DNA from: an uncultured Bacteroidales bacterium
GTDB lineage: Bacteria; Bacteroidota; Bacteroidia; Bacteroidales; Bacteroidaceae
Direction: 5' to 3'
Assembly: GCA_902768125.1 (NCBI GenBank)
Contig: CACXKA010000003.1
Coordinates: forward strand, 124,001-188,000
Length of the DNA stretch: 64,000 bases
The position numbers and the translations under genes are program-made. Below the pieces are notes generated by a model. It made no database searches, was not told the DNA's origin, and was given only the letters and a program-made list of their open reading frames with translations. Of the stretch, positions 1 to 64,000 are shown in pieces (the stretch's first letter is position 1; every line of letters begins with the position of its first letter).

Positions 1-699
1 ATCTGCAACCCCAACAACCCAACGGGTTATCTCTATACGCGTCGTGAGATGAATCAAATCCGTGACCTCGTGAAGAAGTACGACCTTTATCTCTTCTCTG
101 ATGAGGTGTATCGTGAGTTCATCTATACGGGTTCTCCATACATTTCCGCTTGCCACCTCGAAGGCATTGAGCAGAATGTGGTGCTGATCGACTCTGTGTC
201 GAAGCGTTACAGCGAATGCGGTATCCGTATTGGTGCACTCATCACGAAGAACGAGGAAATCCGCAAGGCGGTGATGAAATTCTGTCAGGCACGTCTTAGT
301 CCCCCACTCATCGGTCAGATTGCAGCAGAGGCAAGTCTCGATGCACCAGAGGAATACAGTCGTGACGTGTATGATGAATATGTGGAGCGACGCAAGTGTC
401 TCATTGACGGTCTGAACCGCATTCCAGGCGTCTATTCGCCTATTCCGATGGGAGCCTTCTATACGGTGGCTCGTCTGCCTGTGGATGATTGCGAGAAGTT
501 CTGCGCTTGGTGTCTTTCTGAGTTCAACTATGAGGGCGAGACCGTCATGATGGCTCCTGCAGCTGGTTTCTACACGACGCCTGGCGCTGGCAAGAATGAG
601 GTGCGTATTGCCTACGTGCTGAAGAAGGAAGACCTCGTAAGGGCACTCTTCGTGCTGAGAAAGGCATTGGAGGCTTATCCAGGGAGAATAGAAAGTTGA
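1..699 (+). CDS. Pyridoxal-phosphate aminotransferase, class I/II (5' end outside window)
   Basis: The reading frame is open from base 1, so only the C-terminal 232 residues are present. The fragment begins in the substrate/cofactor loop NPNNPTG that class I aminotransferases carry. The cofactor-contacting SDEVY follows, then the PLP-lysine region SVSKRYSECGIRIG, where the Lys at fragment residue 68 should form the Schiff base; RIG matches the usual GxRxG phosphate-binding end. The C-terminal small domain ends with a normal stop. Substrate cannot be told from the fragment; aspartate-type aminotransferase is the usual annotation. The lolE-like gene follows after 34 nt, separated by a short TTAAGG-type repeat. 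Confidence 0.92.
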   Translation: MCNPNNPTGYLYTRREMNQIRDLVKKYDLYLFSDEVYREFIYTGSPYISACHLEGIEQNVVLIDSVSKRYSECGIRIGALITKNEEIRKAVMKFCQARLSPPLIGQIAAEASLDAPEEYSRDVYDEYVERRKCLIDGLNRIPGVYSPIPMGAFYTVARLPVDDCEKFCAWCLSEFNYEGETVMMAPAAGFYTTPGAGKNEVRIAYVLKKEDLVRALFVLRKALEAYPGRIES

Positions 700-700
700 C

Positions 701-732
701 AATTAAGGTTATCGTTAAGGTTAACGTTTAAC
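701..732. repeat. Short degenerate TTAAGG/GTTAAC repeats
   Basis: The 34-nt gap between the aminotransferase and the permease is almost wholly made of variants of TTAAGGTTA and GTTAACG. Similar TTAACC-type runs occur at 6801-6861. They look like slippage-prone filler sequence and no function is evident. Confidence 0.6.
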
Positions 733-733
733 A

Positions 734-1981
734 TTGAGTTTCGAACTATTCATAGCAAAACGCATCTATGCGGACAAGGTAGAGGACGGGGAACGATTTT
801 CCCGTCCTGCTATTCGTATAGCCATGTTGGGCGTGGCGATAGGCGTGGCTGTGATGATTCTGAGCCTTGCCGTCGTGTTGGGCTTCAAGCATGAAGTCTG
901 TTCCAAAGTCATCGGTTTTGGCAGCCATATTCAGGTGGTGAGTCTGACGCAGAACCAGAACTATGAGATGATGCCCGTACTGACCAACGACACCCTTATC
1001 CGCAAGGTGAAAAAAGTGCGAGGCGTCAGTCACATTCAGAAGTTCGCCACGAAGATTGGTATCTTGAAGACAGAGGAAAACTTTCGAGGTCTGACTTTCA
1101 AGGGAGTGGGAGAGGACTATGACCTTTCTTTCTTCCGTAACTCGATGGTTGACGGTAAGATGCCTAAGTTTTCCTCTAAGGAAGCTTCCAATGAAATTCT
1201 TCTCTCAAAGAAGGTGGCAGGCGACTTGGGTGTGAAGACAGGCGACAAGATTTTTGCTTACTTCATGGGTGAGGAATCCATGCGAGCACGTCGTTTCAAA
1301 GTGGCGGGAATTTTTGCCACTAACATGAACGACTACGACAAGAATTATGTCATCACCGACCTCTATACAGTTCGCAAACTGAACGGCTGGGATGAAGAAA
1401 TGTCGTCAGGATTGGAAGTGACGGTGAACGACTTTGACCATGTGGAGGAATTGACGCAGAAACTTCAGTTCATCCATCAGGGAGTGGACAGGAACGGAGT
1501 GACCTATGGCGTGTTCAGCATCAAGGAAATGGCAGCACACACCTTTGCTTGGTTGTCTGTCTTGGACATGAATGTGGTGATGATTCTCGTGTTGATGATC
1601 CTCGTGAGTGCCTTCACCGTTGTCAGCGGATTGCTCATCATCATGCTCGAACGCATCAACATGATAGGCACCTTGAAAGTGTTGGGAGCAACCAATGTGT
1701 CTGTCAGGAGAATCTTCATCAATTTCAGCATTATGCTGGTCGGTCAGGGCTTGCTTTGGGGCAATGTGTTCGGCTTGCTCATTTGTTGGATTCAGCAACG
1801 ATTCCACCTCATTTCCCTCGATGCCTCCGTCTATTACATCGACTCTGTGCCCATCCAGTTCAATTGGTGGCTCATCTTTGCCATCAATGTCATCACGCTG
1901 CTCATCTCCACTCTTGTCATTTGGGGCAGCTCTCATCTCATCAGTATCGGCAAACCCTCCCAAACCATCCGTTACGAGTAA
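734..1981 (+). CDS. ABC transporter permease, LolC/LolE (FtsX) family
   Basis: Integral inner-membrane protein of 415 residues, the usual length for the lipoprotein-releasing permeases LolC/LolE. A TTG at 734 is the start because translation then begins MSFELFIAKRIY, the standard N-terminus of this family, and no in-frame ATG lies close upstream. One transmembrane segment lies at about residues 30-50, followed by a periplasmic MacB/FtsX-type domain of some 220 residues. Three more membrane segments make up the C-terminal third (FtsX domain). Known relatives work with a LolD-type ATPase to release lipoproteins from the inner membrane. No ATPase gene is adjacent, so the partner must be elsewhere. 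A bidirectional terminator follows at 2100. Confidence 0.9.
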   Translation: MSFELFIAKRIYADKVEDGERFSRPAIRIAMLGVAIGVAVMILSLAVVLGFKHEVCSKVIGFGSHIQVVSLTQNQNYEMMPVLTNDTLIRKVKKVRGVSHIQKFATKIGILKTEENFRGLTFKGVGEDYDLSFFRNSMVDGKMPKFSSKEASNEILLSKKVAGDLGVKTGDKIFAYFMGEESMRARRFKVAGIFATNMNDYDKNYVITDLYTVRKLNGWDEEMSSGLEVTVNDFDHVEELTQKLQFIHQGVDRNGVTYGVFSIKEMAAHTFAWLSVLDMNVVMILVLMILVSAFTVVSGLLIIMLERINMIGTLKVLGATNVSVRRIFINFSIMLVGQGLLWGNVFGLLICWIQQRFHLISLDASVYYIDSVPIQFNWWLIFAINVITLLISTLVIWGSSHLISIGKPSQTIRYE

Positions 1982-1988
1982 TTTCCCA

Positions 1989-2072
1989 ATAACCTGCCTC
2001 TGCTGAATAATAAGCGTTCCTTATTGAGCAATAACCTGCCCTTATTCAGAAATAAGTGCCACTTATTGAAAA
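1989..2072. repeat. 84-bp hairpin-rich dispersed repeat, copy 1
   Basis: This block matches 57850-57933 at 75 of 84 positions without gaps (counted by eye). It contains three short dyads built on AATAAG/CTTATT; the last, AATAAGTGCCACTTATT, is a perfect inverted repeat in both copies. It lies between the lolE-like stop codon and the shared terminator. It is probably a REP-like or MITE-like element, or a family of structured intergenic elements. Confidence 0.8.
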
Positions 2073-2099
2073 ATAGTCGCCATCTATTGAAAATAAAAA

Positions 2100-2133
2100 G
2101 AGAGGCTCCGAGAGGAAGCCTCTCCTTGTTTTT
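2100..2133. terminator. Bidirectional intrinsic terminator between convergent genes
   Basis: GAGAGGCT (2100-2107) pairs with AGCCTCTC (2117-2124). A T-rich tract follows on the plus strand (to 2133), and A-rich sequence precedes it (2089-2099), giving a T-run on the minus strand too. It can serve both the permease gene and the leftward SIMPL gene. Confidence 0.85.
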
Positions 2134-2145
2134 AACCACGGATGA

Positions 2146-2838
2146 TTAATCCTTCAGGGAATAGGTGATGGTTGAGACTACGCGCACCTTCTTTTTGTAG
2201 GGGGTGTCGGCTTCGTCGATGGAGAATTCGCCTTGACCTGCTGCCACAATCTTGTTGATGGTTGAGTGGCTGTTTTCTGCAAATTGACTGGCGGTCTTCT
2301 CAGCATTGCTGATTGCCTCTGCCATCATTTCGGGTTTCAGTTGCTGGAACTGAGTGTACTCGTACTCGGCATAGTCTGAGTCCAAAATCACGTCTCTGTC
2401 AATCAGCTCGTCTACTTGCTGGCGCAACTGACTGATGAATTGGGTGTCTTTCGAGGTGACTTTCAAGGAACGTCTGACTGTGTAGTGATAACGTGGCTGG
2501 TTGTTGTTCCATGCATTTGCCAGATTGTCGGTCACGTCATAGGTGTTGACCGTCACTTCGCCCTTTCCTTTGATGCCTTTCTCTTTCAGGAACTGCTGAA
2601 TGGCATCCATCTTTGTGTTGAGGGTGCTGAAGAGCGGCTTCAGGTCGTCGCCTGCCACTTGCACGCTCATCGTCCAAGTCACCTTGTCGGCATCGACTTC
2701 CTTTTCTGCCAAGCCTTTGACTGTCACGCGACGATCTTTATTTGTGAAATTGTCAATGCCGCCCTTGATGCACAATCCGAGCATCAAGAGACCTACAGCC
2801 ACAATGGCTGCCACAATGATTTTCTCATACTTTTGCAT
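2146..2838 (-). CDS. SIMPL domain (DUF541) protein
   Basis: Protein of 230 residues with one N-terminal hydrophobic anchor (about residues 8-26) and a SIMPL/DUF541 domain over most of the rest. Family hallmarks are the early VTVKGLAEKEVDADKV segment and the pattern of a long central helix with flanking strands (KVTSKDTQFISQLRQQVDEL). SIMPL proteins are periplasmic or membrane-anchored, form oligomers and have no settled enzymatic activity. Some are linked to oxidative stress. The gene reads leftward, 53 nt upstream of the end of nothing on its own strand, with the Sel1-TonB gene transcribed in the same direction just upstream, so the two may form an operon. Confidence 0.88.
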   Translation of the reverse strand: MQKYEKIIVAAIVAVGLLMLGLCIKGGIDNFTNKDRRVTVKGLAEKEVDADKVTWTMSVQVAGDDLKPLFSTLNTKMDAIQQFLKEKGIKGKGEVTVNTYDVTDNLANAWNNNQPRYHYTVRRSLKVTSKDTQFISQLRQQVDELIDRDVILDSDYAEYEYTQFQQLKPEMMAEAISNAEKTASQFAENSHSTINKIVAAGQGEFSIDEADTPYKKKVRVVSTITYSLKD

Positions 2839-2891
2839 AGTACTGTCGTTTATAAAGTCAGTTTATGAATTTGTGCCACCAAGCAGCTTTG

Positions 2892-3752
2892 TCATTCTTG
2901 TGCTCCCGCTGCCTCTGGATTCCCCTCGGGTTCAGGTGCTGCCATCTTGAATGATATGGGCAGGGTGTAGCTCACGCGAACTGCTTTACCATCTTTCTTG
3001 CCGGGTTTCCATTTGGGCATATCCTTGACCACTCGGACAGCTTCTGCATCAAGTGCTGCATGAACAGGTCTCAAGACTTTCACTTCGTCGATGCTGCCGT
3101 CTTTGTTGACGACGAACCCAACCAACACGCGTCCCTGCGCGTTTTCCTTCATGGCTTCTTCTGGATATTTCATGTTTTGCGACAACCAGGTCATGAGTGC
3201 CTGCTGACCATCTGGGAATTCAGCTTGCTCATCAGGCACGTCCACCACAGGCTCCATCTGTCGGGGAGGGAAGGGGAATGCTGGCTGTGCTGCCTCTTTC
3301 TTGGGCTCCAGCTTGATGATGTCTTTGTACACCTTTGCCCAATATTCGGCTTTCTCCTCGTTTTTAGGCACTCCGGCTCCTTGGTGATAGATGGTGGCAA
3401 GATTGAATTGCGCGTCTTTTAGTCCTTGGTTGGCTGCTTTCTCAAACCATTCCAATGCCTTGTCCATGTCTTGTGGAACGACCTTGCCTTCGACATAGAA
3501 AGCTGCTAAGTTGTACTGTGCGCCTGCATGACCATCGGTCGCTGCCTTTTCGTAAGCAGCGAAAGCTTTGTCATACTTCTTTGCTTCCAGAAATTCGTTT
3601 CCTTTCTGGTAGTTCTTTTCGGCCTCGGCAGCTTTCTTGGCTGCCTGTTGCCTTGCAAATTGTGCCGGATTGCCAAATCCGGGGAACTGTGCCGACATGC
3701 TCACCGTCACCATCAGGGCGGCTATAGTGAGAAGCCATTTGTTCTTTGCCAT
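2892..3752 (-). CDS. Sel1-repeat protein with C-terminal TonB domain
   Basis: 286 residues. A signal peptide (cleavage after about residue 21) is followed by an Ala/Lys-rich helix and two to three Sel1/TPR-like repeats (about residues 45-140, with AGAQYNLAAFY and KDAQFNLATIY). A Pro-rich linker leads to a TonB C-terminal domain (about 195-270) with the family signatures YPEEA, GRVLVGFVV and a final FKM strand. TonB C-terminal domains normally bind TonB boxes of outer-membrane receptors. Here the usual membrane anchor is replaced by what looks like a cleavable signal, so periplasmic scaffolding is possible. The last 15 residues are Pro/Glu/Ala-rich. Confidence 0.88.
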   Translation of the reverse strand: MAKNKWLLTIAALMVTVSMSAQFPGFGNPAQFARQQAAKKAAEAEKNYQKGNEFLEAKKYDKAFAAYEKAATDGHAGAQYNLAAFYVEGKVVPQDMDKALEWFEKAANQGLKDAQFNLATIYHQGAGVPKNEEKAEYWAKVYKDIIKLEPKKEAAQPAFPFPPRQMEPVVDVPDEQAEFPDGQQALMTWLSQNMKYPEEAMKENAQGRVLVGFVVNKDGSIDEVKVLRPVHAALDAEAVRVVKDMPKWKPGKKDGKAVRVSYTLPISFKMAAPEPEGNPEAAGAQE

Positions 3753-3798
3753 TTGTTTTCTGATTTTGATAGATTAGTAAATAAAGTGATTGATGTCG

Positions 3799-3827
3799 CA
3801 AAGTTACGAAAAAGTTCCAGAAACAAA
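3799..3827 (-). promoter_or_regulatory. Bacteroidota-type promoter for the Sel1-TonB gene
   Basis: On the minus strand TAACTTTG occupies 3799-3806, with TTTG about 17 nt further upstream (3824-3827). The predicted start lies about 40 nt before the ATG at 3752. Confidence 0.65.
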
Positions 3828-3929
3828 CAAGCATTTTGGAAACTTTCTCAGAAAGATTTTGTGGTTTGCTGAAAATGTTGTTACTTTGCAAGAGGTTTTT
3901 GACAATCACTATTTAATACTTTTACAAAT

Positions 3930-4835
3930 ATGAAGAATTTTTCGTTTATTGCGCTGGGATTGTTCGTGTCCCTGATGATGTGGAACTGCAAAGGTCAGAC
4001 CACAGGTGATAATAGCACTGACGGAACGGATTCCGTGGTGGCAACAGAGAACCCGCTGAAGGTGGGCATGCCTGATATGGTGAAGTTTGTGAGAGTGGTG
4101 GCTGACGAGAGTACGGAAGTGCACATGGAGGCTGATGAGGAAAGTCCTTGGCGTGTGCTCTGGATGGAGGATCTGGAGTCGGATATGGCTGACATCGTGT
4201 ATATGTGGTCGAACGAGGATGTGCCCGATGGCTATCGTTGTGACGAGGCTCCAGCCTATGCTGGCGACGTGCTGGCTGTAGTGGGCGAGGAGGGTGACTT
4301 CTACAAGGTGAGCATCCGCAATGAACTTAGCATGCTTAATTTTGGTTATGTGAAGAAGGCAGACGTGGAGGATGTGGAGGCTGAGCCAATGAATCTCGAT
4401 GACTTGCTGGAAGAGATTGAATACATCCATATTCGAGTGGTGAAGGATGGCAAGTATAAGGGATTGGTGCTGCGCTCCATCATGGACGAGCTGCAAGGCG
4501 ATAAATTTGAGGTGGGTGTGCTGCTGAACAACGTGCTGGCATTCCCAGAAGAGAATTCTTTCTTCATCGAATACGACCCAGATGTGAAGGAACTGACGTT
4601 TGCTGCTGATGTTCCAAACAATAATACCCCCAACTATTTCACGTTCCCCAAGTCAATGGCTTTTATAAGTGAGAACGGGTATCCGGAGGGCTTTGATCCT
4701 AACAAGCTGACGGATGAGCAGATTGACAGAATTGTGAAGGACGTGATGAAGGCGGAGTCGGAGTTTGTGAAGTATGAATTTGTGATTCCGATGACGGAAG
4801 GTGGCGTGAGAACTTTCTGGCTGAAGAGCAAGTAA
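3930..4835 (+). CDS. Lipoprotein with SH3-like segment, function unknown
   Basis: 301 residues with a lipoprotein signal ending in Cys20 (FVSLMMWNCK). An acidic region with a bacterial SH3-like pattern (about residues 95-145, including DVLAVVGEEGDFYKVSI and then GYVKKADVE) precedes a C-terminal half that I do not recognise. The protein is rich in Asp and Glu. Probably attached to the periplasmic side of a membrane. The SGNH hydrolase gene starts 36 nt downstream in the same direction, so co-transcription is likely. A near-consensus TTacTTTG box lies about 35 nt before the start. Confidence 0.7.
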   Translation: MKNFSFIALGLFVSLMMWNCKGQTTGDNSTDGTDSVVATENPLKVGMPDMVKFVRVVADESTEVHMEADEESPWRVLWMEDLESDMADIVYMWSNEDVPDGYRCDEAPAYAGDVLAVVGEEGDFYKVSIRNELSMLNFGYVKKADVEDVEAEPMNLDDLLEEIEYIHIRVVKDGKYKGLVLRSIMDELQGDKFEVGVLLNNVLAFPEENSFFIEYDPDVKELTFAADVPNNNTPNYFTFPKSMAFISENGYPEGFDPNKLTDEQIDRIVKDVMKAESEFVKYEFVIPMTEGGVRTFWLKSK

Positions 4836-4871
4836 TGGCTGAATATGTTTAACCAAAAATAGGATTAGAAA

Positions 4872-6074
4872 ATGAAGAAAAGCGTTTTACTGTTGACAGC
4901 AATGTTGATGGTGTCTATGATGATGTCGGCAAAAGAGAAAAAGCAGCAGTATGTGGCAACATGGACTACAGCCATTCAGAAGGTGGAGCCGCACAACTTG
5001 GCTCCTGCTCCTTATCTGGCAGGCAATTCCTTGCGTCAGATTGTGGAGATTTCGTTTGGTGGTGAGGAAGTGGCACTCAAGTTGTCGAATGAGTTCAACA
5101 AGGAGGAAACTGAGATTTTAGGAGTGGAATTGGCTGAGGCAGCATCGCAGGGTGCGTCTTCAGACATCAAAGGTTCATCGACTCCGCTGACTTTCAACGG
5201 TCTGAGAGGAGTGACTATGAAGCCAGGAGAAGTGATAGTGTCTGACCCTGTAGCCTTCAAGATGAAACCTCGTATGAATGTGGCCATCACCATTCATTTT
5301 GGCAAGGCTTCACAGACAGATGTGACGGGTCATCCAGGTTCTCGCACCAGCTCTTATATTGCACAAGGTGACACGAAGAACTTCAAAGATGCTGTGGAAA
5401 CGGCACATTGGTACTACATCAACAGCTTGTTGGTCGTGAAGCCTCAAGGAAAGTTTGGTGCAATTGCTGCAATAGGCAACTCCATCACCGATGGTAGAGG
5501 TACCACTACTAACGGACAGAACCGTTGGACAGACGTGTTGTCAAAGCGTCTCTTGAAGAACAAGAAGACCAAGAATCTGAGTGTGCTGAACTTAGGCTTA
5601 GGTGGCAACTGTGTGCTGCGTGGTGGTTTAGGCCCCACGGCAAACAGCCGTTTTGAGCGCGATGTGCTGAAGCAGGAAGGTGTGAAGTATGCGATTGTGT
5701 TTGAAGGTGTGAATGACTTGGGCGGTTCACGAGACGGTGAGGCTACTGCCAAACAACTGATTGAGTCGTTCCAGAAGATGATTCGTCTCGCACACGAGAA
5801 GGGCATCAAGATTTATGGTGGAACCATCATGCCAATCAAGGGCAACAACTATTATAATGAAACCCGCGAGAAGGGTCGTCAGATGGTGAACGAATGGATT
5901 CGCACTTCTGGTGAGTATGATGGTGTCATCGACTTTGATGCTGCCACATGCGACCCTCAGCAAACGGATCGTTTGAACCCTGATTTCCTGTTCGAGAACG
6001 ACTGGCTGCATCCTAATGCCAGCGGTTATCAGAAGATGGGTGAGTCGATTGACCTCAACCTCTTCACTCGCTAA
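4872..6074 (+). CDS. Secreted SGNH/GDSL-type hydrolase
   Basis: 400 residues with a signal peptide (about 1-20). An N-terminal beta-rich domain (about 25-185) precedes an SGNH hydrolase domain. The four family blocks are visible: Ser204 in AIGNSITDG, the glycine block GLGGN near 242-246, Asn281 in GVND, and Asp377/His380 in DWLHPN. This fold deacetylates or de-esterifies carbohydrates and lipids. The two-domain layout resembles secreted carbohydrate esterases of gut Bacteroidales, so an acetyl-esterase role on plant or host glycans is the best inference. A strong terminator follows directly. Confidence 0.88.
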   Translation: MKKSVLLLTAMLMVSMMMSAKEKKQQYVATWTTAIQKVEPHNLAPAPYLAGNSLRQIVEISFGGEEVALKLSNEFNKEETEILGVELAEAASQGASSDIKGSSTPLTFNGLRGVTMKPGEVIVSDPVAFKMKPRMNVAITIHFGKASQTDVTGHPGSRTSSYIAQGDTKNFKDAVETAHWYYINSLLVVKPQGKFGAIAAIGNSITDGRGTTTNGQNRWTDVLSKRLLKNKKTKNLSVLNLGLGGNCVLRGGLGPTANSRFERDVLKQEGVKYAIVFEGVNDLGGSRDGEATAKQLIESFQKMIRLAHEKGIKIYGGTIMPIKGNNYYNETREKGRQMVNEWIRTSGEYDGVIDFDAATCDPQQTDRLNPDFLFENDWLHPNASGYQKMGESIDLNLFTR

Positions 6075-6094
6075 ACAGGAATTCTCTGATACAG

Positions 6095-6132
6095 AGAGAG
6101 GCACTTCCCTGATGGGAAATGCCTCTCTTTTT
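6095..6132 (+). terminator. Intrinsic terminator after the SGNH hydrolase gene
   Basis: AGAGAGGCA (6095-6103) pairs with TGCCTCTCT (6120-6128), and inner TTCCC/GGGAA extends the stem. A T tract follows at 6128-6132. Confidence 0.88.
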
Positions 6133-6151
6133 GTTTGCGATGCTGTGTGCT

Positions 6152-6796
6152 TCAACCTCTCAGATAGGGATTGTATTGCTTCTCCCGTCCGATGGTGGTA
6201 GAAGGTCCGTGTCCGCAGAATACTTGGATGTCATCTGGCAGCGTTGACAACTTCAGTAGGCTCTTCACGATGTCTTGATAAGAACCGCCTTCGAGGTCGG
6301 TGCGTCCGCAGCTGCCACAAAACAGCGTGTCTCCCGAAAAGAGCACTTTATCTTTCTCGGAATAGAAACAGATGCATCCACGCGAATGCCCAGGGGTGGC
6401 GAGCACCTTCAACGTGGTGTTGCCAAACGTGACCTCACTACCATCAAGCAAGGAAGTGCCCAATGGAGGCAACGGAGGGTGGGGGATGCCCACGCCCACG
6501 ACGGAACGAATCTGCTCATCCATATTCTCGTAGATGTGCAGGTCTTCGTAGTTGGCTTCAGGACGAAGTCCCAAATCTCGATGCACGAAAGTGTTGCCCC
6601 ACACGTGATCGAAGTGCAGGTGTGTGTTGAGCAGATGCTTCACCTGCAGGTCGTTGCTGGCAATATATTTCTTGATATCAGCCCACTCATATTCGTCGGA
6701 ACAGCCACAATCAATGATGACGGCTTCCTTTGTTTCGTCGCTCACCACATAGCAGTTCTCGCATAGAGGGTTCACCTCAAATCTCTTGATGTCCAT
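6152..6796 (-). CDS. Metallo-beta-lactamase fold hydrolase (glyoxalase II-like)
   Basis: 214 residues. The zinc-binding signature THLHFDH is at 58-64 (His59, His61, Asp63, His64). Further metal ligands are seen in GHS, SGDTLF (bridging Asp) and the final GHG. Length and motifs fit the small stand-alone MBL-fold hydrolases often annotated as hydroxyacylglutathione hydrolase or YcbL-like. The substrate is unknown. No signal peptide, so cytoplasmic. The gene is followed on the right, upstream in transcription, by rsmG and the DUF4301 gene, all leftward and closely spaced, suggesting one transcript. Confidence 0.9.
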   Translation of the reverse strand: MDIKRFEVNPLCENCYVVSDETKEAVIIDCGCSDEYEWADIKKYIASNDLQVKHLLNTHLHFDHVWGNTFVHRDLGLRPEANYEDLHIYENMDEQIRSVVGVGIPHPPLPPLGTSLLDGSEVTFGNTTLKVLATPGHSRGCICFYSEKDKVLFSGDTLFCGSCGRTDLEGGSYQDIVKSLLKLSTLPDDIQVFCGHGPSTTIGREKQYNPYLRG

Positions 6797-6800
6797 TTTC

Positions 6801-6861
6801 TTTAACCTTTTCCGTCTTTAACCCTTAACCTTTAACCTCTAACCTTTACCCCTTAACCCTT
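6801..6861. repeat. Degenerate TTAACC repeat running into the end of rsmG
   Basis: A run of TTTAACC/CCTTAACC-type units fills the gap between the MBL-fold gene and rsmG and also covers the last five codons of rsmG, so its C-terminus (VRVKG) is encoded by repeat sequence. Confidence 0.7.
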
Positions 6862-7478
6862 ACAACAACATGCACCACTTTCTTGGTCTTAAAATATTCT
6901 TCCTCAAAGAAGTCGCTCAAATCCCACTCTGTGGCGATGTTTCTCATAGAGGCAATCTCGCTTGCCAGTTCTCCACCCTTTAGGGCGATGATTCCGTTGG
7001 GCACAGCATTGTGCTGGTCGCGCTTGATGTTCTTACGAGCCACCTTCATCAGATCGACCATAGGCATCACGGCACGAGTCACCACGAAGTCATACTGTTC
7101 CTTGATTTCTTCGGCTCTTGCGTGACTCAACTTAACGTTTTTTAATCCGATAGCTGTTGCCACCTCGCTGGCCACTTTGATCTTCTTTCCAACACTGTCC
7201 ACCAAATGGAATTGTACATTCGGGAAGAGAATTGCCAATGGGATGCCCGGAAATCCACCTCCCGTTCCCAAATCCATGATGGTGGTGCCGTCCTTGAAAT
7301 TCACCACTTTGGCGATGCCCAACGAGTGCAGAACATGATGCTCATACAGGTTCTGGATGTCCTTACGCGAAATGACATTGATCTTGGCATTCCAGTCATT
7401 ATAAAGAGCCTCAAGTTGAGCAAATTGCTCAACCTGAAGCTCTGTGAGTTTTGGGAAATACTTCTGAATAATCGTCAT
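6846..7478 (-). CDS. rsmG: 16S rRNA (guanine-N7) methyltransferase RsmG
   Basis: 210 residues, the usual length. The AdoMet-binding loop DLGTGGGFPGIPLA lies at about 69-82, preceded by the family segment NVISRKD...LYEHHVLHSL. VTRAV follows near residue 135. RsmG methylates G527 of 16S rRNA in the 530 loop (E. coli numbering). The start is 3 nt from the end of the DUF4301 gene upstream, indicating tight coupling in one transcript. The last codons lie in an intergenic repeat, so the C-terminus may vary between strains. Confidence 0.95.
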   Translation of the reverse strand: MTIIQKYFPKLTELQVEQFAQLEALYNDWNAKINVISRKDIQNLYEHHVLHSLGIAKVVNFKDGTTIMDLGTGGGFPGIPLAILFPNVQFHLVDSVGKKIKVASEVATAIGLKNVKLSHARAEEIKEQYDFVVTRAVMPMVDLMKVARKNIKRDQHNAVPNGIIALKGGELASEIASMRNIATEWDLSDFFEEEYFKTKKVVHVVVRVKG

Positions 7479-7481
7479 AGT

Positions 7482-8969
7482 TTACTGATGTTGAGGACGC
7501 AGAAGGTCGTTGACGGTCTTCACAGGATTGAAGGTGCCAAGTGACACTTCCACGAAGATGGTGTTCCAGTCGCTCATCGCACCATTCCAAAGTCCTGGCA
7601 ATTCGAGCGCCTTGAGTTCCTTGCCGTCCTTGCTCTTGCTGGAGATGAAACCCGTTTGTGGATCCACATACTTGGTGAGGTCGAACTTGTTACCCTTGTA
7701 GTCCTTGACAGCACACACGAGATCAACTGGGTTGAAGTGGGTGCCATTCTGGAACATCTGCAGGTATTCAGCGTTGTTCTTGTCAATCTGGCTGCTTTCG
7801 AGAATCTGAAGGCTGATGGTACCGTCTTGGTTGTATGCCAAGAAAGGACCACCACCAGGTTCGCCCACATTCTTCACCATACCGCACACGCGCATAGGAC
7901 GGTTCAGTTTTTTCTTCAAGTAGATGGCAAGTTCTGAGTCTTCCAACTCCTTCAGTTCTGGGTTGCGGCAAGAGAGTTCGTCGCGCAGGAAACGGATGAT
8001 TTCCTCCAATTGTGCATGGGTGTACTTGCCGCTGTCGAGCAGTTCGAGATACTCGAATGCCTTCTTCTGCTTGCTTACCAGCACACCTGCGATGAGTTTC
8101 TTGTATTCAACCGTCTCTGCCTTCAAGCGGTCTGGCACCACATTGTCGATGTTCTTGATGAAGATGATGTCGGCATCGAGGTCGTTCAGGTTTTCAATCA
8201 GCGCACCATGACCACCTGGACGGAAGAGAATCTTGCCATCCTTGCCTCTGAAAGGTGTGTTGTCGGGATTGGCTGCCACCGTGTCTGTACTTGCTTTCTG
8301 CTCGGAGAAACTGATGGAGTATTTCACGCCAAACTTCTGCTCATACTTAGGAGCCACCTTTGCCACGAGTGCCTCAAACAAGGGACGATGTTCTGGGCTG
8401 ACGGTGAAGTGAACGCTCACATTGCCGTTCTTGCCACCTGCATAAAGTGCGCCTTCCACCAGATGCTCTTCCACAGGGGTACGGGCACCATCCTCATACT
8501 TGTGGAACTTCAGCAAGCCTTTAGGCAACTTGCCATATGAAAGACCTTCTTCGCCCAAAAGGGTGGCAATTGCAGTCTTCACGCTGCCATCACCGCCATT
8601 TTTGCTGATGGCTGCCTTCAAGTCATCAATGAAAGCAAATTTATCGAGATTGTCTTCAAATTTCTGGATGAAGTCTGTCTTTTCCTCATTATCGAGAAAC
8701 TCAAACAGGTTCTTGAACATACGACTTGCCGCACCTGATGCAGGCACGAACTTCAACACTTTTCCTGTCCCGTCCAAATATGCATCCCAAGCTGCGAGAT
8801 AATCTTTCTTCTCTGCCTCTGACGGAATCGTGATACCATTGCCTGGTGATGCTGCCCCTGCAAGTTTCAACCAAGGGAATCCTGTCTTGAAACATTCCAA
8901 CTGCGCATTTAGTTTTTCTTCTGAAATGCCTTTCTTTGCGAGAAAGGTCTTGTCTTCTTGTGTAAGCAT
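7482..8969 (-). CDS. DUF4301 family protein
   Basis: 495 residues, no signal peptide, matching the conserved Bacteroidota family DUF4301 over its full length. Visible landmarks are PWLKLAGAASPGNGI near the N-terminus, KFVPASGAASRMFK (a Gly/Ala-rich nucleotide-binding-like loop at about 75-90), RPGGHGALIENLNDLDADIIFIKNIDN, and GGGPFLAYNQDGTISLQILE. The FKNIDN and GGHGALI segments recall nucleotidyltransferase-type enzymes, but the function is not established. First gene of the DUF4301-rsmG-MBL transcript; a good promoter lies upstream. Confidence 0.85.
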   Translation of the reverse strand: MLTQEDKTFLAKKGISEEKLNAQLECFKTGFPWLKLAGAASPGNGITIPSEAEKKDYLAAWDAYLDGTGKVLKFVPASGAASRMFKNLFEFLDNEEKTDFIQKFEDNLDKFAFIDDLKAAISKNGGDGSVKTAIATLLGEEGLSYGKLPKGLLKFHKYEDGARTPVEEHLVEGALYAGGKNGNVSVHFTVSPEHRPLFEALVAKVAPKYEQKFGVKYSISFSEQKASTDTVAANPDNTPFRGKDGKILFRPGGHGALIENLNDLDADIIFIKNIDNVVPDRLKAETVEYKKLIAGVLVSKQKKAFEYLELLDSGKYTHAQLEEIIRFLRDELSCRNPELKELEDSELAIYLKKKLNRPMRVCGMVKNVGEPGGGPFLAYNQDGTISLQILESSQIDKNNAEYLQMFQNGTHFNPVDLVCAVKDYKGNKFDLTKYVDPQTGFISSKSKDGKELKALELPGLWNGAMSDWNTIFVEVSLGTFNPVKTVNDLLRPQHQ

Positions 8970-9054
8970 GATTTATAAGGTATTATGGTAATTATTGTAT
9001 TGCTGTTCTTGACATAGTTGTTCTGTCCATGTCTCTTTCTGTTTTTATTACAGT

Positions 9055-9087
9055 TGCAAAGTTAGCGTCTTTCTCTCATTTTACAAA
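9055..9087 (-). promoter_or_regulatory. Promoter of the DUF4301-rsmG operon
   Basis: Minus-strand TTTG (9084-9087), a 19-nt spacer and TAacTTTG (9057-9064) match the Bacteroidota sigma factor consensus. The leader would be about 80 nt. Confidence 0.8.
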
Positions 9088-9159
9088 ATAAAAAAAGACA
9101 AAGTTTTGAAAAGAACTGAATTATGTGTGAGATTGTTGCTGTTTTATGGGGTATCTTCC

Positions 9160-11412
9160 TTAGAAGCTCAGCTTGGTGGTGAACTCGAACGTGAACGGAC
9201 GAATGAAGGTGCCTGCCATCACGTAGTTCTTGTAAAGGCTGGGGTCGGTGATGAGGTCGGCTGAGGCGATGGTGCCGCTGGCTCCCTTCTGGTTGAGGAT
9301 GTTCACGAAACTGGTGGCAAAGCTCACGTGGCTGTTGAGTTTGAAATCAACACCGCCAAAGGTTTCCCAACGCCCATTGAAATAGAGCGAGTTGGTCTTG
9401 TTGATGTACTGCTTGCTGAAGTAGCGGGCACTCAACCAAACCCGCCAGTTGCTAAAGCGGTAGGAGGGTTCTATCTCCAACTCCATCTTGGAAAGGGCTG
9501 TGATGGTCTTGTCGGTGAAATCGTAATGCTCGGTTACGCCATCACTGAAGGTCGGAGAAATCTTATAGTTCTTGTATTTCGGATCACGGATGGTGAACAT
9601 CAAGTGCAAGTTGAAGCCCTTGACGGGGGTGATGATGGCATCGGTCAACCATCCGAGTGTGGAAATGTCGTAGAAGAATGGGGTGGTGAACGACTCGCTC
9701 ATTCCTGCTTTCAAATCGCCAGCATCTTGGGTGAGCACATGACTGAAGTTGGGACGTTCTTGCGAGTTGCTCATGGTGATGTGGGTCAACTGCGAGGTGA
9801 GGTCAATCCATTTGTTTTTCCAGTAAATACCTCCTCGGAAGTAGTTGGTGGTCATTCCCTTCTGGGTGGGGTAGTTGTAGGTGCCGTAATGGAACAACTG
9901 CGAGTGGGTGGTGGCTGAGGAGTATTCTGCCTGCAAGCCAAATCCATTCAGTAACGCAAAGCGCATACTACCAATGAAAGCATAGTTGAAGTGGTTGTTG
10001 CTGAAATGGTTTTTCACGACTCCAGGATCAGCGAGACTGAATCCCACGTGGCGAGCGTTCCCCTCATACATATCGTTGGCAGCGAGTCCTCGTACATTCA
10101 GGTATTCGAGTCTCAATCCACCAAAGAGCCAGAGTCGAGAGGAAACGTTCCATTCGTCAGACACCAATCCGAACAGCTTGTGTTCATGTCCGTTGTAGAA
10201 TTCAGCATAAGAGTTGTAAGAGTAGCCCTCGTTGCCGTTGAGCAGCAACAGCTTGGGGTCTTTCTTGGCTTCATGGGCAAACAGATACATGGAGGTACTG
10301 ACTCCTGCATGGTTGAGCCAGTAGTCCACTTCTGCACGCCAGTTGTGACGTAAGTTTTTCGACCTGCCCGTCAATGCCGCATTGGTCATCCATGAGTGTT
10401 CGAATCCATCAAAATGCAACATCCTTCGGGTCTGCACTTTGCCCAAATATTCTGTTCCGTTCTCGTAGGTGTATCCACTTCCTGCCAAGGCGTCGCTCAC
10501 ACCCATCACGGAACCATTGGAACGGTAGGACTGTCCGTGCTTGAATTTACTGTGTACCGAGAGCTTCAAACCGCTGTCCCATTGGTAATTTAGGACGTAG
10601 TTCACATGGTGAATCTTACTTGTGTTGGCATCGTCATTGTCCTTCTCGACCATCTTGCCAGTTTCAATATCAAGAAACTTGATCATTTTGTTGGCAGGAC
10701 GGTATTGGTCAAGACCCAATTTGAAACCATCATATTCTTTCACGCTACCGTCTCCCACGAAAATGAAAGGACCATAGTTTTCGATGATTTCTCGGAATTG
10801 CGAATATTGGTAGATGAGTCCGGTCTTGCCTCTGCCTTCATTCCAACTCTTTGAGAAGGCTGCCTTATAGAAATGTGCACTTTCCTGAAGGCTTGTGATG
10901 TCAAGGTGGTTGCTTCCTCGATCGAAGTTCTGATAGGTGCTGACGCTGAGGCCCCAACCTTTACCCAGTGGGGTGGAGAGGTTGGCATCCACCGTCTGAC
11001 GGCCGAAATGGTTCAGTGAGTAGTTCAATTTGCCCTCGAGTTTGTCGCCTGCCAACTTCGAGTCACTGTCCACGCTATAGGAAATGACACCATATTTCAG
11101 CACCATATCCTGAGGACTCATCGTCCGTACGGATTCGTGGCTCACACCATTATGCCATGATTTGTAGGGATAAACCTGATAGTTGTAGTATGAGACAGGA
11201 AGTCCGTCCTCATAAATGTAGGCATATCCAGAAATAGGAAGACCCAAAGAAATCTGACGAGGCTGTGAGGCTGATGACGCGTTCATCAGGACATTCCTGT
11301 TGCTGTCACCCGAAGTACTCTTCGTCGTGTCAGTAACCGCATCCTGAGCGATTGTGCTGATGGATGTTGTGATGCCTAATAGGATAGTTGTCAGTATTCT
11401 TTGGAATGTCAT
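9160..11412 (-). CDS. TonB-dependent-receptor-like outer membrane beta-barrel protein
   Basis: 750 residues with a signal peptide (cleavage after about residue 22, STIAQ). The C-terminal two thirds show alternating amphipathic strands ending in an aromatic residue (EFTTKLSF), typical of an outer-membrane barrel. The N-terminal 170 residues resemble a shortened or diverged plug. There is no CarboxypepD-like domain and no clear TonB box, and the protein is short for a SusC-like receptor. Substrate unknown. The gene is 31 nt downstream of a secreted CE1-like esterase on the same strand, so a role in taking up a product released by that esterase is plausible but not shown. Confidence 0.8.
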   Translation of the reverse strand: MTFQRILTTILLGITTSISTIAQDAVTDTTKSTSGDSNRNVLMNASSASQPRQISLGLPISGYAYIYEDGLPVSYYNYQVYPYKSWHNGVSHESVRTMSPQDMVLKYGVISYSVDSDSKLAGDKLEGKLNYSLNHFGRQTVDANLSTPLGKGWGLSVSTYQNFDRGSNHLDITSLQESAHFYKAAFSKSWNEGRGKTGLIYQYSQFREIIENYGPFIFVGDGSVKEYDGFKLGLDQYRPANKMIKFLDIETGKMVEKDNDDANTSKIHHVNYVLNYQWDSGLKLSVHSKFKHGQSYRSNGSVMGVSDALAGSGYTYENGTEYLGKVQTRRMLHFDGFEHSWMTNAALTGRSKNLRHNWRAEVDYWLNHAGVSTSMYLFAHEAKKDPKLLLLNGNEGYSYNSYAEFYNGHEHKLFGLVSDEWNVSSRLWLFGGLRLEYLNVRGLAANDMYEGNARHVGFSLADPGVVKNHFSNNHFNYAFIGSMRFALLNGFGLQAEYSSATTHSQLFHYGTYNYPTQKGMTTNYFRGGIYWKNKWIDLTSQLTHITMSNSQERPNFSHVLTQDAGDLKAGMSESFTTPFFYDISTLGWLTDAIITPVKGFNLHLMFTIRDPKYKNYKISPTFSDGVTEHYDFTDKTITALSKMELEIEPSYRFSNWRVWLSARYFSKQYINKTNSLYFNGRWETFGGVDFKLNSHVSFATSFVNILNQKGASGTIASADLITDPSLYKNYVMAGTFIRPFTFEFTTKLSF

Positions 11413-11443
11413 GCGTTTTTAATGAAAAAGGCAGAACAATACC

Positions 11444-12616
11444 TTATTTAAATAAATATTGTGCGAACTCGTGGAGTGACTTTCGCCACACTTGCCACTC
11501 ATGGTCGCCAGGGTAGGAGTTGAAACGTACCTCCACACCGCCGTCACGCATCTTCTTCACAATGTTTCGTGTGTATTCAATGCGTGGATCTTGCTCTCCG
11601 CAACTGAGGAAGAACACGTCGAATTGTTTGTTGAATGTTTTGGTGTCAGTCAACATGCCTGGTACTTCTTTTTCCAAATCAAAGTTCGATGCACCCGAGA
11701 TGCCGCCAAACATACCAGTAGAGAATACGCCCACGTTGGCAAACACCTCTGGGTCACGCAAACCAATGTAGAACGACTGTCCACCACCCATTGAAAGTCC
11801 GCACATGGCACGGCTCTTTCTGTCTTTCTTCACACGATAAGTCTTTTCTACGAAGGGAATCACATTTTCAATCATTTCACTACGGAATGTCTGCATGCCC
11901 TGCCAACTGTAACCGCCTCCCATACCACCGTTGCGAGACTGCACATTGCTGTTGGAACTCACCACGATCATCGGTACAGCTTTTCCTGCTGCAATCAGGT
12001 TGTCCATAATCTGAGCCGTACGACCTTGTTCCATCCAGCCACGGTGATCTTCACCACCACCATGTTGGATGTAAACGACAGGGTAATCCTGCTTGCTCTC
12101 GTTGTAGCCAGCAGGAGTGTAAACCATCAGAGGACGCCAAGATTCATCTACCTTGGAATAGTAATAGACGGTACGCACCTCTCCATGCGGAACATCCTGC
12201 ACTTCAAAGTCGTTCATTCCAGATTCTTTGATTTCAATGGCACTGGACCAACGACTACATCCGTAGAATGTCTGACTGGCAGGGTCTGCCACGGACACAC
12301 CATCCACCACCAGGGAGTAGTAGTGGAATCCTGGAACTTGTGGTTTGGTGGTCAGAGTCCAAGCACCACCATCCGCCTTGGTCATATCATATTTGGTGCC
12401 ACCCAGGTCTATCTGCACGTTTTGTGCCTGTGGTGCATTCACCCGAAACATCACACTGTTGTCGGACAAAACACGAGGATACCCTGCACGATTAATATTG
12501 GTAACAGGAGAATACGACCCTTCAGGGAAACTTTCTCGACGGAAAGCCTGAGCTGTCGCCTGAGAGCAGAAAATCACCGTTGAGATGATGGTCAGCATTA
12601 TTTTTGTCTTTCTCAT
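11444..12616 (-). CDS. Secreted esterase, CE1/esterase-D family with N-terminal E-set domain
   Basis: 390 residues. Signal peptide (about 1-22), an N-terminal immunoglobulin-like E-set domain (about 30-125, with VMFRVNAPQAQNVQIDLGG, the pattern of esterase/branching-enzyme-type beta domains), then an alpha/beta-hydrolase domain. The nucleophile elbow is GLSMGGG, the oxyanion region PVVYIQHGGGED, and the likely catalytic His is in PGDHEWQVW near the C-terminus. This architecture is typical of feruloyl/acetyl xylan esterases of Bacteroidales; siderophore esterases share it. First gene of a two-gene transcript with the barrel protein. Confidence 0.88.
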   Translation of the reverse strand: MRKTKIMLTIISTVIFCSQATAQAFRRESFPEGSYSPVTNINRAGYPRVLSDNSVMFRVNAPQAQNVQIDLGGTKYDMTKADGGAWTLTTKPQVPGFHYYSLVVDGVSVADPASQTFYGCSRWSSAIEIKESGMNDFEVQDVPHGEVRTVYYYSKVDESWRPLMVYTPAGYNESKQDYPVVYIQHGGGEDHRGWMEQGRTAQIMDNLIAAGKAVPMIVVSSNSNVQSRNGGMGGGYSWQGMQTFRSEMIENVIPFVEKTYRVKKDRKSRAMCGLSMGGGQSFYIGLRDPEVFANVGVFSTGMFGGISGASNFDLEKEVPGMLTDTKTFNKQFDVFFLSCGEQDPRIEYTRNIVKKMRDGGVEVRFNSYPGDHEWQVWRKSLHEFAQYLFK

Positions 12617-12644
12617 AAATCTCTTGGACTATTATATTTCCATT

Positions 12645-12679
12645 TGCAAAGATACGGATATTTTTGTTTTTTATGCAAA
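12645..12679 (-). promoter_or_regulatory. Promoter of the esterase-barrel operon
   Basis: Minus-strand TATCTTTGCA at 12645-12654 with TTTG at 12676-12679, a spacer of 21 nt. The predicted start is about 25 nt before the esterase ATG. Confidence 0.72.
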
Positions 12680-12729
12680 AAAAAATGAAAAAGTGGTGCT
12701 TCTATTCGCTGTATTTCGATGGAAAGCCC

Positions 12730-12737
12730 TAACTTTG
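12730..12737 (+). promoter_or_regulatory. Promoter -7 element for the DUF1015 gene
   Basis: TAACTTTG at 12730-12737, 44 nt before the ATG. No exact TTTG is present at the -33 distance. Confidence 0.6.
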
Positions 12738-12781
12738 TAGTCAAAATTCAGTAAAACACATAAAAAATAATAAAATAATAC

Positions 12782-14050
12782 ATGGCAATAGTAAAACCTT
12801 TCAAGGGAGTTCGTCCACCAAAAGAACTGGTGGAGCAAGTGGAGAGCCGCCCTTACGATGTGCTTGATTCAGAGGAAGCACGTGTGGAGGCTGGCGACAA
12901 TGAGAAGTCGTTGTATCATATCATCAAACCAGAAATCAATTTCGAACCAGGCACAAGCGAGTATGATCCTCGTGTGTATGAGGAGGCTGCACGTCAGTTT
13001 GCCAAGTTCCAGAAAAACGGTTGGCTGGTACAGGATGAGAAGGAGCAATATTATATCTATGCTCAGACCTCGTGTCTGCCAGCAAATGGCAATAAGGAGA
13101 AGACGCAATACGGTATTGTGGTGGGTGCTTACAGCGGTGACTACCAGACAGGTGTCATCAAGAAGCATGAGTTGACTCGTGCTGATAAGGAGGAAGACCG
13201 CATGAAGCATGTTCGTGTAAACGATGCCAACATCGAGCCAGTCTTTTTTGCTTATCCAGACGATGACGTTTTGTTGGCATTGATTGACAAGTATGCCAAG
13301 ACAACACCAGAATATGATTTCGTGGCACCCATTGACGGTTTTGGTCACAAGTTGTGGGTGGTGAGTGATGACGAAGATATCAAGACCATCACCGAGCGTT
13401 TTGCCAAGATGCCCAACCTCTATATCGCAGATGGTCATCACCGTAGTGCTGCTGCAGCGTTAGTGGGTGCGGAGAAGGCAAAGCAGAATCCTCATCATCG
13501 TGGTGACGAGGAGTACAACTATTTTATGGCAGTGTGCTTCCCTGCCAGTCAGTTGACCATCCTTGACTACAACCGTGTCATCAAAGATTTGAACGGACTT
13601 TCTTCTGCAGAGTTCATCCAAGCGTTGGAGAAGAATTTCATCGTGGAGAAGAAGGGTCGTGCAGAGTATCGTGCAAAGGAATTGCATGAGTTCTCTCTCT
13701 ATTTGGAAGGCGAGTGGTATTCACTCAAGGCTAAGCCAGGCACTTATGATGAGAATGATCCTATAGGTGTGCTGGATGTCAGCATCTCTTCCAAGTTGAT
13801 TCTTGACGAAATCCTTGGCATTAAAGACCTCCGTCGTGACAAGCGTATCGACTTCGTAGGCGGTCTTCGTGGTCTTGGTGAACTGAAACGTCGTGTGGAT
13901 AGTGGCGAGATGAAGACTGCGCTTGCGTTGTATCCAGTCACGATGCAACAAATCATGGATATTGCGGATTCGGGTAACATCATGCCGCCTAAGGCAACCT
14001 GGTTTGAACCCAAGTTGAGAAGCGGTTTGGTGATTCACAAATTGAGTTAA
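12782..14050 (+). CDS. DUF1015 family protein
   Basis: 422 residues matching DUF1015 throughout: an early FKGVRPPKELVEQV region, the central GFGHKLWVV, and the motif YIADGHHRSAAA with paired His residues that could bind metal or act in catalysis. Family members commonly sit next to serA/serC and are thought to be linked to serine metabolism, but no activity is established. Here neither serA nor serC is visible; the YigZ-family gene follows 6 nt later in the same direction. Confidence 0.88.
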   Translation: MAIVKPFKGVRPPKELVEQVESRPYDVLDSEEARVEAGDNEKSLYHIIKPEINFEPGTSEYDPRVYEEAARQFAKFQKNGWLVQDEKEQYYIYAQTSCLPANGNKEKTQYGIVVGAYSGDYQTGVIKKHELTRADKEEDRMKHVRVNDANIEPVFFAYPDDDVLLALIDKYAKTTPEYDFVAPIDGFGHKLWVVSDDEDIKTITERFAKMPNLYIADGHHRSAAAALVGAEKAKQNPHHRGDEEYNYFMAVCFPASQLTILDYNRVIKDLNGLSSAEFIQALEKNFIVEKKGRAEYRAKELHEFSLYLEGEWYSLKAKPGTYDENDPIGVLDVSISSKLILDEILGIKDLRRDKRIDFVGGLRGLGELKRRVDSGEMKTALALYPVTMQQIMDIADSGNIMPPKATWFEPKLRSGLVIHKLS

Positions 14051-14056
14051 TCATTC

Positions 14057-14647
14057 ATGGATTCCTACAGAACGATCAAAGCATTATCAGAAGGAGCATA
14101 TAGCGAGAAACGCAGCAAGTTTCTCGCTTTTGCTATGCCTGTACGTTCTGTGGAGGAGGTGAAGCAGTTTGTGGCGGAGTATCAGAAGAAATACTACGAT
14201 GCCCGTCATGTGTGCTATGCCTATATGCTGGGAGCAGAACGCACTGAGTTTCGTGCCAATGACAATGGAGAACCATCGGGGACGGCAGGGAAACCCATTT
14301 TGGGACAAATCAATTCCAACGAACTGACGGATATCCTTATTGTCGTCGTTCGTTATTTTGGCGGTGTGAAACTGGGAACGTCGGGTTTGATTGTGGCTTA
14401 TCGTCTGGCGGCGGCAGAAGCAATCGCTGCAGCTGAAATCATAGAGAAGACGGTGGATGAGGACGTGACGTTCTTCTTTGAATATCCCTTCATGAACGAT
14501 GTGATGCGCATCGTCAAAGAGGAAAATCCGCAAATCGTCACGCAATGCTTTGACAACAGTTGTTCGATGACCCTTCGCATTCGCAAAGACTCCATGCCCC
14601 GACTCAAAGCCCGATTGGAAAAAGTATCGTCGCTGTGTTTTGAATGA
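14057..14647 (+). CDS. YigZ/IMPACT family protein
   Basis: 196 residues. The UPF0029 N-terminal domain is recognised by KRSKFLAFAMPVRSVEE, the segment DARHVCYAYMLG, NDNGEPSGTAGKPIL and VVVRYFGGVKLGTSGL, followed by a short C-terminal domain. Bacterial members are cytoplasmic proteins of uncertain role related to the translation regulator IMPACT. Co-transcribed with the DUF1015 gene; a strong terminator ends the unit. Confidence 0.92.
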   Translation: MDSYRTIKALSEGAYSEKRSKFLAFAMPVRSVEEVKQFVAEYQKKYYDARHVCYAYMLGAERTEFRANDNGEPSGTAGKPILGQINSNELTDILIVVVRYFGGVKLGTSGLIVAYRLAAAEAIAAAEIIEKTVDEDVTFFFEYPFMNDVMRIVKEENPQIVTQCFDNSCSMTLRIRKDSMPRLKARLEKVSSLCFE

Positions 14648-14672
14648 GCGTTGTTTCATGACGATAAAGCAT

Positions 14673-14704
14673 GCCGAGAAAAGAGTGTTTTTCTCGGCGT
14701 TTTT
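14673..14704 (+). terminator. Intrinsic terminator after the YigZ gene
   Basis: GCCGAGAAAA (14673-14682) pairs perfectly with TTTTCTCGGC (14689-14698), followed by GTTTTTG. Confidence 0.9.
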
Positions 14705-14779
14705 GTGTCCTGTTGGAAAAAAATTGCCCAAAAGTCATAATAAAACTTAACTGAATGCCTTCATTTAAAAAATAGTTGC

Positions 14780-14787
14780 TATCTTTG
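14780..14787 (+). promoter_or_regulatory. Promoter -7 element for the MORN protein gene
   Basis: TATCTTTG at 14780-14787. It lies downstream of the more distal possible start (14776), which argues for the ATG at 14827. Confidence 0.65.
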
Positions 14788-14826
14788 TCAAAAAGATTGA
14801 ATGAATTAAAAAGAATTTATCTCTAT

Positions 14827-15951
14827 ATGAATATTTCAAGATACATGATAGCAGGGGCGATGGTGCTGATGAGTGCATCGTCTGTGCTTGCACAAAAGGT
14901 AGTGATTGGCAACTATGTCTTTCCCAAAGACAATTCCACCTATTATGGCGAATTGGAGGGAGGCAAGCCCAATGGAAAAGGCAAGACAACGTTTAAGACC
15001 GGCGACACGTATGAGGGTGAGTATGTGAAGGGAAAGCGCCAAGGATATGGTGTTTATACGTTCACAGATGGTGAGAAGTATGAGGGAAACTGGCATCAGG
15101 ATCATCAACACGGACGTGGTATCTATTATTTCGCCAACAATAATAAATATGATGGTCTCTGGTACATTGACTACCAGCAAGGCTTCGGTACCATGTACTA
15201 TTATAATGGTGATAAATACACTGGTGAGTGGTTGCAGGACAAGCGTGAAGGTCAGGGACGTTACACTTGGGCAAACGGCATCTATTATGATGGAAACTGG
15301 AAAGAGGACAAGAAGTCTGGCAAGGGTACTTTCGACTGGCGTGATGGCTCTCGTTATGAGGGTGACATGGATAATGACATGCGTAACGGACAGGGCAAGT
15401 ACACTTATGCGAATGGCGACTTCTATACGGGTGGGTGGAAAGATGACATGATGCATGGCAAGGGTATCTACAAATTCAAGAATGGTGACGTGTATGAAGG
15501 TGACTACTTGAATGGTGAGCGTACTGGACAGGGCATCTTCACTTATACAGATAAGCGTAAATATGTCGGGCAGTTCAAGAATGGCTTGATGGACGGCTTT
15601 GGTACTTACACTTGGCCTGATGGTTCCCGCTATGAAGGCTATTGGGTGGAAGACAAGGAACACGGACGTGGCAAGTTCACAGGTGCCAATGGTGATGTGT
15701 ATGATGGAGAGTGGGCTGCTGGTGAGATGAATGGTGAGGGCGTGCTTCGTTTGTCTGATGGCACAAAGTTTAAGGGTCATTTCAAGGATGGCATGAAGAA
15801 TGGCAAGGGTGTGGAAGAAGCTGCTGATGGCACCCGATTCGAAGGTTCTTTCTTCAACGATCAGAAGGATGGCTCCTTTGTGGAAAAAGATCGTACCGGC
15901 AAGGTGATTCGCAAGGGCATCTACAGCCGTGGCAGGTTGATGGGACAATGA
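14827..15951 (+). CDS. Secreted MORN-repeat protein (14 repeats)
   Basis: 374 residues from the ATG at 14827, chosen because it opens a proper signal peptide (MNISRYMIAGAMVLM...VLAQ) and lies after the promoter box. The rest is 14 consecutive 23-residue MORN repeats of the form Y-x-G-x-W-x(5)-G-x-G, ending in a short basic tail. MORN repeats are beta-hairpin solenoids. In eukaryotes they bind lipids or act as scaffolds; in bacteria no general function is known. The export signal places this one in the periplasm or on the surface. A small GC hairpin (15964-15983) follows. Confidence 0.88.
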   Translation: MNISRYMIAGAMVLMSASSVLAQKVVIGNYVFPKDNSTYYGELEGGKPNGKGKTTFKTGDTYEGEYVKGKRQGYGVYTFTDGEKYEGNWHQDHQHGRGIYYFANNNKYDGLWYIDYQQGFGTMYYYNGDKYTGEWLQDKREGQGRYTWANGIYYDGNWKEDKKSGKGTFDWRDGSRYEGDMDNDMRNGQGKYTYANGDFYTGGWKDDMMHGKGIYKFKNGDVYEGDYLNGERTGQGIFTYTDKRKYVGQFKNGLMDGFGTYTWPDGSRYEGYWVEDKEHGRGKFTGANGDVYDGEWAAGEMNGEGVLRLSDGTKFKGHFKDGMKNGKGVEEAADGTRFEGSFFNDQKDGSFVEKDRTGKVIRKGIYSRGRLMGQ

Positions 15952-15963
15952 TTTGTTCAATGT

Positions 15964-15983
15964 GAAAGGGGTGTTCCCCTTTC
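15964..15983 (+). terminator. Hairpin after the MORN gene
   Basis: GAAAGGGG/CCCCTTTC with a TGTT loop. There is no T-run, so it may be a weak terminator or an mRNA 3'-end stabiliser. Confidence 0.5.
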
Positions 15984-16050
15984 GCATGAGCATCTTGAAA
16001 AATTAGCAACTAACATTAAACTTATTTATAAACCTTAAATATTACCCGTT

Positions 16051-16494
16051 ATGATTTTAGACACCCTTGAAAACATTGGTAAGTATGCCGCTCTCAACCC
16101 TCTTTTCCCAAAGGTGGTGGAGTATCTTCAGAACACTGATTTGATGGCTCAAGAACCAGGCAGAGTGAACCTTGACGGCAACAAACTCTTTGTGAACCAC
16201 AACGTGGCGAAAGGCAAAACAGTGGATGAGGCAAGGATGGAGACACACAATGCGATGATTGACATCCAGATTCCTTTGTCATGTCCAGAGGTGATGGGTT
16301 ACACGCCACGTCAGTATCTTTCTCAGGCAGAGTATGACGCATCGAAGGACATCACGTTCTATTTGGATCGTCCGGAACAATACATCACCGTGCATCCAGG
16401 CGAGTTTGTCATCTTCTTCCCAGAGGATGGACATGCTCCGAACATTTCTCCTGTTCCTGAATATAAGAAGGTTATTTTCAAAGTAAAAGCATAA
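16051..16494 (+). CDS. YhcH/YjgK/YiaL family protein
   Basis: 147 residues, the standard length of this cupin-like family (also annotated as beta-galactosidase subunit beta). Conserved features are MILDTLENIGKYAALNP at the start, the His-containing ETHNAMIDIQIPL, and GEFVIFFPEDGHAPNI with a likely metal-binding His near the C-terminus. Characterised relatives act on sugars such as N-acetylneuraminate derivatives. Six nt before glgB on the same strand, so probably co-expressed. Confidence 0.9.
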   Translation: MILDTLENIGKYAALNPLFPKVVEYLQNTDLMAQEPGRVNLDGNKLFVNHNVAKGKTVDEARMETHNAMIDIQIPLSCPEVMGYTPRQYLSQAEYDASKDITFYLDRPEQYITVHPGEFVIFFPEDGHAPNISPVPEYKKVIFKVKA

Positions 16495-16500
16495 CGTATT

Positions 16501-18564
16501 ATGGCTGCATGTAAGAAATCCAAGGTGGCTGCCGAGAAGAAGCCAGCACCTGTGAAGCATATAGGCATCGTGAAGAATGACCCTTGGCTCGAACCTTTCG
16601 AGGGAGCTATCTGTGGTCGTCATGACCATGCGATGTGGAAACTCAACGAACTGACCAATGGCGGTAAGCAAACGCTTTCCGATTTTGCCAGTGGTTACCT
16701 CTATTTTGGACTTCATAAGACATCTAAGGGATGGGTGTTACGCGAGTGGGCACCTAACGCCACCGAAATCTATCTGGTGGGCGACTTCAATGGATGGCAA
16801 GAGGATGAGGCTTACAAAATGACTCGTATCGACAATGGTAATTGGGAAATCAAACTCAAAGCCAGCCAGATGCATCATGGAGACCTCTTCAAGCTGAAGG
16901 TGAAGTGGCAGGGTGGAGAAGGGGAGCGAATACCTTCTTACGCAAACCGTGTGGTGCAAGATGAACAAACCAAGATTTTCTCTGCGCAAGTATGGGCGCC
17001 AGCGAAACCTTACGAGTTCAAGAAGAAGAACTTCAAGCCCGACACCAATCCGTTGCTTATTTATGAGTGCCACATCGGAATGGGACAAGATGCGGAGAAA
17101 GTGGGCTCTTATACAGAATTCAAGGACAACATCCTGCCTCGTATCAAGAAGGATGGCTACAATGCCATTCAGGTGATGGCGGTGGCAGAACATCCGTATT
17201 ATGGTTCCTTTGGTTATCATGTCAGCAATTTCTTTGCACCTTCCAGTCGTTTTGGAACGCCAGAAGAACTTAAGGAACTGATTGACAAGGCACATGAGAT
17301 GGGCATTGCAGTCATTATGGACATCGTGCATTCTCATGCGGTGAAGAATGAAATAGAGGGCCTCGGCAATTTTGCGGGTGATGGTTGCCAATACTTCATG
17401 CAGGGCGGTCGTCGTGAGCATCCAGCATGGGATTCGCTCTGCTTCGACTATGGTAAGAACGAAGTGATTCATTACTTGCTCTCCAATTGCAAGTACTGGC
17501 TGGAAGAATTCAAGTTCGACGGATTCCGCTTTGACGGCGTGACATCCATGCTTTACTATAGTCATGGTCTTGGTGAGGCATTTGGTGGTTATGGCGATTA
17601 CTATAACGGACATGAAGATGACGAGGCAATCGCTTATCTCACGTTGGCAAACTTGCTCATTCATGAGGTGAACCCCAAAGCCATCACCATTGCAGAGGAA
17701 GTGTCGGGTATGCCAGGCTTGGCAGCACCTGTCAAGGATGGTGGTTACGGTTTTGACTACCGTATGGCAATGAACATTCCTGACTATTGGATCAAGACCA
17801 TCAAGGAACTCAAGGATGAGGACTGGAAACCATCTTCCATGTTTTGGGAGACTACGAACCGTCGTCAGGACGAAAAGACGATTTCTTACGCTGAGAGCCA
17901 CGACCAGGCATTGGTGGGTGACAAGACCATCATCTTCCGTCTGATTGATGCTGACATGTATTGGCATTTCAAGAAGGGCGATGAGAACTTTATGGCGAAT
18001 AGAGGTATTGCTCTCCACAAGATGATTCGTCTCTTGACAGCCTCTACGATGAATGGTGGTTACCTCAATTTCATGGGTAATGAGTTCGGACATCCAGAGT
18101 GGATAGACTTCCCACGTGAAGGCAATGGCTGGGGTTATAAGTACGCTCGTCGACAGTGGAGTCTTGTGGATAATAAAGAACTGTGTTACCATTACTTAGG
18201 TGATTTTGATGAGGCTATGCTGAAAGTCATCAAGACCGTGAAGAACTTCCAGAAGACACCCGTCGTGGAAGTGTGGCACAATGATGGTGACCAGATTCTT
18301 GCCTTCTCTCGTGGTGACCTTTTGTTCGTGTTCAACTTCTCACCCAACAGGTCTTTCACCGACTATGGTTTCATCGTTCCACAGGGCAGCTATGACGTGG
18401 TGCTCAATACTGATAGCAGGCTCTATGGTGGTAACGAACTCGCTGATGATTCTGTTCGTCACTTCACGAATTACGATCCTATCTATGAACGTGACGGAAA
18501 AGGCTGGCTGAAGCTCTATATCCCAGCTCGCTCTGCTGTTGTTCTTCGTAAAAACGCAGAATAA
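16501..18564 (+). CDS. glgB: 1,4-alpha-glucan branching enzyme (GH13)
   Basis: 687 residues. An N-terminal CBM48-like domain (REWAPNATEIYLVGDFNGWQ) is followed by the GH13 barrel. The catalytic nucleophile is the Asp in FRFDGV, the acid/base Glu is in AEEVSGMP, and the transition-state Asp is in ESHDQALVGDK. A C-terminal beta domain ends at SAVVLRK. The enzyme forms alpha-1,6 branches in glycogen. The close spacing to the YhcH-type gene suggests joint transcription. The layout resembles the eukaryote-like (GBE1-type) branching enzymes common in Bacteroidales. Confidence 0.93.
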   Translation: MAACKKSKVAAEKKPAPVKHIGIVKNDPWLEPFEGAICGRHDHAMWKLNELTNGGKQTLSDFASGYLYFGLHKTSKGWVLREWAPNATEIYLVGDFNGWQEDEAYKMTRIDNGNWEIKLKASQMHHGDLFKLKVKWQGGEGERIPSYANRVVQDEQTKIFSAQVWAPAKPYEFKKKNFKPDTNPLLIYECHIGMGQDAEKVGSYTEFKDNILPRIKKDGYNAIQVMAVAEHPYYGSFGYHVSNFFAPSSRFGTPEELKELIDKAHEMGIAVIMDIVHSHAVKNEIEGLGNFAGDGCQYFMQGGRREHPAWDSLCFDYGKNEVIHYLLSNCKYWLEEFKFDGFRFDGVTSMLYYSHGLGEAFGGYGDYYNGHEDDEAIAYLTLANLLIHEVNPKAITIAEEVSGMPGLAAPVKDGGYGFDYRMAMNIPDYWIKTIKELKDEDWKPSSMFWETTNRRQDEKTISYAESHDQALVGDKTIIFRLIDADMYWHFKKGDENFMANRGIALHKMIRLLTASTMNGGYLNFMGNEFGHPEWIDFPREGNGWGYKYARRQWSLVDNKELCYHYLGDFDEAMLKVIKTVKNFQKTPVVEVWHNDGDQILAFSRGDLLFVFNFSPNRSFTDYGFIVPQGSYDVVLNTDSRLYGGNELADDSVRHFTNYDPIYERDGKGWLKLYIPARSAVVLRKNAE

Positions 18565-18565
18565 A

Positions 18566-19807
18566 GTGAAAAGATATTCGACATCCAAACAGAAGACCGC
18601 AGGACTCATCCGATATTCCTGCGCTCTTCTGTTTATACTCTTCTCTTTCTGTAATTTGTTCTTCCTGCAGGGTGAAATCCTTGCCGAAGCACAGTTTGTT
18701 TATTCCAAGGGAGTCACTTCCTACAATATTCTGATTGGTGCCATCGTCATTACGGTGGTTTTGCAGATTATTCAATGGATTGTGGCTCTGTCATCCCGTC
18801 TTCCTTCCCGATGGCTCGCCTTGTCTTATCTGCCCTCCATGCTTTTGTTGGCAATGGTCACAGATGTGAATAAAGATGCGATTATCCATTTCTCCTTCGG
18901 TGCATGGATTTGGGTGATTCCATGCATTCTGTGTGTTTACGTCCTTTTGGTCATTGCAGTCAAGAAGCTGTTTAACAATGAAGTGCCCATCCGTTCCAAA
19001 GACATCAAATCGCAGATATATCCCAACTTCATCATTCTTTTCTTCCTCATGTTGGTTGTCGGAGCCGTTCCTCAGTCCTCTGATGTCTATCACTACGAGT
19101 TGAAAGCAGAACGCCTGATTATGGAGAAGGATTACGAGGGTGCAGCCAAAGTGGGGGAGCGTTCTTTGCGCACCAGTGCCCGACTCACTCGCTTGCGTAT
19201 GTATGCCCTTTCCAAACAGGGGTTGCTGGCAGAACGGCTCTTTGATTATCCACAACATGACGGATCACGTGGTTTGCTCGACATTGCCGATACTTTATCC
19301 ATCGAGCGTTTCACCTCGCAGGACATCTGTCTTCATTTAGGAGCCTTTTGTGGAAAGAGCATCAAAACCACCGATCGCTACTACAAGTTGATGTTGGGTG
19401 ATTCTATTTGGAATCAGCACACGGTGGATTACTATTTGTGCAGCCTCTTGCTGGACAAGAACTTGAAAGAGTTCCAGCGTCAATTGCCTCGCTATTACAA
19501 CCTTGCAGATAGCGTTGTCGGAGCCTACGACAATCTCCCAAGAGCCTATCGTGAAGCACTTCTGCAGATAGGCGCGAAGAAGTATGCCTTGCAGGGGAAA
19601 ATCGTGATTGGTGCTGACACCCTTACCACGCTTTCTGATTTTGACATGGTTGCCCGTTTCCGTGACTACAACGAACTCAAAGACACGTTGAAAGATGAGA
19701 CGGAACGTATCAACCGCACCCATCGCGAGTTTGGCAATACCTATTGGTGGTATTGCGATTTCAGTCAAAAAGCCTCTGGGGAACTGACGAAGATAGAAAA
19801 CGATTAA
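18566..19807 (+). CDS. Multi-pass membrane protein with C-terminal helical domain (DUF6057-like)
   Basis: About 413 residues from the GTG at 18566, one base after the glgB stop; an alternative TTG at 18539 would overlap glgB. Four hydrophobic segments occupy the first 190 residues, followed by a soluble, TPR-like helical C-terminal half (VYHYELKAERLIMEKDYEGAAKVGERSL). It resembles Bacteroidales membrane proteins annotated DUF6057, but I am not certain. Function unknown. The 3' end overlaps the convergent RidA-like gene by 4 nt. Confidence 0.72.
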   Translation: MKRYSTSKQKTAGLIRYSCALLFILFSFCNLFFLQGEILAEAQFVYSKGVTSYNILIGAIVITVVLQIIQWIVALSSRLPSRWLALSYLPSMLLLAMVTDVNKDAIIHFSFGAWIWVIPCILCVYVLLVIAVKKLFNNEVPIRSKDIKSQIYPNFIILFFLMLVVGAVPQSSDVYHYELKAERLIMEKDYEGAAKVGERSLRTSARLTRLRMYALSKQGLLAERLFDYPQHDGSRGLLDIADTLSIERFTSQDICLHLGAFCGKSIKTTDRYYKLMLGDSIWNQHTVDYYLCSLLLDKNLKEFQRQLPRYYNLADSVVGAYDNLPRAYREALLQIGAKKYALQGKIVIGADTLTTLSDFDMVARFRDYNELKDTLKDETERINRTHREFGNTYWWYCDFSQKASGELTKIEND

Positions 19808-20943
19808 AAGTTGCGGAACTGAGCGTTGTCAGCTTTCTTCACGGCAACACACTCCATCTCAATCAGCCATGTTGGACGGCAAACGGGTGCGAGGGTGATG
19901 ACGTATGGAATGTTGGGGAACTTCTCTTCAAACATTTTCTGGACAATCTCATAGTCGGCACAATCGCGGAGATAGACCACAATCTGCATGACATCGTCGT
20001 AGGTCATATCGCCCTCGTTGAGCAATGCTTCCACGTTCTCCCACATACGATAAGTCTGATTCACGATGTCTCCCACATGCACCACTTCTCCCTTGTTGTT
20101 AATTGAAGCAGTACCAGAGATATAGACGTGGTTGCGGTCGCCATACTGCATGAGGGTTCCACGTTCAAAGGTCACACCATATTCAATGGTTCTGTTCAGG
20201 TGTGACAAAGCATGAAGATAGCGTTGCTGCTCAGGCTCAAATCCCGTCATGGCATAGCATCCCATCTGCACGAGTGCCTTAGGATCAGCGGGTGTGCCAC
20301 CGATACCTGTAGAGGCGATGTAATGCGTGTTTTGTGTTAAGCCTTGTTCGGCAAAACATTCACGGCGTGACTTGACCAGTCCGTTGTATTGTGTATCGAC
20401 GTCACGCACAAAGAACCAAGTGCGAATACAGTTGGCTTCCAGGGTGGCGTTGAAGAGTTTCAGGGTGTCAATATAGGAGAAAAGGGACTTCCATGTCTGC
20501 ATGTAGGAAGTGTCAACAGTCGTGTTCATGATGCCCATCGTCCAGATGTGCTGATACCCATTGTGTGACACCACCGTGGAGTCATTCAGACTGCTAATGT
20601 CGGTGCCGCGTTGCAGGTAAATCCAGATGGCAATCTTGGAACCGTCGAGTGGGGGCTGTTGGATGTAAGAGACCGTGCAGGGATTCTTTTCCTCGATGAG
20701 TGGCACCTGATTGGTGGCATCGCTGAGGAAATAACGCTTGAACACCGTCTGGGCACCCTCCAATTCTGGCATCTCCATCATCTTGCTTTCTGCTTGCTGA
20801 ATGCGAGCGAGCTGCCCAGAGAAAACTTCTCCCTGAGGCTTTACATGGAGGATGGCATGAAACTCAGTCACCTCGCCAGCCGTGAAGCTGGTGAACTCAA
20901 TCTGCGCTCCTATTTCTTCTATATATTTTGACTTGTAATCCAT
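19804..20943 (-). CDS. RidA/YjgF-like protein with long N-terminal extension
   Basis: 379 residues from the ATG at 20943. The longer frame starting at 21030 would begin upstream of the promoter box. The C-terminal 130 residues match the RidA/YjgF fold (HVYISGTASINNKGEVVHVGD...QTYRMWENVEALL, then VVYLRD and PYVITLAPVCRP). The N-terminal 240 residues look like a second, diverged RidA-type module, as in the chorismatase/FkbO group, which the overall architecture resembles. It could act on an enamine, imine or chorismate-like compound. No signal peptide. Confidence 0.75.
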   Translation of the reverse strand: MDYKSKYIEEIGAQIEFTSFTAGEVTEFHAILHVKPQGEVFSGQLARIQQAESKMMEMPELEGAQTVFKRYFLSDATNQVPLIEEKNPCTVSYIQQPPLDGSKIAIWIYLQRGTDISSLNDSTVVSHNGYQHIWTMGIMNTTVDTSYMQTWKSLFSYIDTLKLFNATLEANCIRTWFFVRDVDTQYNGLVKSRRECFAEQGLTQNTHYIASTGIGGTPADPKALVQMGCYAMTGFEPEQQRYLHALSHLNRTIEYGVTFERGTLMQYGDRNHVYISGTASINNKGEVVHVGDIVNQTYRMWENVEALLNEGDMTYDDVMQIVVYLRDCADYEIVQKMFEEKFPNIPYVITLAPVCRPTWLIEMECVAVKKADNAQFRNF

Positions 20944-20950
20944 AATCGGA

Positions 20951-20960
20951 TACAAAGGTA
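20951..20960 (-). promoter_or_regulatory. Promoter -7 element very close to the RidA-like start codon
   Basis: Minus-strand TACCTTTGTA. The 3' end of the TTTG is only 9 nt before the ATG at 20943, predicting a leader of a few nucleotides at most. Confidence 0.55.
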
Positions 20961-21069
20961 CGAATAAGTGAGAGAATAACCAAATATATTTGGGTTTTTC
21001 CGAACGAGAGTACCTTAGAGCGCAGCTCAACGGTACGAAATAAAAGTGAAAAGCGAAAAATTAACTTTT

Positions 21070-23196
21070 CTATGCGTAGCTATGCAGTCCTCCGAGGAAG
21101 AAATTGACGCCAAAGTAGGTGATGAGGACAGCCAAGAAAGCCAACACCTTGAAAAGGTGGTAATGTCGTGGTTGCCGCAGCCAAGAGAAAGAAGTGCTGT
21201 GCATGGGGAAGGCATAAATGAGCATGGTGATGAGTGCCCACACTTCTTTGGGGTCCCATCCCCAATAGCGTCCCCAGCTTACATTTGCCCAGATGGCACC
21301 GATGAAGATGCCTGCCGTGAGAAGGAACAGGGCGGGGTAGAGGAAGAGTTGGGAGAGCAAGTGCATGTCCTCGGCTTTCTTCTTGACAATGAGGGCGTAG
21401 ATGCCACAGGCAAAGGTGATGCTGAAGAGTCCGTATGCCATCATCACGCAACTCACATGAATGCTGAGCAACGGTGAGGACAACACTGGCATGATGTGGG
21501 TGATTTTGGGATCCATCTGTCCGAGGTGACTCACGAGCAAGAGGAAGCCTGAGAGCAGGAGTCCGAACGTGAGGATAATGTGGAACTTCCGATACACCAG
21601 CAAGGAGGCAAGCATGATCATCCAGGCAATCATGAGCATGGTCTCATAGCCATTGGTCATGGGAATGTAGCCACTGATGAGCCAACGGAGTGCCAGACAT
21701 ACCGTGAGTGCCAGGAATGCGACTCCCAACACTGCCAACGACAGGCGTTGCATCCATTTCCGACGAATCAGACTGAGCATGGCAAACGTGAGGCACACCA
21801 TGAAAAGGATGGTGGCAAAGGGTATGCTGTTGTAGATATGTTCGGCTGTCAGTCGGGTGGGCGAGGGGAGATCATTAGCACCGTATTGCTGCTGATACTT
21901 CTGCATCTTCTGCAACATCTCGATGGCTTGGGCGGATTGGTTCTCAGTCATGTAGGAACCCAGCACGGAAAGGGCGTTTTGGATGTACTCTTTGCGTTCC
22001 TCCTCCATGGTGGTGGGCAGGCTGTCGGTGGGGGCATACCACTTGCCTTTGTAGGGGAAAATCCTGAGTGCCTCGCCTCTTGACACTTGCATGACGAGCA
22101 TCACCTTGTCGTCCACCTTCATCACTCCCTCGTGGAAGGGGTCGCTTTCGCCCATGTAATACTCCTCGATGTAGGGTCCGAGCAGATAGCCATCGTTGCC
22201 GAACAGAGATGCCACAGAAGTGTATTCGTTCAGTCCCAGCCGTTGGCGCACTTCTGCCGACTTGATGCGGAGAATGGGTTCTTGGCTCCAATGGTCACGG
22301 GAGAAGATGAAGCCACACAAAACCTCTTCTGCCGAATGTCCTTTGTAGGAAGACTTGCCGTAGAGCTTGCGGGTGAAGTCCAATGCCAAGGTCTGCACAG
22401 GGCAGATGCGGTCGTTCCAGTTGATGCACAGATGTCCAAATGCCTCTGCTTGTTCCTCTGTGAAGGTCTCTGCCGCATGAACCTGCATGGGCAACAACAC
22501 CAGCATCATCACGCTGGCTTTTTTGATGAGTTGTCGGAATCGTCCCTTGGGGTCAATGAGCAGCAGAATCATGGAGAGGAACAGCAATCCGTAACCGAAG
22601 TACGTGACAGGAATGCCCCACTTGTCCGAATTGATGGCAAGCGTGCTGCCCATGCCGTCTTCGTCATAGCTGCTCTGGTAGAGGCGCACGCCTTGGGTGG
22701 CATAGATGTTGTTCATAGACACAAAACCCTTCTCTTGCTTCAGGTTGTCGTTATCTTTCTCGTAAATTGTGAAGTGCGACTCATAATCTGCCACCGCCTC
22801 CGTGCCGTTATGATATTTGATGTTGAAGCTGTCGAGGGTGATGCTGAAGGGTAGGTCTCTCACCATGCCTCCATGGTCCTCCAGACACACATCGACCGTC
22901 ACACCTTGTCGTAGATGCGCCATCCCTTGCCATGAAGTCAGGTGCGTCAACAATGCGCCCACCAGAATGACGACGAAAGAGAAGTGCAGCAAGAGCACGC
23001 TCACTTTCCTCACCTTTCGTTGCAGGATATAGGCAATGCCTCCCACCGCCAGCAATGCCCACAGTCCCGTGAACCACCACGAACCGTAGATGTTGCTGAG
23101 CACGTAGGGAGTGCCCTGCGTTTTTTCCACGACAGTAGCCATAGCCATCACGAGGATGACTATGGCATAGAGTGTGAATGTGACTTTCTTGATCAT
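21070..23196 (-). CDS. Cytochrome c biogenesis protein, fused ResB-CcsA type
   Basis: 708 residues. An N-terminal ResB/CcsB-like part has three early membrane segments and a large periplasmic domain. The C-terminal CcsA part has about eight membrane segments and carries the tryptophan-rich haem-handling motif WGRYWGWDPKEVWAL. The fused CcsBA protein exports haem and attaches it to CxxCH apocytochromes on the periplasmic side (system II). It lies just downstream of the gene for a di-haem lipoprotein, a likely client. Start ATG at 23196; 49 nt separate it from that gene. Confidence 0.9.
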   Translation of the reverse strand: MIKKVTFTLYAIVILVMAMATVVEKTQGTPYVLSNIYGSWWFTGLWALLAVGGIAYILQRKVRKVSVLLLHFSFVVILVGALLTHLTSWQGMAHLRQGVTVDVCLEDHGGMVRDLPFSITLDSFNIKYHNGTEAVADYESHFTIYEKDNDNLKQEKGFVSMNNIYATQGVRLYQSSYDEDGMGSTLAINSDKWGIPVTYFGYGLLFLSMILLLIDPKGRFRQLIKKASVMMLVLLPMQVHAAETFTEEQAEAFGHLCINWNDRICPVQTLALDFTRKLYGKSSYKGHSAEEVLCGFIFSRDHWSQEPILRIKSAEVRQRLGLNEYTSVASLFGNDGYLLGPYIEEYYMGESDPFHEGVMKVDDKVMLVMQVSRGEALRIFPYKGKWYAPTDSLPTTMEEERKEYIQNALSVLGSYMTENQSAQAIEMLQKMQKYQQQYGANDLPSPTRLTAEHIYNSIPFATILFMVCLTFAMLSLIRRKWMQRLSLAVLGVAFLALTVCLALRWLISGYIPMTNGYETMLMIAWMIMLASLLVYRKFHIILTFGLLLSGFLLLVSHLGQMDPKITHIMPVLSSPLLSIHVSCVMMAYGLFSITFACGIYALIVKKKAEDMHLLSQLFLYPALFLLTAGIFIGAIWANVSWGRYWGWDPKEVWALITMLIYAFPMHSTSFSWLRQPRHYHLFKVLAFLAVLITYFGVNFFLGGLHSYA

Positions 23197-23245
23197 CTTA
23201 TGCTATATAACGTGAGAACGCCTTCGATATTGTACGGATAGGGCG

Positions 23246-24994
23246 CTAAATGGAACGGAGGAACTTCACCACCGCATCTCGGTCTTTCTTCGGCAGGTCG
23301 TAGAACTTCTTGGCGGCTGAGTAACCATCCGACTGCTTGCTGTAGGCATGCCACATGATGGCCTCAATCTCGTTGCGGGCACGGCAGTCGTGCAGACGGT
23401 CTTCAGCACCTGTCAGACGAAGTGACAAGCCGCGTCCCCAGAGTGGAGTGGTGCGACACCAACCCGTTCGGATGTCGTTCTCCATAAAGAGGCGATGCTG
23501 CACCATGTCAGTGTAGGGCCAGATGGTCTGGTAGGCGAACTTCGGCAAGATGGTGTTGGCGTTGAGTCCATTCTCTGATGCGTATGCCTTGATGCTGTTG
23601 TCCACCCAGTAGTTGTCTTCTCTTGTCTGCCAAGAGGGACGGTGACAAGTGGCGCAACCAATCTGATTGAACACCGTCTTGCCGCGTTGCACGGTGGCGT
23701 CGTTCAGGTCACGGGCGGCAGGAACAGCCAGACCACGATGCCACACCATGAAGTCGTAGTAATCCTTGTCGCTCATCTCTGGTTCACCAAAAGCGGCTGT
23801 GTAGTTGTCGCCTCCCTTGGCTGCCGTGTTCATGCTGAGCAGGTTCAGCACCTTCTGAGATATCTCTGCATCGGTCTTGGCATAGTAGGGATGCACCAAT
23901 GACGAGGCATCGGCACCATGCTGACGGATGTAGCTGATGACTTCAGGGTCTTCGCTCATGGCTTTCGCCCATGCCACGGTGGAGTAGAGGTAACGACGGT
24001 CAGAACGCGTCACGTTGGTGATGTTCCAGATGGCGTTGGCTCCAGCACCGTCCTGCAATGAGGCACGAGTCATGGCATAGGTGAATTTCTTCACCGCCTT
24101 GGTGTCGTCAGCCAACGTGTAGTAGGCTGTGGCAGCCCAGTCGTTGTTGGCTTTGTCCCACATGGCAGGGTTGAGTGTCACGTAGGGAGCCTCCTTCGCA
24201 TATTGTGCCTTCATGTCCTCGGTGCTGATGGCGTCCAGCAGTCCTGTTCCGTAGATGCCGATGGTCGATTCGAGGCGCACCTCATAGTTCGTCGGCTTCG
24301 GATTGGTGTTGAAGGCTGTGACGGGGATGCTGACCTCAGGATAGATGAGGGCGAACTTCTCGCCGTCGGGGAATTGCAGGGGGATACCGCTGGGCATCAC
24401 GCCCTCCACATTCTTCCATTGGATGGTGATTTGGTTCTCGTCGATGGGAGCCTTGAAGGGTTCCATTGCCTTGGTCTGAGGCATGCCCGTCACCTCGCTG
24501 ATGTACGAGGAGGAAGCTGTGGTGTAGCGCACGCCGTCTTCCGTGAATGCCTCGTCGGGATGATAGATCACGAGCAGATAGCCGTTGCCGATGGTGTTGG
24601 CACGATATTCCGTCTGGCGTTTGCCATGACCATAGGAGGGGTGGCAATGGAGGCAGCTGCTGCGCACCCAGGCTGGACCCAGTCCCTTGCGGGGCTCGTC
24701 GGTGTAGGTGTAGAGATGTTCGAAGAAATCCTCACCCTTGTTGAAACTCATTTCCAGTCCCATGGCTTCCGCACCAGGAGCCACCGCCGAGTAGCTGGCT
24801 TTCTTCGTGGTGCCCAATTCGCCGCCAGGATACCATTCGGCAGCGGTGAACACATCGTTGCCCACGCCAAATGGGTTTTCTTTTTCCTCCAGTTCGCCCA
24901 GACTGCCCGCGTTGTTCTCGTCGCTACATGCCGTGAAGGCAAGCGTGCCAGCCAGCAGCAGAAGGAGGCTTTTTGTTGATAATCTGTTAACCAT
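23246..24994 (-). CDS. Di-haem oxidoreductase lipoprotein (DUF1111/thiol oxidoreductase-like)
   Basis: 582 residues with a lipoprotein signal and Cys23 (LAFTACS). Two c-type haem motifs are visible, SCLHCH (N-terminal third) and GCATCH (C-terminal part), the pattern of the di-haem oxidoreductase family often called putative thiol oxidoreductase or cytochrome c peroxidase-like. In many Bacteroidota this gene sits with imelysin and an outer-membrane protein, as here, and the set is thought to serve iron uptake. Periplasmic side of a membrane. Depends on the adjacent CcsBA for haem attachment. Confidence 0.9.
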   Translation of the reverse strand: MVNRLSTKSLLLLLAGTLAFTACSDENNAGSLGELEEKENPFGVGNDVFTAAEWYPGGELGTTKKASYSAVAPGAEAMGLEMSFNKGEDFFEHLYTYTDEPRKGLGPAWVRSSCLHCHPSYGHGKRQTEYRANTIGNGYLLVIYHPDEAFTEDGVRYTTASSSYISEVTGMPQTKAMEPFKAPIDENQITIQWKNVEGVMPSGIPLQFPDGEKFALIYPEVSIPVTAFNTNPKPTNYEVRLESTIGIYGTGLLDAISTEDMKAQYAKEAPYVTLNPAMWDKANNDWAATAYYTLADDTKAVKKFTYAMTRASLQDGAGANAIWNITNVTRSDRRYLYSTVAWAKAMSEDPEVISYIRQHGADASSLVHPYYAKTDAEISQKVLNLLSMNTAAKGGDNYTAAFGEPEMSDKDYYDFMVWHRGLAVPAARDLNDATVQRGKTVFNQIGCATCHRPSWQTREDNYWVDNSIKAYASENGLNANTILPKFAYQTIWPYTDMVQHRLFMENDIRTGWCRTTPLWGRGLSLRLTGAEDRLHDCRARNEIEAIMWHAYSKQSDGYSAAKKFYDLPKKDRDAVVKFLRSI

Positions 24995-25034
24995 AAAATT
25001 AGATTGTTATAAAGTTTGATATAAACTCACAAAA

Positions 25035-25063
25035 GCGTCCCGTCTCTTTTTCAAGACGGAGCG
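25035..25063 (-). terminator. Possible terminator between imelysin and di-haem genes
   Basis: GCGtcCCGTCT (25035-25045) pairs with AGACGGagCGC (25054-25064); on the minus strand TTTTGTGAGTTT follows. It may give reduced read-through inside the cluster. Confidence 0.5.
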
Positions 25064-25092
25064 CTGTTTGTGGGGATTGATGTCGTTGTATC

Positions 25093-26382
25093 TTACTCTT
25101 CTTCTGGAAGGTCGTCAGCCGTGCGGTCATCCTCTTCGTAAGGGAGATTCCAGATGGTGCTGCAATACTTCACGAATGGGGCAGGCATGTTGCCAATCTT
25201 GTTGATGGCATCGTTGAAGAGTGTCACGATGTTGTTGCTCGTGGCAGATTTGTTGGTCTGCACGAAGAAGTTGTAGAAACTCTTGCTGGCTGCGGAACCC
25301 GTTCTTGTGCCATACCACACGTTGCGGATGGAACGGATGTTGTCTTGGAAGTCGGTGATGGAGTTGTAGCTGTAGGGCGACTCCACGTAGAAGATGTAGC
25401 CGGCAGAGAAGGGGTTGGCAATCTTGGCGGTGCCCACCTCGTTGGCAATGGCGGCAGCAGAGCCTTCGTCGTCGGAGAGAAGCTGAGCGATGGCATCTTT
25501 CAGCGAAGTGAAGGTGCTGACAGACTCGCCTGCCTTCTTCATGTTCTCACCAAAGCTGATGCCCTTGCTGGTCGTGTATTCTAAGTCGGCATCTTTCACC
25601 ACCTGCACACGGGCAGCATTCTTTGCCGTCTCGCCTTCCCATGCTACTTGCAACTGGAAGGTGCGCTCCTTCAGCAGCTTGCACACTTGCTGTGCATAGA
25701 GCAGTTCCTTGGCACCACTCACGCCCGTGAAGCCCTTGTAGGTGTCGTTGTTCTTGAACTCTGCCACCTTGCGAGGCTGACCGTTGCGGAAGAGGATGAA
25801 CTCCAAGGCGTGGAAGCCGAGGATGGAAGCGTCGTCGAGCATGTCTTCATCCATCGTGCCAGAGTTGAAGTAGTTCAGGAGCAGGGAACGGTTCAGCGGC
25901 CAAGAGTCGATGGTGGGGTCCACGTCGAAGTCAGAAGCCGCACCGCCGAGGAATGCCTCGCTTTGTTCCCAAGTCTTGCGAGCCTTCTTGAAGAGGTCAC
26001 AAGCCTTGTCGATGTCAGCCTGTGAGATGCTGTTCACGTTGAGTCCGTTCAGGGTGGACTCCAGTTGCTCGGTCTCGTCGGCAAGTTCTGTGTAGGTAGG
26101 CACAATCACGTTGTCCACCAAGCCGCTCACCACCTCTTTCAGATAAGCCTCCTGTTCTGCGTTGAGCGAAGCGGAAGCGATGGTTGCATTGGCACCTTCC
26201 AGACCTCCCACCAAGTCGTTGCAGGCGCTGATGGCATTCTGACCATAGCTGCGGTCGCTGTACGCTGCGTTGTTGCCGCCGTTGTTGTTACTGTTGTTGT
26301 CATCGTCGCTGCATGATGTTGCAGAGAACGCCACGGCTGCCATCATGGCAATGCCGAGAATAGATTTCATTTTCATGTCCAT
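25093..26382 (-). CDS. Imelysin family (M75-like) lipoprotein
   Basis: 429 residues with lipoprotein signal (Cys24, FSATSCS) followed by an Asn/Asp-rich linker. The imelysin signature GxHxxE is present as GFHALE, with the family segments WPLNRSLLLNYF and FKNNDTYKGFTGVSG. Imelysin-like proteins such as IrpA and EfeO-related proteins bind iron or assist its uptake; peptidase activity is doubtful for many. The C-terminus is acidic (DDLPEEE). A second ATG at 26376 is an equally good start. The porin gene lies 62 nt upstream in transcription. Confidence 0.9.
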   Translation of the reverse strand: MDMKMKSILGIAMMAAVAFSATSCSDDDNNSNNNGGNNAAYSDRSYGQNAISACNDLVGGLEGANATIASASLNAEQEAYLKEVVSGLVDNVIVPTYTELADETEQLESTLNGLNVNSISQADIDKACDLFKKARKTWEQSEAFLGGAASDFDVDPTIDSWPLNRSLLLNYFNSGTMDEDMLDDASILGFHALEFILFRNGQPRKVAEFKNNDTYKGFTGVSGAKELLYAQQVCKLLKERTFQLQVAWEGETAKNAARVQVVKDADLEYTTSKGISFGENMKKAGESVSTFTSLKDAIAQLLSDDEGSAAAIANEVGTAKIANPFSAGYIFYVESPYSYNSITDFQDNIRSIRNVWYGTRTGSAASKSFYNFFVQTNKSATSNNIVTLFNDAINKIGNMPAPFVKYCSTIWNLPYEEDDRTADDLPEEE

Positions 26383-26444
26383 AGAGTTATTGTTTGATTA
26401 AATAATGATATACGTGTATGAGAAACGCCCAGCGCGTGGGCTGG

Positions 26445-27758
26445 CTATAAGAACCATCCCTGATAGGCGATGCCGAGGTTGAGGCTTGGCTCGTTGTTGT
26501 ACTGGCTCTTCAGGAAGCGGTGGGAGTAGTCAGCCTTCACCACCACGCCCTTCACGGGGTGGTAGTTGATGCCCACAGCCATGCGCTTCACGTTGTTGTA
26601 GTCATATTTCTTCATGTTGCTCGACGCACAGGCATTGTACTGCTCATAGCGTCCGAACACGTAGAGTTTCTGTCCGTCGGCTCTCAGTTTCTGAATCTGC
26701 GAGAACACATCCCATCCAGCTTCCACGCCATAGGCAAAGGCGTTCTGGCTCACGGCGGTGGAGTGGTGGTAGGGCGATTTCTTGTTGATGCGGTTGTAGA
26801 TGTAGTTCAGTTGCTCCGCATCACCGATGTAGCCATAGTCAGCCTGTCCGCGCACAATCCAGTTGTGGTCGTTGTAGGTGAAGTCGAAGCTGCCCACCAC
26901 CACGGCACCCTTGTACTCGCTGTCCACGCCGTTCTTGTTCCTCGGATAGCTGTTGCCGATGCTGTGACCATAGTAGCCGCTCAGACCCAGACGCAGTCCC
27001 TTCACCGAATAGTTGTCGATGCGCAAGGAGGTGCCGTACTTCGTGGCAATCTCAAACTCCAGCGGATTGACAGCCCCCTTGTGAATCCATCCCGTCGTGG
27101 TGAAGTTGTCGGCATTCAGACCTGCCAGCAGCTGCACCTGATAGCGCCAGTCGCCAGCCCTTCCCCAGAAGTCGATACCCGTCTGATGCCAAGTGGAGGG
27201 CAGGATGGTGTTCTCACCCTCAGGACGATACACCGTGAAGAAGTTCAGGGGCTCATGGTGCGCATTGTTCAATCCCACAGGCACCACCAGATGACCGGCA
27301 CGGATGTTGGCATATTCGCCAAACGACTTCTGGATGTAGAACTGCTCCAGTTCCACCTCACCGCCTTTCTCCGTTTCTGATTCCCATTCACCACCTTCCT
27401 CATCTTCCTTCTCATAGGCGCCGCCCGTGCCGCCATGCTCAAACTCAATCTCCGTGCTCAGCGACCAACCCTTGCCGAAGTCGTAGCCCAGGTATATCAC
27501 CGCATGGGGAACGTCGAACCGTCCGTGGCTCGGGTCATCCTTATGTTCGTCCGCCAAGCTGTAGCGGCTCACGTTGTCGCTGTAGAAATTCCTTGAAAGT
27601 GCCACCTCGCCATATCCACCGATGTGGAAGCGCGAGAGCATCCGCTCCAGTTTCGCCACGCTCGTCGTGTCACTCTTGTTCGTCTGTGCCGACACACCTG
27701 CTGCCATCAAGCCCAAAACCAACGTGGCAGCCATGTTCCTAAATCCTTTTAAATCCAT
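26445..27758 (-). CDS. Outer-membrane porin-like beta-barrel protein
   Basis: 437 residues from the ATG at 27758. The longer open frame (to 27818) would start inside the promoter. Signal peptide (about 1-25), a short helical linker (SVAKLERMLSRF), then GGYGEVALSR and alternating amphipathic strands with many Tyr and Trp, ending in NLGIAYQGWFL. It resembles the OprP/OprO-type or general porin families of Bacteroidota. First gene of the leftward porin, imelysin, di-haem, CcsBA series, which suggests a role in passing iron or another metal or anion through the outer membrane. Confidence 0.85.
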   Translation of the reverse strand: MDLKGFRNMAATLVLGLMAAGVSAQTNKSDTTSVAKLERMLSRFHIGGYGEVALSRNFYSDNVSRYSLADEHKDDPSHGRFDVPHAVIYLGYDFGKGWSLSTEIEFEHGGTGGAYEKEDEEGGEWESETEKGGEVELEQFYIQKSFGEYANIRAGHLVVPVGLNNAHHEPLNFFTVYRPEGENTILPSTWHQTGIDFWGRAGDWRYQVQLLAGLNADNFTTTGWIHKGAVNPLEFEIATKYGTSLRIDNYSVKGLRLGLSGYYGHSIGNSYPRNKNGVDSEYKGAVVVGSFDFTYNDHNWIVRGQADYGYIGDAEQLNYIYNRINKKSPYHHSTAVSQNAFAYGVEAGWDVFSQIQKLRADGQKLYVFGRYEQYNACASSNMKKYDYNNVKRMAVGINYHPVKGVVVKADYSHRFLKSQYNNEPSLNLGIAYQGWFL

Positions 27759-27785
27759 AATCCCTTTGTTCACTATAAAATCGAG

Positions 27786-27795
27786 TGCAAAGTTA
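27786..27795 (-). promoter_or_regulatory. Promoter -7 element of the porin-imelysin cluster
   Basis: Minus-strand TAACTTTGCA, about 28 nt before the porin ATG. The -33 position (27816-27819) reads ATTG and lies inside the dyad described next. Confidence 0.72.
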
Positions 27796-27816
27796 CGCCC
27801 AATCTTCCACCACCAC

Positions 27817-27930
27817 AATACTCACTCTTGACCAAATCCCCCCTTCCGAGTGAGTATTTTTCCTGTTTCCATACTCATTTTCCATGCATCCATACCCACT
27901 ATCCCGTCCTCTTTACTTATTTATGAGTAT
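27817..27930. promoter_or_regulatory. Array of ATACTCA-type dyads upstream of the porin-imelysin cluster
   Basis: AATACTCACTC (27817-27827) is exactly inverted at 27848-27858 (GAGTGAGTATT). A second pair, ATACTCAT (27871-27878) and ATGAGTAT (27923-27930), uses the same core. The first arm overlaps the -33 region of the porin promoter. This is a plausible binding array for a regulator, but no regulator is identified. Confidence 0.5.
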
Positions 27931-28007
27931 GTGGAAATGAAATAAATTGGGAAAAGTTTGGCGGAGTGGGGAAGAGGAATTGAGCAAAGTAGCAGAATAC
28001 ATATAAA

Positions 28008-28097
28008 ATATAGTATAACTAAAACCTGATGCCTAAGTAGGATAGGGGAGAAACAGAAAGAGCCTGTGCGATTGCACGGGCTCTCGTGTTGTAAGAA
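28008..28097. repeat. 90-bp direct repeat, left copy (flanks DUF2442 gene)
   Basis: Identical to 28493-28582 except for one base (G at 28086, A at 28571). It contains an 11-bp stem AGAGCCTGTGC/GCACGGGCTCT with a GATT loop. In this left copy no leftward gene ends nearby that would need it, which suggests it is the duplicated one. Confidence 0.92.
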
Positions 28098-28117
28098 AAC
28101 ACTTTTTTCTGAAAATG

Positions 28118-28149
28118 TTTGGCGGTTTCGGGGAAAGGATATATCTTTG
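28118..28149 (+). promoter_or_regulatory. Promoter of the DUF2442 gene
   Basis: TTTG (28118-28121), a 20-nt spacer, TATCTTTG (28142-28149): a near-perfect Bacteroidota promoter 50 nt before the ATG. Confidence 0.82.
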
Positions 28150-28198
28150 CAAGTGAAATAGAAATCTACATCAAGAGATTATGCCCCAAATATAGGCT

Positions 28199-28471
28199 AT
28201 GTTCAACAAAGAAGGTTATTGGGATGTGGAGCCACGTATCAAATCCGTGAGTTTTCCACGCCGAGGCAAGTTTCAAGTGGAATTGCAGGATGGTAGGATA
28301 ATCATCATGCCTATTTCCGCATTCCCAAGCATCAAGAAAGTTCCATCCAAGGAGCGTGCCAACTGGTATCTGATGGGTGGAGGTGTTTCATGGGACTCTT
28401 GTCCTGAAGTGATCCATGTGGAGCAGATTTTGGGTGACTACCAAAAATATGGGCATGAACCCTCCGCATAA
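28199..28471 (+). CDS. DUF2442 domain protein
   Basis: 90 residues. The pattern RGKFQVELQDGRIIIMPISAFP, then ERANWYLMGGGVSWD and a final helix IHVEQILG, fits the small DUF2442 family, which has a compact alpha/beta fold. Members are often found beside DUF4160 proteins in toxin-antitoxin-like pairs or alone in accessory DNA; function is not settled. No DUF4160 partner is visible. The gene has its own promoter and sits alone between two copies of a 90-bp repeat, as if inserted or duplicated as a cassette. Confidence 0.8.
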   Translation: MFNKEGYWDVEPRIKSVSFPRRGKFQVELQDGRIIIMPISAFPSIKKVPSKERANWYLMGGGVSWDSCPEVIHVEQILGDYQKYGHEPSA

Positions 28472-28492
28472 TGTATACTTAATTGGATAAAT

Positions 28493-28582
28493 ATATAGTA
28501 TAACTAAAACCTGATGCCTAAGTAGGATAGGGGAGAAACAGAAAGAGCCTGTGCGATTGCACGGGCTCTCATGTTGTAAGAA
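28493..28582. repeat. 90-bp direct repeat, right copy
   Basis: Right copy of the repeat at 28008-28097, 485 bp away. It lies just past the end of the leftward operon at 28658. Confidence 0.92.
28532..28570 (-). terminator. Probable terminator of the restriction-like operon
   Basis: The hairpin of the right repeat copy reads on the minus strand AGAGCCCGTGC-loop-GCACAGGCTCT followed by TTCTGTTTCT. It lies about 90 nt after the stop codon of the PUA-like gene. Confidence 0.6.
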
Positions 28583-28657
28583 GATGATTGAGAAAATGAA
28601 ATCAATATTCAATATCTCAATATAGATACTTTCTATTTTTCTGTATTCTTATTGAAG

Positions 28658-29530
28658 TCATTCTTTTTCTTTACTCCAAAGTTCCAACAGCTGTTCACCC
28701 ACATCGCTTGAAAGCAGAGCACCAGAATGTCCTTTTCCCCATTCAAACGAAGGGATGGCTTCTTTTAGTTTTTCAAGAGACAAAGAAGGGACTTTCTCTG
28801 GTTTCACGGGATTCATGCAAAGCAAATCCACATACATTCTCCGTTTGGTGGAACCAGCCCAATCATCTGAAGGGTATGGGTCTGACAAGAACTGTCCGTT
28901 GAACACAATGCCAGCCTTGTCATCGCCCACGCGCATCATGTAGAAGGAATCTCCCCTTCGAGCCTCTTCCCATTCATAGATGCTCCAATTCATACGGAAC
29001 ATTCCGTTCTGCATGTTTTCCACACAAGCCTCATAGTCCTTCTCCGTGAAAGAGCTGATGGCTGGATTCCAACGCATCAGATACCGCTTCGGCTCCTTTG
29101 GCACAGGCAGCACCTCAAAGGAAATCTCCCATAGACAGCTGTCACCATTTGACGCTGGAATGATGGGCAGACCTGATCCTTGATAATTGAAACGGACAGT
29201 CGGCTCCATATCCACTCCGATAATCTTCGCCAAACAGTATTTGTCGCTTTCAGTCAGCACCAAGAATTGCAGAGAGTTCTTGATGACATAAGGGAACTCA
29301 CCATGATTATATAGATAGCAAGCATGATACGTGGTGGGCTTCTCATCAACGACTAATATCAAATGACCTTCAACGGTCTCCAGCATGTCATTCTGATTAT
29401 CTTCGCCGAGTTGCATGACAATGTGCGTGACCTCACCCTTGAGAACCCGGTCAATCACACCAGGACTCACCTCAACCGTCATCGCAACCTCATTGATGTC
29501 AACCTCTTTGTTTTTGTCTTCTGCTTCCAT
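28658..29530 (-). CDS. Protein of two possible PUA/EVE-like domains, restriction-associated
   Basis: 290 residues, no signal peptide. The C-terminal half (about 148-285) has the layout of an EVE/PUA-like domain: KRYLMRWNPAIS, WSIYEW, RGDSFYMMRVGDDKAGIVFNG, then SDPYPSDDWAGS and a final SFEWGKGHSGALL. The N-terminal half (about 15-140; GVIDRVLKGEVTHIV, GEFPYVIKN, CLWEISFE) could be an ASCH/PUA-type fold. Such domains read modified bases in DNA or RNA and often accompany restriction genes. Neither assignment is firm without a profile search. Last gene of a three-gene leftward operon, 68 nt after the methyltransferase fusion. Confidence 0.55.
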   Translation of the reverse strand: MEAEDKNKEVDINEVAMTVEVSPGVIDRVLKGEVTHIVMQLGEDNQNDMLETVEGHLILVVDEKPTTYHACYLYNHGEFPYVIKNSLQFLVLTESDKYCLAKIIGVDMEPTVRFNYQGSGLPIIPASNGDSCLWEISFEVLPVPKEPKRYLMRWNPAISSFTEKDYEACVENMQNGMFRMNWSIYEWEEARRGDSFYMMRVGDDKAGIVFNGQFLSDPYPSDDWAGSTKRRMYVDLLCMNPVKPEKVPSLSLEKLKEAIPSFEWGKGHSGALLSSDVGEQLLELWSKEKE

Positions 29531-29598
29531 AGGCTTATTGTTTTTTACGGATAATACTATCCGAATAAATCATTCAAATCTTCATCGTTTAATCTTCT

Positions 29599-32082
29599 CT
29601 ATTTTAAGAAGCCTAAGACATAGACCATCGGCCTCATTTTGTCAGCTAAAGCTTTGTAGAGCACATTGAAATCGTCCAGTTGGTTCTTTCCGTATTCTTT
29701 TGCAAGTGCTTTTATCTGATACCAACCACAATCCCAATTCATAATCTGATAATCTGGATTACCACCATTGAATAACTCTCGGAACGGGAAGGTAGAACAT
29801 ACGATTTCATTAGCCTTGTCAAGAACTGCATGTGCTTGTGAAGAAAGGATTGTAGCTTGGAGCTTTTGATAGACGAACCGATCTTTTGCCGTTCTTGCAT
29901 CATTATAGCATTCGTCCAATTGATGGTCACTTGCCAACTGTAGAATTTCCTCCTTGCTCATCCAGAAGAACTCGTTATAGATATTCCATGTCTTGCCCTT
30001 GAACTCTATTTGCCGTAATGAAGACTGATTACTGGAGGTATTAAAGAGGGAAAAGATAATGGCATCGTTTACAAACTCTTGGAATTGAGGATGTGTTTCA
30101 TCCGGAGCCAGATATTCGTCCTTTGAATTTACCCAATTCTTTTCAATAAGTTTACGAGCCGCAAACAATGATACTACACGTTCATAGTTTGCAGGCATAA
30201 TGGAAAGACCATTTGCATTGGATGAGTCACAAGTTGTAAAAATCGCCACTTTAAGCTGATTTTGGTCAACGCTGTTGCCCATATTTGAATAGCACCCCAA
30301 GGCATTCTGATTAATTTTCGTATTACAGTTTTTACCCTCTTTGACAGACAATGCACTTGAGAAAGTCGGTTTTTCCACTACGCTAATTCCCTTTATTTGT
30401 TTCTTTATCCATTCTTTGGCAGAATCTTTACCGTCAATATTATAGACATCCTTGCGCCCGATAGGTTGAATTTCTCCGTCAACCTCATCTATCAATTCAA
30501 AAGAGAAACTTTCTTTATTAACAGTTTCTCCAGATTTCCAAATAGAGAATGAGATGCCCCAATTATCTGATACGTCGGCAAAGTGACTTGCTTTAAATTG
30601 GCATGCACTTGCATAAGCGAATTCTTTCAAAAAGTGTTTTCTAAACACCGCCCAAGCAGGTCCTGTTAAGAACAAAGGTGGTGAGTATAGACCGATATGG
30701 CATTTTGTTAAATGGAAGACCTGCTTAATCCGCATTATACGATACAAGAATTGCGCATATAAATTTTTGCTGGCATTATCCATGCCATCTCTAACCATAT
30801 TCTTCTTAACGGCAGTATCACAAGAACCAGTGCCCTTAGTGTTGTCAGCCCCCTTACCAAAATCACTGCTTGATGTCGCATATGGTGGGTTAAGGAAGAA
30901 CACTATGGGCTTGTCTTGTTTGAGAGCTTCGTAAAGTCCCTGTGGTATTTTAGATTGATACTGTACAATGTCATCTGGACTTGGTATATAATCATTCAAA
31001 AAGTCAAATTGGAATTTGGTAGCTTCAGGGTTATAGTTTGCTCCCATATCCAATTCACTTTGGAAAAGTGTTGAGCAGTATAATTCTCCGAAGTGATAGT
31101 CTCGCGTCAGATTACCCGTTCCCCAACAGTTATCCCAAACTACATATTGCTCTTTCCATTCTTCGCCCAACTCGCGTTCAAGCATTTGGTGTGCATAGTC
31201 CACAAAGAGCGTTGGGGTCCAGAAATCACCTTTCATTCGTCTGTCTGCGTCTTCAATCAGACGATCAGCAATACTGGTCATTCTTGTCTTCTCTTGCGGC
31301 GTATAGTTTCTATCGAAATAACCGAAGAAAGACTTGAAATTACTGCCATCCATGTTCACGTTGGTGCCATTGCATACGAGGATATTGGGCTTGGTGGGAT
31401 GTTGGTAATAGTTGGTTGGGTCATTTAGTACCCCCATAAAGATACCCACCAAATCATGTCCGTTCAGTTTGTTTTTGCCTTTAAGGACATTCTTGCAGAA
31501 GTAGTCAAAGATATTGGAGATATTATGCTCGGTAACTCTGACGTATCGTTGAATATTACATGCCAAGTCTCGTATCTTTTCGGCAACTGCCTTGAAACTG
31601 AAATTCTCATCAATATTAAAAACAAATGGATTGATGTCAGCATCAATGGCGATTTTGACAACCAACTCGGGATAATTAAGGTGTGCTTGTGACGGAGCGG
31701 TTTCCCAATCCACATCTTCATCCAGATATTTCAACAGGGGATTGGTCTGAAGGGCAAAACATTCGTTTTTATCCCCTACAAGACAAACATTCGGTATAAT
31801 CTTTCCGTCCAACTCGAACTTCTTCAAATACCAAATAACTTGTATGAGCACTTTCGCTTTACCTGCTTTGTCGTTCAGCAGTTCATCCAGTTTGTACTCA
31901 ATAATCAAACGGAACTTATTACCGTTGACAACAGGTTCCATATATCCGTCACATTTGAACGGGTAGGTGTAATCGGTATTTGGGAAGTAAAGGGTCAAGC
32001 CGTTCTTATACGGAGTTTCAACACCTCTTTCATCAATTACATCTTTTATGGCATCGTAAAACTTGCTTCTGCTCATAAACAA
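29599..32082 (-). CDS. Type IIG-like fusion: PD-(D/E)xK nuclease and N6-adenine DNA methyltransferase
   Basis: 827 residues. Near the N-terminus a nuclease core is visible: Asp45, then Glu62-x-Lys64 in LIIEYKLDE. A helical region follows. The methyltransferase part has motif X GDFWTP (285-290), the AdoMet motif I WDNCWGTGNL (316-325) and the catalytic motif IV NPPY (398-401), which marks gamma-class N6-adenine enzymes. The C-terminal 400 residues may contain the target-recognition part. A nuclease and methyltransferase in one chain is the type IIG plan. Base composition is visibly more AT-rich than the flanking core genes, suggesting transfer. Middle gene of a leftward three-gene operon. Confidence 0.82.
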   Translation of the reverse strand: MFMSRSKFYDAIKDVIDERGVETPYKNGLTLYFPNTDYTYPFKCDGYMEPVVNGNKFRLIIEYKLDELLNDKAGKAKVLIQVIWYLKKFELDGKIIPNVCLVGDKNECFALQTNPLLKYLDEDVDWETAPSQAHLNYPELVVKIAIDADINPFVFNIDENFSFKAVAEKIRDLACNIQRYVRVTEHNISNIFDYFCKNVLKGKNKLNGHDLVGIFMGVLNDPTNYYQHPTKPNILVCNGTNVNMDGSNFKSFFGYFDRNYTPQEKTRMTSIADRLIEDADRRMKGDFWTPTLFVDYAHQMLERELGEEWKEQYVVWDNCWGTGNLTRDYHFGELYCSTLFQSELDMGANYNPEATKFQFDFLNDYIPSPDDIVQYQSKIPQGLYEALKQDKPIVFFLNPPYATSSSDFGKGADNTKGTGSCDTAVKKNMVRDGMDNASKNLYAQFLYRIMRIKQVFHLTKCHIGLYSPPLFLTGPAWAVFRKHFLKEFAYASACQFKASHFADVSDNWGISFSIWKSGETVNKESFSFELIDEVDGEIQPIGRKDVYNIDGKDSAKEWIKKQIKGISVVEKPTFSSALSVKEGKNCNTKINQNALGCYSNMGNSVDQNQLKVAIFTTCDSSNANGLSIMPANYERVVSLFAARKLIEKNWVNSKDEYLAPDETHPQFQEFVNDAIIFSLFNTSSNQSSLRQIEFKGKTWNIYNEFFWMSKEEILQLASDHQLDECYNDARTAKDRFVYQKLQATILSSQAHAVLDKANEIVCSTFPFRELFNGGNPDYQIMNWDCGWYQIKALAKEYGKNQLDDFNVLYKALADKMRPMVYVLGFLK

Positions 32083-32145
32083 TAATATTAAATCATGTCA
32101 CCCTCTTTCGTTAAACTTGTCAATTTGGAACCGCTTGATCCCCAC

Positions 32146-33102
32146 TCACATCTTCTTTATTATTGGCTTAAAGAACAATATGAACTTCTCCGTATACTCT
32201 TTGTACCAACTAAAGATTTCTTCTCGCGATAACGGATTGTTCAGGTCACCATTCTTATATATGTCAATGGTAGAAGCTTTCTTGTTATCAAGTCTTCTCC
32301 ATGTAAGTTTGATTCCAATGTGCGCTTCTGCTTCTTCCTTGTATTTTATTAAAGCATCGAAAGACTTTTTTTCGGCGTCGTCTGACATATAGAGCTGTAT
32401 AGTGGCCTTCTGTTCTCGCTTATTAAGGAGAAGAGAAATATGTATACCACCTTTGCCAATGGCAATACTCATCCAATGGTCATATGATGCGCTTCGTGTA
32501 CGGAATAGCTTCGACGGATTGTTTTTCATATATTCAACGAAAGCATTCCAATACTCATAGTTAAATTCTTCACCTTCGGAGCGACCTTCACTTGAAGCCT
32601 GAGAGCTTCTTACATCTTTTGACCAACCATTTGGTTTGGCAATGACGTTGAACATTGGAGCCGCAGGGCTATCACCAATCTTAATTAGTTCAATCTCTAC
32701 ACCAAAGAAGTTAAACTCTTTGTCGGTTATTCGGTTTAGCCAATCTATTACGGCACGATGCTCTTCAGTGAAATGTTCGGCTATCCAGATGATTGTGACG
32801 GCATCCAAGCCTGCAGCGTAAGTTAGTATCTGACCGAGGTGGTTGTGGTCTGTCTTCTCTAACTGATTCTCTATTAGCACATATTTGTCTGTGCCAGGGT
32901 CTACACAGAGGATGTCAGCCCTAAATGGACCAACATGCTCCTCCTGAGCTTTCACCTCCAGTTCATTCATGCCGAGTGCGTCTGCAAGCAGAGATATATT
33001 TTCCTCCGAAGCAAGCCAAGGCGTAAAGTCGCTGGCCTCGTTCTGCCAACAAGAACGTAGGTCGATCTTTGTAATCTTTGATAGTTTTATAGACACAGCC
33101 AT
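32146..33102 (-). CDS. DUF4268 protein with PD-(D/E)xK-like nuclease core
   Basis: 318 residues. The N-terminal half carries FRADILCVD (Asp63) and VLIENQLEKTDHNHLGQILTYAAG, the D...ExQ form of the PD-(D/E)xK motif with Glu78 and Gln80, typical of nuclease-like domains in front of DUF4268. The C-terminal half (about 175-318) is the DUF4268 region (FNYEYWNAFVEYMKNN, then HISLLLNKREQKA). Gln in place of the usual Lys occurs in active members of this superfamily, so activity is possible. First gene of the operon; the ATG at 33102 follows a strong hairpin by 5 nt. Role inferred: a second effector or accessory subunit of a restriction system. Confidence 0.8.
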   Translation of the reverse strand: MAVSIKLSKITKIDLRSCWQNEASDFTPWLASEENISLLADALGMNELEVKAQEEHVGPFRADILCVDPGTDKYVLIENQLEKTDHNHLGQILTYAAGLDAVTIIWIAEHFTEEHRAVIDWLNRITDKEFNFFGVEIELIKIGDSPAAPMFNVIAKPNGWSKDVRSSQASSEGRSEGEEFNYEYWNAFVEYMKNNPSKLFRTRSASYDHWMSIAIGKGGIHISLLLNKREQKATIQLYMSDDAEKKSFDALIKYKEEAEAHIGIKLTWRRLDNKKASTIDIYKNGDLNNPLSREEIFSWYKEYTEKFILFFKPIIKKM

Positions 33103-33107
33103 AATTC

Positions 33108-33143
33108 GATTGATAGTTTAGGTTAGTGCACCAACTATCAATC
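33108..33143 (-). promoter_or_regulatory. Hairpin next to the DUF4268 start codon
   Basis: GATTGATAGTT (33108-33118) is perfectly inverted at 33133-33143, with a 14-nt loop that contains GGT..ACC pairing. In the leftward mRNA the 3' side of the stem ends 5 nt before the ATG at 33102, so it covers the ribosome binding region. Confidence 0.72.
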
Positions 33144-33180
33144 ACGCCATGGCGCATAAAAAGAGCGCGATGCCCTTAAT

Positions 33181-33411
33181 GCGCATAGCAAGAGGTGAAA
33201 GCGTAGGAATACTTTTGGAACCCCTGTAGCAAGAGGTGAAAGCGTAGGAATACTTTTGGAACCCCTGTCTGTCATAAGTTGCACCACGCTCAAAGCGTGT
33301 GCGTCACTAAAAGACAGAACAGGTGGTTACCATTTACGACCCACCTGTCACTTATTATTGTCGTGCTTGTTATACCAATTTGAGTTTCCTACGCTTTTCT
33401 TGGCTATGCGC
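33181..33411. repeat. 230-bp structured element with terminal inverted repeats
   Basis: The left end (33181-33209) reads GCGCATAGC...AAAGCGTAGGAA and is inverted at the right end (33386-33411), allowing a small internal gap. Inside are two more dyads: GCAcCACGCT/AGCGTGTGC enclosed by CTGTCT/AGACAG (about 33265-33320), and ACAGGTGG/CCACCTGT (about 33320-33353). It may be a MITE-like element or a structured RNA segment in the leader of the leftward operon. Confidence 0.65.
33187..33268. repeat. Perfect 41-bp tandem duplication
   Basis: 33187-33227 and 33228-33268 are identical. The unit starts AGCAAGAGGTGAAAGCGTAG and includes part of the left terminal inverted repeat. Confidence 0.95.
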
Positions 33412-33460
33412 GAAATAATAGTGATGCATTGTTAGTCCGGATTTCTCCCCGAACCGTTGG

Positions 33461-33491
33461 CAAAAGTACGAAGAATGTTTGGAATGACAAA
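33461..33491 (-). promoter_or_regulatory. Probable promoter of the restriction-like operon
   Basis: Minus-strand TTTG (33488-33491), a 19-nt spacer and TACTTTTG (33461-33468). Transcription would begin near 33455, giving a leader of about 350 nt before the DUF4268 gene. Confidence 0.72.
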
Positions 33492-33514
33492 AGAATTTGC
33501 TGATTTTTTTCAGT

Positions 33515-33545
33515 CTCCTCCTCTATAGAGGAGGAGAAGTTTTTT
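33515..33545 (+). terminator. Perfect 22-bp palindrome followed by a T-run
   Basis: CTCCTCCTCTATAGAGGAGGAG (33515-33536) is self-complementary, followed by AAGTTTTTT on the plus strand. It has the form of a rightward terminator, although no rightward gene ends nearby; it may insulate the two divergent promoters. Confidence 0.6.
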
Positions 33546-33601
33546 CAGTGGAATCTGAACTTAACGGTAAACCTCGTAAAAGTCATTTTTTTAGGTTTTC
33601 A

Positions 33602-33633
33602 TTTGGAACATATTGAGAAAAATCGTATCTTTG
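33602..33633 (+). promoter_or_regulatory. Rightward promoter in front of the small-RNA candidate
   Basis: TTTG (33602-33605), a 20-nt spacer, TATCTTTG (33626-33633). Confidence 0.8.
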
Positions 33634-33639
33634 CATGCC

Positions 33640-33734
33640 CCAGGCGGGTAGTTTAAGGAGGGTTTGCCTTACTTTATGAAAAGAGACATATAATTGGGAA
33701 CGAAAACTCGTATTCGTTCCCAATTTTTTTTTTT
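33640..33734 (+). ncRNA. Candidate small RNA or transcription attenuator (about 95 nt)
   Basis: A strong promoter ends at 33633 and a very strong terminator begins at 33692: 13 perfect base pairs (33692-33704 with 33713-33725), an 8-nt loop and 11 T residues. No convincing coding frame fits between; the only ATG gives a five-codon peptide (MKRDI). Either this is a stand-alone small RNA or an attenuated leader of the replication genes to the right. Confidence 0.6.
33692..33734 (+). terminator. Very strong intrinsic terminator
   Basis: AATTGGGAACGAA pairs with TTCGTTCCCAATT, followed by an uninterrupted T tract to 33734. Confidence 0.95.
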
Positions 33735-33815
33735 GCGAGTAAACCTCAGACAGCATAATGCCCTAATAGTACATTCTTCCCCGACGAGCAATTCCGCTTT
33801 GTAGGTAAAAAGAGA

Positions 33816-34163
33816 ATGTATAAACAGATGAAACCTAAAAGGTTTAAGTCTGCCCGTCGCGGCAGCAAAAGAATGCAAGGGATTTCAAGAGAAGTCCGAG
33901 TGTTGGATCTGCAGGCAGCTTACGGCATCAGTGAGAATGCTCTGACAACGCTATTGGTGATGGCGAACCCGCACAAGAATGCACACCTATTTTATAAGGT
34001 ATGCAACTACCTACGTGGTTTCGATCCTCATTTGCAGGGAGAGTTTGTGGATGCTTTAGGCTTGTATTACGCTGGCGAAGCGCACATTATCACATGCATT
34101 GAGCACGTCGACGAACTATTGGTAAATCTGTACAAGGAAATTGACCGTATTTTCGAGTCGTGA
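33816..34163 (+). CDS. Small basic protein of unknown function, upstream of primase-helicase
   Basis: 115 residues from the ATG at 33816; a second ATG at 33828 is possible. The N-terminal 25 residues are strongly basic (MKPKRFKSARRGSKRM). The rest is predicted mainly helical, with no cysteine cluster and no recognised motif. The basic start suggests nucleic-acid binding. It precedes an SF3 helicase and a primase on the same strand, separated from them by 226 nt that hold a hairpin and a likely promoter. I do not recognise the family. Confidence 0.6.
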   Translation: MYKQMKPKRFKSARRGSKRMQGISREVRVLDLQAAYGISENALTTLLVMANPHKNAHLFYKVCNYLRGFDPHLQGEFVDALGLYYAGEAHIITCIEHVDELLVNLYKEIDRIFES

Positions 34164-34180
34164 TTTCTGTCTACACTCTT

Positions 34181-34216
34181 GGGCAGAGCGGATGGCATAT
34201 GTGCCTCCGCTCAAGT
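34181..34216 (+). terminator. GC-rich hairpin after the small basic protein
   Basis: GAGCGGA and TCCGCTC pair around an inner GGCATATGTGCC. There is no T-run, so terminator function is uncertain. Confidence 0.45.
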
Positions 34217-34275
34217 GCCCTTGATGCTGAAAGGGTCTTGATGTATCTTGCGAAAAAGTAAGCACAAAAAAGCAA

Positions 34276-34304
34276 TTTGAGGCTGTGTAAAGTGCGTACA
34301 TTTG
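34276..34304 (+). promoter_or_regulatory. Possible promoter of the helicase-primase pair
   Basis: TTTG (34276-34279), a 17-nt spacer and TACATTTG (34297-34304), some 85 nt before the helicase ATG. The spacer is slightly short. Confidence 0.55.
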
Positions 34305-34389
34305 TTGCAAATTCACAAAAAGTAAACGAATCAAATTTTTAAATGGGAAAAGCTACATAAATTTTAAAAAAATAAAATATTAAAGACAC

Positions 34390-35850
34390 ATGGAAGATTT
34401 CATATTACAAACAGAATCCTTCGATGATGAGCTGAATGCAAAAAGCCTCGAGTTGGAGAAGCAGCGTGACGAGCACCAGATTCATTCCGTTGAGTTGACA
34501 CTGGATGATATGCTGGGACGTGTGCAGTCAAGGCAAGCTGACATCTTGACAATCATTAGTGATATACGACACCCGGAGAAGGCTCTGCGCGGTATTCTAT
34601 GGAACGAGATTAAGTGTGCGGCAGATGGCAATTTGCTGTGTACCGTGTATCGTGAACGTAGAAAATCTGAACAGCGTGTCATTGCCTATACAGGCAGCTG
34701 CTGGGAGATGATTGGTCAGCAATTGTGGCAGTACTTTGTCAATTGTTGTGCTGAGAAATGTGGCGTTCCAGAGAAATACAGCAAAGACCCTGATTTCATG
34801 GAAAAGACATGGAGGCACACAGCATTCTCAGTTTTTGAACCCAGGAATTTTAAAGTTCCCGACGGTGAGGTGTGGCTAAATATGCAGAACGGCACGCTGG
34901 TGATCAAGCGCGATGGTACACCGCCTGAGTTGCGCCTGCACCGACGAGAAGACATGTTCTTCTACGTGCTGCCCTACAACTATAATCCCAGTGCGGAGTG
35001 CCTGCAATGGCAGACTTACCTCGACCGTGTGCTGCCCGAGAAGGATTCGCAGACAGTTCTGGCAGAGTTTATTGGCTATGCGTTGGCCAAGACACATATC
35101 CTGAACAAGATGCTATGGATGGTTGGTCCCGGAGCCAACGGCAAGTCGGTGGCTTTAGATACCATCGAGGAACTGCTGGGTAAGTCAAATGTCAGTAACC
35201 TTAGTTTTTCGGACTTAACAACAGAACCCGAAAAACGCGTGGGTATGGAAGGCAAGTTGCTCAACATCAGCACTGAGACAGGAAAAAAAGTGCGTGCAGA
35301 TGTTGCTAAGTTGCTGACAGCCGGTGAACCAGTAACGATAAAACATCTATACGAAAATCCGTTCACCACCCGCGACTACGGTCAGTTTATGGCTTCATTC
35401 AATGAATATCCGCGCCCAGAAATCACGGTGGCTTTCAAACGTCGTCTGATAGTGCTGCCCTTCGACGTCATCATCCCCGATGAGGAGCAGGACAAGGAAC
35501 TGACGCAAAAACTGCTCAAGGAGCTGTCGGGCATACTGAACTGGGTGATTCAGGCCATGCAGGGATTGATGGAACGTAAGGCATTTACGAAAAGTGAGGT
35601 TTGCCAGAAGGCGCTCGACCAGTACTTCATGCAGTCGGACAGCGTGCGTATGTTCTACCTTGAGATGTGCGAAAAGCAGGAATACAGCACCCGTGGTGAC
35701 GAACTCTTTAAGGCTTACAAGACCTATTGCTACGATTCGAACTACACACCACTGGGCAAAAGAAACTTCTACAAACGTCTTGACCAGCACACTCATACTC
35801 GCGAGGACATAGGACGTGTCGTTTATTTCCACCTTAAACTTGTATCATAA
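34390..35850 (+). CDS. SF3 (D5/P4-type) phage or plasmid DNA helicase-primase
   Basis: 486 residues. An N-terminal helical domain of the D5 type precedes the superfamily-3 ATPase: Walker A GPGANGKS (246-253), a B-type motif KLLNISTE (289-296), motif C FMASFNEYP (333-341) and a likely arginine finger in FKRRLIVLPF (about 349-358). A C-terminal winged-helix-like segment ends the protein. Such enzymes unwind DNA at origins of phages, satellites and plasmids. The stop codon overlaps the ATG of the primase gene (TAATG), indicating translational coupling. Confidence 0.9.
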   Translation: MEDFILQTESFDDELNAKSLELEKQRDEHQIHSVELTLDDMLGRVQSRQADILTIISDIRHPEKALRGILWNEIKCAADGNLLCTVYRERRKSEQRVIAYTGSCWEMIGQQLWQYFVNCCAEKCGVPEKYSKDPDFMEKTWRHTAFSVFEPRNFKVPDGEVWLNMQNGTLVIKRDGTPPELRLHRREDMFFYVLPYNYNPSAECLQWQTYLDRVLPEKDSQTVLAEFIGYALAKTHILNKMLWMVGPGANGKSVALDTIEELLGKSNVSNLSFSDLTTEPEKRVGMEGKLLNISTETGKKVRADVAKLLTAGEPVTIKHLYENPFTTRDYGQFMASFNEYPRPEITVAFKRRLIVLPFDVIIPDEEQDKELTQKLLKELSGILNWVIQAMQGLMERKAFTKSEVCQKALDQYFMQSDSVRMFYLEMCEKQEYSTRGDELFKAYKTYCYDSNYTPLGKRNFYKRLDQHTHTREDIGRVVYFHLKLVS

Positions 35851-36887
35851 TGGACAGCACTATACATGAACAATATGACTTGGAACGCCTGAGAGCCATT
35901 CCCATTGTTGGAGTGGCCCAAAGGCTGGGCTTGCAGGTGTGGCGTGCCGGGGTAATCCACAAGGCGCTCTGTCCTTGGCACGCCGACCACCATCCGTCGC
36001 TCGGACTCGTTACCGGTACAGATAAGAACTTCTGCTATTGCTACACGTGCGGCAAGGGAGGCTCGACCATTGACCTTGCTAAGCAAGTCGGAGGATGGTC
36101 GTTTCAAGATGCCTGTCAGTGGCTATCTGCCACATTCGGCATAAGTACGACAACGGTTAGAGGCTATGTACCACAACTGAGGACCAGACCTGTCGCAGTG
36201 GTACAGGAGCCTGCGATGAGTTACATACCCACGGGTATGGTCGATGAACTGGTGACTGTAGAGAACTCCCTATGCCAGTGTCTGATGCAAATGTTCCATC
36301 CAAAGTCTGTAGAATGGATCTGCGAGGAATACCGTTTAGGCGCTTATACTATGTGGGGATTCGACAACTGCACGGTGTTCCCAAACATTGATTGGCAGTG
36401 GCGTGTGTGCAACCTGAAGGTGCAACACTATGAGACAGACACTGAATCGTCACGATTTGGGCACAGCCAGAAAAACCAATGCTACATGTTAGCCTCCATT
36501 TGGAAGAAAAGTGGCAAACTACCTCCGAATGGTTGTTACGAAGCAAAATGTCTTTTTGGCGAACACTTGTTGCTGCGTTATCCCGACATGGTGATAGCTT
36601 TGGTGGAGAGTCCAAAGAATGCCATTTACGGAGCGCTTGCCTTTCCTAAAATGCTTTGGGTGGCAACGGGTAATAAATCGATGCTTCAACGTAGGTACCT
36701 AGAGCCATTGCGCAGCCGAGACGTCATCGTCATTCCAGATGCCGATGCCGTTCAAGACTGGACAAATCTTATTTCTAGGATGCGAGACATTGCCAACTTT
36801 ACTGTCAGCGATTTCTGTCTGCGTCATGCGCCAGAAGGGCAACCGAAATTCGACATTGCCGACTATGTCCAGCAGCAGCGCCAATGA
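35850..36887 (+). CDS. CHC2 zinc-finger primase-like protein with Toprim-like segment
   Basis: 345 residues. The N-terminal zinc finger has Cys41, His44, Cys64 and Cys67 (CPWH ... CYTC) with the usual following GKGGSTIDLAKQ, as in DnaG-type primases. The C-terminal half contains a Toprim-like pattern: a Glu in VESPKNAIYG and the Asp pair in IVIPDADA. The middle DnaG catalytic region is short and diverged. It presumably makes primers with the SF3 helicase encoded just before it, with which it overlaps by 1 nt. Confidence 0.85.
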   Translation: MDSTIHEQYDLERLRAIPIVGVAQRLGLQVWRAGVIHKALCPWHADHHPSLGLVTGTDKNFCYCYTCGKGGSTIDLAKQVGGWSFQDACQWLSATFGISTTTVRGYVPQLRTRPVAVVQEPAMSYIPTGMVDELVTVENSLCQCLMQMFHPKSVEWICEEYRLGAYTMWGFDNCTVFPNIDWQWRVCNLKVQHYETDTESSRFGHSQKNQCYMLASIWKKSGKLPPNGCYEAKCLFGEHLLLRYPDMVIALVESPKNAIYGALAFPKMLWVATGNKSMLQRRYLEPLRSRDVIVIPDADAVQDWTNLISRMRDIANFTVSDFCLRHAPEGQPKFDIADYVQQQRQ

Positions 36888-37239
36888 GTTTTTAATGAGT
36901 TTTTTGGACAGCCGCCTGTCAATACTAACTAGCTGACAGACGGCTGTTTATGTATGTCACCATGAGTTATTAATCTTATGCCATTTTAAAACTATCCGTT
37001 ATAGTGGTTCTTATAGTAGCCTTTTTCTGTATTCAGAAACTCAAAAACTCATTTTTGTAGGGTAACTATCAGAAAATCAATAGCATTTCATTCCGTAGAT
37101 AAGTGTGAAAAACTCAAAAAACACTCATGTCGGCATTATCGGCTGAAATCGATAAAATGATACCTCCGAGAAAAAAATCTTCACTAAATTTGTGAATTTC
37201 CAAAAGAATATCTATCTTTGCAGCCAAATAGAGAAGAAT
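36888..37239. other. Intergenic stretch with a 14-bp hairpin
   Basis: 352 nt between the primase and higB. ACAGCCGCCTGTCA (36908-36921) pairs with TGACAGACGGCTGT (36934-36947) with one mismatch, probably ending the primase transcript, though the T-run is poor. The rest is AT-rich and shows no gene; the higB promoter lies at its right end. Confidence 0.6.
37189..37220 (+). promoter_or_regulatory. Promoter of higBA
   Basis: TTTG (37189-37192), a 20-nt spacer, TATCTTTG (37213-37220). It excludes the upstream possible start at 37192. Confidence 0.8.
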
Positions 37240-37548
37240 ATGGTTATTGAATACGAAAAGGATTATCTCGAAGAGTTGTATAACGACGGGAAATGTTCGA
37301 ACAAGAAGTATCGTTTCCAAAAACAGGTCGTTGTAAAATACCAGAGGCGTATAGATACGCTGACGGCAGCCACTCGTATCGAAGATCTGTTTGTGTTCAA
37401 TTCACTCAATTTCGAGGCTTTGGAAAATGGCTATTATTCCATCCGTATAGATTATCACTACCGCCTGGAGTTTAAGATAAGGCAAGAGGGGTCGGAACCT
37501 GTAGTGACAATATGCACAGTTACAGACATAACAAACCACTATCAATAA
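37240..37548 (+). CDS. higB: HigB-type toxin, RelE/ParE superfamily
   Basis: 102 residues from the ATG at 37240, which lies after the promoter and begins the family N-terminus (MVIEYEKDYLEELY). Typical features are KYRFQKQVVVKYQRRIDTL, FNSLNFEALENGYYSIRID and YRLEFKIR. HigB toxins cleave mRNA on the ribosome. The downstream HTH protein is its antitoxin; in higBA loci the toxin gene comes first, as here. The pair lies in the accessory region beside the primase-helicase genes and may stabilise it. Confidence 0.88.
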   Translation: MVIEYEKDYLEELYNDGKCSNKKYRFQKQVVVKYQRRIDTLTAATRIEDLFVFNSLNFEALENGYYSIRIDYHYRLEFKIRQEGSEPVVTICTVTDITNHYQ

Positions 37549-37556
37549 TAGAAGAC

Positions 37557-37856
37557 ATGAATAGAATAACTACACATCCAGGAGACGTGCTGAAGGAGGA
37601 ACTGGAAGCAAGAGGCATTTCGCAGAAGAAATTCTCTGAAGTGCTGTCCGTTCCTTATACGCAGTTGAATGAGATACTGAACGGTAAGCGTCCGGTGACG
37701 ACAGACTTTGCATTGATGATAGAGGCGGCTCTCGGCATCAATCCGGAACTGCTCATCAACATGCAGACGCGCTACAACATGTCCGCAGCCAAACAGAAGA
37801 AACCGCTTCTTGCAAGACTGATCAACATTCGAAAAGCTTGCGCTGCAGTGTTATAA
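37557..37856 (+). CDS. higA: HigA-type antitoxin, HTH-XRE
   Basis: 99 residues from the ATG at 37557, 8 nt after higB; the frame is open further upstream but MNRITTHPGDVLKEEL is the normal HigA start. The helix-turn-helix is at about 22-60 (ISQKKFSEVLSVPYTQLNEILNGKR), followed by the dimer helix ALGINPELLINMQTRYNM. It should neutralise HigB and repress the shared promoter. Confidence 0.9.
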   Translation: MNRITTHPGDVLKEELEARGISQKKFSEVLSVPYTQLNEILNGKRPVTTDFALMIEAALGINPELLINMQTRYNMSAAKQKKPLLARLINIRKACAAVL

Positions 37857-37861
37857 AATTG

Positions 37862-37895
37862 AAGCCTTGAACCCATCGAGTTTCAAGGCTTTTTT
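37862..37895 (+). terminator. Intrinsic terminator of higBA
   Basis: AAGCCTTGAA (37862-37871) pairs with TTCAAGGCTT (37882-37891), followed by a T-run to 37895. Confidence 0.9.
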
Positions 37896-37952
37896 ATGTC
37901 ATCAAATCTACTCAAAAAAACTTTCAATTTTCTGAAAATAAGTCTATTAAAG

Positions 37953-37984
37953 TTTGCATATATCATAAATATTTCGTAACTTTG
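37953..37984 (+). promoter_or_regulatory. Promoter of the HU-like gene
   Basis: TTTG (37953-37956), a 20-nt spacer, TAACTTTG (37977-37984). Confidence 0.8.
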
Positions 37985-38007
37985 TAGTGTTAATGAGGAG
38001 GAGTTTT

Positions 38008-38073
38008 TGCAGCAGTGCGGTGGGAAAATTGTTGGAGCGCGCGGCAACAAATTCTGCAGCACGGTGAGAAAAT
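38008..38073 (+). promoter_or_regulatory. Structured leader of the HU-like gene
   Basis: TGCAGCAGTGCGGTGGGAAAAT (38008-38029, first 20 nt repeated in shorter form at 38055-38073) flanks a small hairpin TTGTTG (38029-38034)/CAACAA (38045-38050) with a GC-rich loop. The total leader is about 145 nt. Confidence 0.55.
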
Positions 38074-38136
38074 GAGACCTCAGAGACAATAGAGTTAGGT
38101 AACACAATTTTTCAACTAAAGAACAGAGTTAGTTTT

Positions 38137-38673
38137 ATGGCTATCAAGATTAAAGCTATTGAGCGTCTGCAGAAGATTGGTAAGTATGCAGACACGTATC
38201 GCTACCAGATGCAGCCAGATCTCTACTCGTCACTGACGCAGGAGAAGGTCATTCGTGAGGCTGCACTTCGTTCCGGTGTGAGCGAGGGTGTGATGCACGC
38301 ATGCTGGGATGCGGCAGGAGAAGTGATCAAGGCGTGGTGCACGGAAGGGCACAGTGTGGCTCTCCCTGGACTTGGCACCATGCGCTTCGGTCTTTCAGCC
38401 CAGACGGTGGCAGATGTGAATGATGTGAAGGCGAACCTCATCAAGACTCGCCGCATCATCTTTTATCCTGCCGTTGAGCTGAAGGACGAACTGGCGAACA
38501 CCAGCGTGGTCATCACCTGTTATGACCGCAACGGAGAAGTCGTGAAACGTGTGACCAGCACGGATGACGGCACCGTTGAGGACAACTCCGGTGAGGAGAA
38601 CACGGGCGGCAACTCCGGTGGTGACAACAACGGAGGCAACAGTGGAAGTGGTGGATTTGATACAGGAGATTAA
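38137..38673 (+). CDS. HU-like DNA-binding protein (HU-HIG type) with Gly/Asn-rich tail
   Basis: 178 residues. An HU/IHF-fold domain covers about residues 1-125: helix EKVIREAALRSGVSEGVM, then GHSVALPGLGTMRFG, in the position of the beta-arm core, and VNLIKTRRIIF-like basic strand (residues KANLIKTRRIIFYPA). The C-terminal 35 residues are Asp/Glu/Gly/Asn-rich and probably disordered. Bacteroidales carry many such paralogues, often near phage-type primase genes, as here. Role inferred: nucleoid-type DNA binding linked to the accessory region. Confidence 0.85.
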   Translation: MAIKIKAIERLQKIGKYADTYRYQMQPDLYSSLTQEKVIREAALRSGVSEGVMHACWDAAGEVIKAWCTEGHSVALPGLGTMRFGLSAQTVADVNDVKANLIKTRRIIFYPAVELKDELANTSVVITCYDRNGEVVKRVTSTDDGTVEDNSGEENTGGNSGGDNNGGNSGSGGFDTGD

Positions 38674-38758
38674 GAGGTTTGAGATTTGAGGTTTGAGATT
38701 TGAGGTTTAAGAGTTCAAGAAGTTCAAAGTTCAAAAGTTCAAAAAGTTCAAAGTTCAA
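38674..38758. repeat. Simple repeats after the HU-like gene
   Basis: Two perfect copies of GAGGTTTGAGATTT (38674-38701) start right after the stop codon, followed by a partial third copy and then about seven variants of AGTTCAA up to 38758. Confidence 0.9.
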
Positions 38759-38763
38759 GGCAA

Positions 38764-38808
38764 GAGAGAGAGGGATGCGATGAGTCGCACCCCTCTCTTA
38801 TTGTTGTC
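38764..38808 (+). terminator. Terminator of the HU-like gene
   Basis: GAGAGAGGG...GCGA pairs with TCGC...CCCTCTCT around a TGAG loop, followed by TATTGTTGTCTT. Confidence 0.75.
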
Positions 38809-38813
38809 TTAAT

Positions 38814-38875
38814 CTATAACCGATAACCTATAACCGATAACCTATAACCGATAACCTATAACCGATAACCTATAC
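38814..38875. repeat. 14-bp tandem repeat, 4.4 copies
   Basis: CTATAACCGATAAC is repeated exactly four times (38814, 38828, 38842, 38856) with a 6-nt partial unit at 38870. It ends 6 nt before the nhaA stop codon. Confidence 0.95.
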
Positions 38876-38880
38876 AACTC

Positions 38881-40296
38881 TTAACCTTTCTTTTCCATCT
38901 TTGCGAAGAGGGTGATGAGGAGGGAGCCGAGGATGCCAGCGGAGAGGGAGCCGAGCAGGACGGCTATCTTGCCTGAGGAACGGAGCATGTCGGTGGTGGC
39001 AGGGTCGAGTTCTCCGAAGGAGAGGGTGTCGACGAAGATGGCCATGGTGAATCCGATGCCGCCGAGGCAGGCTACGGCGAAGAGCATTTTCCATGAGGCG
39101 TTCTCAGGCATGGCACCCACCTTGCACTTGATGGCGATGAAGGAGGCGAGGGTGATGCCGATGGGCTTGCCGAGGAGGAGTCCGAAGAAGATGCCCATGC
39201 CGACCATGCCGACGCCTTCGAGGGGCAGTGCCTGGAAGATGTTGAAGAAGCTGATGTCGGGGATGACCACGCCTGCATTGGCGAGGGCGAAGATGGGCAT
39301 GATGAGGAAGTTGACCCAGGGGTTGAGGGCGTGCTCAAGTCGGTAGGACATGCCGATGGAATTGTTGGTGATGTGGCTCATGCGGCGCAGGCAATGGCGC
39401 TGTGGACCGTTGGGGAAGGGCACGCCGAGCTCGAACTGGTCGTCGTCGTAGCGGGCGATGCGGCTGAGGTACTTGCGGTTGCTGCGGTCGAGGTAGGAGC
39501 GGCTGTAGCGTGCGTCCATCGGAATCATGAATGCCATGACCACGCCCGACATGGTGGAGTGGATGCCTGAGTAGTAGAAGAGGAACCACACGACGATGGC
39601 GGGGATGAGGTAGTACATCATGCGCTTCTCACCGAGCTTGTTCATGAGGAAGATGCCGCAGAGCAGGACGATGGCGATGAGGAGGAGGGGCAAGTTGATG
39701 TCGCCGCCATAGAAGAATGCCACGACGAGGATGGCGCCGAGGTCGTCGGCAATGGCGAGGGCGGTGAGGAAGATCTTGAGGGAGACGGGCACTTTGTTGC
39801 CGAGGATGGACATGATGCCGACGGCAAAGGCGATGTCGGTGGCGGTGGGGATTCCCCAGCCTCCGGCGGTGGTGGTGCCGATGTTGAAGAGGGTGTAGAA
39901 GAGGGCTGGGATGGCCATTCCGCCTGCTGCCGCGATGACGGGCAGGAGGGCTTTCTTCACGCTGGAGAGCTCGCCGCAGACGACTTCGCGCTTGATCTCG
40001 AGTCCGACGGTGAAGAAGAAGACCACCATGAGGATGTCGTTGATGAACTTCTCCACGGTCATGTCTTGCGGGAAGCTGACGGTGAAGGCTTCGTTGCTGA
40101 TGGTCATGGAGAGGCTGGTCTCCAGAAACTCATGATAGAAGTGTGCCGTGGCTGGCAGGTTGGCGAGCAACATGGCGATGATGACGCACACGAGGAGCGT
40201 GACGCCGCTTGCCCAGGGCTGCTTCATGAAGTTGGTGCGTGACAGCTTCATGGAGTGCAGCCCCTTGTTCCAGGTGTAGAGGGGTATCAATCTCAT
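38881..40296 (-). CDS. nhaA: Na+/H+ antiporter NhaA
   Basis: 471 residues with about 12 membrane segments. The conserved double Asp of the ion-binding site is in LAIADDLGAILVV; ATDIAFAVG and FTVGLEIKREVVCGELS are other family marks. It exchanges sodium for protons across the inner membrane, usually 2 H+ for 1 Na+, and serves pH and salt homeostasis. An insertion of about 60 residues in the middle (DARYSRSYLDRSNRKYLSRI and following) is typical of Bacteroidales NhaA. ATG at 40296; later ATGs at M16 or M24 of the frame are possible. GC-rich compared with the region to its left. Confidence 0.93.
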   Translation of the reverse strand: MRLIPLYTWNKGLHSMKLSRTNFMKQPWASGVTLLVCVIIAMLLANLPATAHFYHEFLETSLSMTISNEAFTVSFPQDMTVEKFINDILMVVFFFTVGLEIKREVVCGELSSVKKALLPVIAAAGGMAIPALFYTLFNIGTTTAGGWGIPTATDIAFAVGIMSILGNKVPVSLKIFLTALAIADDLGAILVVAFFYGGDINLPLLLIAIVLLCGIFLMNKLGEKRMMYYLIPAIVVWFLFYYSGIHSTMSGVVMAFMIPMDARYSRSYLDRSNRKYLSRIARYDDDQFELGVPFPNGPQRHCLRRMSHITNNSIGMSYRLEHALNPWVNFLIMPIFALANAGVVIPDISFFNIFQALPLEGVGMVGMGIFFGLLLGKPIGITLASFIAIKCKVGAMPENASWKMLFAVACLGGIGFTMAIFVDTLSFGELDPATTDMLRSSGKIAVLLGSLSAGILGSLLITLFAKMEKKG

Positions 40297-40358
40297 AAAA
40301 ACAATCTTTTTATCTTGGGTTTATTTTATGTTTTGTCTCTGTTTGGCGGAGGGGTGTG

Positions 40359-41258
40359 TCACACCATCTTGGTGCGTGCGAACTCCTTGGGGGTCATGTG
40401 GGCGATGCGCTTGAAGTAGCGGCTGAAGCTGCTCACGTTGGGGAAGTGGAGCGCCTGGCAGGTTTCCCTGAGCGAGTAGTGGTGCACGAGGATCAATGCC
40501 TTGGCTTTCTGGATGACTGCCTCGTCGATCCATGCCGATGCGTTCTTCTTGCTGTAGCTGGAGCAGACGAAGGAGAGGTACTTGCTGGAGATGCCGAGCT
40601 GGTCGGCATAGTACTGCACGTTCCTGTGCTGCACGGCTTGCTTGTTGAGCATGGCGAGGAACTTGCAATAGATGTCGTACTGACGGGAATTGCTGTCACC
40701 CTCGAGGGGAACAGGGTTGTAGTTGTGTATGTTGATGTCCTTGATCATGAGGGCGTCGAGCATGGCGTGGATGTATGCCTCGCGCAACTTGTAGTCGCTG
40801 CCGTTCAGCTCGGTCTTGATTTCCTTGTAGATCTGGAGCACGTCGGCGAGCATCTGCTCGGACATCGTGGAGTTGAAGTGACGCAGGGAGAGACGGGCGT
40901 TGCTGTAGGTGTTGCCTGTCTCCTGATAGATTTCGTTCGCCAACTTGGGGTAGGTGACCAGCATGATGTAGTGCACATCGAGCTCGGGGAAGCGTATCTG
41001 GAGCGTGTTCTCAGGCATGATGGTCGCCAGGCTGTTCTTCTTGACGATTTCTTCCTTGCCATTGATGATGAGCCTGCATTCGCCCTCCAGCACGTAGAGG
41101 GAGACTTTCTGGTAAATCTTGGTGGGAATGGCATTGTGGAGCTGCTCGAGGGGGTTGATACCGTTGAAGGTGTCAAAGAGGAGAAGCTGGTCTTTGATGC
41201 CTGCAGAGGGAATGATGTCTGCCCGTGAGAATATGTCGGTGTACTCTACGTAGTTCAT
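40359..41258 (-). CDS. AraC family transcriptional regulator
   Basis: 299 residues. The N-terminal cupin-like sensor part (about 1-175) precedes two helix-turn-helix motifs: YYADQLGISSKYLSFVC and the second one with LRETCQALHFPNVSSFSRYFKR, ending in MTPKEFA. It lies 33 nt downstream of a second AraC gene on the same strand and 62 nt before nhaA. The two share clear similarity in the DNA-binding part. Ligand unknown. Confidence 0.9.
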   Translation of the reverse strand: MNYVEYTDIFSRADIIPSAGIKDQLLLFDTFNGINPLEQLHNAIPTKIYQKVSLYVLEGECRLIINGKEEIVKKNSLATIMPENTLQIRFPELDVHYIMLVTYPKLANEIYQETGNTYSNARLSLRHFNSTMSEQMLADVLQIYKEIKTELNGSDYKLREAYIHAMLDALMIKDINIHNYNPVPLEGDSNSRQYDIYCKFLAMLNKQAVQHRNVQYYADQLGISSKYLSFVCSSYSKKNASAWIDEAVIQKAKALILVHHYSLRETCQALHFPNVSSFSRYFKRIAHMTPKEFARTKMV

Positions 41259-41290
41259 GTTTCAGTCGTTTAACGGTTATCGGTTGGCGT

Positions 41291-42205
41291 TTATTTCTGG
41301 ACGAAGTTGATGGACTTGATGTTGTACTGCTTCAGGTATTCGTGGGGCGACAAGCCCGTGATGCGCTTGAAGTAGCGTCCGAAGAAACTCTGGCTGGGGA
41401 AGTTGTATTCCATACTGATCGCCTTGATGTTGCTCTCGTTGCAGTAGAGCGTCTGCTTGATGGAGAAGACGACGTATTGGTCGATGGCCTGGGAAGCGGT
41501 GAGCCCCGTGAACTTGTCCACGACGGTGGTCAGGTATTTGGAGGTGATGTTCAGCTGATTGGCATAGTACTGCACGGAGCGTTCCTTCCTGTGCTGCTGG
41601 TTGAGCAGGTCGAGGAACTGCTTGAAGATATGATACTGAGTGGAATTCTTGACGTAGTTGATGACGTTCTCCTCCTTGGCGAAGGTGAAGAACTTGGCGA
41701 TGTAGGCAGCCTGATAGGAACGGAGCACGATCTCCTTCAGCGGATAGTCCTTGCGCTGATGCTCACGCTTGATGCGCAGGTAGCAATCGAGCAGGGTGCT
41801 CATCTCCTCAGCGGAGAAGCGCATGTGGCGGAACTTGAAGGCGTTGTTGTGGAGCAATGGGTCCACGTGGGTGCGACTGTAGATGTCTGCCATGAGGTGA
41901 TGACGGGTGAGGAACGCGAAGAAGATGCAGCGCGACTCCTTGACCACGACATTCATGCAAGGCATGACGACGAGGTATTCGTTGGCTTTCACTTCGATGT
42001 CGGTTCCACCCACAACCATGCTGAGGGTGCCACGCAGAACGTAGGTGATGTAGACGTATTCAGCATTATAGATTTCCTCACGGGCATGGATGACGGGGTC
42101 GCCCTTCTCGTCGAGGTTGTCCATGATGACATATTTCCCCTCGAAGGAAGAGAAAAATGCATTCTGGGCATCGTTTTCTGTAATGGTGTCTCCTTTCAGA
42201 ATCAT
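41291..42205 (-). CDS. AraC family transcriptional regulator
   Basis: 304 residues with a cupin-like N-terminal domain and a C-terminal AraC DNA-binding domain (YYANQLNITSKYLTTVV; the second HTH includes MEYNFPSQSFFGRYFKR, then GLSPHEYLKQY). It is a paralogue of the neighbouring gene; a tandem duplication followed by divergence is likely. No obvious target gene is adjacent. Confidence 0.9.
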   Translation of the reverse strand: MILKGDTITENDAQNAFFSSFEGKYVIMDNLDEKGDPVIHAREEIYNAEYVYITYVLRGTLSMVVGGTDIEVKANEYLVVMPCMNVVVKESRCIFFAFLTRHHLMADIYSRTHVDPLLHNNAFKFRHMRFSAEEMSTLLDCYLRIKREHQRKDYPLKEIVLRSYQAAYIAKFFTFAKEENVINYVKNSTQYHIFKQFLDLLNQQHRKERSVQYYANQLNITSKYLTTVVDKFTGLTASQAIDQYVVFSIKQTLYCNESNIKAISMEYNFPSQSFFGRYFKRITGLSPHEYLKQYNIKSINFVQK

Positions 42206-42264
42206 AGTTGAGTGTTAATTAATGTTCGTAGGCTCAGCTTTAGTCTCTCCTGAGGAACCGCTCG

Positions 42265-42789
42265 CTATGCGTTCGCTGCACGCAGGATGAGCGTCGTGGC
42301 TCCGATGGTGATGATGGCACCGTCTTCGAGGTTAATACGGTCAACATCGCGCAAGATGTCGTTCATGTAGAAGGTGCCAGTGTCGCTGGGGGCATCCCGA
42401 AGGATGTATTGTATTTTTCCTTGTTTATTCTTCTTCACCGTGATGACACAATGGAAGGTGTCAATGCTGGGGTCGCGTGTCTCGATGGGCTTGTTGATGT
42501 TGGTGCCCTTCACGTATCTGCCAAATTCGTTCTCGCCCAAATCCAGGGGAATGACCTGCTTGTAGGCAAACCGGTTTTCCACCACCACGATGCTGCCGTA
42601 GTCTTCGTTGTAGGCATGCTCGTCAAGGTTCTTCTCCTCATGTCGGTTGGCAAGCTTGGACTTCCCGATGCGGATGCCAAACTCCCTTTTGCAGTGTTCG
42701 CACACAAAGATGAGGGATTGACCGTCTGTGTATTTGGTTTCGTCGAAAACGATGTAGCTGTCACATTTGGGGCATCTGACTCTCTTCAT
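42265..42789 (-). CDS. FHA domain protein with N-terminal zinc ribbon
   Basis: 174 residues. The first 40 residues hold two Cys pairs (CPKC and CEHC), a zinc-ribbon pattern. An FHA domain follows (about 75-172: EFGRYVKG, then DTFHCVITV, and YILRDAPSDTGTFYMND). FHA domains bind phosphothreonine peptides, so the protein may sense Ser/Thr phosphorylation. No kinase gene is near. It lies 15 nt from the HU-CCDC81/SPOR gene on the same strand; co-expression suggests a cell-envelope or nucleoid link. Confidence 0.85.
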   Translation of the reverse strand: MKRVRCPKCDSYIVFDETKYTDGQSLIFVCEHCKREFGIRIGKSKLANRHEEKNLDEHAYNEDYGSIVVVENRFAYKQVIPLDLGENEFGRYVKGTNINKPIETRDPSIDTFHCVITVKKNKQGKIQYILRDAPSDTGTFYMNDILRDVDRINLEDGAIITIGATTLILRAANA

Positions 42790-42804
42790 GCCGTCCCTCC
42801 CTTT

Positions 42805-43902
42805 TTACAGTTCCAGAATCCAAGCCTCGGCAAAAGCGGAATTCTCCTTGCGGAACTTGCTCAGCGCTTCTTGTGCTGTGGCTTCGTTGGCATATTCGGA
42901 ATAGAGTACGCGGCTCACCTTGCCGTTCTTCACGTATCGTCCTTCACCCAGTCCCTCTTTGGCAAGGGTCTTGATGAATCTCTCTGCATTGTCCTGGCTC
43001 ACATAAGTGGCAAGCACGATGGCATAGCGACCCGACTTCTTGGCAGGTTCAGCCTTAGCAGGTTCAGCTTTAACAAGTTCCACCTTGACAGGAGCTTTCT
43101 CTGCACTTTCCTTGACGGGTTTAGCCTTTGCAGGGGTCTCTGCGGCAACTTTCTCCTTGGCAGGTGCCTCTGCTGGTTTTGCAGCAGGGGTGTTTGCCTT
43201 CACCGCCACTTTTTCCATCGTGGGGAATGAGGCAACGACCGTGTCGGCGTTGTTGCTGGGTTGGTTCATTGCCATATAGGAGAAGCAGAAGAACAGCACG
43301 ACGGCTGCGGCTGCTGAAATGCCGACATCCAGCCAATGGCGGTTGATGCGGATGACCACACCATTCTGCTTGGTCTCCTGCTTTTCTGTCTCCACCTTGG
43401 CAGCAGTCTCTTTCTGGGCAATGTGCATGGCAGCAGCTGCCTGCAGGTTGCGCTCAATGTCCTTTTCCTTGATGACGTGTTGCAGCGACTTCATCTCGTA
43501 CGAATATAATCCGTAGAGTGAAGGAGTGAGTGCGCCCGTCTCTGGTGCGATGAATGAAATGTTCTCATTCAGTCCCTTTTTGATGGTGCCGACATTCTCG
43601 AGCACATACTCGCCCTTCATCTCCAGCTCCTGCATCATGTTCTCCAGGTCTTTCTCCATCTGGAGGTTGGCAGCAGGGTAGGAGGTGTCGTAAGCTGTCA
43701 TGTAGGACTGCACCAAAAGGCCGTCATTCACTTGCAACTGCTGGTTGAACCCGATGGTGCGGTAAGGTGGGAGGAAGAGATGTTCCTCGTCGCCCGTGTA
43801 TCGTGCCTCGGTGTGGTTGGCAATGAAGCCTCCCAGTCCGGGAACAATCACGCAGTCGTGCTCAAGCAGCAACAATTCTATATGTCTTGCTAAAGAAATC
43901 AT
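42805..43902 (-). CDS. HU-CCDC81 and SPOR domain membrane protein
   Basis: 365 residues. The N-terminal part has two HU-CCDC81-type modules (LLLEHDCVIVPGLGGFIANH, then ENVGTIKKGLNENISFIAPE). One membrane segment (about 198-218) leads to an Ala/Pro/Lys-rich linker and a C-terminal SPOR domain (about 287-362; YAIVLATYVSQDNAERFI). SPOR domains bind denuded peptidoglycan at septa. The topology puts the HU-like part in the cytoplasm and the SPOR domain in the periplasm, a plan known throughout Bacteroidota and thought to link nucleoid and cell envelope. Confidence 0.88.
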   Translation of the reverse strand: MISLARHIELLLLEHDCVIVPGLGGFIANHTEARYTGDEEHLFLPPYRTIGFNQQLQVNDGLLVQSYMTAYDTSYPAANLQMEKDLENMMQELEMKGEYVLENVGTIKKGLNENISFIAPETGALTPSLYGLYSYEMKSLQHVIKEKDIERNLQAAAAMHIAQKETAAKVETEKQETKQNGVVIRINRHWLDVGISAAAAVVLFFCFSYMAMNQPSNNADTVVASFPTMEKVAVKANTPAAKPAEAPAKEKVAAETPAKAKPVKESAEKAPVKVELVKAEPAKAEPAKKSGRYAIVLATYVSQDNAERFIKTLAKEGLGEGRYVKNGKVSRVLYSEYANEATAQEALSKFRKENSAFAEAWILEL

Positions 43903-43906
43903 GCCA

Positions 43907-43914
43907 CAAAGATA
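43907..43914 (-). promoter_or_regulatory. Promoter -7 element almost touching the HU-CCDC81/SPOR start codon
   Basis: Minus-strand TATCTTTG; only 4 nt separate it from the ATG at 43902. If used, the transcript would be leaderless. Confidence 0.5.
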
Positions 43915-44020
43915 ATGTATATTTTTATAATCTGTGCAATTTTGTAGGCATTTTTTTACGAAAATTCCTTTTTCGGTCTCAAAAATGTCTTAATTTTCTC
44001 TTTTTAACGGCAATCTTCAC

Positions 44021-44051
44021 AAAAAAGAGCCACATGAATCTCATGCGGCCC
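44021..44051 (-). terminator. Terminator of the secG operon
   Basis: GGGCCGCATG pairs imperfectly with CATGTGGCTC on the minus strand, followed by TTTTTT (44021-44026). Confidence 0.8.
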
Positions 44052-44071
44052 ATTTTTCATGTCAAATGTTC

Positions 44072-44401
44072 TTACTCAGCAGAATTCTGTGTGCCAGCTG
44101 CTGGGAAAGTGGGGACATTTTCAGCATCAGTTGACTGAGCTGGAGCTGTGATGTTGATAGGAGCTTCCTCCACCGTGGTCTTTGTCACGAATGCTGCAGA
44201 CACAATGCTGAGCACCACCATGGCAATAGCCAAACCCCAAGTGGCTTTCTCAAGGAAGTCCGTAGTCTTGCGAACACCCATGATCTGGTTTGAAGAAGCG
44301 AAGCTGGATGCAAGACCACCGCCCTTAGATTCCTGAATAAGAACAATTCCTACCATCAAAAGTGATGCAAGAATGACGAGTACAATAATTAATGAATACA
44401 T
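44072..44401 (-). CDS. secG: Preprotein translocase subunit SecG
   Basis: 109 residues. Two membrane segments (about 2-20 and 53-75) flank the conserved loop QESKGGGLASSFASS. A short C-terminal tail is rich in Ala, Thr and Pro. It is a non-essential part of the SecYEG channel. It ends the leftward series sigma-54 activator, lptE, conserved helical protein, secG, an order that recurs in Bacteroidota. Confidence 0.95.
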   Translation of the reverse strand: MYSLIIVLVILASLLMVGIVLIQESKGGGLASSFASSNQIMGVRKTTDFLEKATWGLAIAMVVLSIVSAAFVTKTTVEEAPINITAPAQSTDAENVPTFPAAGTQNSAE

Positions 44402-44461
44402 TTTATTGATTGAATTTTGTTTTGTTTACGTTTTATTTCATGCCAGATTTGCCGTCAGAAA

Positions 44462-45208
44462 TCACTTGTTTTCTTTCAGCAACACCTCCAGCAGATAAAT
44501 TTGCGCTGCAAAGTTAGAACTTTTTTTCGGATTATTCAAAGAAATTTTGCGTAATATTTCCAAAGCCTGCTGATATCGCCCCTGTTTTATGTAAATATTG
44601 ACCATACTCTCGGTATAAATCTCCTCATCTTCGACAGAAAACTCGGGCGAAGCAAACTCACCGTCCTCCATGTCGGGGATGTCCATGCGCTGTTTTCCCT
44701 TCGTCTCCTCGATGAAGGTGTCAATCAGGTCGGCACCTCTCAATTTGGGCGCCTCGTCATGGTTGCCGTCAGCAGTGTCGGATGCATGCTCATCTTGCTG
44801 CATGAGATAGGACGCATAATCCTTGGTGAGGTCGATGAGTGAGGGTTGCTCACGTTCGGGACCATAATCTTTGTCGGTCTCAATGCCGCCTTCCTGCAGG
44901 AAACGGTTGATGAGTGATATGGTCCTGGTGCTGTCGCCCTCCGTCTCAATGTTGACATTGCTGCCAGAAGACTGCAGGGTGTAGTGCACACCTTCGGTCA
45001 GGGCGAACAAGGCAGAACGGTCGGGCACGAAAGAACTTGCCTTCCTCAATTCTGCTCCAAAATCCTGAGAATGCAGTTTGTACAAGTTGGCAATATAGAG
45101 CAAGCGCGCCACCTGATAGAAAGGGTATTGCTCTACCAATGCTTTCAGTTCAGGTAGGGTGTCGGCATTCAGTTTTGAAGGGTCTTCCAAGAACTCTCTT
45201 GTATTCAT
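44462..45208 (-). CDS. Conserved helical (TPR-like) protein
   Basis: 248 residues, no signal peptide. Start MNTREFLEDPSKLNADTLPELKALVEQYPFYQVARLLY; the C-terminal 50 residues form a TPR-like pair (ESMVNIYIKQGRYQQALEILRKISLNNPKKS). The central part is acidic and low in complexity. It is a conserved member of the lptE-secG neighbourhood in Bacteroidales without an assigned function. Confidence 0.78.
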   Translation of the reverse strand: MNTREFLEDPSKLNADTLPELKALVEQYPFYQVARLLYIANLYKLHSQDFGAELRKASSFVPDRSALFALTEGVHYTLQSSGSNVNIETEGDSTRTISLINRFLQEGGIETDKDYGPEREQPSLIDLTKDYASYLMQQDEHASDTADGNHDEAPKLRGADLIDTFIEETKGKQRMDIPDMEDGEFASPEFSVEDEEIYTESMVNIYIKQGRYQQALEILRKISLNNPKKSSNFAAQIYLLEVLLKENK

Positions 45209-45242
45209 TCTATTATTGAAGTAAATAGGTTTTAGTTTCTGT

Positions 45243-45752
45243 TTACCAATCAGCTACGGTTGCGTTGAATATTTGGTCAACGATGTCGTCGATAATCTCC
45301 TGCACCAGTTCTTCCTGTACGGCTGACAACTGTTTGGCTGAGTCGTACTCGGCGGTGGCACTGAATCGTTGCTCGAAGTCTTTGTCGTGATTCTTGGTGT
45401 TGACAAACCGCACGTTCACCACAATCTTCAACTGCACCTGAGTGGAATATCCATCCGAACCCACACTCTTGTTGGTCTGGCTGTATTCAACAATCTCACC
45501 TGAGAGTTGCAGGTCACCATCTCTTTTCAGCACCTTCAACTTCGTCTTCTGAGCATAGGCGTCACTAATGGTGTTGTAGAACATGGACTCCATCGGGCTC
45601 CACACGTAGTTGGCACGGATGGGGAACTTGTCAAGACTGATGGATTTCGTCTTGGTGTAGTCGATGCTCGTACCCGTGAACTTATAACTGATCGTGCAAG
45701 CCGTCAGCAAACTCACCAGTATCACGCTCAGTATCGTGGTGTATCTTCTCAT
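45243..45752 (-). CDS. lptE: LptE family lipoprotein
   Basis: 169 residues with a lipoprotein signal (Cys19, VSLLTACT) and the short LptE-type fold of two helices over a beta-sheet (SIDYTKTKSISLDKFPIRANYV, then LQLSGEIVEYSQTNKS). LptE plugs the LptD barrel and is needed to place lipopolysaccharide in the outer membrane. Its ATG overlaps the stop codon of the sigma-54 activator gene (ATGA), so the two are translationally coupled. Confidence 0.85.
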   Translation of the reverse strand: MRRYTTILSVILVSLLTACTISYKFTGTSIDYTKTKSISLDKFPIRANYVWSPMESMFYNTISDAYAQKTKLKVLKRDGDLQLSGEIVEYSQTNKSVGSDGYSTQVQLKIVVNVRFVNTKNHDKDFEQRFSATAEYDSAKQLSAVQEELVQEIIDDIVDQIFNATVADW

Positions 45753-47011
45753 ATATCCAATCCGTAGTCTCTAATCTTTCTGTACAACGTGCGCTCCGAG
45801 ATGTCCAGCTCCATCGCTGTCTTCTTGCGGTTGCCGTTGTTGCGCTTCAACGATTCTATGATGTTCTTCTTCATCAGTTCCTTGTTCGACAATGGTGCCT
45901 CTTCGATCGGCTCAATGTCCACTTCTTGGATACTGTGACTGGGATAGGACATGCTTCCCTGGGGTTGATACTGCTGCTTGTTCACGATGTAAGGCTGCAC
46001 TTCCTTTTCCTCTTCGTGGTAGATGCCGTAATGGTTCTGAGGCACACTCTGCATATTGTCTATGTTGCTGTGCACCAGTTCCTTCAGGTCTTTCACTTCC
46101 TTGCCGATGCTGGACAGGAGTTGGAAGAGCATGTCGCGTTCCTTCTCGTAACTGTGCATCTCTGGCGCATGCATCTCTCTGTTGGCATTGTGCAGCACCA
46201 ATCCTGTTTCGCCCAGCGAATCGTCTGTCACGCCATAGCTTCTCAGGATTTCGGGCGTGATTTCCCTTTCTTGGCTGATGATGCTGATTTGTTCCACCAG
46301 ATTGCGGAGCTGGCGAATGTTGCCTGGCCACTTATAGCTTAACAGCAACATGCGTGCCTCTTCTGTCAGGCGTACAGGTTCTATGTGGTATTTCTCCGAG
46401 ATGTCGTAGGCAAATTTCCTGAACAGCAGTTCGATGTCCCTTCCTCTTTCTCTCAATGGGGGCATGCTGATCGGGATGGTGTTCAGGCGGTAATACAGGT
46501 CCTCGCGGAACTTTCCTTCGCGGATGGCTTTCTGCATGTTCACATTCGTGGCAGCCACAATCCTCACATTGGTCTTCCTCACCTCACTTTCACCCACACG
46601 GATGTACTCACCTGTCTCCAGCACACGAAGCAGACGGGCTTGTGTTGCCAGCGGCAGTTCTCCCACCTCGTCTAAGAAGAGTGTTCCGTTGTTGGCCACA
46701 CTGAAGTAGCCCTCACGGTCATCCAATGCACCTGTGAACGAGCCTTTCTTGTGTCCGAAGAGTTCGGAGTCAATCGTGCCCTCAGGCAACGAACCACAGT
46801 TGATGGCGAAATATTTGTTGTGCTTCCGTGTCGAGTTGTCGTGAATCACCCGTGGGAGCACTTCCTTACCCACACCGCTCTCACCATAAATGAGCACCGA
46901 TAGTTCTGTCGGCGCCACCTGAATGGCGATGTCGATGCTGCGGTTCAGTCCCTCGTAGTTGCCCACGATGCCGTATCGCTGCTTGATTTGCTGTATTACT
47001 TTTTCATCCAT
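45749..47011 (-). CDS. Sigma-54-dependent activator without receiver domain
   Basis: 420 residues. The AAA+ domain begins almost at the N-terminus: Walker A GESGVGKE (43-50), the sigma-54-contacting loop GSFTGA (90-95, a GAFTGA variant), Walker B LFLDEVGE (111-118). A variable linker and a Fis-type HTH (NNGNRKKTAMELDISERTLYRKI) end the protein. There is no receiver or GAF domain, so control must come from elsewhere, for example a partner protein or its own level. It overlaps lptE by 4 nt. Confidence 0.92.
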   Translation of the reverse strand: MDEKVIQQIKQRYGIVGNYEGLNRSIDIAIQVAPTELSVLIYGESGVGKEVLPRVIHDNSTRKHNKYFAINCGSLPEGTIDSELFGHKKGSFTGALDDREGYFSVANNGTLFLDEVGELPLATQARLLRVLETGEYIRVGESEVRKTNVRIVAATNVNMQKAIREGKFREDLYYRLNTIPISMPPLRERGRDIELLFRKFAYDISEKYHIEPVRLTEEARMLLLSYKWPGNIRQLRNLVEQISIISQEREITPEILRSYGVTDDSLGETGLVLHNANREMHAPEMHSYEKERDMLFQLLSSIGKEVKDLKELVHSNIDNMQSVPQNHYGIYHEEEKEVQPYIVNKQQYQPQGSMSYPSHSIQEVDIEPIEEAPLSNKELMKKNIIESLKRNNGNRKKTAMELDISERTLYRKIRDYGLDI

Positions 47012-47071
47012 CTTACTAACAATGAAGAATTGAAAAATGAAAGTTTTCTCTTCTCCAATCTAAAAATCGTG

Positions 47072-47114
47072 ACAAAATTACACAATTTTCCCTAACCCAC
47101 AATGAAATTTTGTC
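47072..47114 (-). promoter_or_regulatory. Dyad over the promoter of the sigma-54 activator gene
   Basis: GACAAAATT (47072-47080) is exactly inverted at 47106-47114 (25-nt spacing). The left arm contains a -7-like element TAATTTTG (47074-47081, minus strand). A regulator could bind here, possibly by autoregulation. Confidence 0.45.
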
Positions 47115-47190
47115 AGTTTTTGAGGAAAACCATTGATTTTGCCTTTTCCATGCTGGTGATGTTCATCGGAAAAAGGAGAAAACTCCTGAC

Positions 47191-47661
47191 TTACCGAACA
47201 TCCAGCTTGACGCTATGGAAGGTGTATTGGTAGGTGAAATTCCAAAGCGTGAGATAGATGCTGAATGGCTGCAAGTCGATGTCGTCGGCAGAGGTGATGT
47301 TCTTGTCTGCGAAATATTGGCTGTTCTTGTTGAACAGTTCATTGCGTATGGCATTCAGCGAAGGGGCGACGGCGTTCTTCTGGAACGTGTTGAAAGCCTT
47401 TTCGTCACAAGTCTCAACGGCATAGGAAGTCACTCCGTTATCCGATGTACCTTCCTCTGTGAAAGAGTAGGAGGTGAGCTTGAGTGATACAATGGCAGCC
47501 TTCACCAACGAGTCATAATTGGCTTGGTTAATGGAATCGGCATAGACAATGCTGTCGGTTGCCACATAGTAAGTGCAAGTGGCTTTGCTGTCGGTCTTGC
47601 TGCAAGATGCCACCAGCATGATGCTGATTAACAATATGATGAATCCTAAAATCTTTTTCAT
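47191..47661 (-). CDS. Small lipoprotein, function unknown
   Basis: 156 residues with a lipoprotein signal (Cys20, SIMLVASCS). The mature part is mixed alpha/beta (DSIVYADSINQANYDSLVKAAIVSL, then LTLWNFTYQYTFHSVKL at the C-terminus). No family recognised. The neighbouring AraC gene ends 16 nt upstream on the same strand, so the two may be co-transcribed. Confidence 0.65.
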   Translation of the reverse strand: MKKILGFIILLISIMLVASCSKTDSKATCTYYVATDSIVYADSINQANYDSLVKAAIVSLKLTSYSFTEEGTSDNGVTSYAVETCDEKAFNTFQKNAVAPSLNAIRNELFNKNSQYFADKNITSADDIDLQPFSIYLTLWNFTYQYTFHSVKLDVR

Positions 47662-47676
47662 TCTATCTGTGTGTGA

Positions 47677-48639
47677 TTAGGAGATGGGTTGTATGGCTTC
47701 GACGGTGTCTTCTATATGGTTGATGCCACGTTGCACCACATCGATGAAATTCTTTTCTTCTTTGTTCTTCGCTGGCATTCCCCTACGGAAATCAAGCGGA
47801 CTGAGGGTGGTGAGGTTCTTGAACCACTTTCCGAAGTAACTTTGATTGGGGAAGGTGAGCGCGTCGGATATTTCCTTGATGGTCATGTTGGTGTGGCTCA
47901 ACAGGTTACGGGCTTCCACCAGCAGGGCTGTGGCAATCCATTGTGTGGGAGACTTGCCCGAGCACTCCTTGATGATGGTGCTGAAATAGCGCGTGGTGAG
48001 GAACTGCTGTTCTGCATAATACCTGACCTCATGCTGGGTGCGATAATTGCGATAGAGTTGGGTGACGAATTTCTGCAACACTTCATCCTTGCGTGAGAAG
48101 GCTCTGTTGGATGGGGTCAGATTCGTATAGCATTGAAGCACTTCCAACATCAGCGAATAGCTGAGCAGTTCTGCCTGCTTACGGGCAATCTCAAGGATTG
48201 GAAGGTTGGAGGTGTCCATCGCTTGCTCTTTTTCCTTGTTCACTTTCTCTGCCACCATCTTGATCAAGGCGATGTGCTCATTCAATGCCTTGAAATGTTC
48301 CTCTGATATGGCTTGATAGGGTGATTGCTTGATAACAAACAGTGCATTGAAATTGGACACATTGTAGAGCATGGGCTGAATGGTTTCGAGATTCGCCCCA
48401 ATCAAGGTGCCTTTCAGGTTGGCTGTATGGCTTTTGATGTGCAGAGAACTGTAAGAGAAATAGACGATGATGGAACCCTTCTGCATGTGGTATTCAGTAC
48501 CGTCGATGGTGAGGGTCACACTTCCAGCCTTGCAGAGGAACAATCCCGTCTTCGTCAATTTCACACTTTCTTTCTCGGCGTTGAGGATGTTCACCTCTCC
48601 ACCTTCTAATTCGAGGATGGTTACTTTTTCTTCTTTCAT
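47677..48639 (-). CDS. AraC family transcriptional regulator, divergent from the RND efflux operon
   Basis: 320 residues from the ATG at 48639. The frame is open to 48687, but a -7-like box (48657-48664) lies between the two starts. An N-terminal cupin-like domain and a C-terminal AraC DNA-binding domain (YYAEQQFLTTRYFSTIIKE, then ISDALTFPNQSYFGKWFKN, TLSPLDFR). Its divergent position 180 nt from the adaptor gene suggests that it controls the efflux operon. Confidence 0.88.
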   Translation of the reverse strand: MKEEKVTILELEGGEVNILNAEKESVKLTKTGLFLCKAGSVTLTIDGTEYHMQKGSIIVYFSYSSLHIKSHTANLKGTLIGANLETIQPMLYNVSNFNALFVIKQSPYQAISEEHFKALNEHIALIKMVAEKVNKEKEQAMDTSNLPILEIARKQAELLSYSLMLEVLQCYTNLTPSNRAFSRKDEVLQKFVTQLYRNYRTQHEVRYYAEQQFLTTRYFSTIIKECSGKSPTQWIATALLVEARNLLSHTNMTIKEISDALTFPNQSYFGKWFKNLTTLSPLDFRRGMPAKNKEEKNFIDVVQRGINHIEDTVEAIQPIS

Positions 48640-48656
48640 AAACTGTGATTTTGGAA

Positions 48657-48664
48657 CAAAATAA
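48657..48664 (-). promoter_or_regulatory. -7-like element of the AraC gene
   Basis: Minus-strand TTATTTTG, one base off consensus, about 18 nt before the ATG at 48639. Confidence 0.45.
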
Positions 48665-48773
48665 CAGCTTTTTTTGCATATATCCAACTAAAATGCTAAT
48701 TTTTATTCGATAAAACGTACATTTGGGACAAAGATGGATGATTTTATGCTATCTGAGTTTCAAAATATTGTTC

Positions 48774-48781
48774 TAACTTTG
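48774..48781 (+). promoter_or_regulatory. Promoter -7 element of the RND efflux operon
   Basis: TAACTTTG followed by CA, 37 nt before the adaptor ATG. No exact TTTG at -33, compatible with activator dependence. Confidence 0.65.
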
Positions 48782-48818
48782 CATTCGAAAACTAAACTAA
48801 AAATGGAAGGATTGGCTT

Positions 48819-49892
48819 ATGAAAAAGTATTCTTACATTATTTATATATTGGTGGGTGTGGCAAGCATGGTTTCATGCAGTCGCAAAAACGCACCCAAGG
48901 ATGACGCACCCATTGTTGATGTGGCAACGGTGAAAGGCTTAGGAGAGGTGGATGCCACCACGTTCACGGGTAGGACTAAATCTGCTGCCGAGGTGAATCT
49001 GGCTTTTCGTGTGGCTGGTCAGATTGAAAGCGTGTTGGTGAAAGAGGGTGATTATGTGCAGAAAGGACAAGTGGTGGCTGTGATGGATGCGCGTGACTAT
49101 CAAGTGCAGCTGGCTGCCACACAAGCGGAATATGAACAAGTGAAAGCGGATGCAGAGCGTGTGATGGCGCTTTATGCTGAAGGTAATACGACGGCAAGCA
49201 ACAACGACAAGGCTCGTTATGGGCTTCAACAAATCTCCCAGAAGCTTGCCAATCATCGAAACCAGTTGGCGGACACGCGTCTGAGAAGCACCATCAATGG
49301 ATATGTGCAGACGAAGTTTCACGAAAGTGGTGAGACGGTCGGGGCTGGTATGCCCGTCGTGAGTGTGTTTGGTAGTGGTGATACGGAGGTGGAAATCAAG
49401 ATTAGTGCCTCTGACTTTGCCAACATCGACAAGTTCTCGAGTTTTGGCTGTCGGTTTGATGTGACTGGCGACGAGACATTCCCCTTGGCGATTGGTCGTG
49501 TCAGTCAAGAAGCCAATACTTCCCAGCTTTATACGGTTCGTCTGAAGTTTACAGGAGCAGTTGACCACAAGAAAATCACTCCTGGTATGACGACGATGGT
49601 GTATGCAGAGGTGTCGGACACGGAGGCTTCAGGCATTGTCTGTGTACCGATGTCGGCTGTGCTGAATGAGGAAGGAAAGACACAAGTGTTTGTGTATGAC
49701 GCTAAGTCAAGTGTGGTGAAGAAACGCCCAGTTACGTTGACGATGGTGAAGCGTGACGGAACGGTACAGGTGGATGACGGTTTGAAGTCTGGTGAAACGA
49801 TCGTCGTTTCAGGTGTGCATCACATCAGGGATGGACAGAAAGTGAGAGTCTTGGAGAAACCTGCGGCATCTAATGTAGGAGGATTGTTATGA
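48819..49892 (+). CDS. RND efflux periplasmic adaptor lipoprotein
   Basis: 357 residues with lipoprotein signal (Cys20). Membrane-fusion-protein layout: barrel-sandwich halves (EVNLAFRVAGQIESVLVKEGDYVQKGQVVAVMD and later RLRSTINGYVQTKFHESGETV), a coiled-coil hairpin between them (about 95-150), then beta-barrel and membrane-proximal domains. It bridges the inner-membrane pump and the TolC-like channel. It overlaps the pump gene by 4 nt (ATGA). Confidence 0.92.
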   Translation: MKKYSYIIYILVGVASMVSCSRKNAPKDDAPIVDVATVKGLGEVDATTFTGRTKSAAEVNLAFRVAGQIESVLVKEGDYVQKGQVVAVMDARDYQVQLAATQAEYEQVKADAERVMALYAEGNTTASNNDKARYGLQQISQKLANHRNQLADTRLRSTINGYVQTKFHESGETVGAGMPVVSVFGSGDTEVEIKISASDFANIDKFSSFGCRFDVTGDETFPLAIGRVSQEANTSQLYTVRLKFTGAVDHKKITPGMTTMVYAEVSDTEASGIVCVPMSAVLNEEGKTQVFVYDAKSSVVKKRPVTLTMVKRDGTVQVDDGLKSGETIVVSGVHHIRDGQKVRVLEKPAASNVGGLL

Positions 49893-52800
49893 ACTACAGC
49901 AAATGGGCATTAGAGAACAGTAAGCTCATCAATGTCTTGGTGGCGATACTGGTGGTGGGCGGATTTCTGGCATACGGTTCGATGTCGAAATTGGAAGACC
50001 CTGCCATCAAGGTGAAGCAGGCGATGGTCATCACGACCTATCCTGGTGCTTCGTCCCATCAAGTGGAACTGGAGGTGACTGACCCTCTGGAGAAGAGCAT
50101 CCGTGAGATGTCCACCATCAATAACATCGAGTCGTCAAGCTATGCAGATTTGAGTTTGATCACGGTGGAGTTGCTCACGACGGTTCCTGACGAGAATGTG
50201 GAACAGCAATGGGACATGCTTCGTCGTAAGGTGGCAAATGCCCAGAGCAAGTTGCCATCGGGTGCTTCGCAATCTCAAGTGAGGGATGATTTCGGCGATG
50301 TGTATGGTATGTTCTATGCGCTGAAAGGCGATGGACAGAGTGACAAGGAACTGAATGATTATGCCGAACTGATCAAGCGAAGCGTGACAGAGATTGACGG
50401 CGTGAGTCGTGTGGATATCTACGGCAAGCGCAACCAATGCATCAACATTGAGTTGTATGAGGAAAAGATGGCGAACTTGGGTGTGTTGCCGACGGAGATC
50501 ATCATGACGCTGAACAATCAGAACAAGACGAGTTATGCTGGTTACTATGATAATGGTGACCGCCGTATTCGTGTGACGGTGGATGACCAGTTCAACAACG
50601 TGGACGACATTGCCAACATGCTCATTCAGGGACATGATGATGACCAGTTGCGCATCAAGGATATCGCCACGGTGGTGAAGACCTACGAAGCCACCACGCG
50701 CAACCAGATGAAATGTGATGGCGTGCAGGCATTGGGCATCAGCATTGCATGTTCTCCCGATTATGACATTCTGAAAGTGGGAGCCAAGGTGGAGGAAGCG
50801 GTGAAGAATGTGGAGAAGCGTCTGCCTGCTGGCATCGAATGTCAGAAAGTGTTTTTCCAACCAGAACGTGTGAGCAATGCTCTCAATACTTTCCTCATCA
50901 ATCTGCTTGAGTCCGTGGCGATTGTGGTGCTGCTGCTCGTCTTCTTCATGGGGTGGAGGAGTGCCTACATCATCGGCAGCAGTTTGGTGGTCATCGTGTT
51001 TGGTTCCTTCCTCGTGTTGAAGGGATTTGACGGCACCTTGCAACGTGTGTCGCTGGCAAGTTTCATCTTGGCGATGGGTATGCTGGTGGATAATGCCATT
51101 GTGATTGTGGATGGTATCCTGATTGACATGAAACAAGGGAAACCCCGTCTGGAAGCCTTGACCTCGATTGGACAGAAAACTGCCATGCCTTTGTTGGGTG
51201 CCACTTTGATTGCCATCTTGGCATTTCTGCCGATTTTCATGAGTCCCGACACAGCTGGTGTGTATGTGCGCGACTTGTTCATCGTCATTGCAGTGAGTCT
51301 GTTGCTCAGTTGGGTCTTGGCTTTGATCCATGTGCCTGTGATGAGTAACAGGATGTTCAAGCATGTGGAAGTGTCGGAAGAAGAGAAAAACAAGGAACTC
51401 TATAAAGGTCGCTCCTACGATGTGTTGGAGAAGGTGCTCTTTTTTGGCTTGAAGCATCGAAAGACCACCGTTGTCTCTGCCATTGTGTTGCTGGGTCTTG
51501 CCGCTTTCTGTTACAAGTTTGTGGATCGGGCATTCTTCCCCGATATGGAATACGACCAGCTCTACATGGAATATAAACTGCCTGAGGGCTCTAACTCCAC
51601 GGAGACTGCTCGTGACTTGGAGGAAATCCGTCAACTCTTGATGAAACGGGATTACATCACCCATGTCACCACTTCCGTAGGAGGCACGCCTTCCCGTTAC
51701 AATCTGGTGCGCTCCATTGCCACTCCTTCCTTGGCGTATGGTGAACTGATTATCGACTTTGAGTCGCCTTCCGCTTTGGTGAAGCATATTGATTCTTTGC
51801 AGAAGGAAATCAGCGATATGTATCCTGATGCCTACGTGAAGTTCAAGCGTTACAACCTCATGTTCAAGAAGTATCCGATTGAGGCCTGCTTCAGCGGTCC
51901 TGACCCTGCTGTGTTGCATCGTCTGACTGATTCTGCACGCGCCATTGTGGAGGCTTCAGATAAAGTCTATCTTCCCACTTCTGACTGGGAACCCCAAGTG
52001 CCTGTGTTGAGCATTGACTATGACCAGGCATCGGCACGCAACAGCGGTCTTTCTCGTAGTGATGTGGCGATGTCCATGATGGCATATACGGGTGGTGTTC
52101 CGATTGGCACTTTCTATGATGGCATCAACCCTCAGAACATCTATGTGAAATGTACGGACGAGAATGGAAAGAATGTGGAGAATCTGGAGAATGCCCGTGT
52201 GTTTGGAATGATTCCCAATGTGGGGCAGTTCCTGAACCGTTCTACCATGCAGAAGCTGATGACGGGAACGGTGACGCGTGAAGATGTCATTGAAAACCTG
52301 ATACAAACCACACCGCTCAAGCAAGTGTCTCATGGACTGGACATCAAGTGGGAAGAGCCTGTTGTGGTGCGTCATAATGGACAACGCAGCCAGCGTCTGC
52401 AATGCTCTCCTTGCCCGGGTGTCGGCACGGAGGAAGCTCGTCAGGCGATTGCTGAGAAGATAGAAAAGATGGAATTGCCAGAAGGCTATTCCTTGTCGTG
52501 GGAGGGAGAGAAGAAGGCTTCCGACCAGTCGATGAAGTACCTTTTCAACGGTTTCCCCATTTGCATTGTCTTTATGATTCTCATTTTGGTGATGCTTTTC
52601 AAGGACTACAAGAAACCCACCATCATCTTCTGTTGTATTCCATTGGTGGTCATTGGTGTGATGCCCGTGGTGATGCTGACAGGGAAGCCTTTCGGATTTG
52701 TGGCGATAGTGGGTGTGCTGGGTCTGATTGGTATGATGATCAAGAATGGTATTGTCTTGATGGATGAAATCACCTTGGAAATCTCGCAGGGCATTCCATT

Positions 52801-53008
52801 AAGAGTGGCACTTGTGCAGAGTTCCAAGTCTCGTCTGCGGCCTGTGATGATGGCAAGTCTCACCACCATTCTGGGTATGATTCCGTTGGTGCCTGACTCC
52901 ATGTTTGGCTCGTTGGCAGTCACCATCATGGGCGGTCTTTTCATGGGTACGCTTATCACCCTCATATTTATTCCTGTACTTTACTCAATGTTCTTCAAAG
53001 TGAAATGA
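49889..53008 (+). CDS. RND family multidrug efflux pump, AcrB-like
   Basis: 1039 residues, the normal length. Twelve membrane segments in two halves with two large periplasmic loops. Proton-relay residues are visible: the Asp in MLVDNAIVIVDG (segment 4) and the Lys in GMMIKNGIVLMDE (segment 10). The early VITTYPGASSHQVELEVTDPLE fits the hydrophobe/amphiphile (HAE1-like) group rather than heavy-metal pumps. The substrate is unknown. The gene overlaps both neighbours by 4 nt, so the three components are translationally coupled. Confidence 0.94.
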   Translation: MNYSKWALENSKLINVLVAILVVGGFLAYGSMSKLEDPAIKVKQAMVITTYPGASSHQVELEVTDPLEKSIREMSTINNIESSSYADLSLITVELLTTVPDENVEQQWDMLRRKVANAQSKLPSGASQSQVRDDFGDVYGMFYALKGDGQSDKELNDYAELIKRSVTEIDGVSRVDIYGKRNQCINIELYEEKMANLGVLPTEIIMTLNNQNKTSYAGYYDNGDRRIRVTVDDQFNNVDDIANMLIQGHDDDQLRIKDIATVVKTYEATTRNQMKCDGVQALGISIACSPDYDILKVGAKVEEAVKNVEKRLPAGIECQKVFFQPERVSNALNTFLINLLESVAIVVLLLVFFMGWRSAYIIGSSLVVIVFGSFLVLKGFDGTLQRVSLASFILAMGMLVDNAIVIVDGILIDMKQGKPRLEALTSIGQKTAMPLLGATLIAILAFLPIFMSPDTAGVYVRDLFIVIAVSLLLSWVLALIHVPVMSNRMFKHVEVSEEEKNKELYKGRSYDVLEKVLFFGLKHRKTTVVSAIVLLGLAAFCYKFVDRAFFPDMEYDQLYMEYKLPEGSNSTETARDLEEIRQLLMKRDYITHVTTSVGGTPSRYNLVRSIATPSLAYGELIIDFESPSALVKHIDSLQKEISDMYPDAYVKFKRYNLMFKKYPIEACFSGPDPAVLHRLTDSARAIVEASDKVYLPTSDWEPQVPVLSIDYDQASARNSGLSRSDVAMSMMAYTGGVPIGTFYDGINPQNIYVKCTDENGKNVENLENARVFGMIPNVGQFLNRSTMQKLMTGTVTREDVIENLIQTTPLKQVSHGLDIKWEEPVVVRHNGQRSQRLQCSPCPGVGTEEARQAIAEKIEKMELPEGYSLSWEGEKKASDQSMKYLFNGFPICIVFMILILVMLFKDYKKPTIIFCCIPLVVIGVMPVVMLTGKPFGFVAIVGVLGLIGMMIKNGIVLMDEITLEISQGIPLRVALVQSSKSRLRPVMMASLTTILGMIPLVPDSMFGSLAVTIMGGLFMGTLITLIFIPVLYSMFFKVK

Positions 53009-54393
53009 AAAAGCTGCATATCCTTCTCATAGCCTTTGTTTTGGGTGCATTCTTCTTTGAGCTGACGGCACAAACCCTCACGCTCGACGAATGTGTCAAC
53101 AAGGCACTTGAACATAATAAATCGCTCTCGTCTGCCAAGTTGAAGTTGGACCAGACTCGCTTCGACATGAAGTCCTACAAGGCGAATTTCTATCCGCAGT
53201 TCAATCTCATGGCATTAGATTTCTACACTACTGCCAAGGGCGATTTCACCATTGAGGGTGGACATCTTCCCATCTATAATTATGTGGAGGAAGCAGGGAC
53301 GTTCGTTCCCAACGTGACCAAGAATGCGGATGGCAGTTACACGCTCAATCAATATGCTGATTTCCCATCGCAGACGATGAAGTGGAAACTCAAGAACATG
53401 TTCGTGGGTAGCATCTCCGTCATGGAACCGCTCTATGCTGGTGGAAAAATCTCCACCGCTTACGAGATGTCCAAACTGGGTGTCAACATGGCGACTGAAA
53501 ACATCCGTCTGACGGAATCAGAAGTCATTGTGAAGACCCATGAGGCATACTATCAGGCGGTGAAGGCGAAAGAGTTGGGCGAGGTGGCACGCAGCTACAA
53601 AACCTTGTTGGATGAATTGAAGAAGAATGTGGAAGGTGCGTTCCGTCATGGTATGAGTACTCGCAACGACATCATGAAGGTGCAGGTGAAGCAGAACGAG
53701 GCGGAACTCTCCATCCAGAAAGCAGACAATGGCTATCAGTTGGCAAAGATGAATCTGTGTCACATCATCGGACTTCCCTTGAATAGTGAGGTGGAGGTGG
53801 AACAGGCAGATCCGTCTGCCAATGTGTCCATCCCAGTGGATATGGGTGTCCGTCCAGAACATGCTATTCTCGACAACAAGACAGAACTGGCACGTCAACA
53901 GGTGAAGTTGACCAAGAGCGATTACCTGCCCAATGTGGCTGTCGGAGCCACTTATTCTTATGCCAATGGTGGAGAACTGGCAGGCAAAAAACTCATTAAC
54001 AATGGTTCAGCCTCTGTGGGTGTGATGGTGAAGATGCCGCTTGATTTATTCGGAGGAGGAACCAACAAAGTGCGTTCTGCCAAGGCGGCTTATCAGATTG
54101 CCCAAATGGAGCAGCAAGATTTTGATGAGCAGATGCAGCTGGAATGGGCACAATGCAAGAATCTCTTCGATGAGGCTCAGACTGAGGTGCGTCTTTGCCA
54201 GACAGCCTTGGAACAGGCAGCAGAAAACATGAGACTATCCAAACAACAATATGAGGTGGGCTTTGAACCCCTCTCTGATTATCTTGAAACGCAAGCCTCC
54301 TGGCAGCAATGCAGCGCCAATCTTGTCAATGCCCGATGTCAGATGCAACTGGCACAAGTGCGATTGCTGAAGGCGGCAGGAAAACTGCGATAA
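53005..54393 (+). CDS. TolC-family outer-membrane efflux channel
   Basis: 462 residues with a signal peptide (about 1-22, FELTAQ). Two repeats of the outer-membrane efflux protein type: long helices (LTLDECVNKALEHNKSLSSAKLKLDQTRF and the matching NKTELARQQVKLTKSDYLPNV) and short strands. No lipobox, unlike OprM. It forms the outer-membrane exit of the tripartite pump. Confidence 0.92.
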   Translation: MKKLHILLIAFVLGAFFFELTAQTLTLDECVNKALEHNKSLSSAKLKLDQTRFDMKSYKANFYPQFNLMALDFYTTAKGDFTIEGGHLPIYNYVEEAGTFVPNVTKNADGSYTLNQYADFPSQTMKWKLKNMFVGSISVMEPLYAGGKISTAYEMSKLGVNMATENIRLTESEVIVKTHEAYYQAVKAKELGEVARSYKTLLDELKKNVEGAFRHGMSTRNDIMKVQVKQNEAELSIQKADNGYQLAKMNLCHIIGLPLNSEVEVEQADPSANVSIPVDMGVRPEHAILDNKTELARQQVKLTKSDYLPNVAVGATYSYANGGELAGKKLINNGSASVGVMVKMPLDLFGGGTNKVRSAKAAYQIAQMEQQDFDEQMQLEWAQCKNLFDEAQTEVRLCQTALEQAAENMRLSKQQYEVGFEPLSDYLETQASWQQCSANLVNARCQMQLAQVRLLKAAGKLR

Positions 54394-54411
54394 TACGATT
54401 AAACTTTTTTT

Positions 54412-54804
54412 ATGGCTAAACCCCAAAAATCCTATTTTCCATTAATCATCTGGGGGACGCTCATCCTTTTGTGCGTCCTTCTTTATTTTTTCTATGACCC
54501 CAATCGGTCAGCTTGGATGCCCAAGTGTCCGCTTCATCTGCTCACAGGGTGGAATTGTCCTATGTGTGGACTTCAACGTGCGATGCATGCTCTGCTGCAT
54601 GGAGAGTTTATCGAAGCCATCACTTACAACTATTTCATCGTGATATTTTTTCCTTATTTGTTGCTCCTGTTTATTGCAGAGTTATTGAAAGTGTTGCAGC
54701 GAGGAAGAATCTTCATCCGCATCGTCGAACACCCAGTGGTCACGAAGGTGTTCTTCGTTCAATGTATCATTTGGGGAGTTATAAGGAATTTTCTTCAGGT
54801 GTAG
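54412..54804 (+). CDS. DUF2752 membrane protein
   Basis: 130 residues with about three membrane segments and the family motif WNCPMCGLQRAMHALLHGEF (the Cys-x2-Cys-G pair). Function unknown; similar proteins are common in Bacteroidota. It follows the TolC-like gene by 18 nt, so it is probably read from the efflux operon. Its last 26 nt overlap the convergent nucleotidase gene. Confidence 0.85.
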   Translation: MAKPQKSYFPLIIWGTLILLCVLLYFFYDPNRSAWMPKCPLHLLTGWNCPMCGLQRAMHALLHGEFIEAITYNYFIVIFFPYLLLLFIAELLKVLQRGRIFIRIVEHPVVTKVFFVQCIIWGVIRNFLQV

Positions 54805-56485
54805 TGTTGCCAAACAGGATTTCTCGTTCCCGTTTGCTGGCTTGTGCCACCCAGTCTTCAGGCACAAACCGCCAATGGTTCTTGGGCTGAGGGTCAATCG
54901 TGCCCAGTTCCTTCACATAATCCATCAGGTAGTGGCGGATGTCGAATTCGCTCACGTGGATGATGCGTGCGTCCATTTCCTCCTTTGTCAAGCCAGCACC
55001 CTTGGTCAGCAATTCACCGCCACCATTGGCACGATAGGCTGTCATTGCCACCGTGTAGGTTTCATTCAGTTGGAAAGGTCTGCCATCATCGAAGGAGAAG
55101 ATGTTCACTTTCTCGCCCTCAGGCTTCGTCACATCCACCTCATAGTTGATGCCTGCCGCTGAATCGAAGTTGAAGATGAAGTTCTTGAATCCCATTCGTT
55201 CAGGATTGCTCTTCATCGGACTGATGAGCAGCATCGTGTCGTTGGGGGAGTGCATCTGCTGTGTCCATGCGGCATAGCTCATCTCCAGATAGTTCTTGAT
55301 TTCCTGACCACTCAATTTGAGCGTGTAGAGGTGATCTTCGAATCGGTAGAGGTCGAAGAGGTTGCTCACCTTGATGTCGCCTGCCTCGATGGAAGCGTTG
55401 AAGAAGAGTGGGGCGCTAAAAGAGAGGTCGGCACCACTCACCTTGAGCTGAAGGGCTTGAATCAAGTCGATATAGGCAGAGGAACCAAAATAGGCGTCCG
55501 TCACATCCACACGGTTCAGGAATGTGCCAATCTTCTCAGCGGCGAAACGCTTCACCTCATGGAAAGGATAGGCAAAATGACGTCGGAACGAATTGGCGTG
55601 CAGATTGTGCAACGTGCCGATGTAGTTCAGGGTGCAGGAAGTTTCATGGCTGCTCACCTTTCCCTGCTCATTGATGCGGAAATCCACATCCACCACGGCC
55701 ACGCTGTAAGCATAGCAGCCAGGGTTGATGCAAGGTACGTTCTTTCCGCCTTTCGTGGTCACTTCCTCCATGTTGCTGGCGTGGTCATGTCCATAGAGAA
55801 TGAGATCAAAACCCTCCACATTCTCAGCCGTCTCCCGTGTGGCATTCTCCTTGTAATCATCAGTCACGATGCCTTCATCCATGCCCGAATGCAACAAGCC
55901 AATCACGAAGTCAGGATTCTCTTCCTCTCTCACAATCTTCACCCATCGTTCGGCACTCTCACGGATGTCCTCAAAACGCAGTCCCTTCCAGATTTCCTTT
56001 GGAATCCAGTGGGGAATGGCAGGGGTGATGAAACCAATCACGGCTATCTTCAGTCCCTGACGGTAGAACACCTCGTATGGCTGAAAATAAGGTTCGCCCG
56101 TCTCTATGTCGATGGCATTCGCTCCCAAGATAGGGAAACTGCACTCTTTCACATATTTGTCGAAGATGTGCCTGCCCATCTCAATGTCGTGGTTGCCAAT
56201 CACCGCCACATCATAGCCGATGTAATTGCAGATGTCAGCCACCCTGTGACGCGAGTTCTCACAATGTGTGTTGAAATAATAAGCGGTGGGTTCTCCCTGC
56301 AACATATCGCCACCATCAATCAGGAGCATGTTACCAGGATTTTCTTGCACCACCTTCGCCACAAACGCATGCACCCGCTGGAGACTTCCCTTGCCCCAGT
56401 GGTCATGACGGAAGTCGTAAGGGAAGTAATTTCCATGCACGTCCGTCGTGAAGATAATCTTCAAATGCTTCGTTTGTGTACTCAT
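54779..56485 (-). CDS. Bifunctional metallophosphatase/5'-nucleotidase family protein without signal peptide
   Basis: 568 residues. The N-terminal calcineurin-like domain shows its metal ligands in [28 protein letters not shown] and YGHDHA. The C-terminal 5'-nucleotidase domain (about 320-530) has the substrate-stacking type segments [13 protein letters not shown] and [19 protein letters not shown]. Relatives such as UshA are periplasmic, but this protein begins [15 protein letters not shown] with no export signal, so it appears to be cytoplasmic. It presumably removes phosphate from nucleotides or cyclic dinucleotides. Confidence 0.9.
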
Positions 56486-56493
56486 TTGTTCGG

Positions 56494-56501
56494 CAAAGGT
56501 A
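56494..56501 (-). promoter_or_regulatory. Promoter -7 element very close to the nucleotidase start codon
   Basis: Minus-strand TACCTTTG; 8 nt before the ATG at 56485, so the leader would be only a few nucleotides. Confidence 0.5.
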
Positions 56502-56513
56502 AGGAAAAATTGT

Positions 56514-56540
56514 CAATTATCAATTATCAATTGCCAATTA
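56514..56540. repeat. Short CAATTAT tandem repeats
   Basis: Consecutive variants of CAATTAT/CAATTGC between the divergent nucleotidase and J-domain genes. Confidence 0.7.
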
Positions 56541-56594
56541 TTCCCATTGGCATCTTTTTTGTTGTGTTTTTTCATCGAAAAAAATACTGAAATT

Positions 56595-57245
56595 ATGGCA
56601 TTTATCGATTATTACAAAGTGTTGGGCGTTCCCAAGGACATCCCACAGAAAGACATAAGGGCAGCTTATCGCAAGCGTTCCAAGCAGTTCCATCCCGACC
56701 TTCATCCTGACGATCCTAAAGCCAAGGCGAAGTTCCAGATGCTCAATGAGGCATACGAAGTGCTCAACGATCCAGAGAAACGTGCCAAGTATGACCAGTA
56801 TGGTGAGAACTGGAAACAGGCTGACCAGTTCGGAGGATTTGGCACAGGAGCAGGAGGAGGCAATCCCTTCGAAGGCTTCTCCTTCAACATGGGAGGGGAA
56901 GGCGGCATGAGCGACTTCTTCCAGCAGATTTTTGGTAATATGGGAGGTCGTCGTTCACGTGCTTCACGCCGTCCAGCAGAGCCGTCTGAGGTGGAAGCCC
57001 ATGTGACCATTGATGTCTGGACAGCCATCCTCGGAGGCGACCTTATTGTCAGCAGCACCTATGGCAAATATAAGCTGAAAGTGGCTCCAGGTACCCAGCC
57101 AGGCAAGAAAGTGCGTCTGAAAGGGAAGGGTGGCACCAAGAGTGACGGCACACCCAAAGACCTCATCATCGTCTTCGATGTCAGTATCCCTGCCAATCTG
57201 ACCGACCAACAAAAAGCCCTCCTCGAACAAGTGAGGAGGGGGTAG
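56595..57245 (+). CDS. J-domain protein, CbpA/DnaJ-like, shortened
   Basis: 216 residues from the ATG at 56595; the frame upstream is open but carries no J-domain sequence. J domain at 3-70 with the HPD motif (His33-Pro34-Asp35), a Gly/Phe-rich linker, then a single C-terminal peptide-binding domain (about 140-205) with [15 protein letters not shown]. Full-length CbpA has two such domains and a dimer region, so this is a half-length form. No zinc-finger. It should recruit and stimulate DnaK. Confidence 0.88.
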
Positions 57246-57270
57246 AATATAACGGTTAAGGGTAAAAGAC

Positions 57271-57762
57271 TTATTTATTGACCTTGATGCTCTTGAGGAT
57301 TGCCTTTACATCCTTGTCTGTGAGTGAGTAGCTTCTTACGCCAACCCTGATGGCACCATCTCCCTTCAGTGGGAGGGCAAGAACCTGCGATGTGCCGTGA
57401 CCTTCATCGAAGAATGTATGCTGGAAGGTGTTTGAACCGAAAGAGATGTCTTCCATCTTTTTGGTGGCACCCTCGCCATACTGACTCAAAGCCTCCTCGA
57501 TGATTTTTTCCACTGTGTATGTTTTGTAGGCGAACGACCAGAATTCAATGCTGTAACCGAAGTTCGTAGGTTGGCCGGGTGCTACCTCTGGAGCCAGCGT
57601 CACGGAACTGATGCTTCCTGATTTCTGTTCTTTGATCAGCCACCCCTTGGGCACCTTGACGGAGAAGTTCTCCGTGTTCACTACTGCAGGACCCTTGTCC
57701 TGTGCCATTGCTCCCAGACATGTCACCACTGACAGGATGACAAAAAGAATCGTCTTTTTCAT
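57271..57762 (-). CDS. Small secreted protein, PsbP/DUF1795-like pattern
   Basis: 163 residues with a signal peptide (about 1-21, LGAMAQ). The mature part starts with VNTENFSVKVPKGWLIKEQK, a pattern seen in PsbP/DUF1795-type proteins, and has an alpha/beta layout to the end. Function unknown. Its own promoter box lies at 57796-57803. Confidence 0.65.
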   Translation of the reverse strand: MKKTILFVILSVVTCLGAMAQDKGPAVVNTENFSVKVPKGWLIKEQKSGSISSVTLAPEVAPGQPTNFGYSIEFWSFAYKTYTVEKIIEEALSQYGEGATKKMEDISFGSNTFQHTFFDEGHGTSQVLALPLKGDGAIRVGVRSYSLTDKDVKAILKSIKVNK

Positions 57763-57795
57763 TTTCTGTTGTTTTTAATTGTGAAATAGGAGTTG

Positions 57796-57803
57796 CAAAG
57801 TTA
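57796..57803 (-). promoter_or_regulatory. Promoter -7 element of the small secreted protein gene
   Basis: Minus-strand TAACTTTG, 33 nt before the ATG at 57762. Confidence 0.6.
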
Positions 57804-57849
57804 AGAATAATATTTCGATTCTACATACACTTCACGATTTTTCTTGAAG

Positions 57850-57933
57850 AATAACCTGCCTCTGCTGAGAAATAAGCGTGCCTTATTTCTCAATAACCTG
57901 CCATTATTCAAGAATAAGTGCCACTTATTGAAA
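57850..57933. repeat. 84-bp hairpin-rich dispersed repeat, copy 2
   Basis: Ungapped match to 1989-2072. Here the first dyad is longer and perfect: GAGAAATAAG and CTTATTTCTC form 10 pairs, where copy 1 has 7. It ends 9 nt before the -7 element of the LD-carboxypeptidase gene. Confidence 0.8.
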
Positions 57934-57942
57934 TTTAATTTG

Positions 57943-57950
57943 TATCTTTG
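57943..57950 (+). promoter_or_regulatory. Promoter -7 element of the LD-carboxypeptidase gene
   Basis: TATCTTTG followed by CA. It overlaps the more distal possible start (57948) and so favours the ATG at 57978. Confidence 0.7.
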
Positions 57951-57977
57951 CAACGAATATTCAATAATGATAGAATT

Positions 57978-59090
57978 ATGAACTTGACGAAACTTTATTT
58001 ATGGACTGTTGCCTTGAGTTGTGGACTTTTGATGGCAGCATGTAGCGACAATGAGGAGAAAGTGGTTGAGAAGAAGACTCAACCAGTGGAACTGAAATGC
58101 GAGAAGCCTGCGTATCTGAAGGCGGGCGACAAGGTGGCTCTGATTTCTCCTTCGTATTTCACGCCGATGGAGAATGTGGAGAAAACGGCTGAGGTGATAC
58201 GTAGCTGGGGATTGGAACCTGTCGTGGGTCCAAATGTGGGGAAGGTTGTGGACGGACGGTATGCTGGTACGGTGGCAGAACGCGTGAGTGACATCCGTTG
58301 GGCACTCAATGATCCAAGTATCAAGGCTATCATCTGCAATCGCGGTGGCTATGGCACCATCCAACTGATAGACCAGTTGACGATGGCTGAGCTGAAGGCT
58401 TCGCCAAAATGGTTGGTCGGGTTTAGTGACATCACCACGCTGCATGGATTGTTGACTCGTGCTGGAGTGATGAGCATGCATGGCACGATGAGTTCGTTCC
58501 TGGCGAAAGACGGTAAGGATGTGACCAGCACTTCGATGCGCGACTTGCTGATGGGTAAGGTGCCTTGCTATGAGTTGCCTGCACATCAACAGAACATCGT
58601 GGGTAAGGCAAGCGGCGTGCTCGTTGGTGGCAACCTCTGCACCTTTGCTCCAAACCTTGGCTCACAGGCTGATGCTACATTGGGCAAGGACATCATCCTC
58701 TTTGTGGAGGAGGTGGAGGAGTCGATGCACAACATTGACCGCCAGATGCGTGTCCTCCAGATGAATGGTGTGCTTGACCGCTGCAAGGGTGTCGTACTGG
58801 GCGAGTTCACCGATTGCGGAACGGAGTTCACTTATGAGAGTGTAGAGGCAATGCTCCACGAACTGCTGAAAGGCTATAACATCCCTGTGCTTTGTGGTTT
58901 TCCTGCAGGTCATGGTGATGTGAACCTGCCGCTTGTGATGGGTGCCAATGTCACGATGGATGTGCGGACGGATGGTGCCACTTTGCAGTTCAACATAGAT
59001 GGCGAGCAGCATGAGGTGAAGACGGCAGACATCACCGCTCCTGCAACGCCAGCCACTGTTCGTATGCGCTTGGCAGGAAAGACGGAATAA
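57978..59090 (+). CDS. LD-carboxypeptidase (peptidase S66), lipoprotein
   Basis: 370 residues from the ATG at 57978, which opens a lipoprotein signal with Cys22 (LLMAACS). The family nucleophile Ser150 is in GFSDITTLHG; the Glu of the catalytic triad is in the EEVEES region and the His in PAGHGDVNLPL. Members trim the terminal D-Ala of the tetrapeptide or cut microcin C7-type compounds. Most relatives are cytoplasmic; here the lipobox puts the enzyme on the periplasmic side, compatible with action on peptidoglycan. Confidence 0.9.
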   Translation: MNLTKLYLWTVALSCGLLMAACSDNEEKVVEKKTQPVELKCEKPAYLKAGDKVALISPSYFTPMENVEKTAEVIRSWGLEPVVGPNVGKVVDGRYAGTVAERVSDIRWALNDPSIKAIICNRGGYGTIQLIDQLTMAELKASPKWLVGFSDITTLHGLLTRAGVMSMHGTMSSFLAKDGKDVTSTSMRDLLMGKVPCYELPAHQQNIVGKASGVLVGGNLCTFAPNLGSQADATLGKDIILFVEEVEESMHNIDRQMRVLQMNGVLDRCKGVVLGEFTDCGTEFTYESVEAMLHELLKGYNIPVLCGFPAGHGDVNLPLVMGANVTMDVRTDGATLQFNIDGEQHEVKTADITAPATPATVRMRLAGKTE

Positions 59091-59104
59091 GCGAAAAGAT
59101 ACTT

Positions 59105-59995
59105 TTATTGATATTGCGGGAGGCTTTTTAGATAGTTGCCGATTAGATAGCTGGCGATTTCCGTGCATCCACGAGGAGGACGCATCTGGTCGCCTTCTGT
59201 GCTCACCATGCCTCCTTCGAATTCGCAGGTGAAATACCAGGATGGAGGTCCGCCTGTGACGGGAGGTACATCCTTGATGATGGGACGGAAATAATTGGGC
59301 AATGCCTGATAGATTTTGTGCTCCTCTATCATCTGGCGGATGGTGTTGAGATCTTCGGCTTCAAGTGCTACTTGAGGATGTTTTTCTGATTCCTCCACGC
59401 GACGATTCTCTGGACCATACAGCATTGCCTTGCCGGTGGCGGCATCCACCTTGATCTCGAAGTAGACGGGAGTAGGGCGCGAAGAACCATACTCCTCATA
59501 GACGAGGTGCTTGATCTTGCCCGCTGGCATCGTCTGTGCAGCAGCCTTGCGACGTCGTTCATACAAAGCATCGCAGAATTGGGTGACTTCTTCAAAGCGT
59601 GGATAAGTGTTGAAGTTTTCCTGCTCGGCTCTGACCATCAAGGCAGGGAACCAATCCAATTGATACTTCTTCACTTCCTTCTCTGTGAGCGACTGACACA
59701 TATCCAGTGTCCAATCATTTTGGCGATACAACTCCTTGAGAGCAGCTGTGTCTTGAGTGTATTCCGATTCAGGACGATAGTAGGCGTCCATGCAGTATTC
59801 GAAACATTTGTCAGCATTCTGCAACACTTCCAACAACGAACTGTGGGGAGGATTGTCCCTCAGTTCAATCAGTCGTTGAATGTCCTGCCTCCGTTGCTTC
59901 TTGTCGGGCTTGGGGAGTTTGTCGGCATACATCGTGCCCATCGTCATCGCTAAGGTGACAACAATCGCTATCGTTCTGTTCATGTGACGGGTCAT
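59105..59995 (-). CDS. Secreted protein of unknown function
   Basis: About 296 residues from 59995 (MTRHMNRTIAIV); the ATG at 59983 is equally good. The still longer frame (60025) would start inside the promoter. Signal peptide ending near MGTMYA, a basic helical stretch (KPDKKQRRQDIQRLIEL), then an alpha/beta domain with a Cys-containing helix (ADKCFEYCMDAYY) and VTGGPPSWYFTCEFEGG near the C-terminus. Not recognised. Divergent from the phosphatase gene. Confidence 0.7.
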   Translation of the reverse strand: MTRHMNRTIAIVVTLAMTMGTMYADKLPKPDKKQRRQDIQRLIELRDNPPHSSLLEVLQNADKCFEYCMDAYYRPESEYTQDTAALKELYRQNDWTLDMCQSLTEKEVKKYQLDWFPALMVRAEQENFNTYPRFEEVTQFCDALYERRRKAAAQTMPAGKIKHLVYEEYGSSRPTPVYFEIKVDAATGKAMLYGPENRRVEESEKHPQVALEAEDLNTIRQMIEEHKIYQALPNYFRPIIKDVPPVTGGPPSWYFTCEFEGGMVSTEGDQMRPPRGCTEIASYLIGNYLKSLPQYQ

Positions 59996-60020
59996 AAGTG
60001 TTCTCTTTTCATTTGATGTG

Positions 60021-60030
60021 TGCAAAGATA
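60021..60030 (-). promoter_or_regulatory. Promoter -7 element of the secreted-protein gene
   Basis: Minus-strand TATCTTTGCA, about 28 nt before 59995. Confidence 0.7.
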
Positions 60031-60062
60031 GAGAAAAGTTAGGATATATCCCAACTTATTAT

Positions 60063-60070
60063 TATTTTTG
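60063..60070 (+). promoter_or_regulatory. Promoter -7 element of the phosphatase gene
   Basis: TATTTTTG followed by CA, 27 nt before the ATG at 60098. Confidence 0.55.
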
Positions 60071-60097
60071 CATCCAAATACGAATCATAATGGAAAA

Positions 60098-61510
60098 ATG
60101 AAACTGAAATCTATTGGGATGCTTGCCGCCATCCTTGTTTTTTGCGGCACATTGTGTGTGGGGGCACAAACACAAGATGAGAAGAAGGACTCTCCGTATT
60201 TCAATCTGTTCCAACTGCCCAATCCTTGTGTTTATCTGCCGGCACCACCCGATACGGCAAGTGTGCTGTTTGTGAATGACTTTCAGCAGTTTATGTGGGG
60301 AAAGTCTGTCAGAAACACTCCTCGTGGACAACAGGCAAGCTGGGAGTCGCTCTATGGTGCAAAACGCATAGCGACGGTGTTCAGCGAGGCGATGGGCATC
60401 ACCATCAGCAAGGAGGCAACTCCTGAAATCTACCGATTCATCAAGCGAGTGGGGGAGACGTGTAACCAAGCCACCAGCATGGCGAAGAGGAGGTATATGC
60501 GTGTGCGTCCTTTTGCTAGAATGAACGAACACGTGTCGAGTGAGTTCGACGATGAGACGGATTTGCGTCGTAATGGTTCCTATCCTTCTGGACATACTGC
60601 CTTTGGTTGGGGCTCAGCCTTGGCAATGGTTGAGGTGGCTCCAGAACTGCAGGACACCCTCTTGCGACGTGGCTTTGAGTATGGTCAGAGCCGCGTGATT
60701 GTGGGTGCGCATTGGCAGAGTGATGTGGATGCGGGTCGACTGGCGGCTTCGGCAGCTGTCGCAAGGATGCATAACTTGCCTGAATATCAGGAGGATTTGG
60801 AACTGGCTCGTGAGGAATATCGACGCATCAAGGGAAACAAGTCGAAGAAACTGGAAATGGATTATCCGAAGGGTGAGCGAATCTTGGATGCTCCAGCCGA
60901 CACGGCCTCTGTCCGCTACTATGGCGATATCGTTACCTATTGGTTGGCCAAGGGAGAACGAGGCACGAGTCGTGGCGAACAGGCTTTGGCGGATGCGCCT
61001 TGTGATGTGGTGGATTTCCTCAAATGCTACACACCTTGTGCGGCTATGACCCTGGGCGAGAAGGAAACTCCTGCCATTGCTGCGTTGGTGCGGAAAACAT
61101 ACGATGGGCTTTATAGTTCTTCTAAAAAGCTCAAGGCGACAGCTTTCCGTAAACGTCCTTATGTGCAAATGAATGAGAGCACCGCGCTCCCTGAAGAAGA
61201 TGAACCTCATTATGCTACGTCCAGTTATCCATCGACCCACGCTGTCTTGGGATGGGGTATCGCTCTCGCGTTGGTGGAGGTGATGCCGAATTGTCAGAAC
61301 GCCCTGCTGGAACGAGGTTATGAATATGGTCGAAGCCGCACCATCTTAGGCTTCCATTATGCCAGCGATGTGCAGGACGCACGTTTGGTGGCTGCCTACA
61401 CGTTGGCTCATTTGCACAATGATGCCGAGTTCCAGAAACTGATGGCGAAAGCGAAGAAGGAGTATCAGAAGGAGGCGGAGAAACTGAAGGCGAGGGAAAC
61501 CGGGAAATAA
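60098..61510 (+). CDS. Tandem class A (PhoN/PAP2) acid phosphatase, two catalytic domains
   Basis: 470 residues from the ATG at 60098, which opens a signal peptide (about 1-24). Two consecutive PhoN-type domains are present. First: Lys130-x6-Arg137-Pro138, PSGH (163-166), and Ser198-Arg199-x5-His205-x3-Asp209. Second: Lys346-x6-Arg353-Pro354, PSTH (378-381, Gly replaced by Thr), and Ser413-Arg414-x5-His420-x3-Asp424. The usual class A enzyme is about 250 residues with one domain, so this is a duplication within the gene. Probably periplasmic, releasing phosphate from organic esters. Confidence 0.9.
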   Translation: MKLKSIGMLAAILVFCGTLCVGAQTQDEKKDSPYFNLFQLPNPCVYLPAPPDTASVLFVNDFQQFMWGKSVRNTPRGQQASWESLYGAKRIATVFSEAMGITISKEATPEIYRFIKRVGETCNQATSMAKRRYMRVRPFARMNEHVSSEFDDETDLRRNGSYPSGHTAFGWGSALAMVEVAPELQDTLLRRGFEYGQSRVIVGAHWQSDVDAGRLAASAAVARMHNLPEYQEDLELAREEYRRIKGNKSKKLEMDYPKGERILDAPADTASVRYYGDIVTYWLAKGERGTSRGEQALADAPCDVVDFLKCYTPCAAMTLGEKETPAIAALVRKTYDGLYSSSKKLKATAFRKRPYVQMNESTALPEEDEPHYATSSYPSTHAVLGWGIALALVEVMPNCQNALLERGYEYGRSRTILGFHYASDVQDARLVAAYTLAHLHNDAEFQKLMAKAKKEYQKEAEKLKARETGK

Positions 61511-61532
61511 TCCCATCACGGAACCATATAAA

Positions 61533-61566
61533 ATGAGCCCAACACGAATGATCGTGCTGGGCTCAT
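61533..61566. terminator. Hairpin between convergent phosphatase and superoxide dismutase genes
   Basis: ATGAGCCCA (61533-61541) pairs with TGGGCTCAT (61558-61566), extended by CACGA/TCGTG. T-richness on both sides is modest. Confidence 0.72.
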
Positions 61567-61585
61567 CTTATGATGATAAAGCGTC

Positions 61586-62182
61586 TTACATTCTTGCCTT
61601 TCCATATCGCAGTTCCACAACCTCCCAGTCGATGATGGACCAAAGTGCAGAGAGGTGGTCTGGACGACGATTCTGGAAATCGAGGTAGTAGGCATGTTCC
61701 CATACATCGAAAGTGAGTAGGGGAGTCAAGCCTTTCTGAACGGGGTTGGCGGCATTTGGCTCTTGTGTGATGCAGAGCGTTCCTGCCCTGTCGGCTGACA
61801 ACCAAACCCATCCGCTTCCGAAGAGGGTGGCACCCTTCTTCTGAAACTCCTCCTTGAATGCCTCGAACGAACCAAAGTCCCTTGTGATGGCTTCAGCCAA
61901 TGGACCCGTTGGTGCTGTCTTTGCAGGCTTTCCGCAGAACTGTTCGAAGTACAATTCGTGATTCAGAATCTGTCCTGCATTGTTCAAGACACCTCCTGCT
62001 GATTGGCAGACAATCTCCTCAAGGGTCGACTCTTCAAAGCCACTCCCTTCCAATAGGCCATTCAGGTTATTCACATAGGCAGCCAGATGCTTGCCGTGGT
62101 GAAACTCCAACGTCTGTTTGCTGATTACTGGCTCCAATGCATCTATTGCATAGGGCAGAGCCATCAAAGTGAACTTTCCCAT
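61586..62182 (-). CDS. Superoxide dismutase, Fe/Mn family
   Basis: 198 residues. Metal ligands are visible in FHHGKHLAAYV (His), LNHELYF (His) and DVWEHAYYLDF (Asp and His). A Gln in NAGQILNH is at the place typical of iron-type enzymes, and Bacteroidales enzymes of this group often work with either metal. It removes superoxide in the cytoplasm. No signal peptide. The mutase gene ends 13 nt away on the same strand, transcribed first. Confidence 0.95.
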   Translation of the reverse strand: MGKFTLMALPYAIDALEPVISKQTLEFHHGKHLAAYVNNLNGLLEGSGFEESTLEEIVCQSAGGVLNNAGQILNHELYFEQFCGKPAKTAPTGPLAEAITRDFGSFEAFKEEFQKKGATLFGSGWVWLSADRAGTLCITQEPNAANPVQKGLTPLLTFDVWEHAYYLDFQNRRPDHLSALWSIIDWEVVELRYGKARM

Positions 62183-62194
62183 AACTTGTTTGTT

Positions 62195-64000
<1,806 letters not shown>

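Follow-up and report, generated by a model that had tools for sequence, protein, structure and literature searches.

In the window, the whole 64,000-nucleotide stretch of Bacteroidales DNA analysed here, a three-gene operon of probable restriction type is preceded by an RNA of about 265 nt that is conserved and forms a pseudoknot, and this upstream RNA is what the most diverse of these restriction operons have in common. As far as Rfam 15 and the open-access literature show, it represents an undescribed class. Comparison of sequences defines its fold, the promoter element before it, its position and the spectrum of genes that follow it as cargo. The operon is probably a restriction–modification cassette whose restriction genes are limited or timed in their expression, in cis, by the upstream RNA.

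An ORF check recovered all three open reading frames of the preliminary description in the same places on the minus strand (Table 1). The gene B frame extends over 29599–32082 (827 aa), and an ATG at 32076, two codons in, is its likelier start; counted from this ATG, the gap between genes A and B is 69 nt, and 68 nt separate B from C. The structured RNA directly upstream of the operon is not mentioned in the preliminary description. Its statement that these genes make no classical type I or III set agrees with the absence of HsdS, HsdM, HsdR, Mod and Res subunits from the operon, none of which was found by family scans of the three operon ORFs and seven nearby ORFs. The labels RhuM, TnpB, Abi_2 and DUF262 given to neighbouring genes are presumptive.

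Table 1 Features of the restriction operon and its leader RNA, numbered from the first position of the window
Feature	Position	Strand	Description
Promoter -7 element TACTTTTG	33461..33468	-	TAnnTTTG type, directly before leader RNA
Structured leader RNA	33151..33459	-	P1 hairpin, long-range P2, pseudoknot P3, P5–P7, U-run near 3′ end
41-nt perfect tandem duplication	33186..33267	-	Covers P7/P3-3′ strand of leader RNA
Start-codon-proximal hairpin TTGATAGT...ACTATCAA	33109..33141	-	6 nt before gene A ATG
Gene A	32146..33102	-	318 aa; DUF4268 / PDC-S11, D...ExQ nuclease-like N-terminal half (motif by reading)
Gene B	29599..32076	-	Type IIG-like restriction-methyltransferase; D43, E60xK62, GDFWTP, DNCWGTGN, NPPY
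Gene C	28658..29530	-	290 aa; N-terminal domain and predicted C-terminal EVE/YTH-like domain, ~residues 147–286
Tail	28490..28623	-	Dispersed repeat with terminator-like hairpin, after operon

The non-coding stretch ahead of gene A is conserved between the window and locus L079, a second place with genes A, B and C, and the differences include compensating changes. A nucleotide search found stretches matching the leader in 22 of 45 genomes of the genus. RNAalifold returned a poor structure on the first raw alignment, and the helices were instead drawn by hand on 28 copies and then tested. They comprise a 5′ hairpin P1, a long-range helix P2, a pseudoknot P3 and helices P4–P7, with the 3′ strand of P3 inside the P7 loop. 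Over the 28 sequences, 85.6% of cells at the 63 drawn pairs can pair, compared with 76.1% in shuffled and 34–45% in slid alignments, and 33 of the 63 pairs show double-sided changes. P2 and P3 are 98.4% and 99.1% paired; P5 is moderate at 69%, and P4 as drawn is weak at 55%. We built covariance model R1 from the 28 copies with P2 and without P3, and alignment A3 was fitted to this model. Among 60 copies outside the model, P2 was paired in 540 of 540 cells and P3 in 478 of 480, against shuffled means of 82%, and most positions of both helices carry several pair types, the mark of covariation. These 60 copies are about half of the listed R1 places and come from the higher-scoring end, so the pairing percentages describe fairly intact copies. 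An alternative helix, P10a, joins the 3′ arm of P6 to the segment before the U-run and is paired in 97.7% of cells against a shuffled mean of 93.5%; these sequence-based figures lend modest support to an attenuator, which they would fit without proving one. A further pseudoknot-like helix that we drew, PK, hardly rises above its shuffles (87.9% versus 85.9%).

The leader of the window matches R1 over model positions 1–264 of 264 with 168.9 bits, a score to be read knowing that this copy is among the 28 model-builders, and its fold has a z-score of -7.8. Its 41-nt duplication occurs in no other of the 28 aligned copies. Searches with Rfam 15 families gave no match in the 64-kb window; for positions 33000–33850 four matches were listed at E 0.85–3.1, all far below their thresholds, and three strong leader copies gave none at E up to 1. 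We found no description of the RNA in the open-access literature, including the accessible text of PMC12373285, PMC8040213 and PMC11109978, and the supplements of PMC8040213 could contain a fragment.

There is good support from sequence comparison both for the structure of the RNA and for its leader position behind a promoter element. The element before the window copy is of the TAnnTTTG type, which we take to be a Bacteroidetes-type promoter element. The same pattern lies within 60 nt upstream of 75 of 94 RNA copies, compared with 10 of 349 background windows; 66 of the 75 fall in a single 4-nt band. Near the RNA 3′ end, 78 of the 94 copies carry a U-run, and in 42 of 94 a TTGATAG...CTATCAA hairpin sits right before the start codon; both are counts made without a control, the second by pattern search. 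Leaving out the truncated copies L302, L312, L315, L324 and L326 reduces the 94 R1 matches to 89 near-complete copies (L325 was unmatched), and 88 of these precede an ORF of at least 70 aa. A same-strand start codon follows within 110 nt of the RNA in 75 of the 88, at a median distance of 45, and the 83 genes upstream of the RNA divide into 44 in the same and 39 in the opposite orientation. The promoter element, the close same-strand start and the unbiased upstream genes together give the geometry of an mRNA leader, with the conserved fold lying between promoter element and start codon.

At E up to 0.001, and counting weak and truncated ones, R1 matches occur in 78 of 301 genomes and 16 of 30 genera of the family. 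For the order, with E up to 0.0001, the figure is 17 of 295 genomes. We also scanned 71 loci, 57 of them with gene B, made up of 49 of the 79 genome loci of gene B, 8 of the 69 viral loci and 14 others. Six matched R1: L079 and five B loci in which the RNA stands directly before B, from records titled Paludibacteraceae, Salinivirgaceae (three) and Bacteroidales. A sequence profile whose alignment included those five loci was then run over the full set of 152 B loci (2.19 Mb, in which four viral contigs appear twice, L049–L052 being L158, L159, L161 and L162). It gave six strong matches 39–54 nt before B, in the five R1 loci and L137; these six are diverged copies, and their B genes come from other families. 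The L079 profile match stands before gene A. Loci L085–L087 gave borderline matches directly before B (E 0.8–1.1), and by eye their leaders look like a variant with the same helix order. Windows scoring 6 or more precede 9 of 108 near-full B genes, compared with 0 of 339 control windows, and 99 of the 108 have no profile match within 420 nt upstream. No window before B in the viral contigs scores 6 or more; one exact pattern also had no match in the viral contigs, a result that is uninformative on diverged copies.

The genes directly behind the RNA are of many kinds. Among the families listed (25 of 33), EcoRI_methylase accounts for 38 of 88 first downstream genes and DUF4268 for 3. Other first genes encode a Dcm methylase (L301), a type IIG enzyme (L412), N6/N4 methylases (L394 and the type III methylase of L420), two HKD+Snf2 helicases and two HSDR_N proteins, and weaker defence candidates are a putAbiC protein (L327), a DEDDh exonuclease (L304) and a weak PDC-S31 match (L321). 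Summed over the family searches, 52 of 88 first genes belong to restriction or candidate defence families. Among the other 36, none is recognised as belonging to restriction–modification or defence, so the RNA is not specific to restriction. They encode lipoproteins, acyltransferases, sulfatases, a kinase, a radical-SAM protein and unknown proteins, and four of the 36 belong to one unassigned family of 770–776 aa. As a control, the 83 upstream genes matched 20 PADLOC families with one member each and no methyltransferase PADLOC model, with 25 of 67 Pfam families listed for them; the DEDDh/PDC-S48 models, counted for one first gene, also occur among these upstream genes. The RNA is dispensable, because carriers among the 30 EcoRI_methylase loci of the genus number at least 15, with no further ones observed (14 found by nucleotide search and the fifteenth by profile; some of the remaining 15 have little upstream sequence) and because it is unmatched before the 99 near-full B genes noted above.

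In the window, the cargo begins with gene A, by sequence a member of a candidate defence family. The preliminary description had called it a DUF4268 nuclease; the domain was borne out by a profile match (E 5.6e-28) and by PDC-S11 models of PADLOC that cover residues 5–317, the whole protein (E 1.3e-138), and the claimed D...ExQ motif can be read in the N-terminal part as D63...E78-x-Q80. Gene A adjoins two different restriction cores, gene B in the window and L079 and an EcoRI-family methylase in L384, where an 88% identical relative of gene A stands ahead of a methylase 51.7% identical to the L309 protein (EcoRI-family methylases). According to the accessible text of PMC4619093, DUF4268 occurs in proteins with DUF262 and DUF1524.

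Gene B constitutes a new family by sequence, within a known kind. The nuclease motif first read as D45/E62xK64 becomes D43/E60xK62 when counted from the ATG. These three residues are invariant in six gene B sequences including that of the window, and at least 90% of a set of 29 sequences retain E60 and K62; likewise, GxxxTP (GDFWTP in the window), motif I and NPP(Y) are conserved over the 29 relatives. An AlphaFold model (mean pLDDT 85.9, pTM 0.65) predicts a fold for which Foldseek lists BpuSI first, followed by DrdV and BsaXI, with BrxX, type I M subunits, CamA and MmeI lower in the list. Query-length TM-scores of 0.2–0.3 for BpuSI and DrdV (mostly 0.2–0.4 across the list) denote domain-wise similarity only. 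Conserved motifs and nearest folds thus uphold the initial reading as a type IIG-like nuclease-methyltransferase. Gene B itself has no Pfam match (E up to 1), no NCBIfam or PADLOC family and no sequence match in the PDB. Among its 29 relatives, only three match Eco57I (best E 3.1e-5), two match the PADLOC type II methylase model (best 1e-5) and none matches the PADLOC IIG model at E up to 0.01. We class gene B as IIG-like without assigning it to a described IIG family, because no IIG family model matches.

Relatives of gene B are present in 29 of 295 genomes of the order, in 14 of 72,556 plasmid records and, by tblastn, in none of 50,697 phage records, yet IMG/VR contains 69 viral loci, including four from a separate viral search. 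From these plasmid, phage and IMG/VR counts we conclude that the gene is widely spread and non-diagnostic, and rejected it as a phage or plasmid hallmark.

Gene C was first described as PUA/EVE-like, a call that survives for the predicted fold of its C-terminal domain, in a weak model, and finds no family-level sequence match. At E up to 1 the only Pfam family listed is CoA_binding_2 (E 0.25), below the cut-off and with no EVE/PUA-like model; NCBIfam, PADLOC and PHROGs gave nothing. A model built from two sequences has a mean pLDDT of 48, with the C-terminal domain at ~50–85, and a fold search with this low-confidence model returned 33 matches at E up to 0.001. Judging from titles and recall, we take most of the 50 listed matches to be EVE, THYN1 or YTH structures. 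No phage relatives of gene C were confirmed. Outside the window, full-length gene C occurs in L079 and four other places, each time behind a different kind of gene; the four are a second copy in the source genome and copies in three genomes of the genus. One of them, L244, is an EcoRI-family methylase operon in which the protein encoded just ahead of C resembles DUF4268 in its C-terminal half (blastp E 3e-11).

The preliminary description suggested that the three genes could form a self-contained defence unit of a kind it could not name, with a reader, a writer and a cutter. Such a unit, taken as a fixed set of a new kind, would accord with the weakly modelled EVE/YTH-like fold of gene C and with L079, where the A-B-C order recurs in a different neighbourhood with a similar B–C junction (identity to the window 81.5% for A, 95.3% for B and 67.0% for C). 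L079 is, however, the sole case among the 79 best-matching genome loci of gene B (of at least 495), 21 of which have a flank on one side too short to exclude a missing neighbour. Close relatives of B (L080–L083 and L089, 89–92% identical to that of the window) stand with neither A nor C in sight, and A and C are found with other cargo. Synonymous divergence between the window and L079 is uneven along A and B and greatest in C, as expected of a mosaic. On these neighbourhoods we rejected a fixed three-gene system, and a self-contained unit seems to us very improbable; the operon is likely a restriction core with exchangeable partner genes A and C.

Exchangeable cargo also bears on what the RNA does. 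One alternative is that a mobile cassette or recombination module has the RNA as its conserved 5′ end; a shared leader, and sometimes a shared tail, would then allow cargo to be swapped by homologous recombination, and the fold would serve mobility or be a passenger. The very mixed cargo behind one leader and the uneven divergence along the operon would suit such swapping, as would the tail repeat, which follows the cargo directly in the window and, in similar form, in L315 and L317, and which in L302, a second copy in the source genome, is joined to a truncated RNA with no cargo. Against this, the tail was found at only 5 of 94 RNA loci including the window (many loci being covered to only ~5 kb downstream), in L319 it does not adjoin the cargo, and swapping alone leaves unexplained both the covariation of P2 and P3 and the narrow spacing to promoter and start codon; we consider it doubtful that recombination is the function of the RNA. 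A trans-acting RNA, either an antitoxin or a sensor of the type III toxin–antitoxin or AbiF/RCd22 kind, would instead bind a cargo protein and be freed on phage attack. Its own promoter element and the 3′-proximal U-run of 78 of 94 copies (again counted without a control) make a separate short transcript plausible, and the accessible text of PMC12373285 describes a structured RNA antitoxin directly upstream of the defence gene for RCd22/AbiF. One RNA would then have to bind cargo proteins of many families, however, and the start codon lies only ~45 nt downstream, as in a leader, which makes a trans-acting partner decidedly unlikely.

Control in cis by the leader is the reading that we prefer. 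For transcription as one unit, for the cis regulation with its direction and signal, and for the enzyme activities, we infer the following course. The promoter would start transcription at the ~265-nt leader, which folds into a pseudoknotted domain of P1, long-range P2, pseudoknot P3 and P5–P7 and ends near the U-run, followed in many copies by the hairpin a few nucleotides before the first start codon. Exchangeable restriction cargo comes next, in the window A (DUF4268), B (type IIG-like) and C (EVE/YTH-like domain). The gene B enzyme would modify its own site by adenine methylation and cleave DNA that lacks the modification, with A and C as optional partners and C perhaps a reader of modified bases. 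The RNA would limit or time the restriction genes in cis through attenuation at its 3′ end, through holding of the start codon, or both.

Controller proteins are an understood way of keeping restriction genes from killing a new host; to our knowledge, how restriction operons that lack a controller protein spare a new host is not understood. Because the RNA heads many different restriction operons in Bacteroidales, a shared RNA-based control is suggested, and its non-defence cargo implies that any signal would be general rather than particular to restriction, perhaps one connected with the recent acquisition of genes. We tentatively propose that this new, ornate RNA class serves Bacteroidales restriction operons, and other operons traded horizontally, as a shared front end. 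As a sensor, the RNA may keep restriction genes silent or dosed after their arrival, until a signal from the cell or from an infection changes the fold of the pseudoknot. It could then be an RNA counterpart of type II controller proteins, common to types II, IIG and III without a shared protein. One structured RNA across unrelated restriction enzyme types would give controller-less operons a common, directly testable control. The leader also points to unannotated cargo in Bacteroidales genomes, such as the 770-aa family that follows it four times. What we call new is the RNA class, which has no Rfam relative, without extending the label to its inferred mode of action; gene B alone would be only a new sequence family.

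Each component has a counterpart among known systems. Gene B is a single chain, as are the type IIG enzymes BpuSI (3s1s), DrdV (7lo5), BsaXI (8w2p) and MmeI (5hr4), and has in common with them an N-terminal PD-(D/E)XK-like motif, an N6-adenine methyltransferase core with NPPY and a C-terminal region; unlike the described IIG enzymes, it has no Pfam, PADLOC IIG or PDB sequence match. The PDC-S11/DUF4268 label, a PADLOC candidate defence family that gene A matches over the residues given above, reads as a single-gene candidate, whereas here gene A sits between a leader RNA and a restriction core. The restriction enzyme VcaM4I carries an EVE domain, and the C-terminal domain of gene C, in its weak model, resembles VcaM4I, THYN1 bound to 5mC DNA and YTH m6A readers; unlike these, gene C has no Pfam EVE match and only the low-confidence model described above. 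Structured RNAs near methyltransferase genes include D12-methyl and other orphan RNA motifs near DNA methylase genes, and SAM riboswitches. The leader RNA resembles them in being placed near methyltransferase genes and differs in having no Rfam 15 match and a cargo far broader than DNA methylases. The RNAs of RCd22/AbiF, in the accessible account of PMC12373285, and of type III toxin–antitoxin systems lie, like the leader RNA, directly upstream of a defence gene. By contrast, those RNAs are tied to a toxin family and made of short repeated motifs, whereas the leader RNA forms a single ~265-nt pseudoknotted domain and precedes genes of many families.

The genes beside the A–B–C operon suggest the remains of a mobile element, since a P4-type primase/helicase with a CHC2 zinc-finger protein and a HigBA-like toxin–antitoxin pair both adjoin it (see table). 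On both sides of the DUF2442 gene lies a 93-nt repeat bearing a terminator-like hairpin. The genome has ten copies of this repeat, some full and some partial; among the sites other than this pair, two adjoin genes that we assigned, by reading, as C5-methylase-like.

Features of the operon surroundings and of related loci
Feature	Location	Remark
Perfect 41-nt tandem duplication	window 33186-33267	within leader RNA
Near-noise leaders	L085 7849-7926; L086 7856-7948; L087 7854-7926	before B; E 0.8-1.1
P4-type primase/helicase paired with a CHC2 zinc-finger protein	window 34390-36887	
HigBA-like toxin–antitoxin pair	window 37192-37856	
Truncated leader RNA copy fused to tail	L302 7191-7361	own genome, contig C13
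93-nt repeat with terminator-like hairpin	window 28005-28097 and 28490-28582	either side of DUF2442 gene
C-like protein, two domains of C in reversed order	L053 8166-9149	

Relatives of B, the type IIG-like restriction-methyltransferase, extend to viral contigs. The closest four (L049–L052) are 53–57% identical to B and all retain the E-x-K motif, and the fetched flanks of these four loci contain neither the DUF4268/PDC-S11 gene A nor C. B relatives are carried by 69 IMG/VR loci (L158–L226), several on contigs of 200–670 kb, which are possible huge phages. In the C-like protein of L053, the EVE-like domain comes first.

Within the pseudoknotted leader RNA ahead of A, the 41-nt duplication doubles the segment forming helix P7 and the 3′ strand of P3, and is absent from the other 27 copies in the leader alignment. 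Three fetched loci (L085–L087) have leaders with scores near noise placed exactly ahead of B; these look like a variant subclass with differing stem sequences. In L302, the truncated leader is fused to the same tail sequence that is found after the operon in the window; it looks as though the cargo, the genes downstream of the leader, had been lost. Elsewhere the cargo includes a family of 770–776-aa proteins, found behind the leader RNA in four genomes (L314, L363, L378 and L382). The L314 member, scanned singly, had no match in Pfam or PADLOC, and the family is a candidate unknown defence gene.
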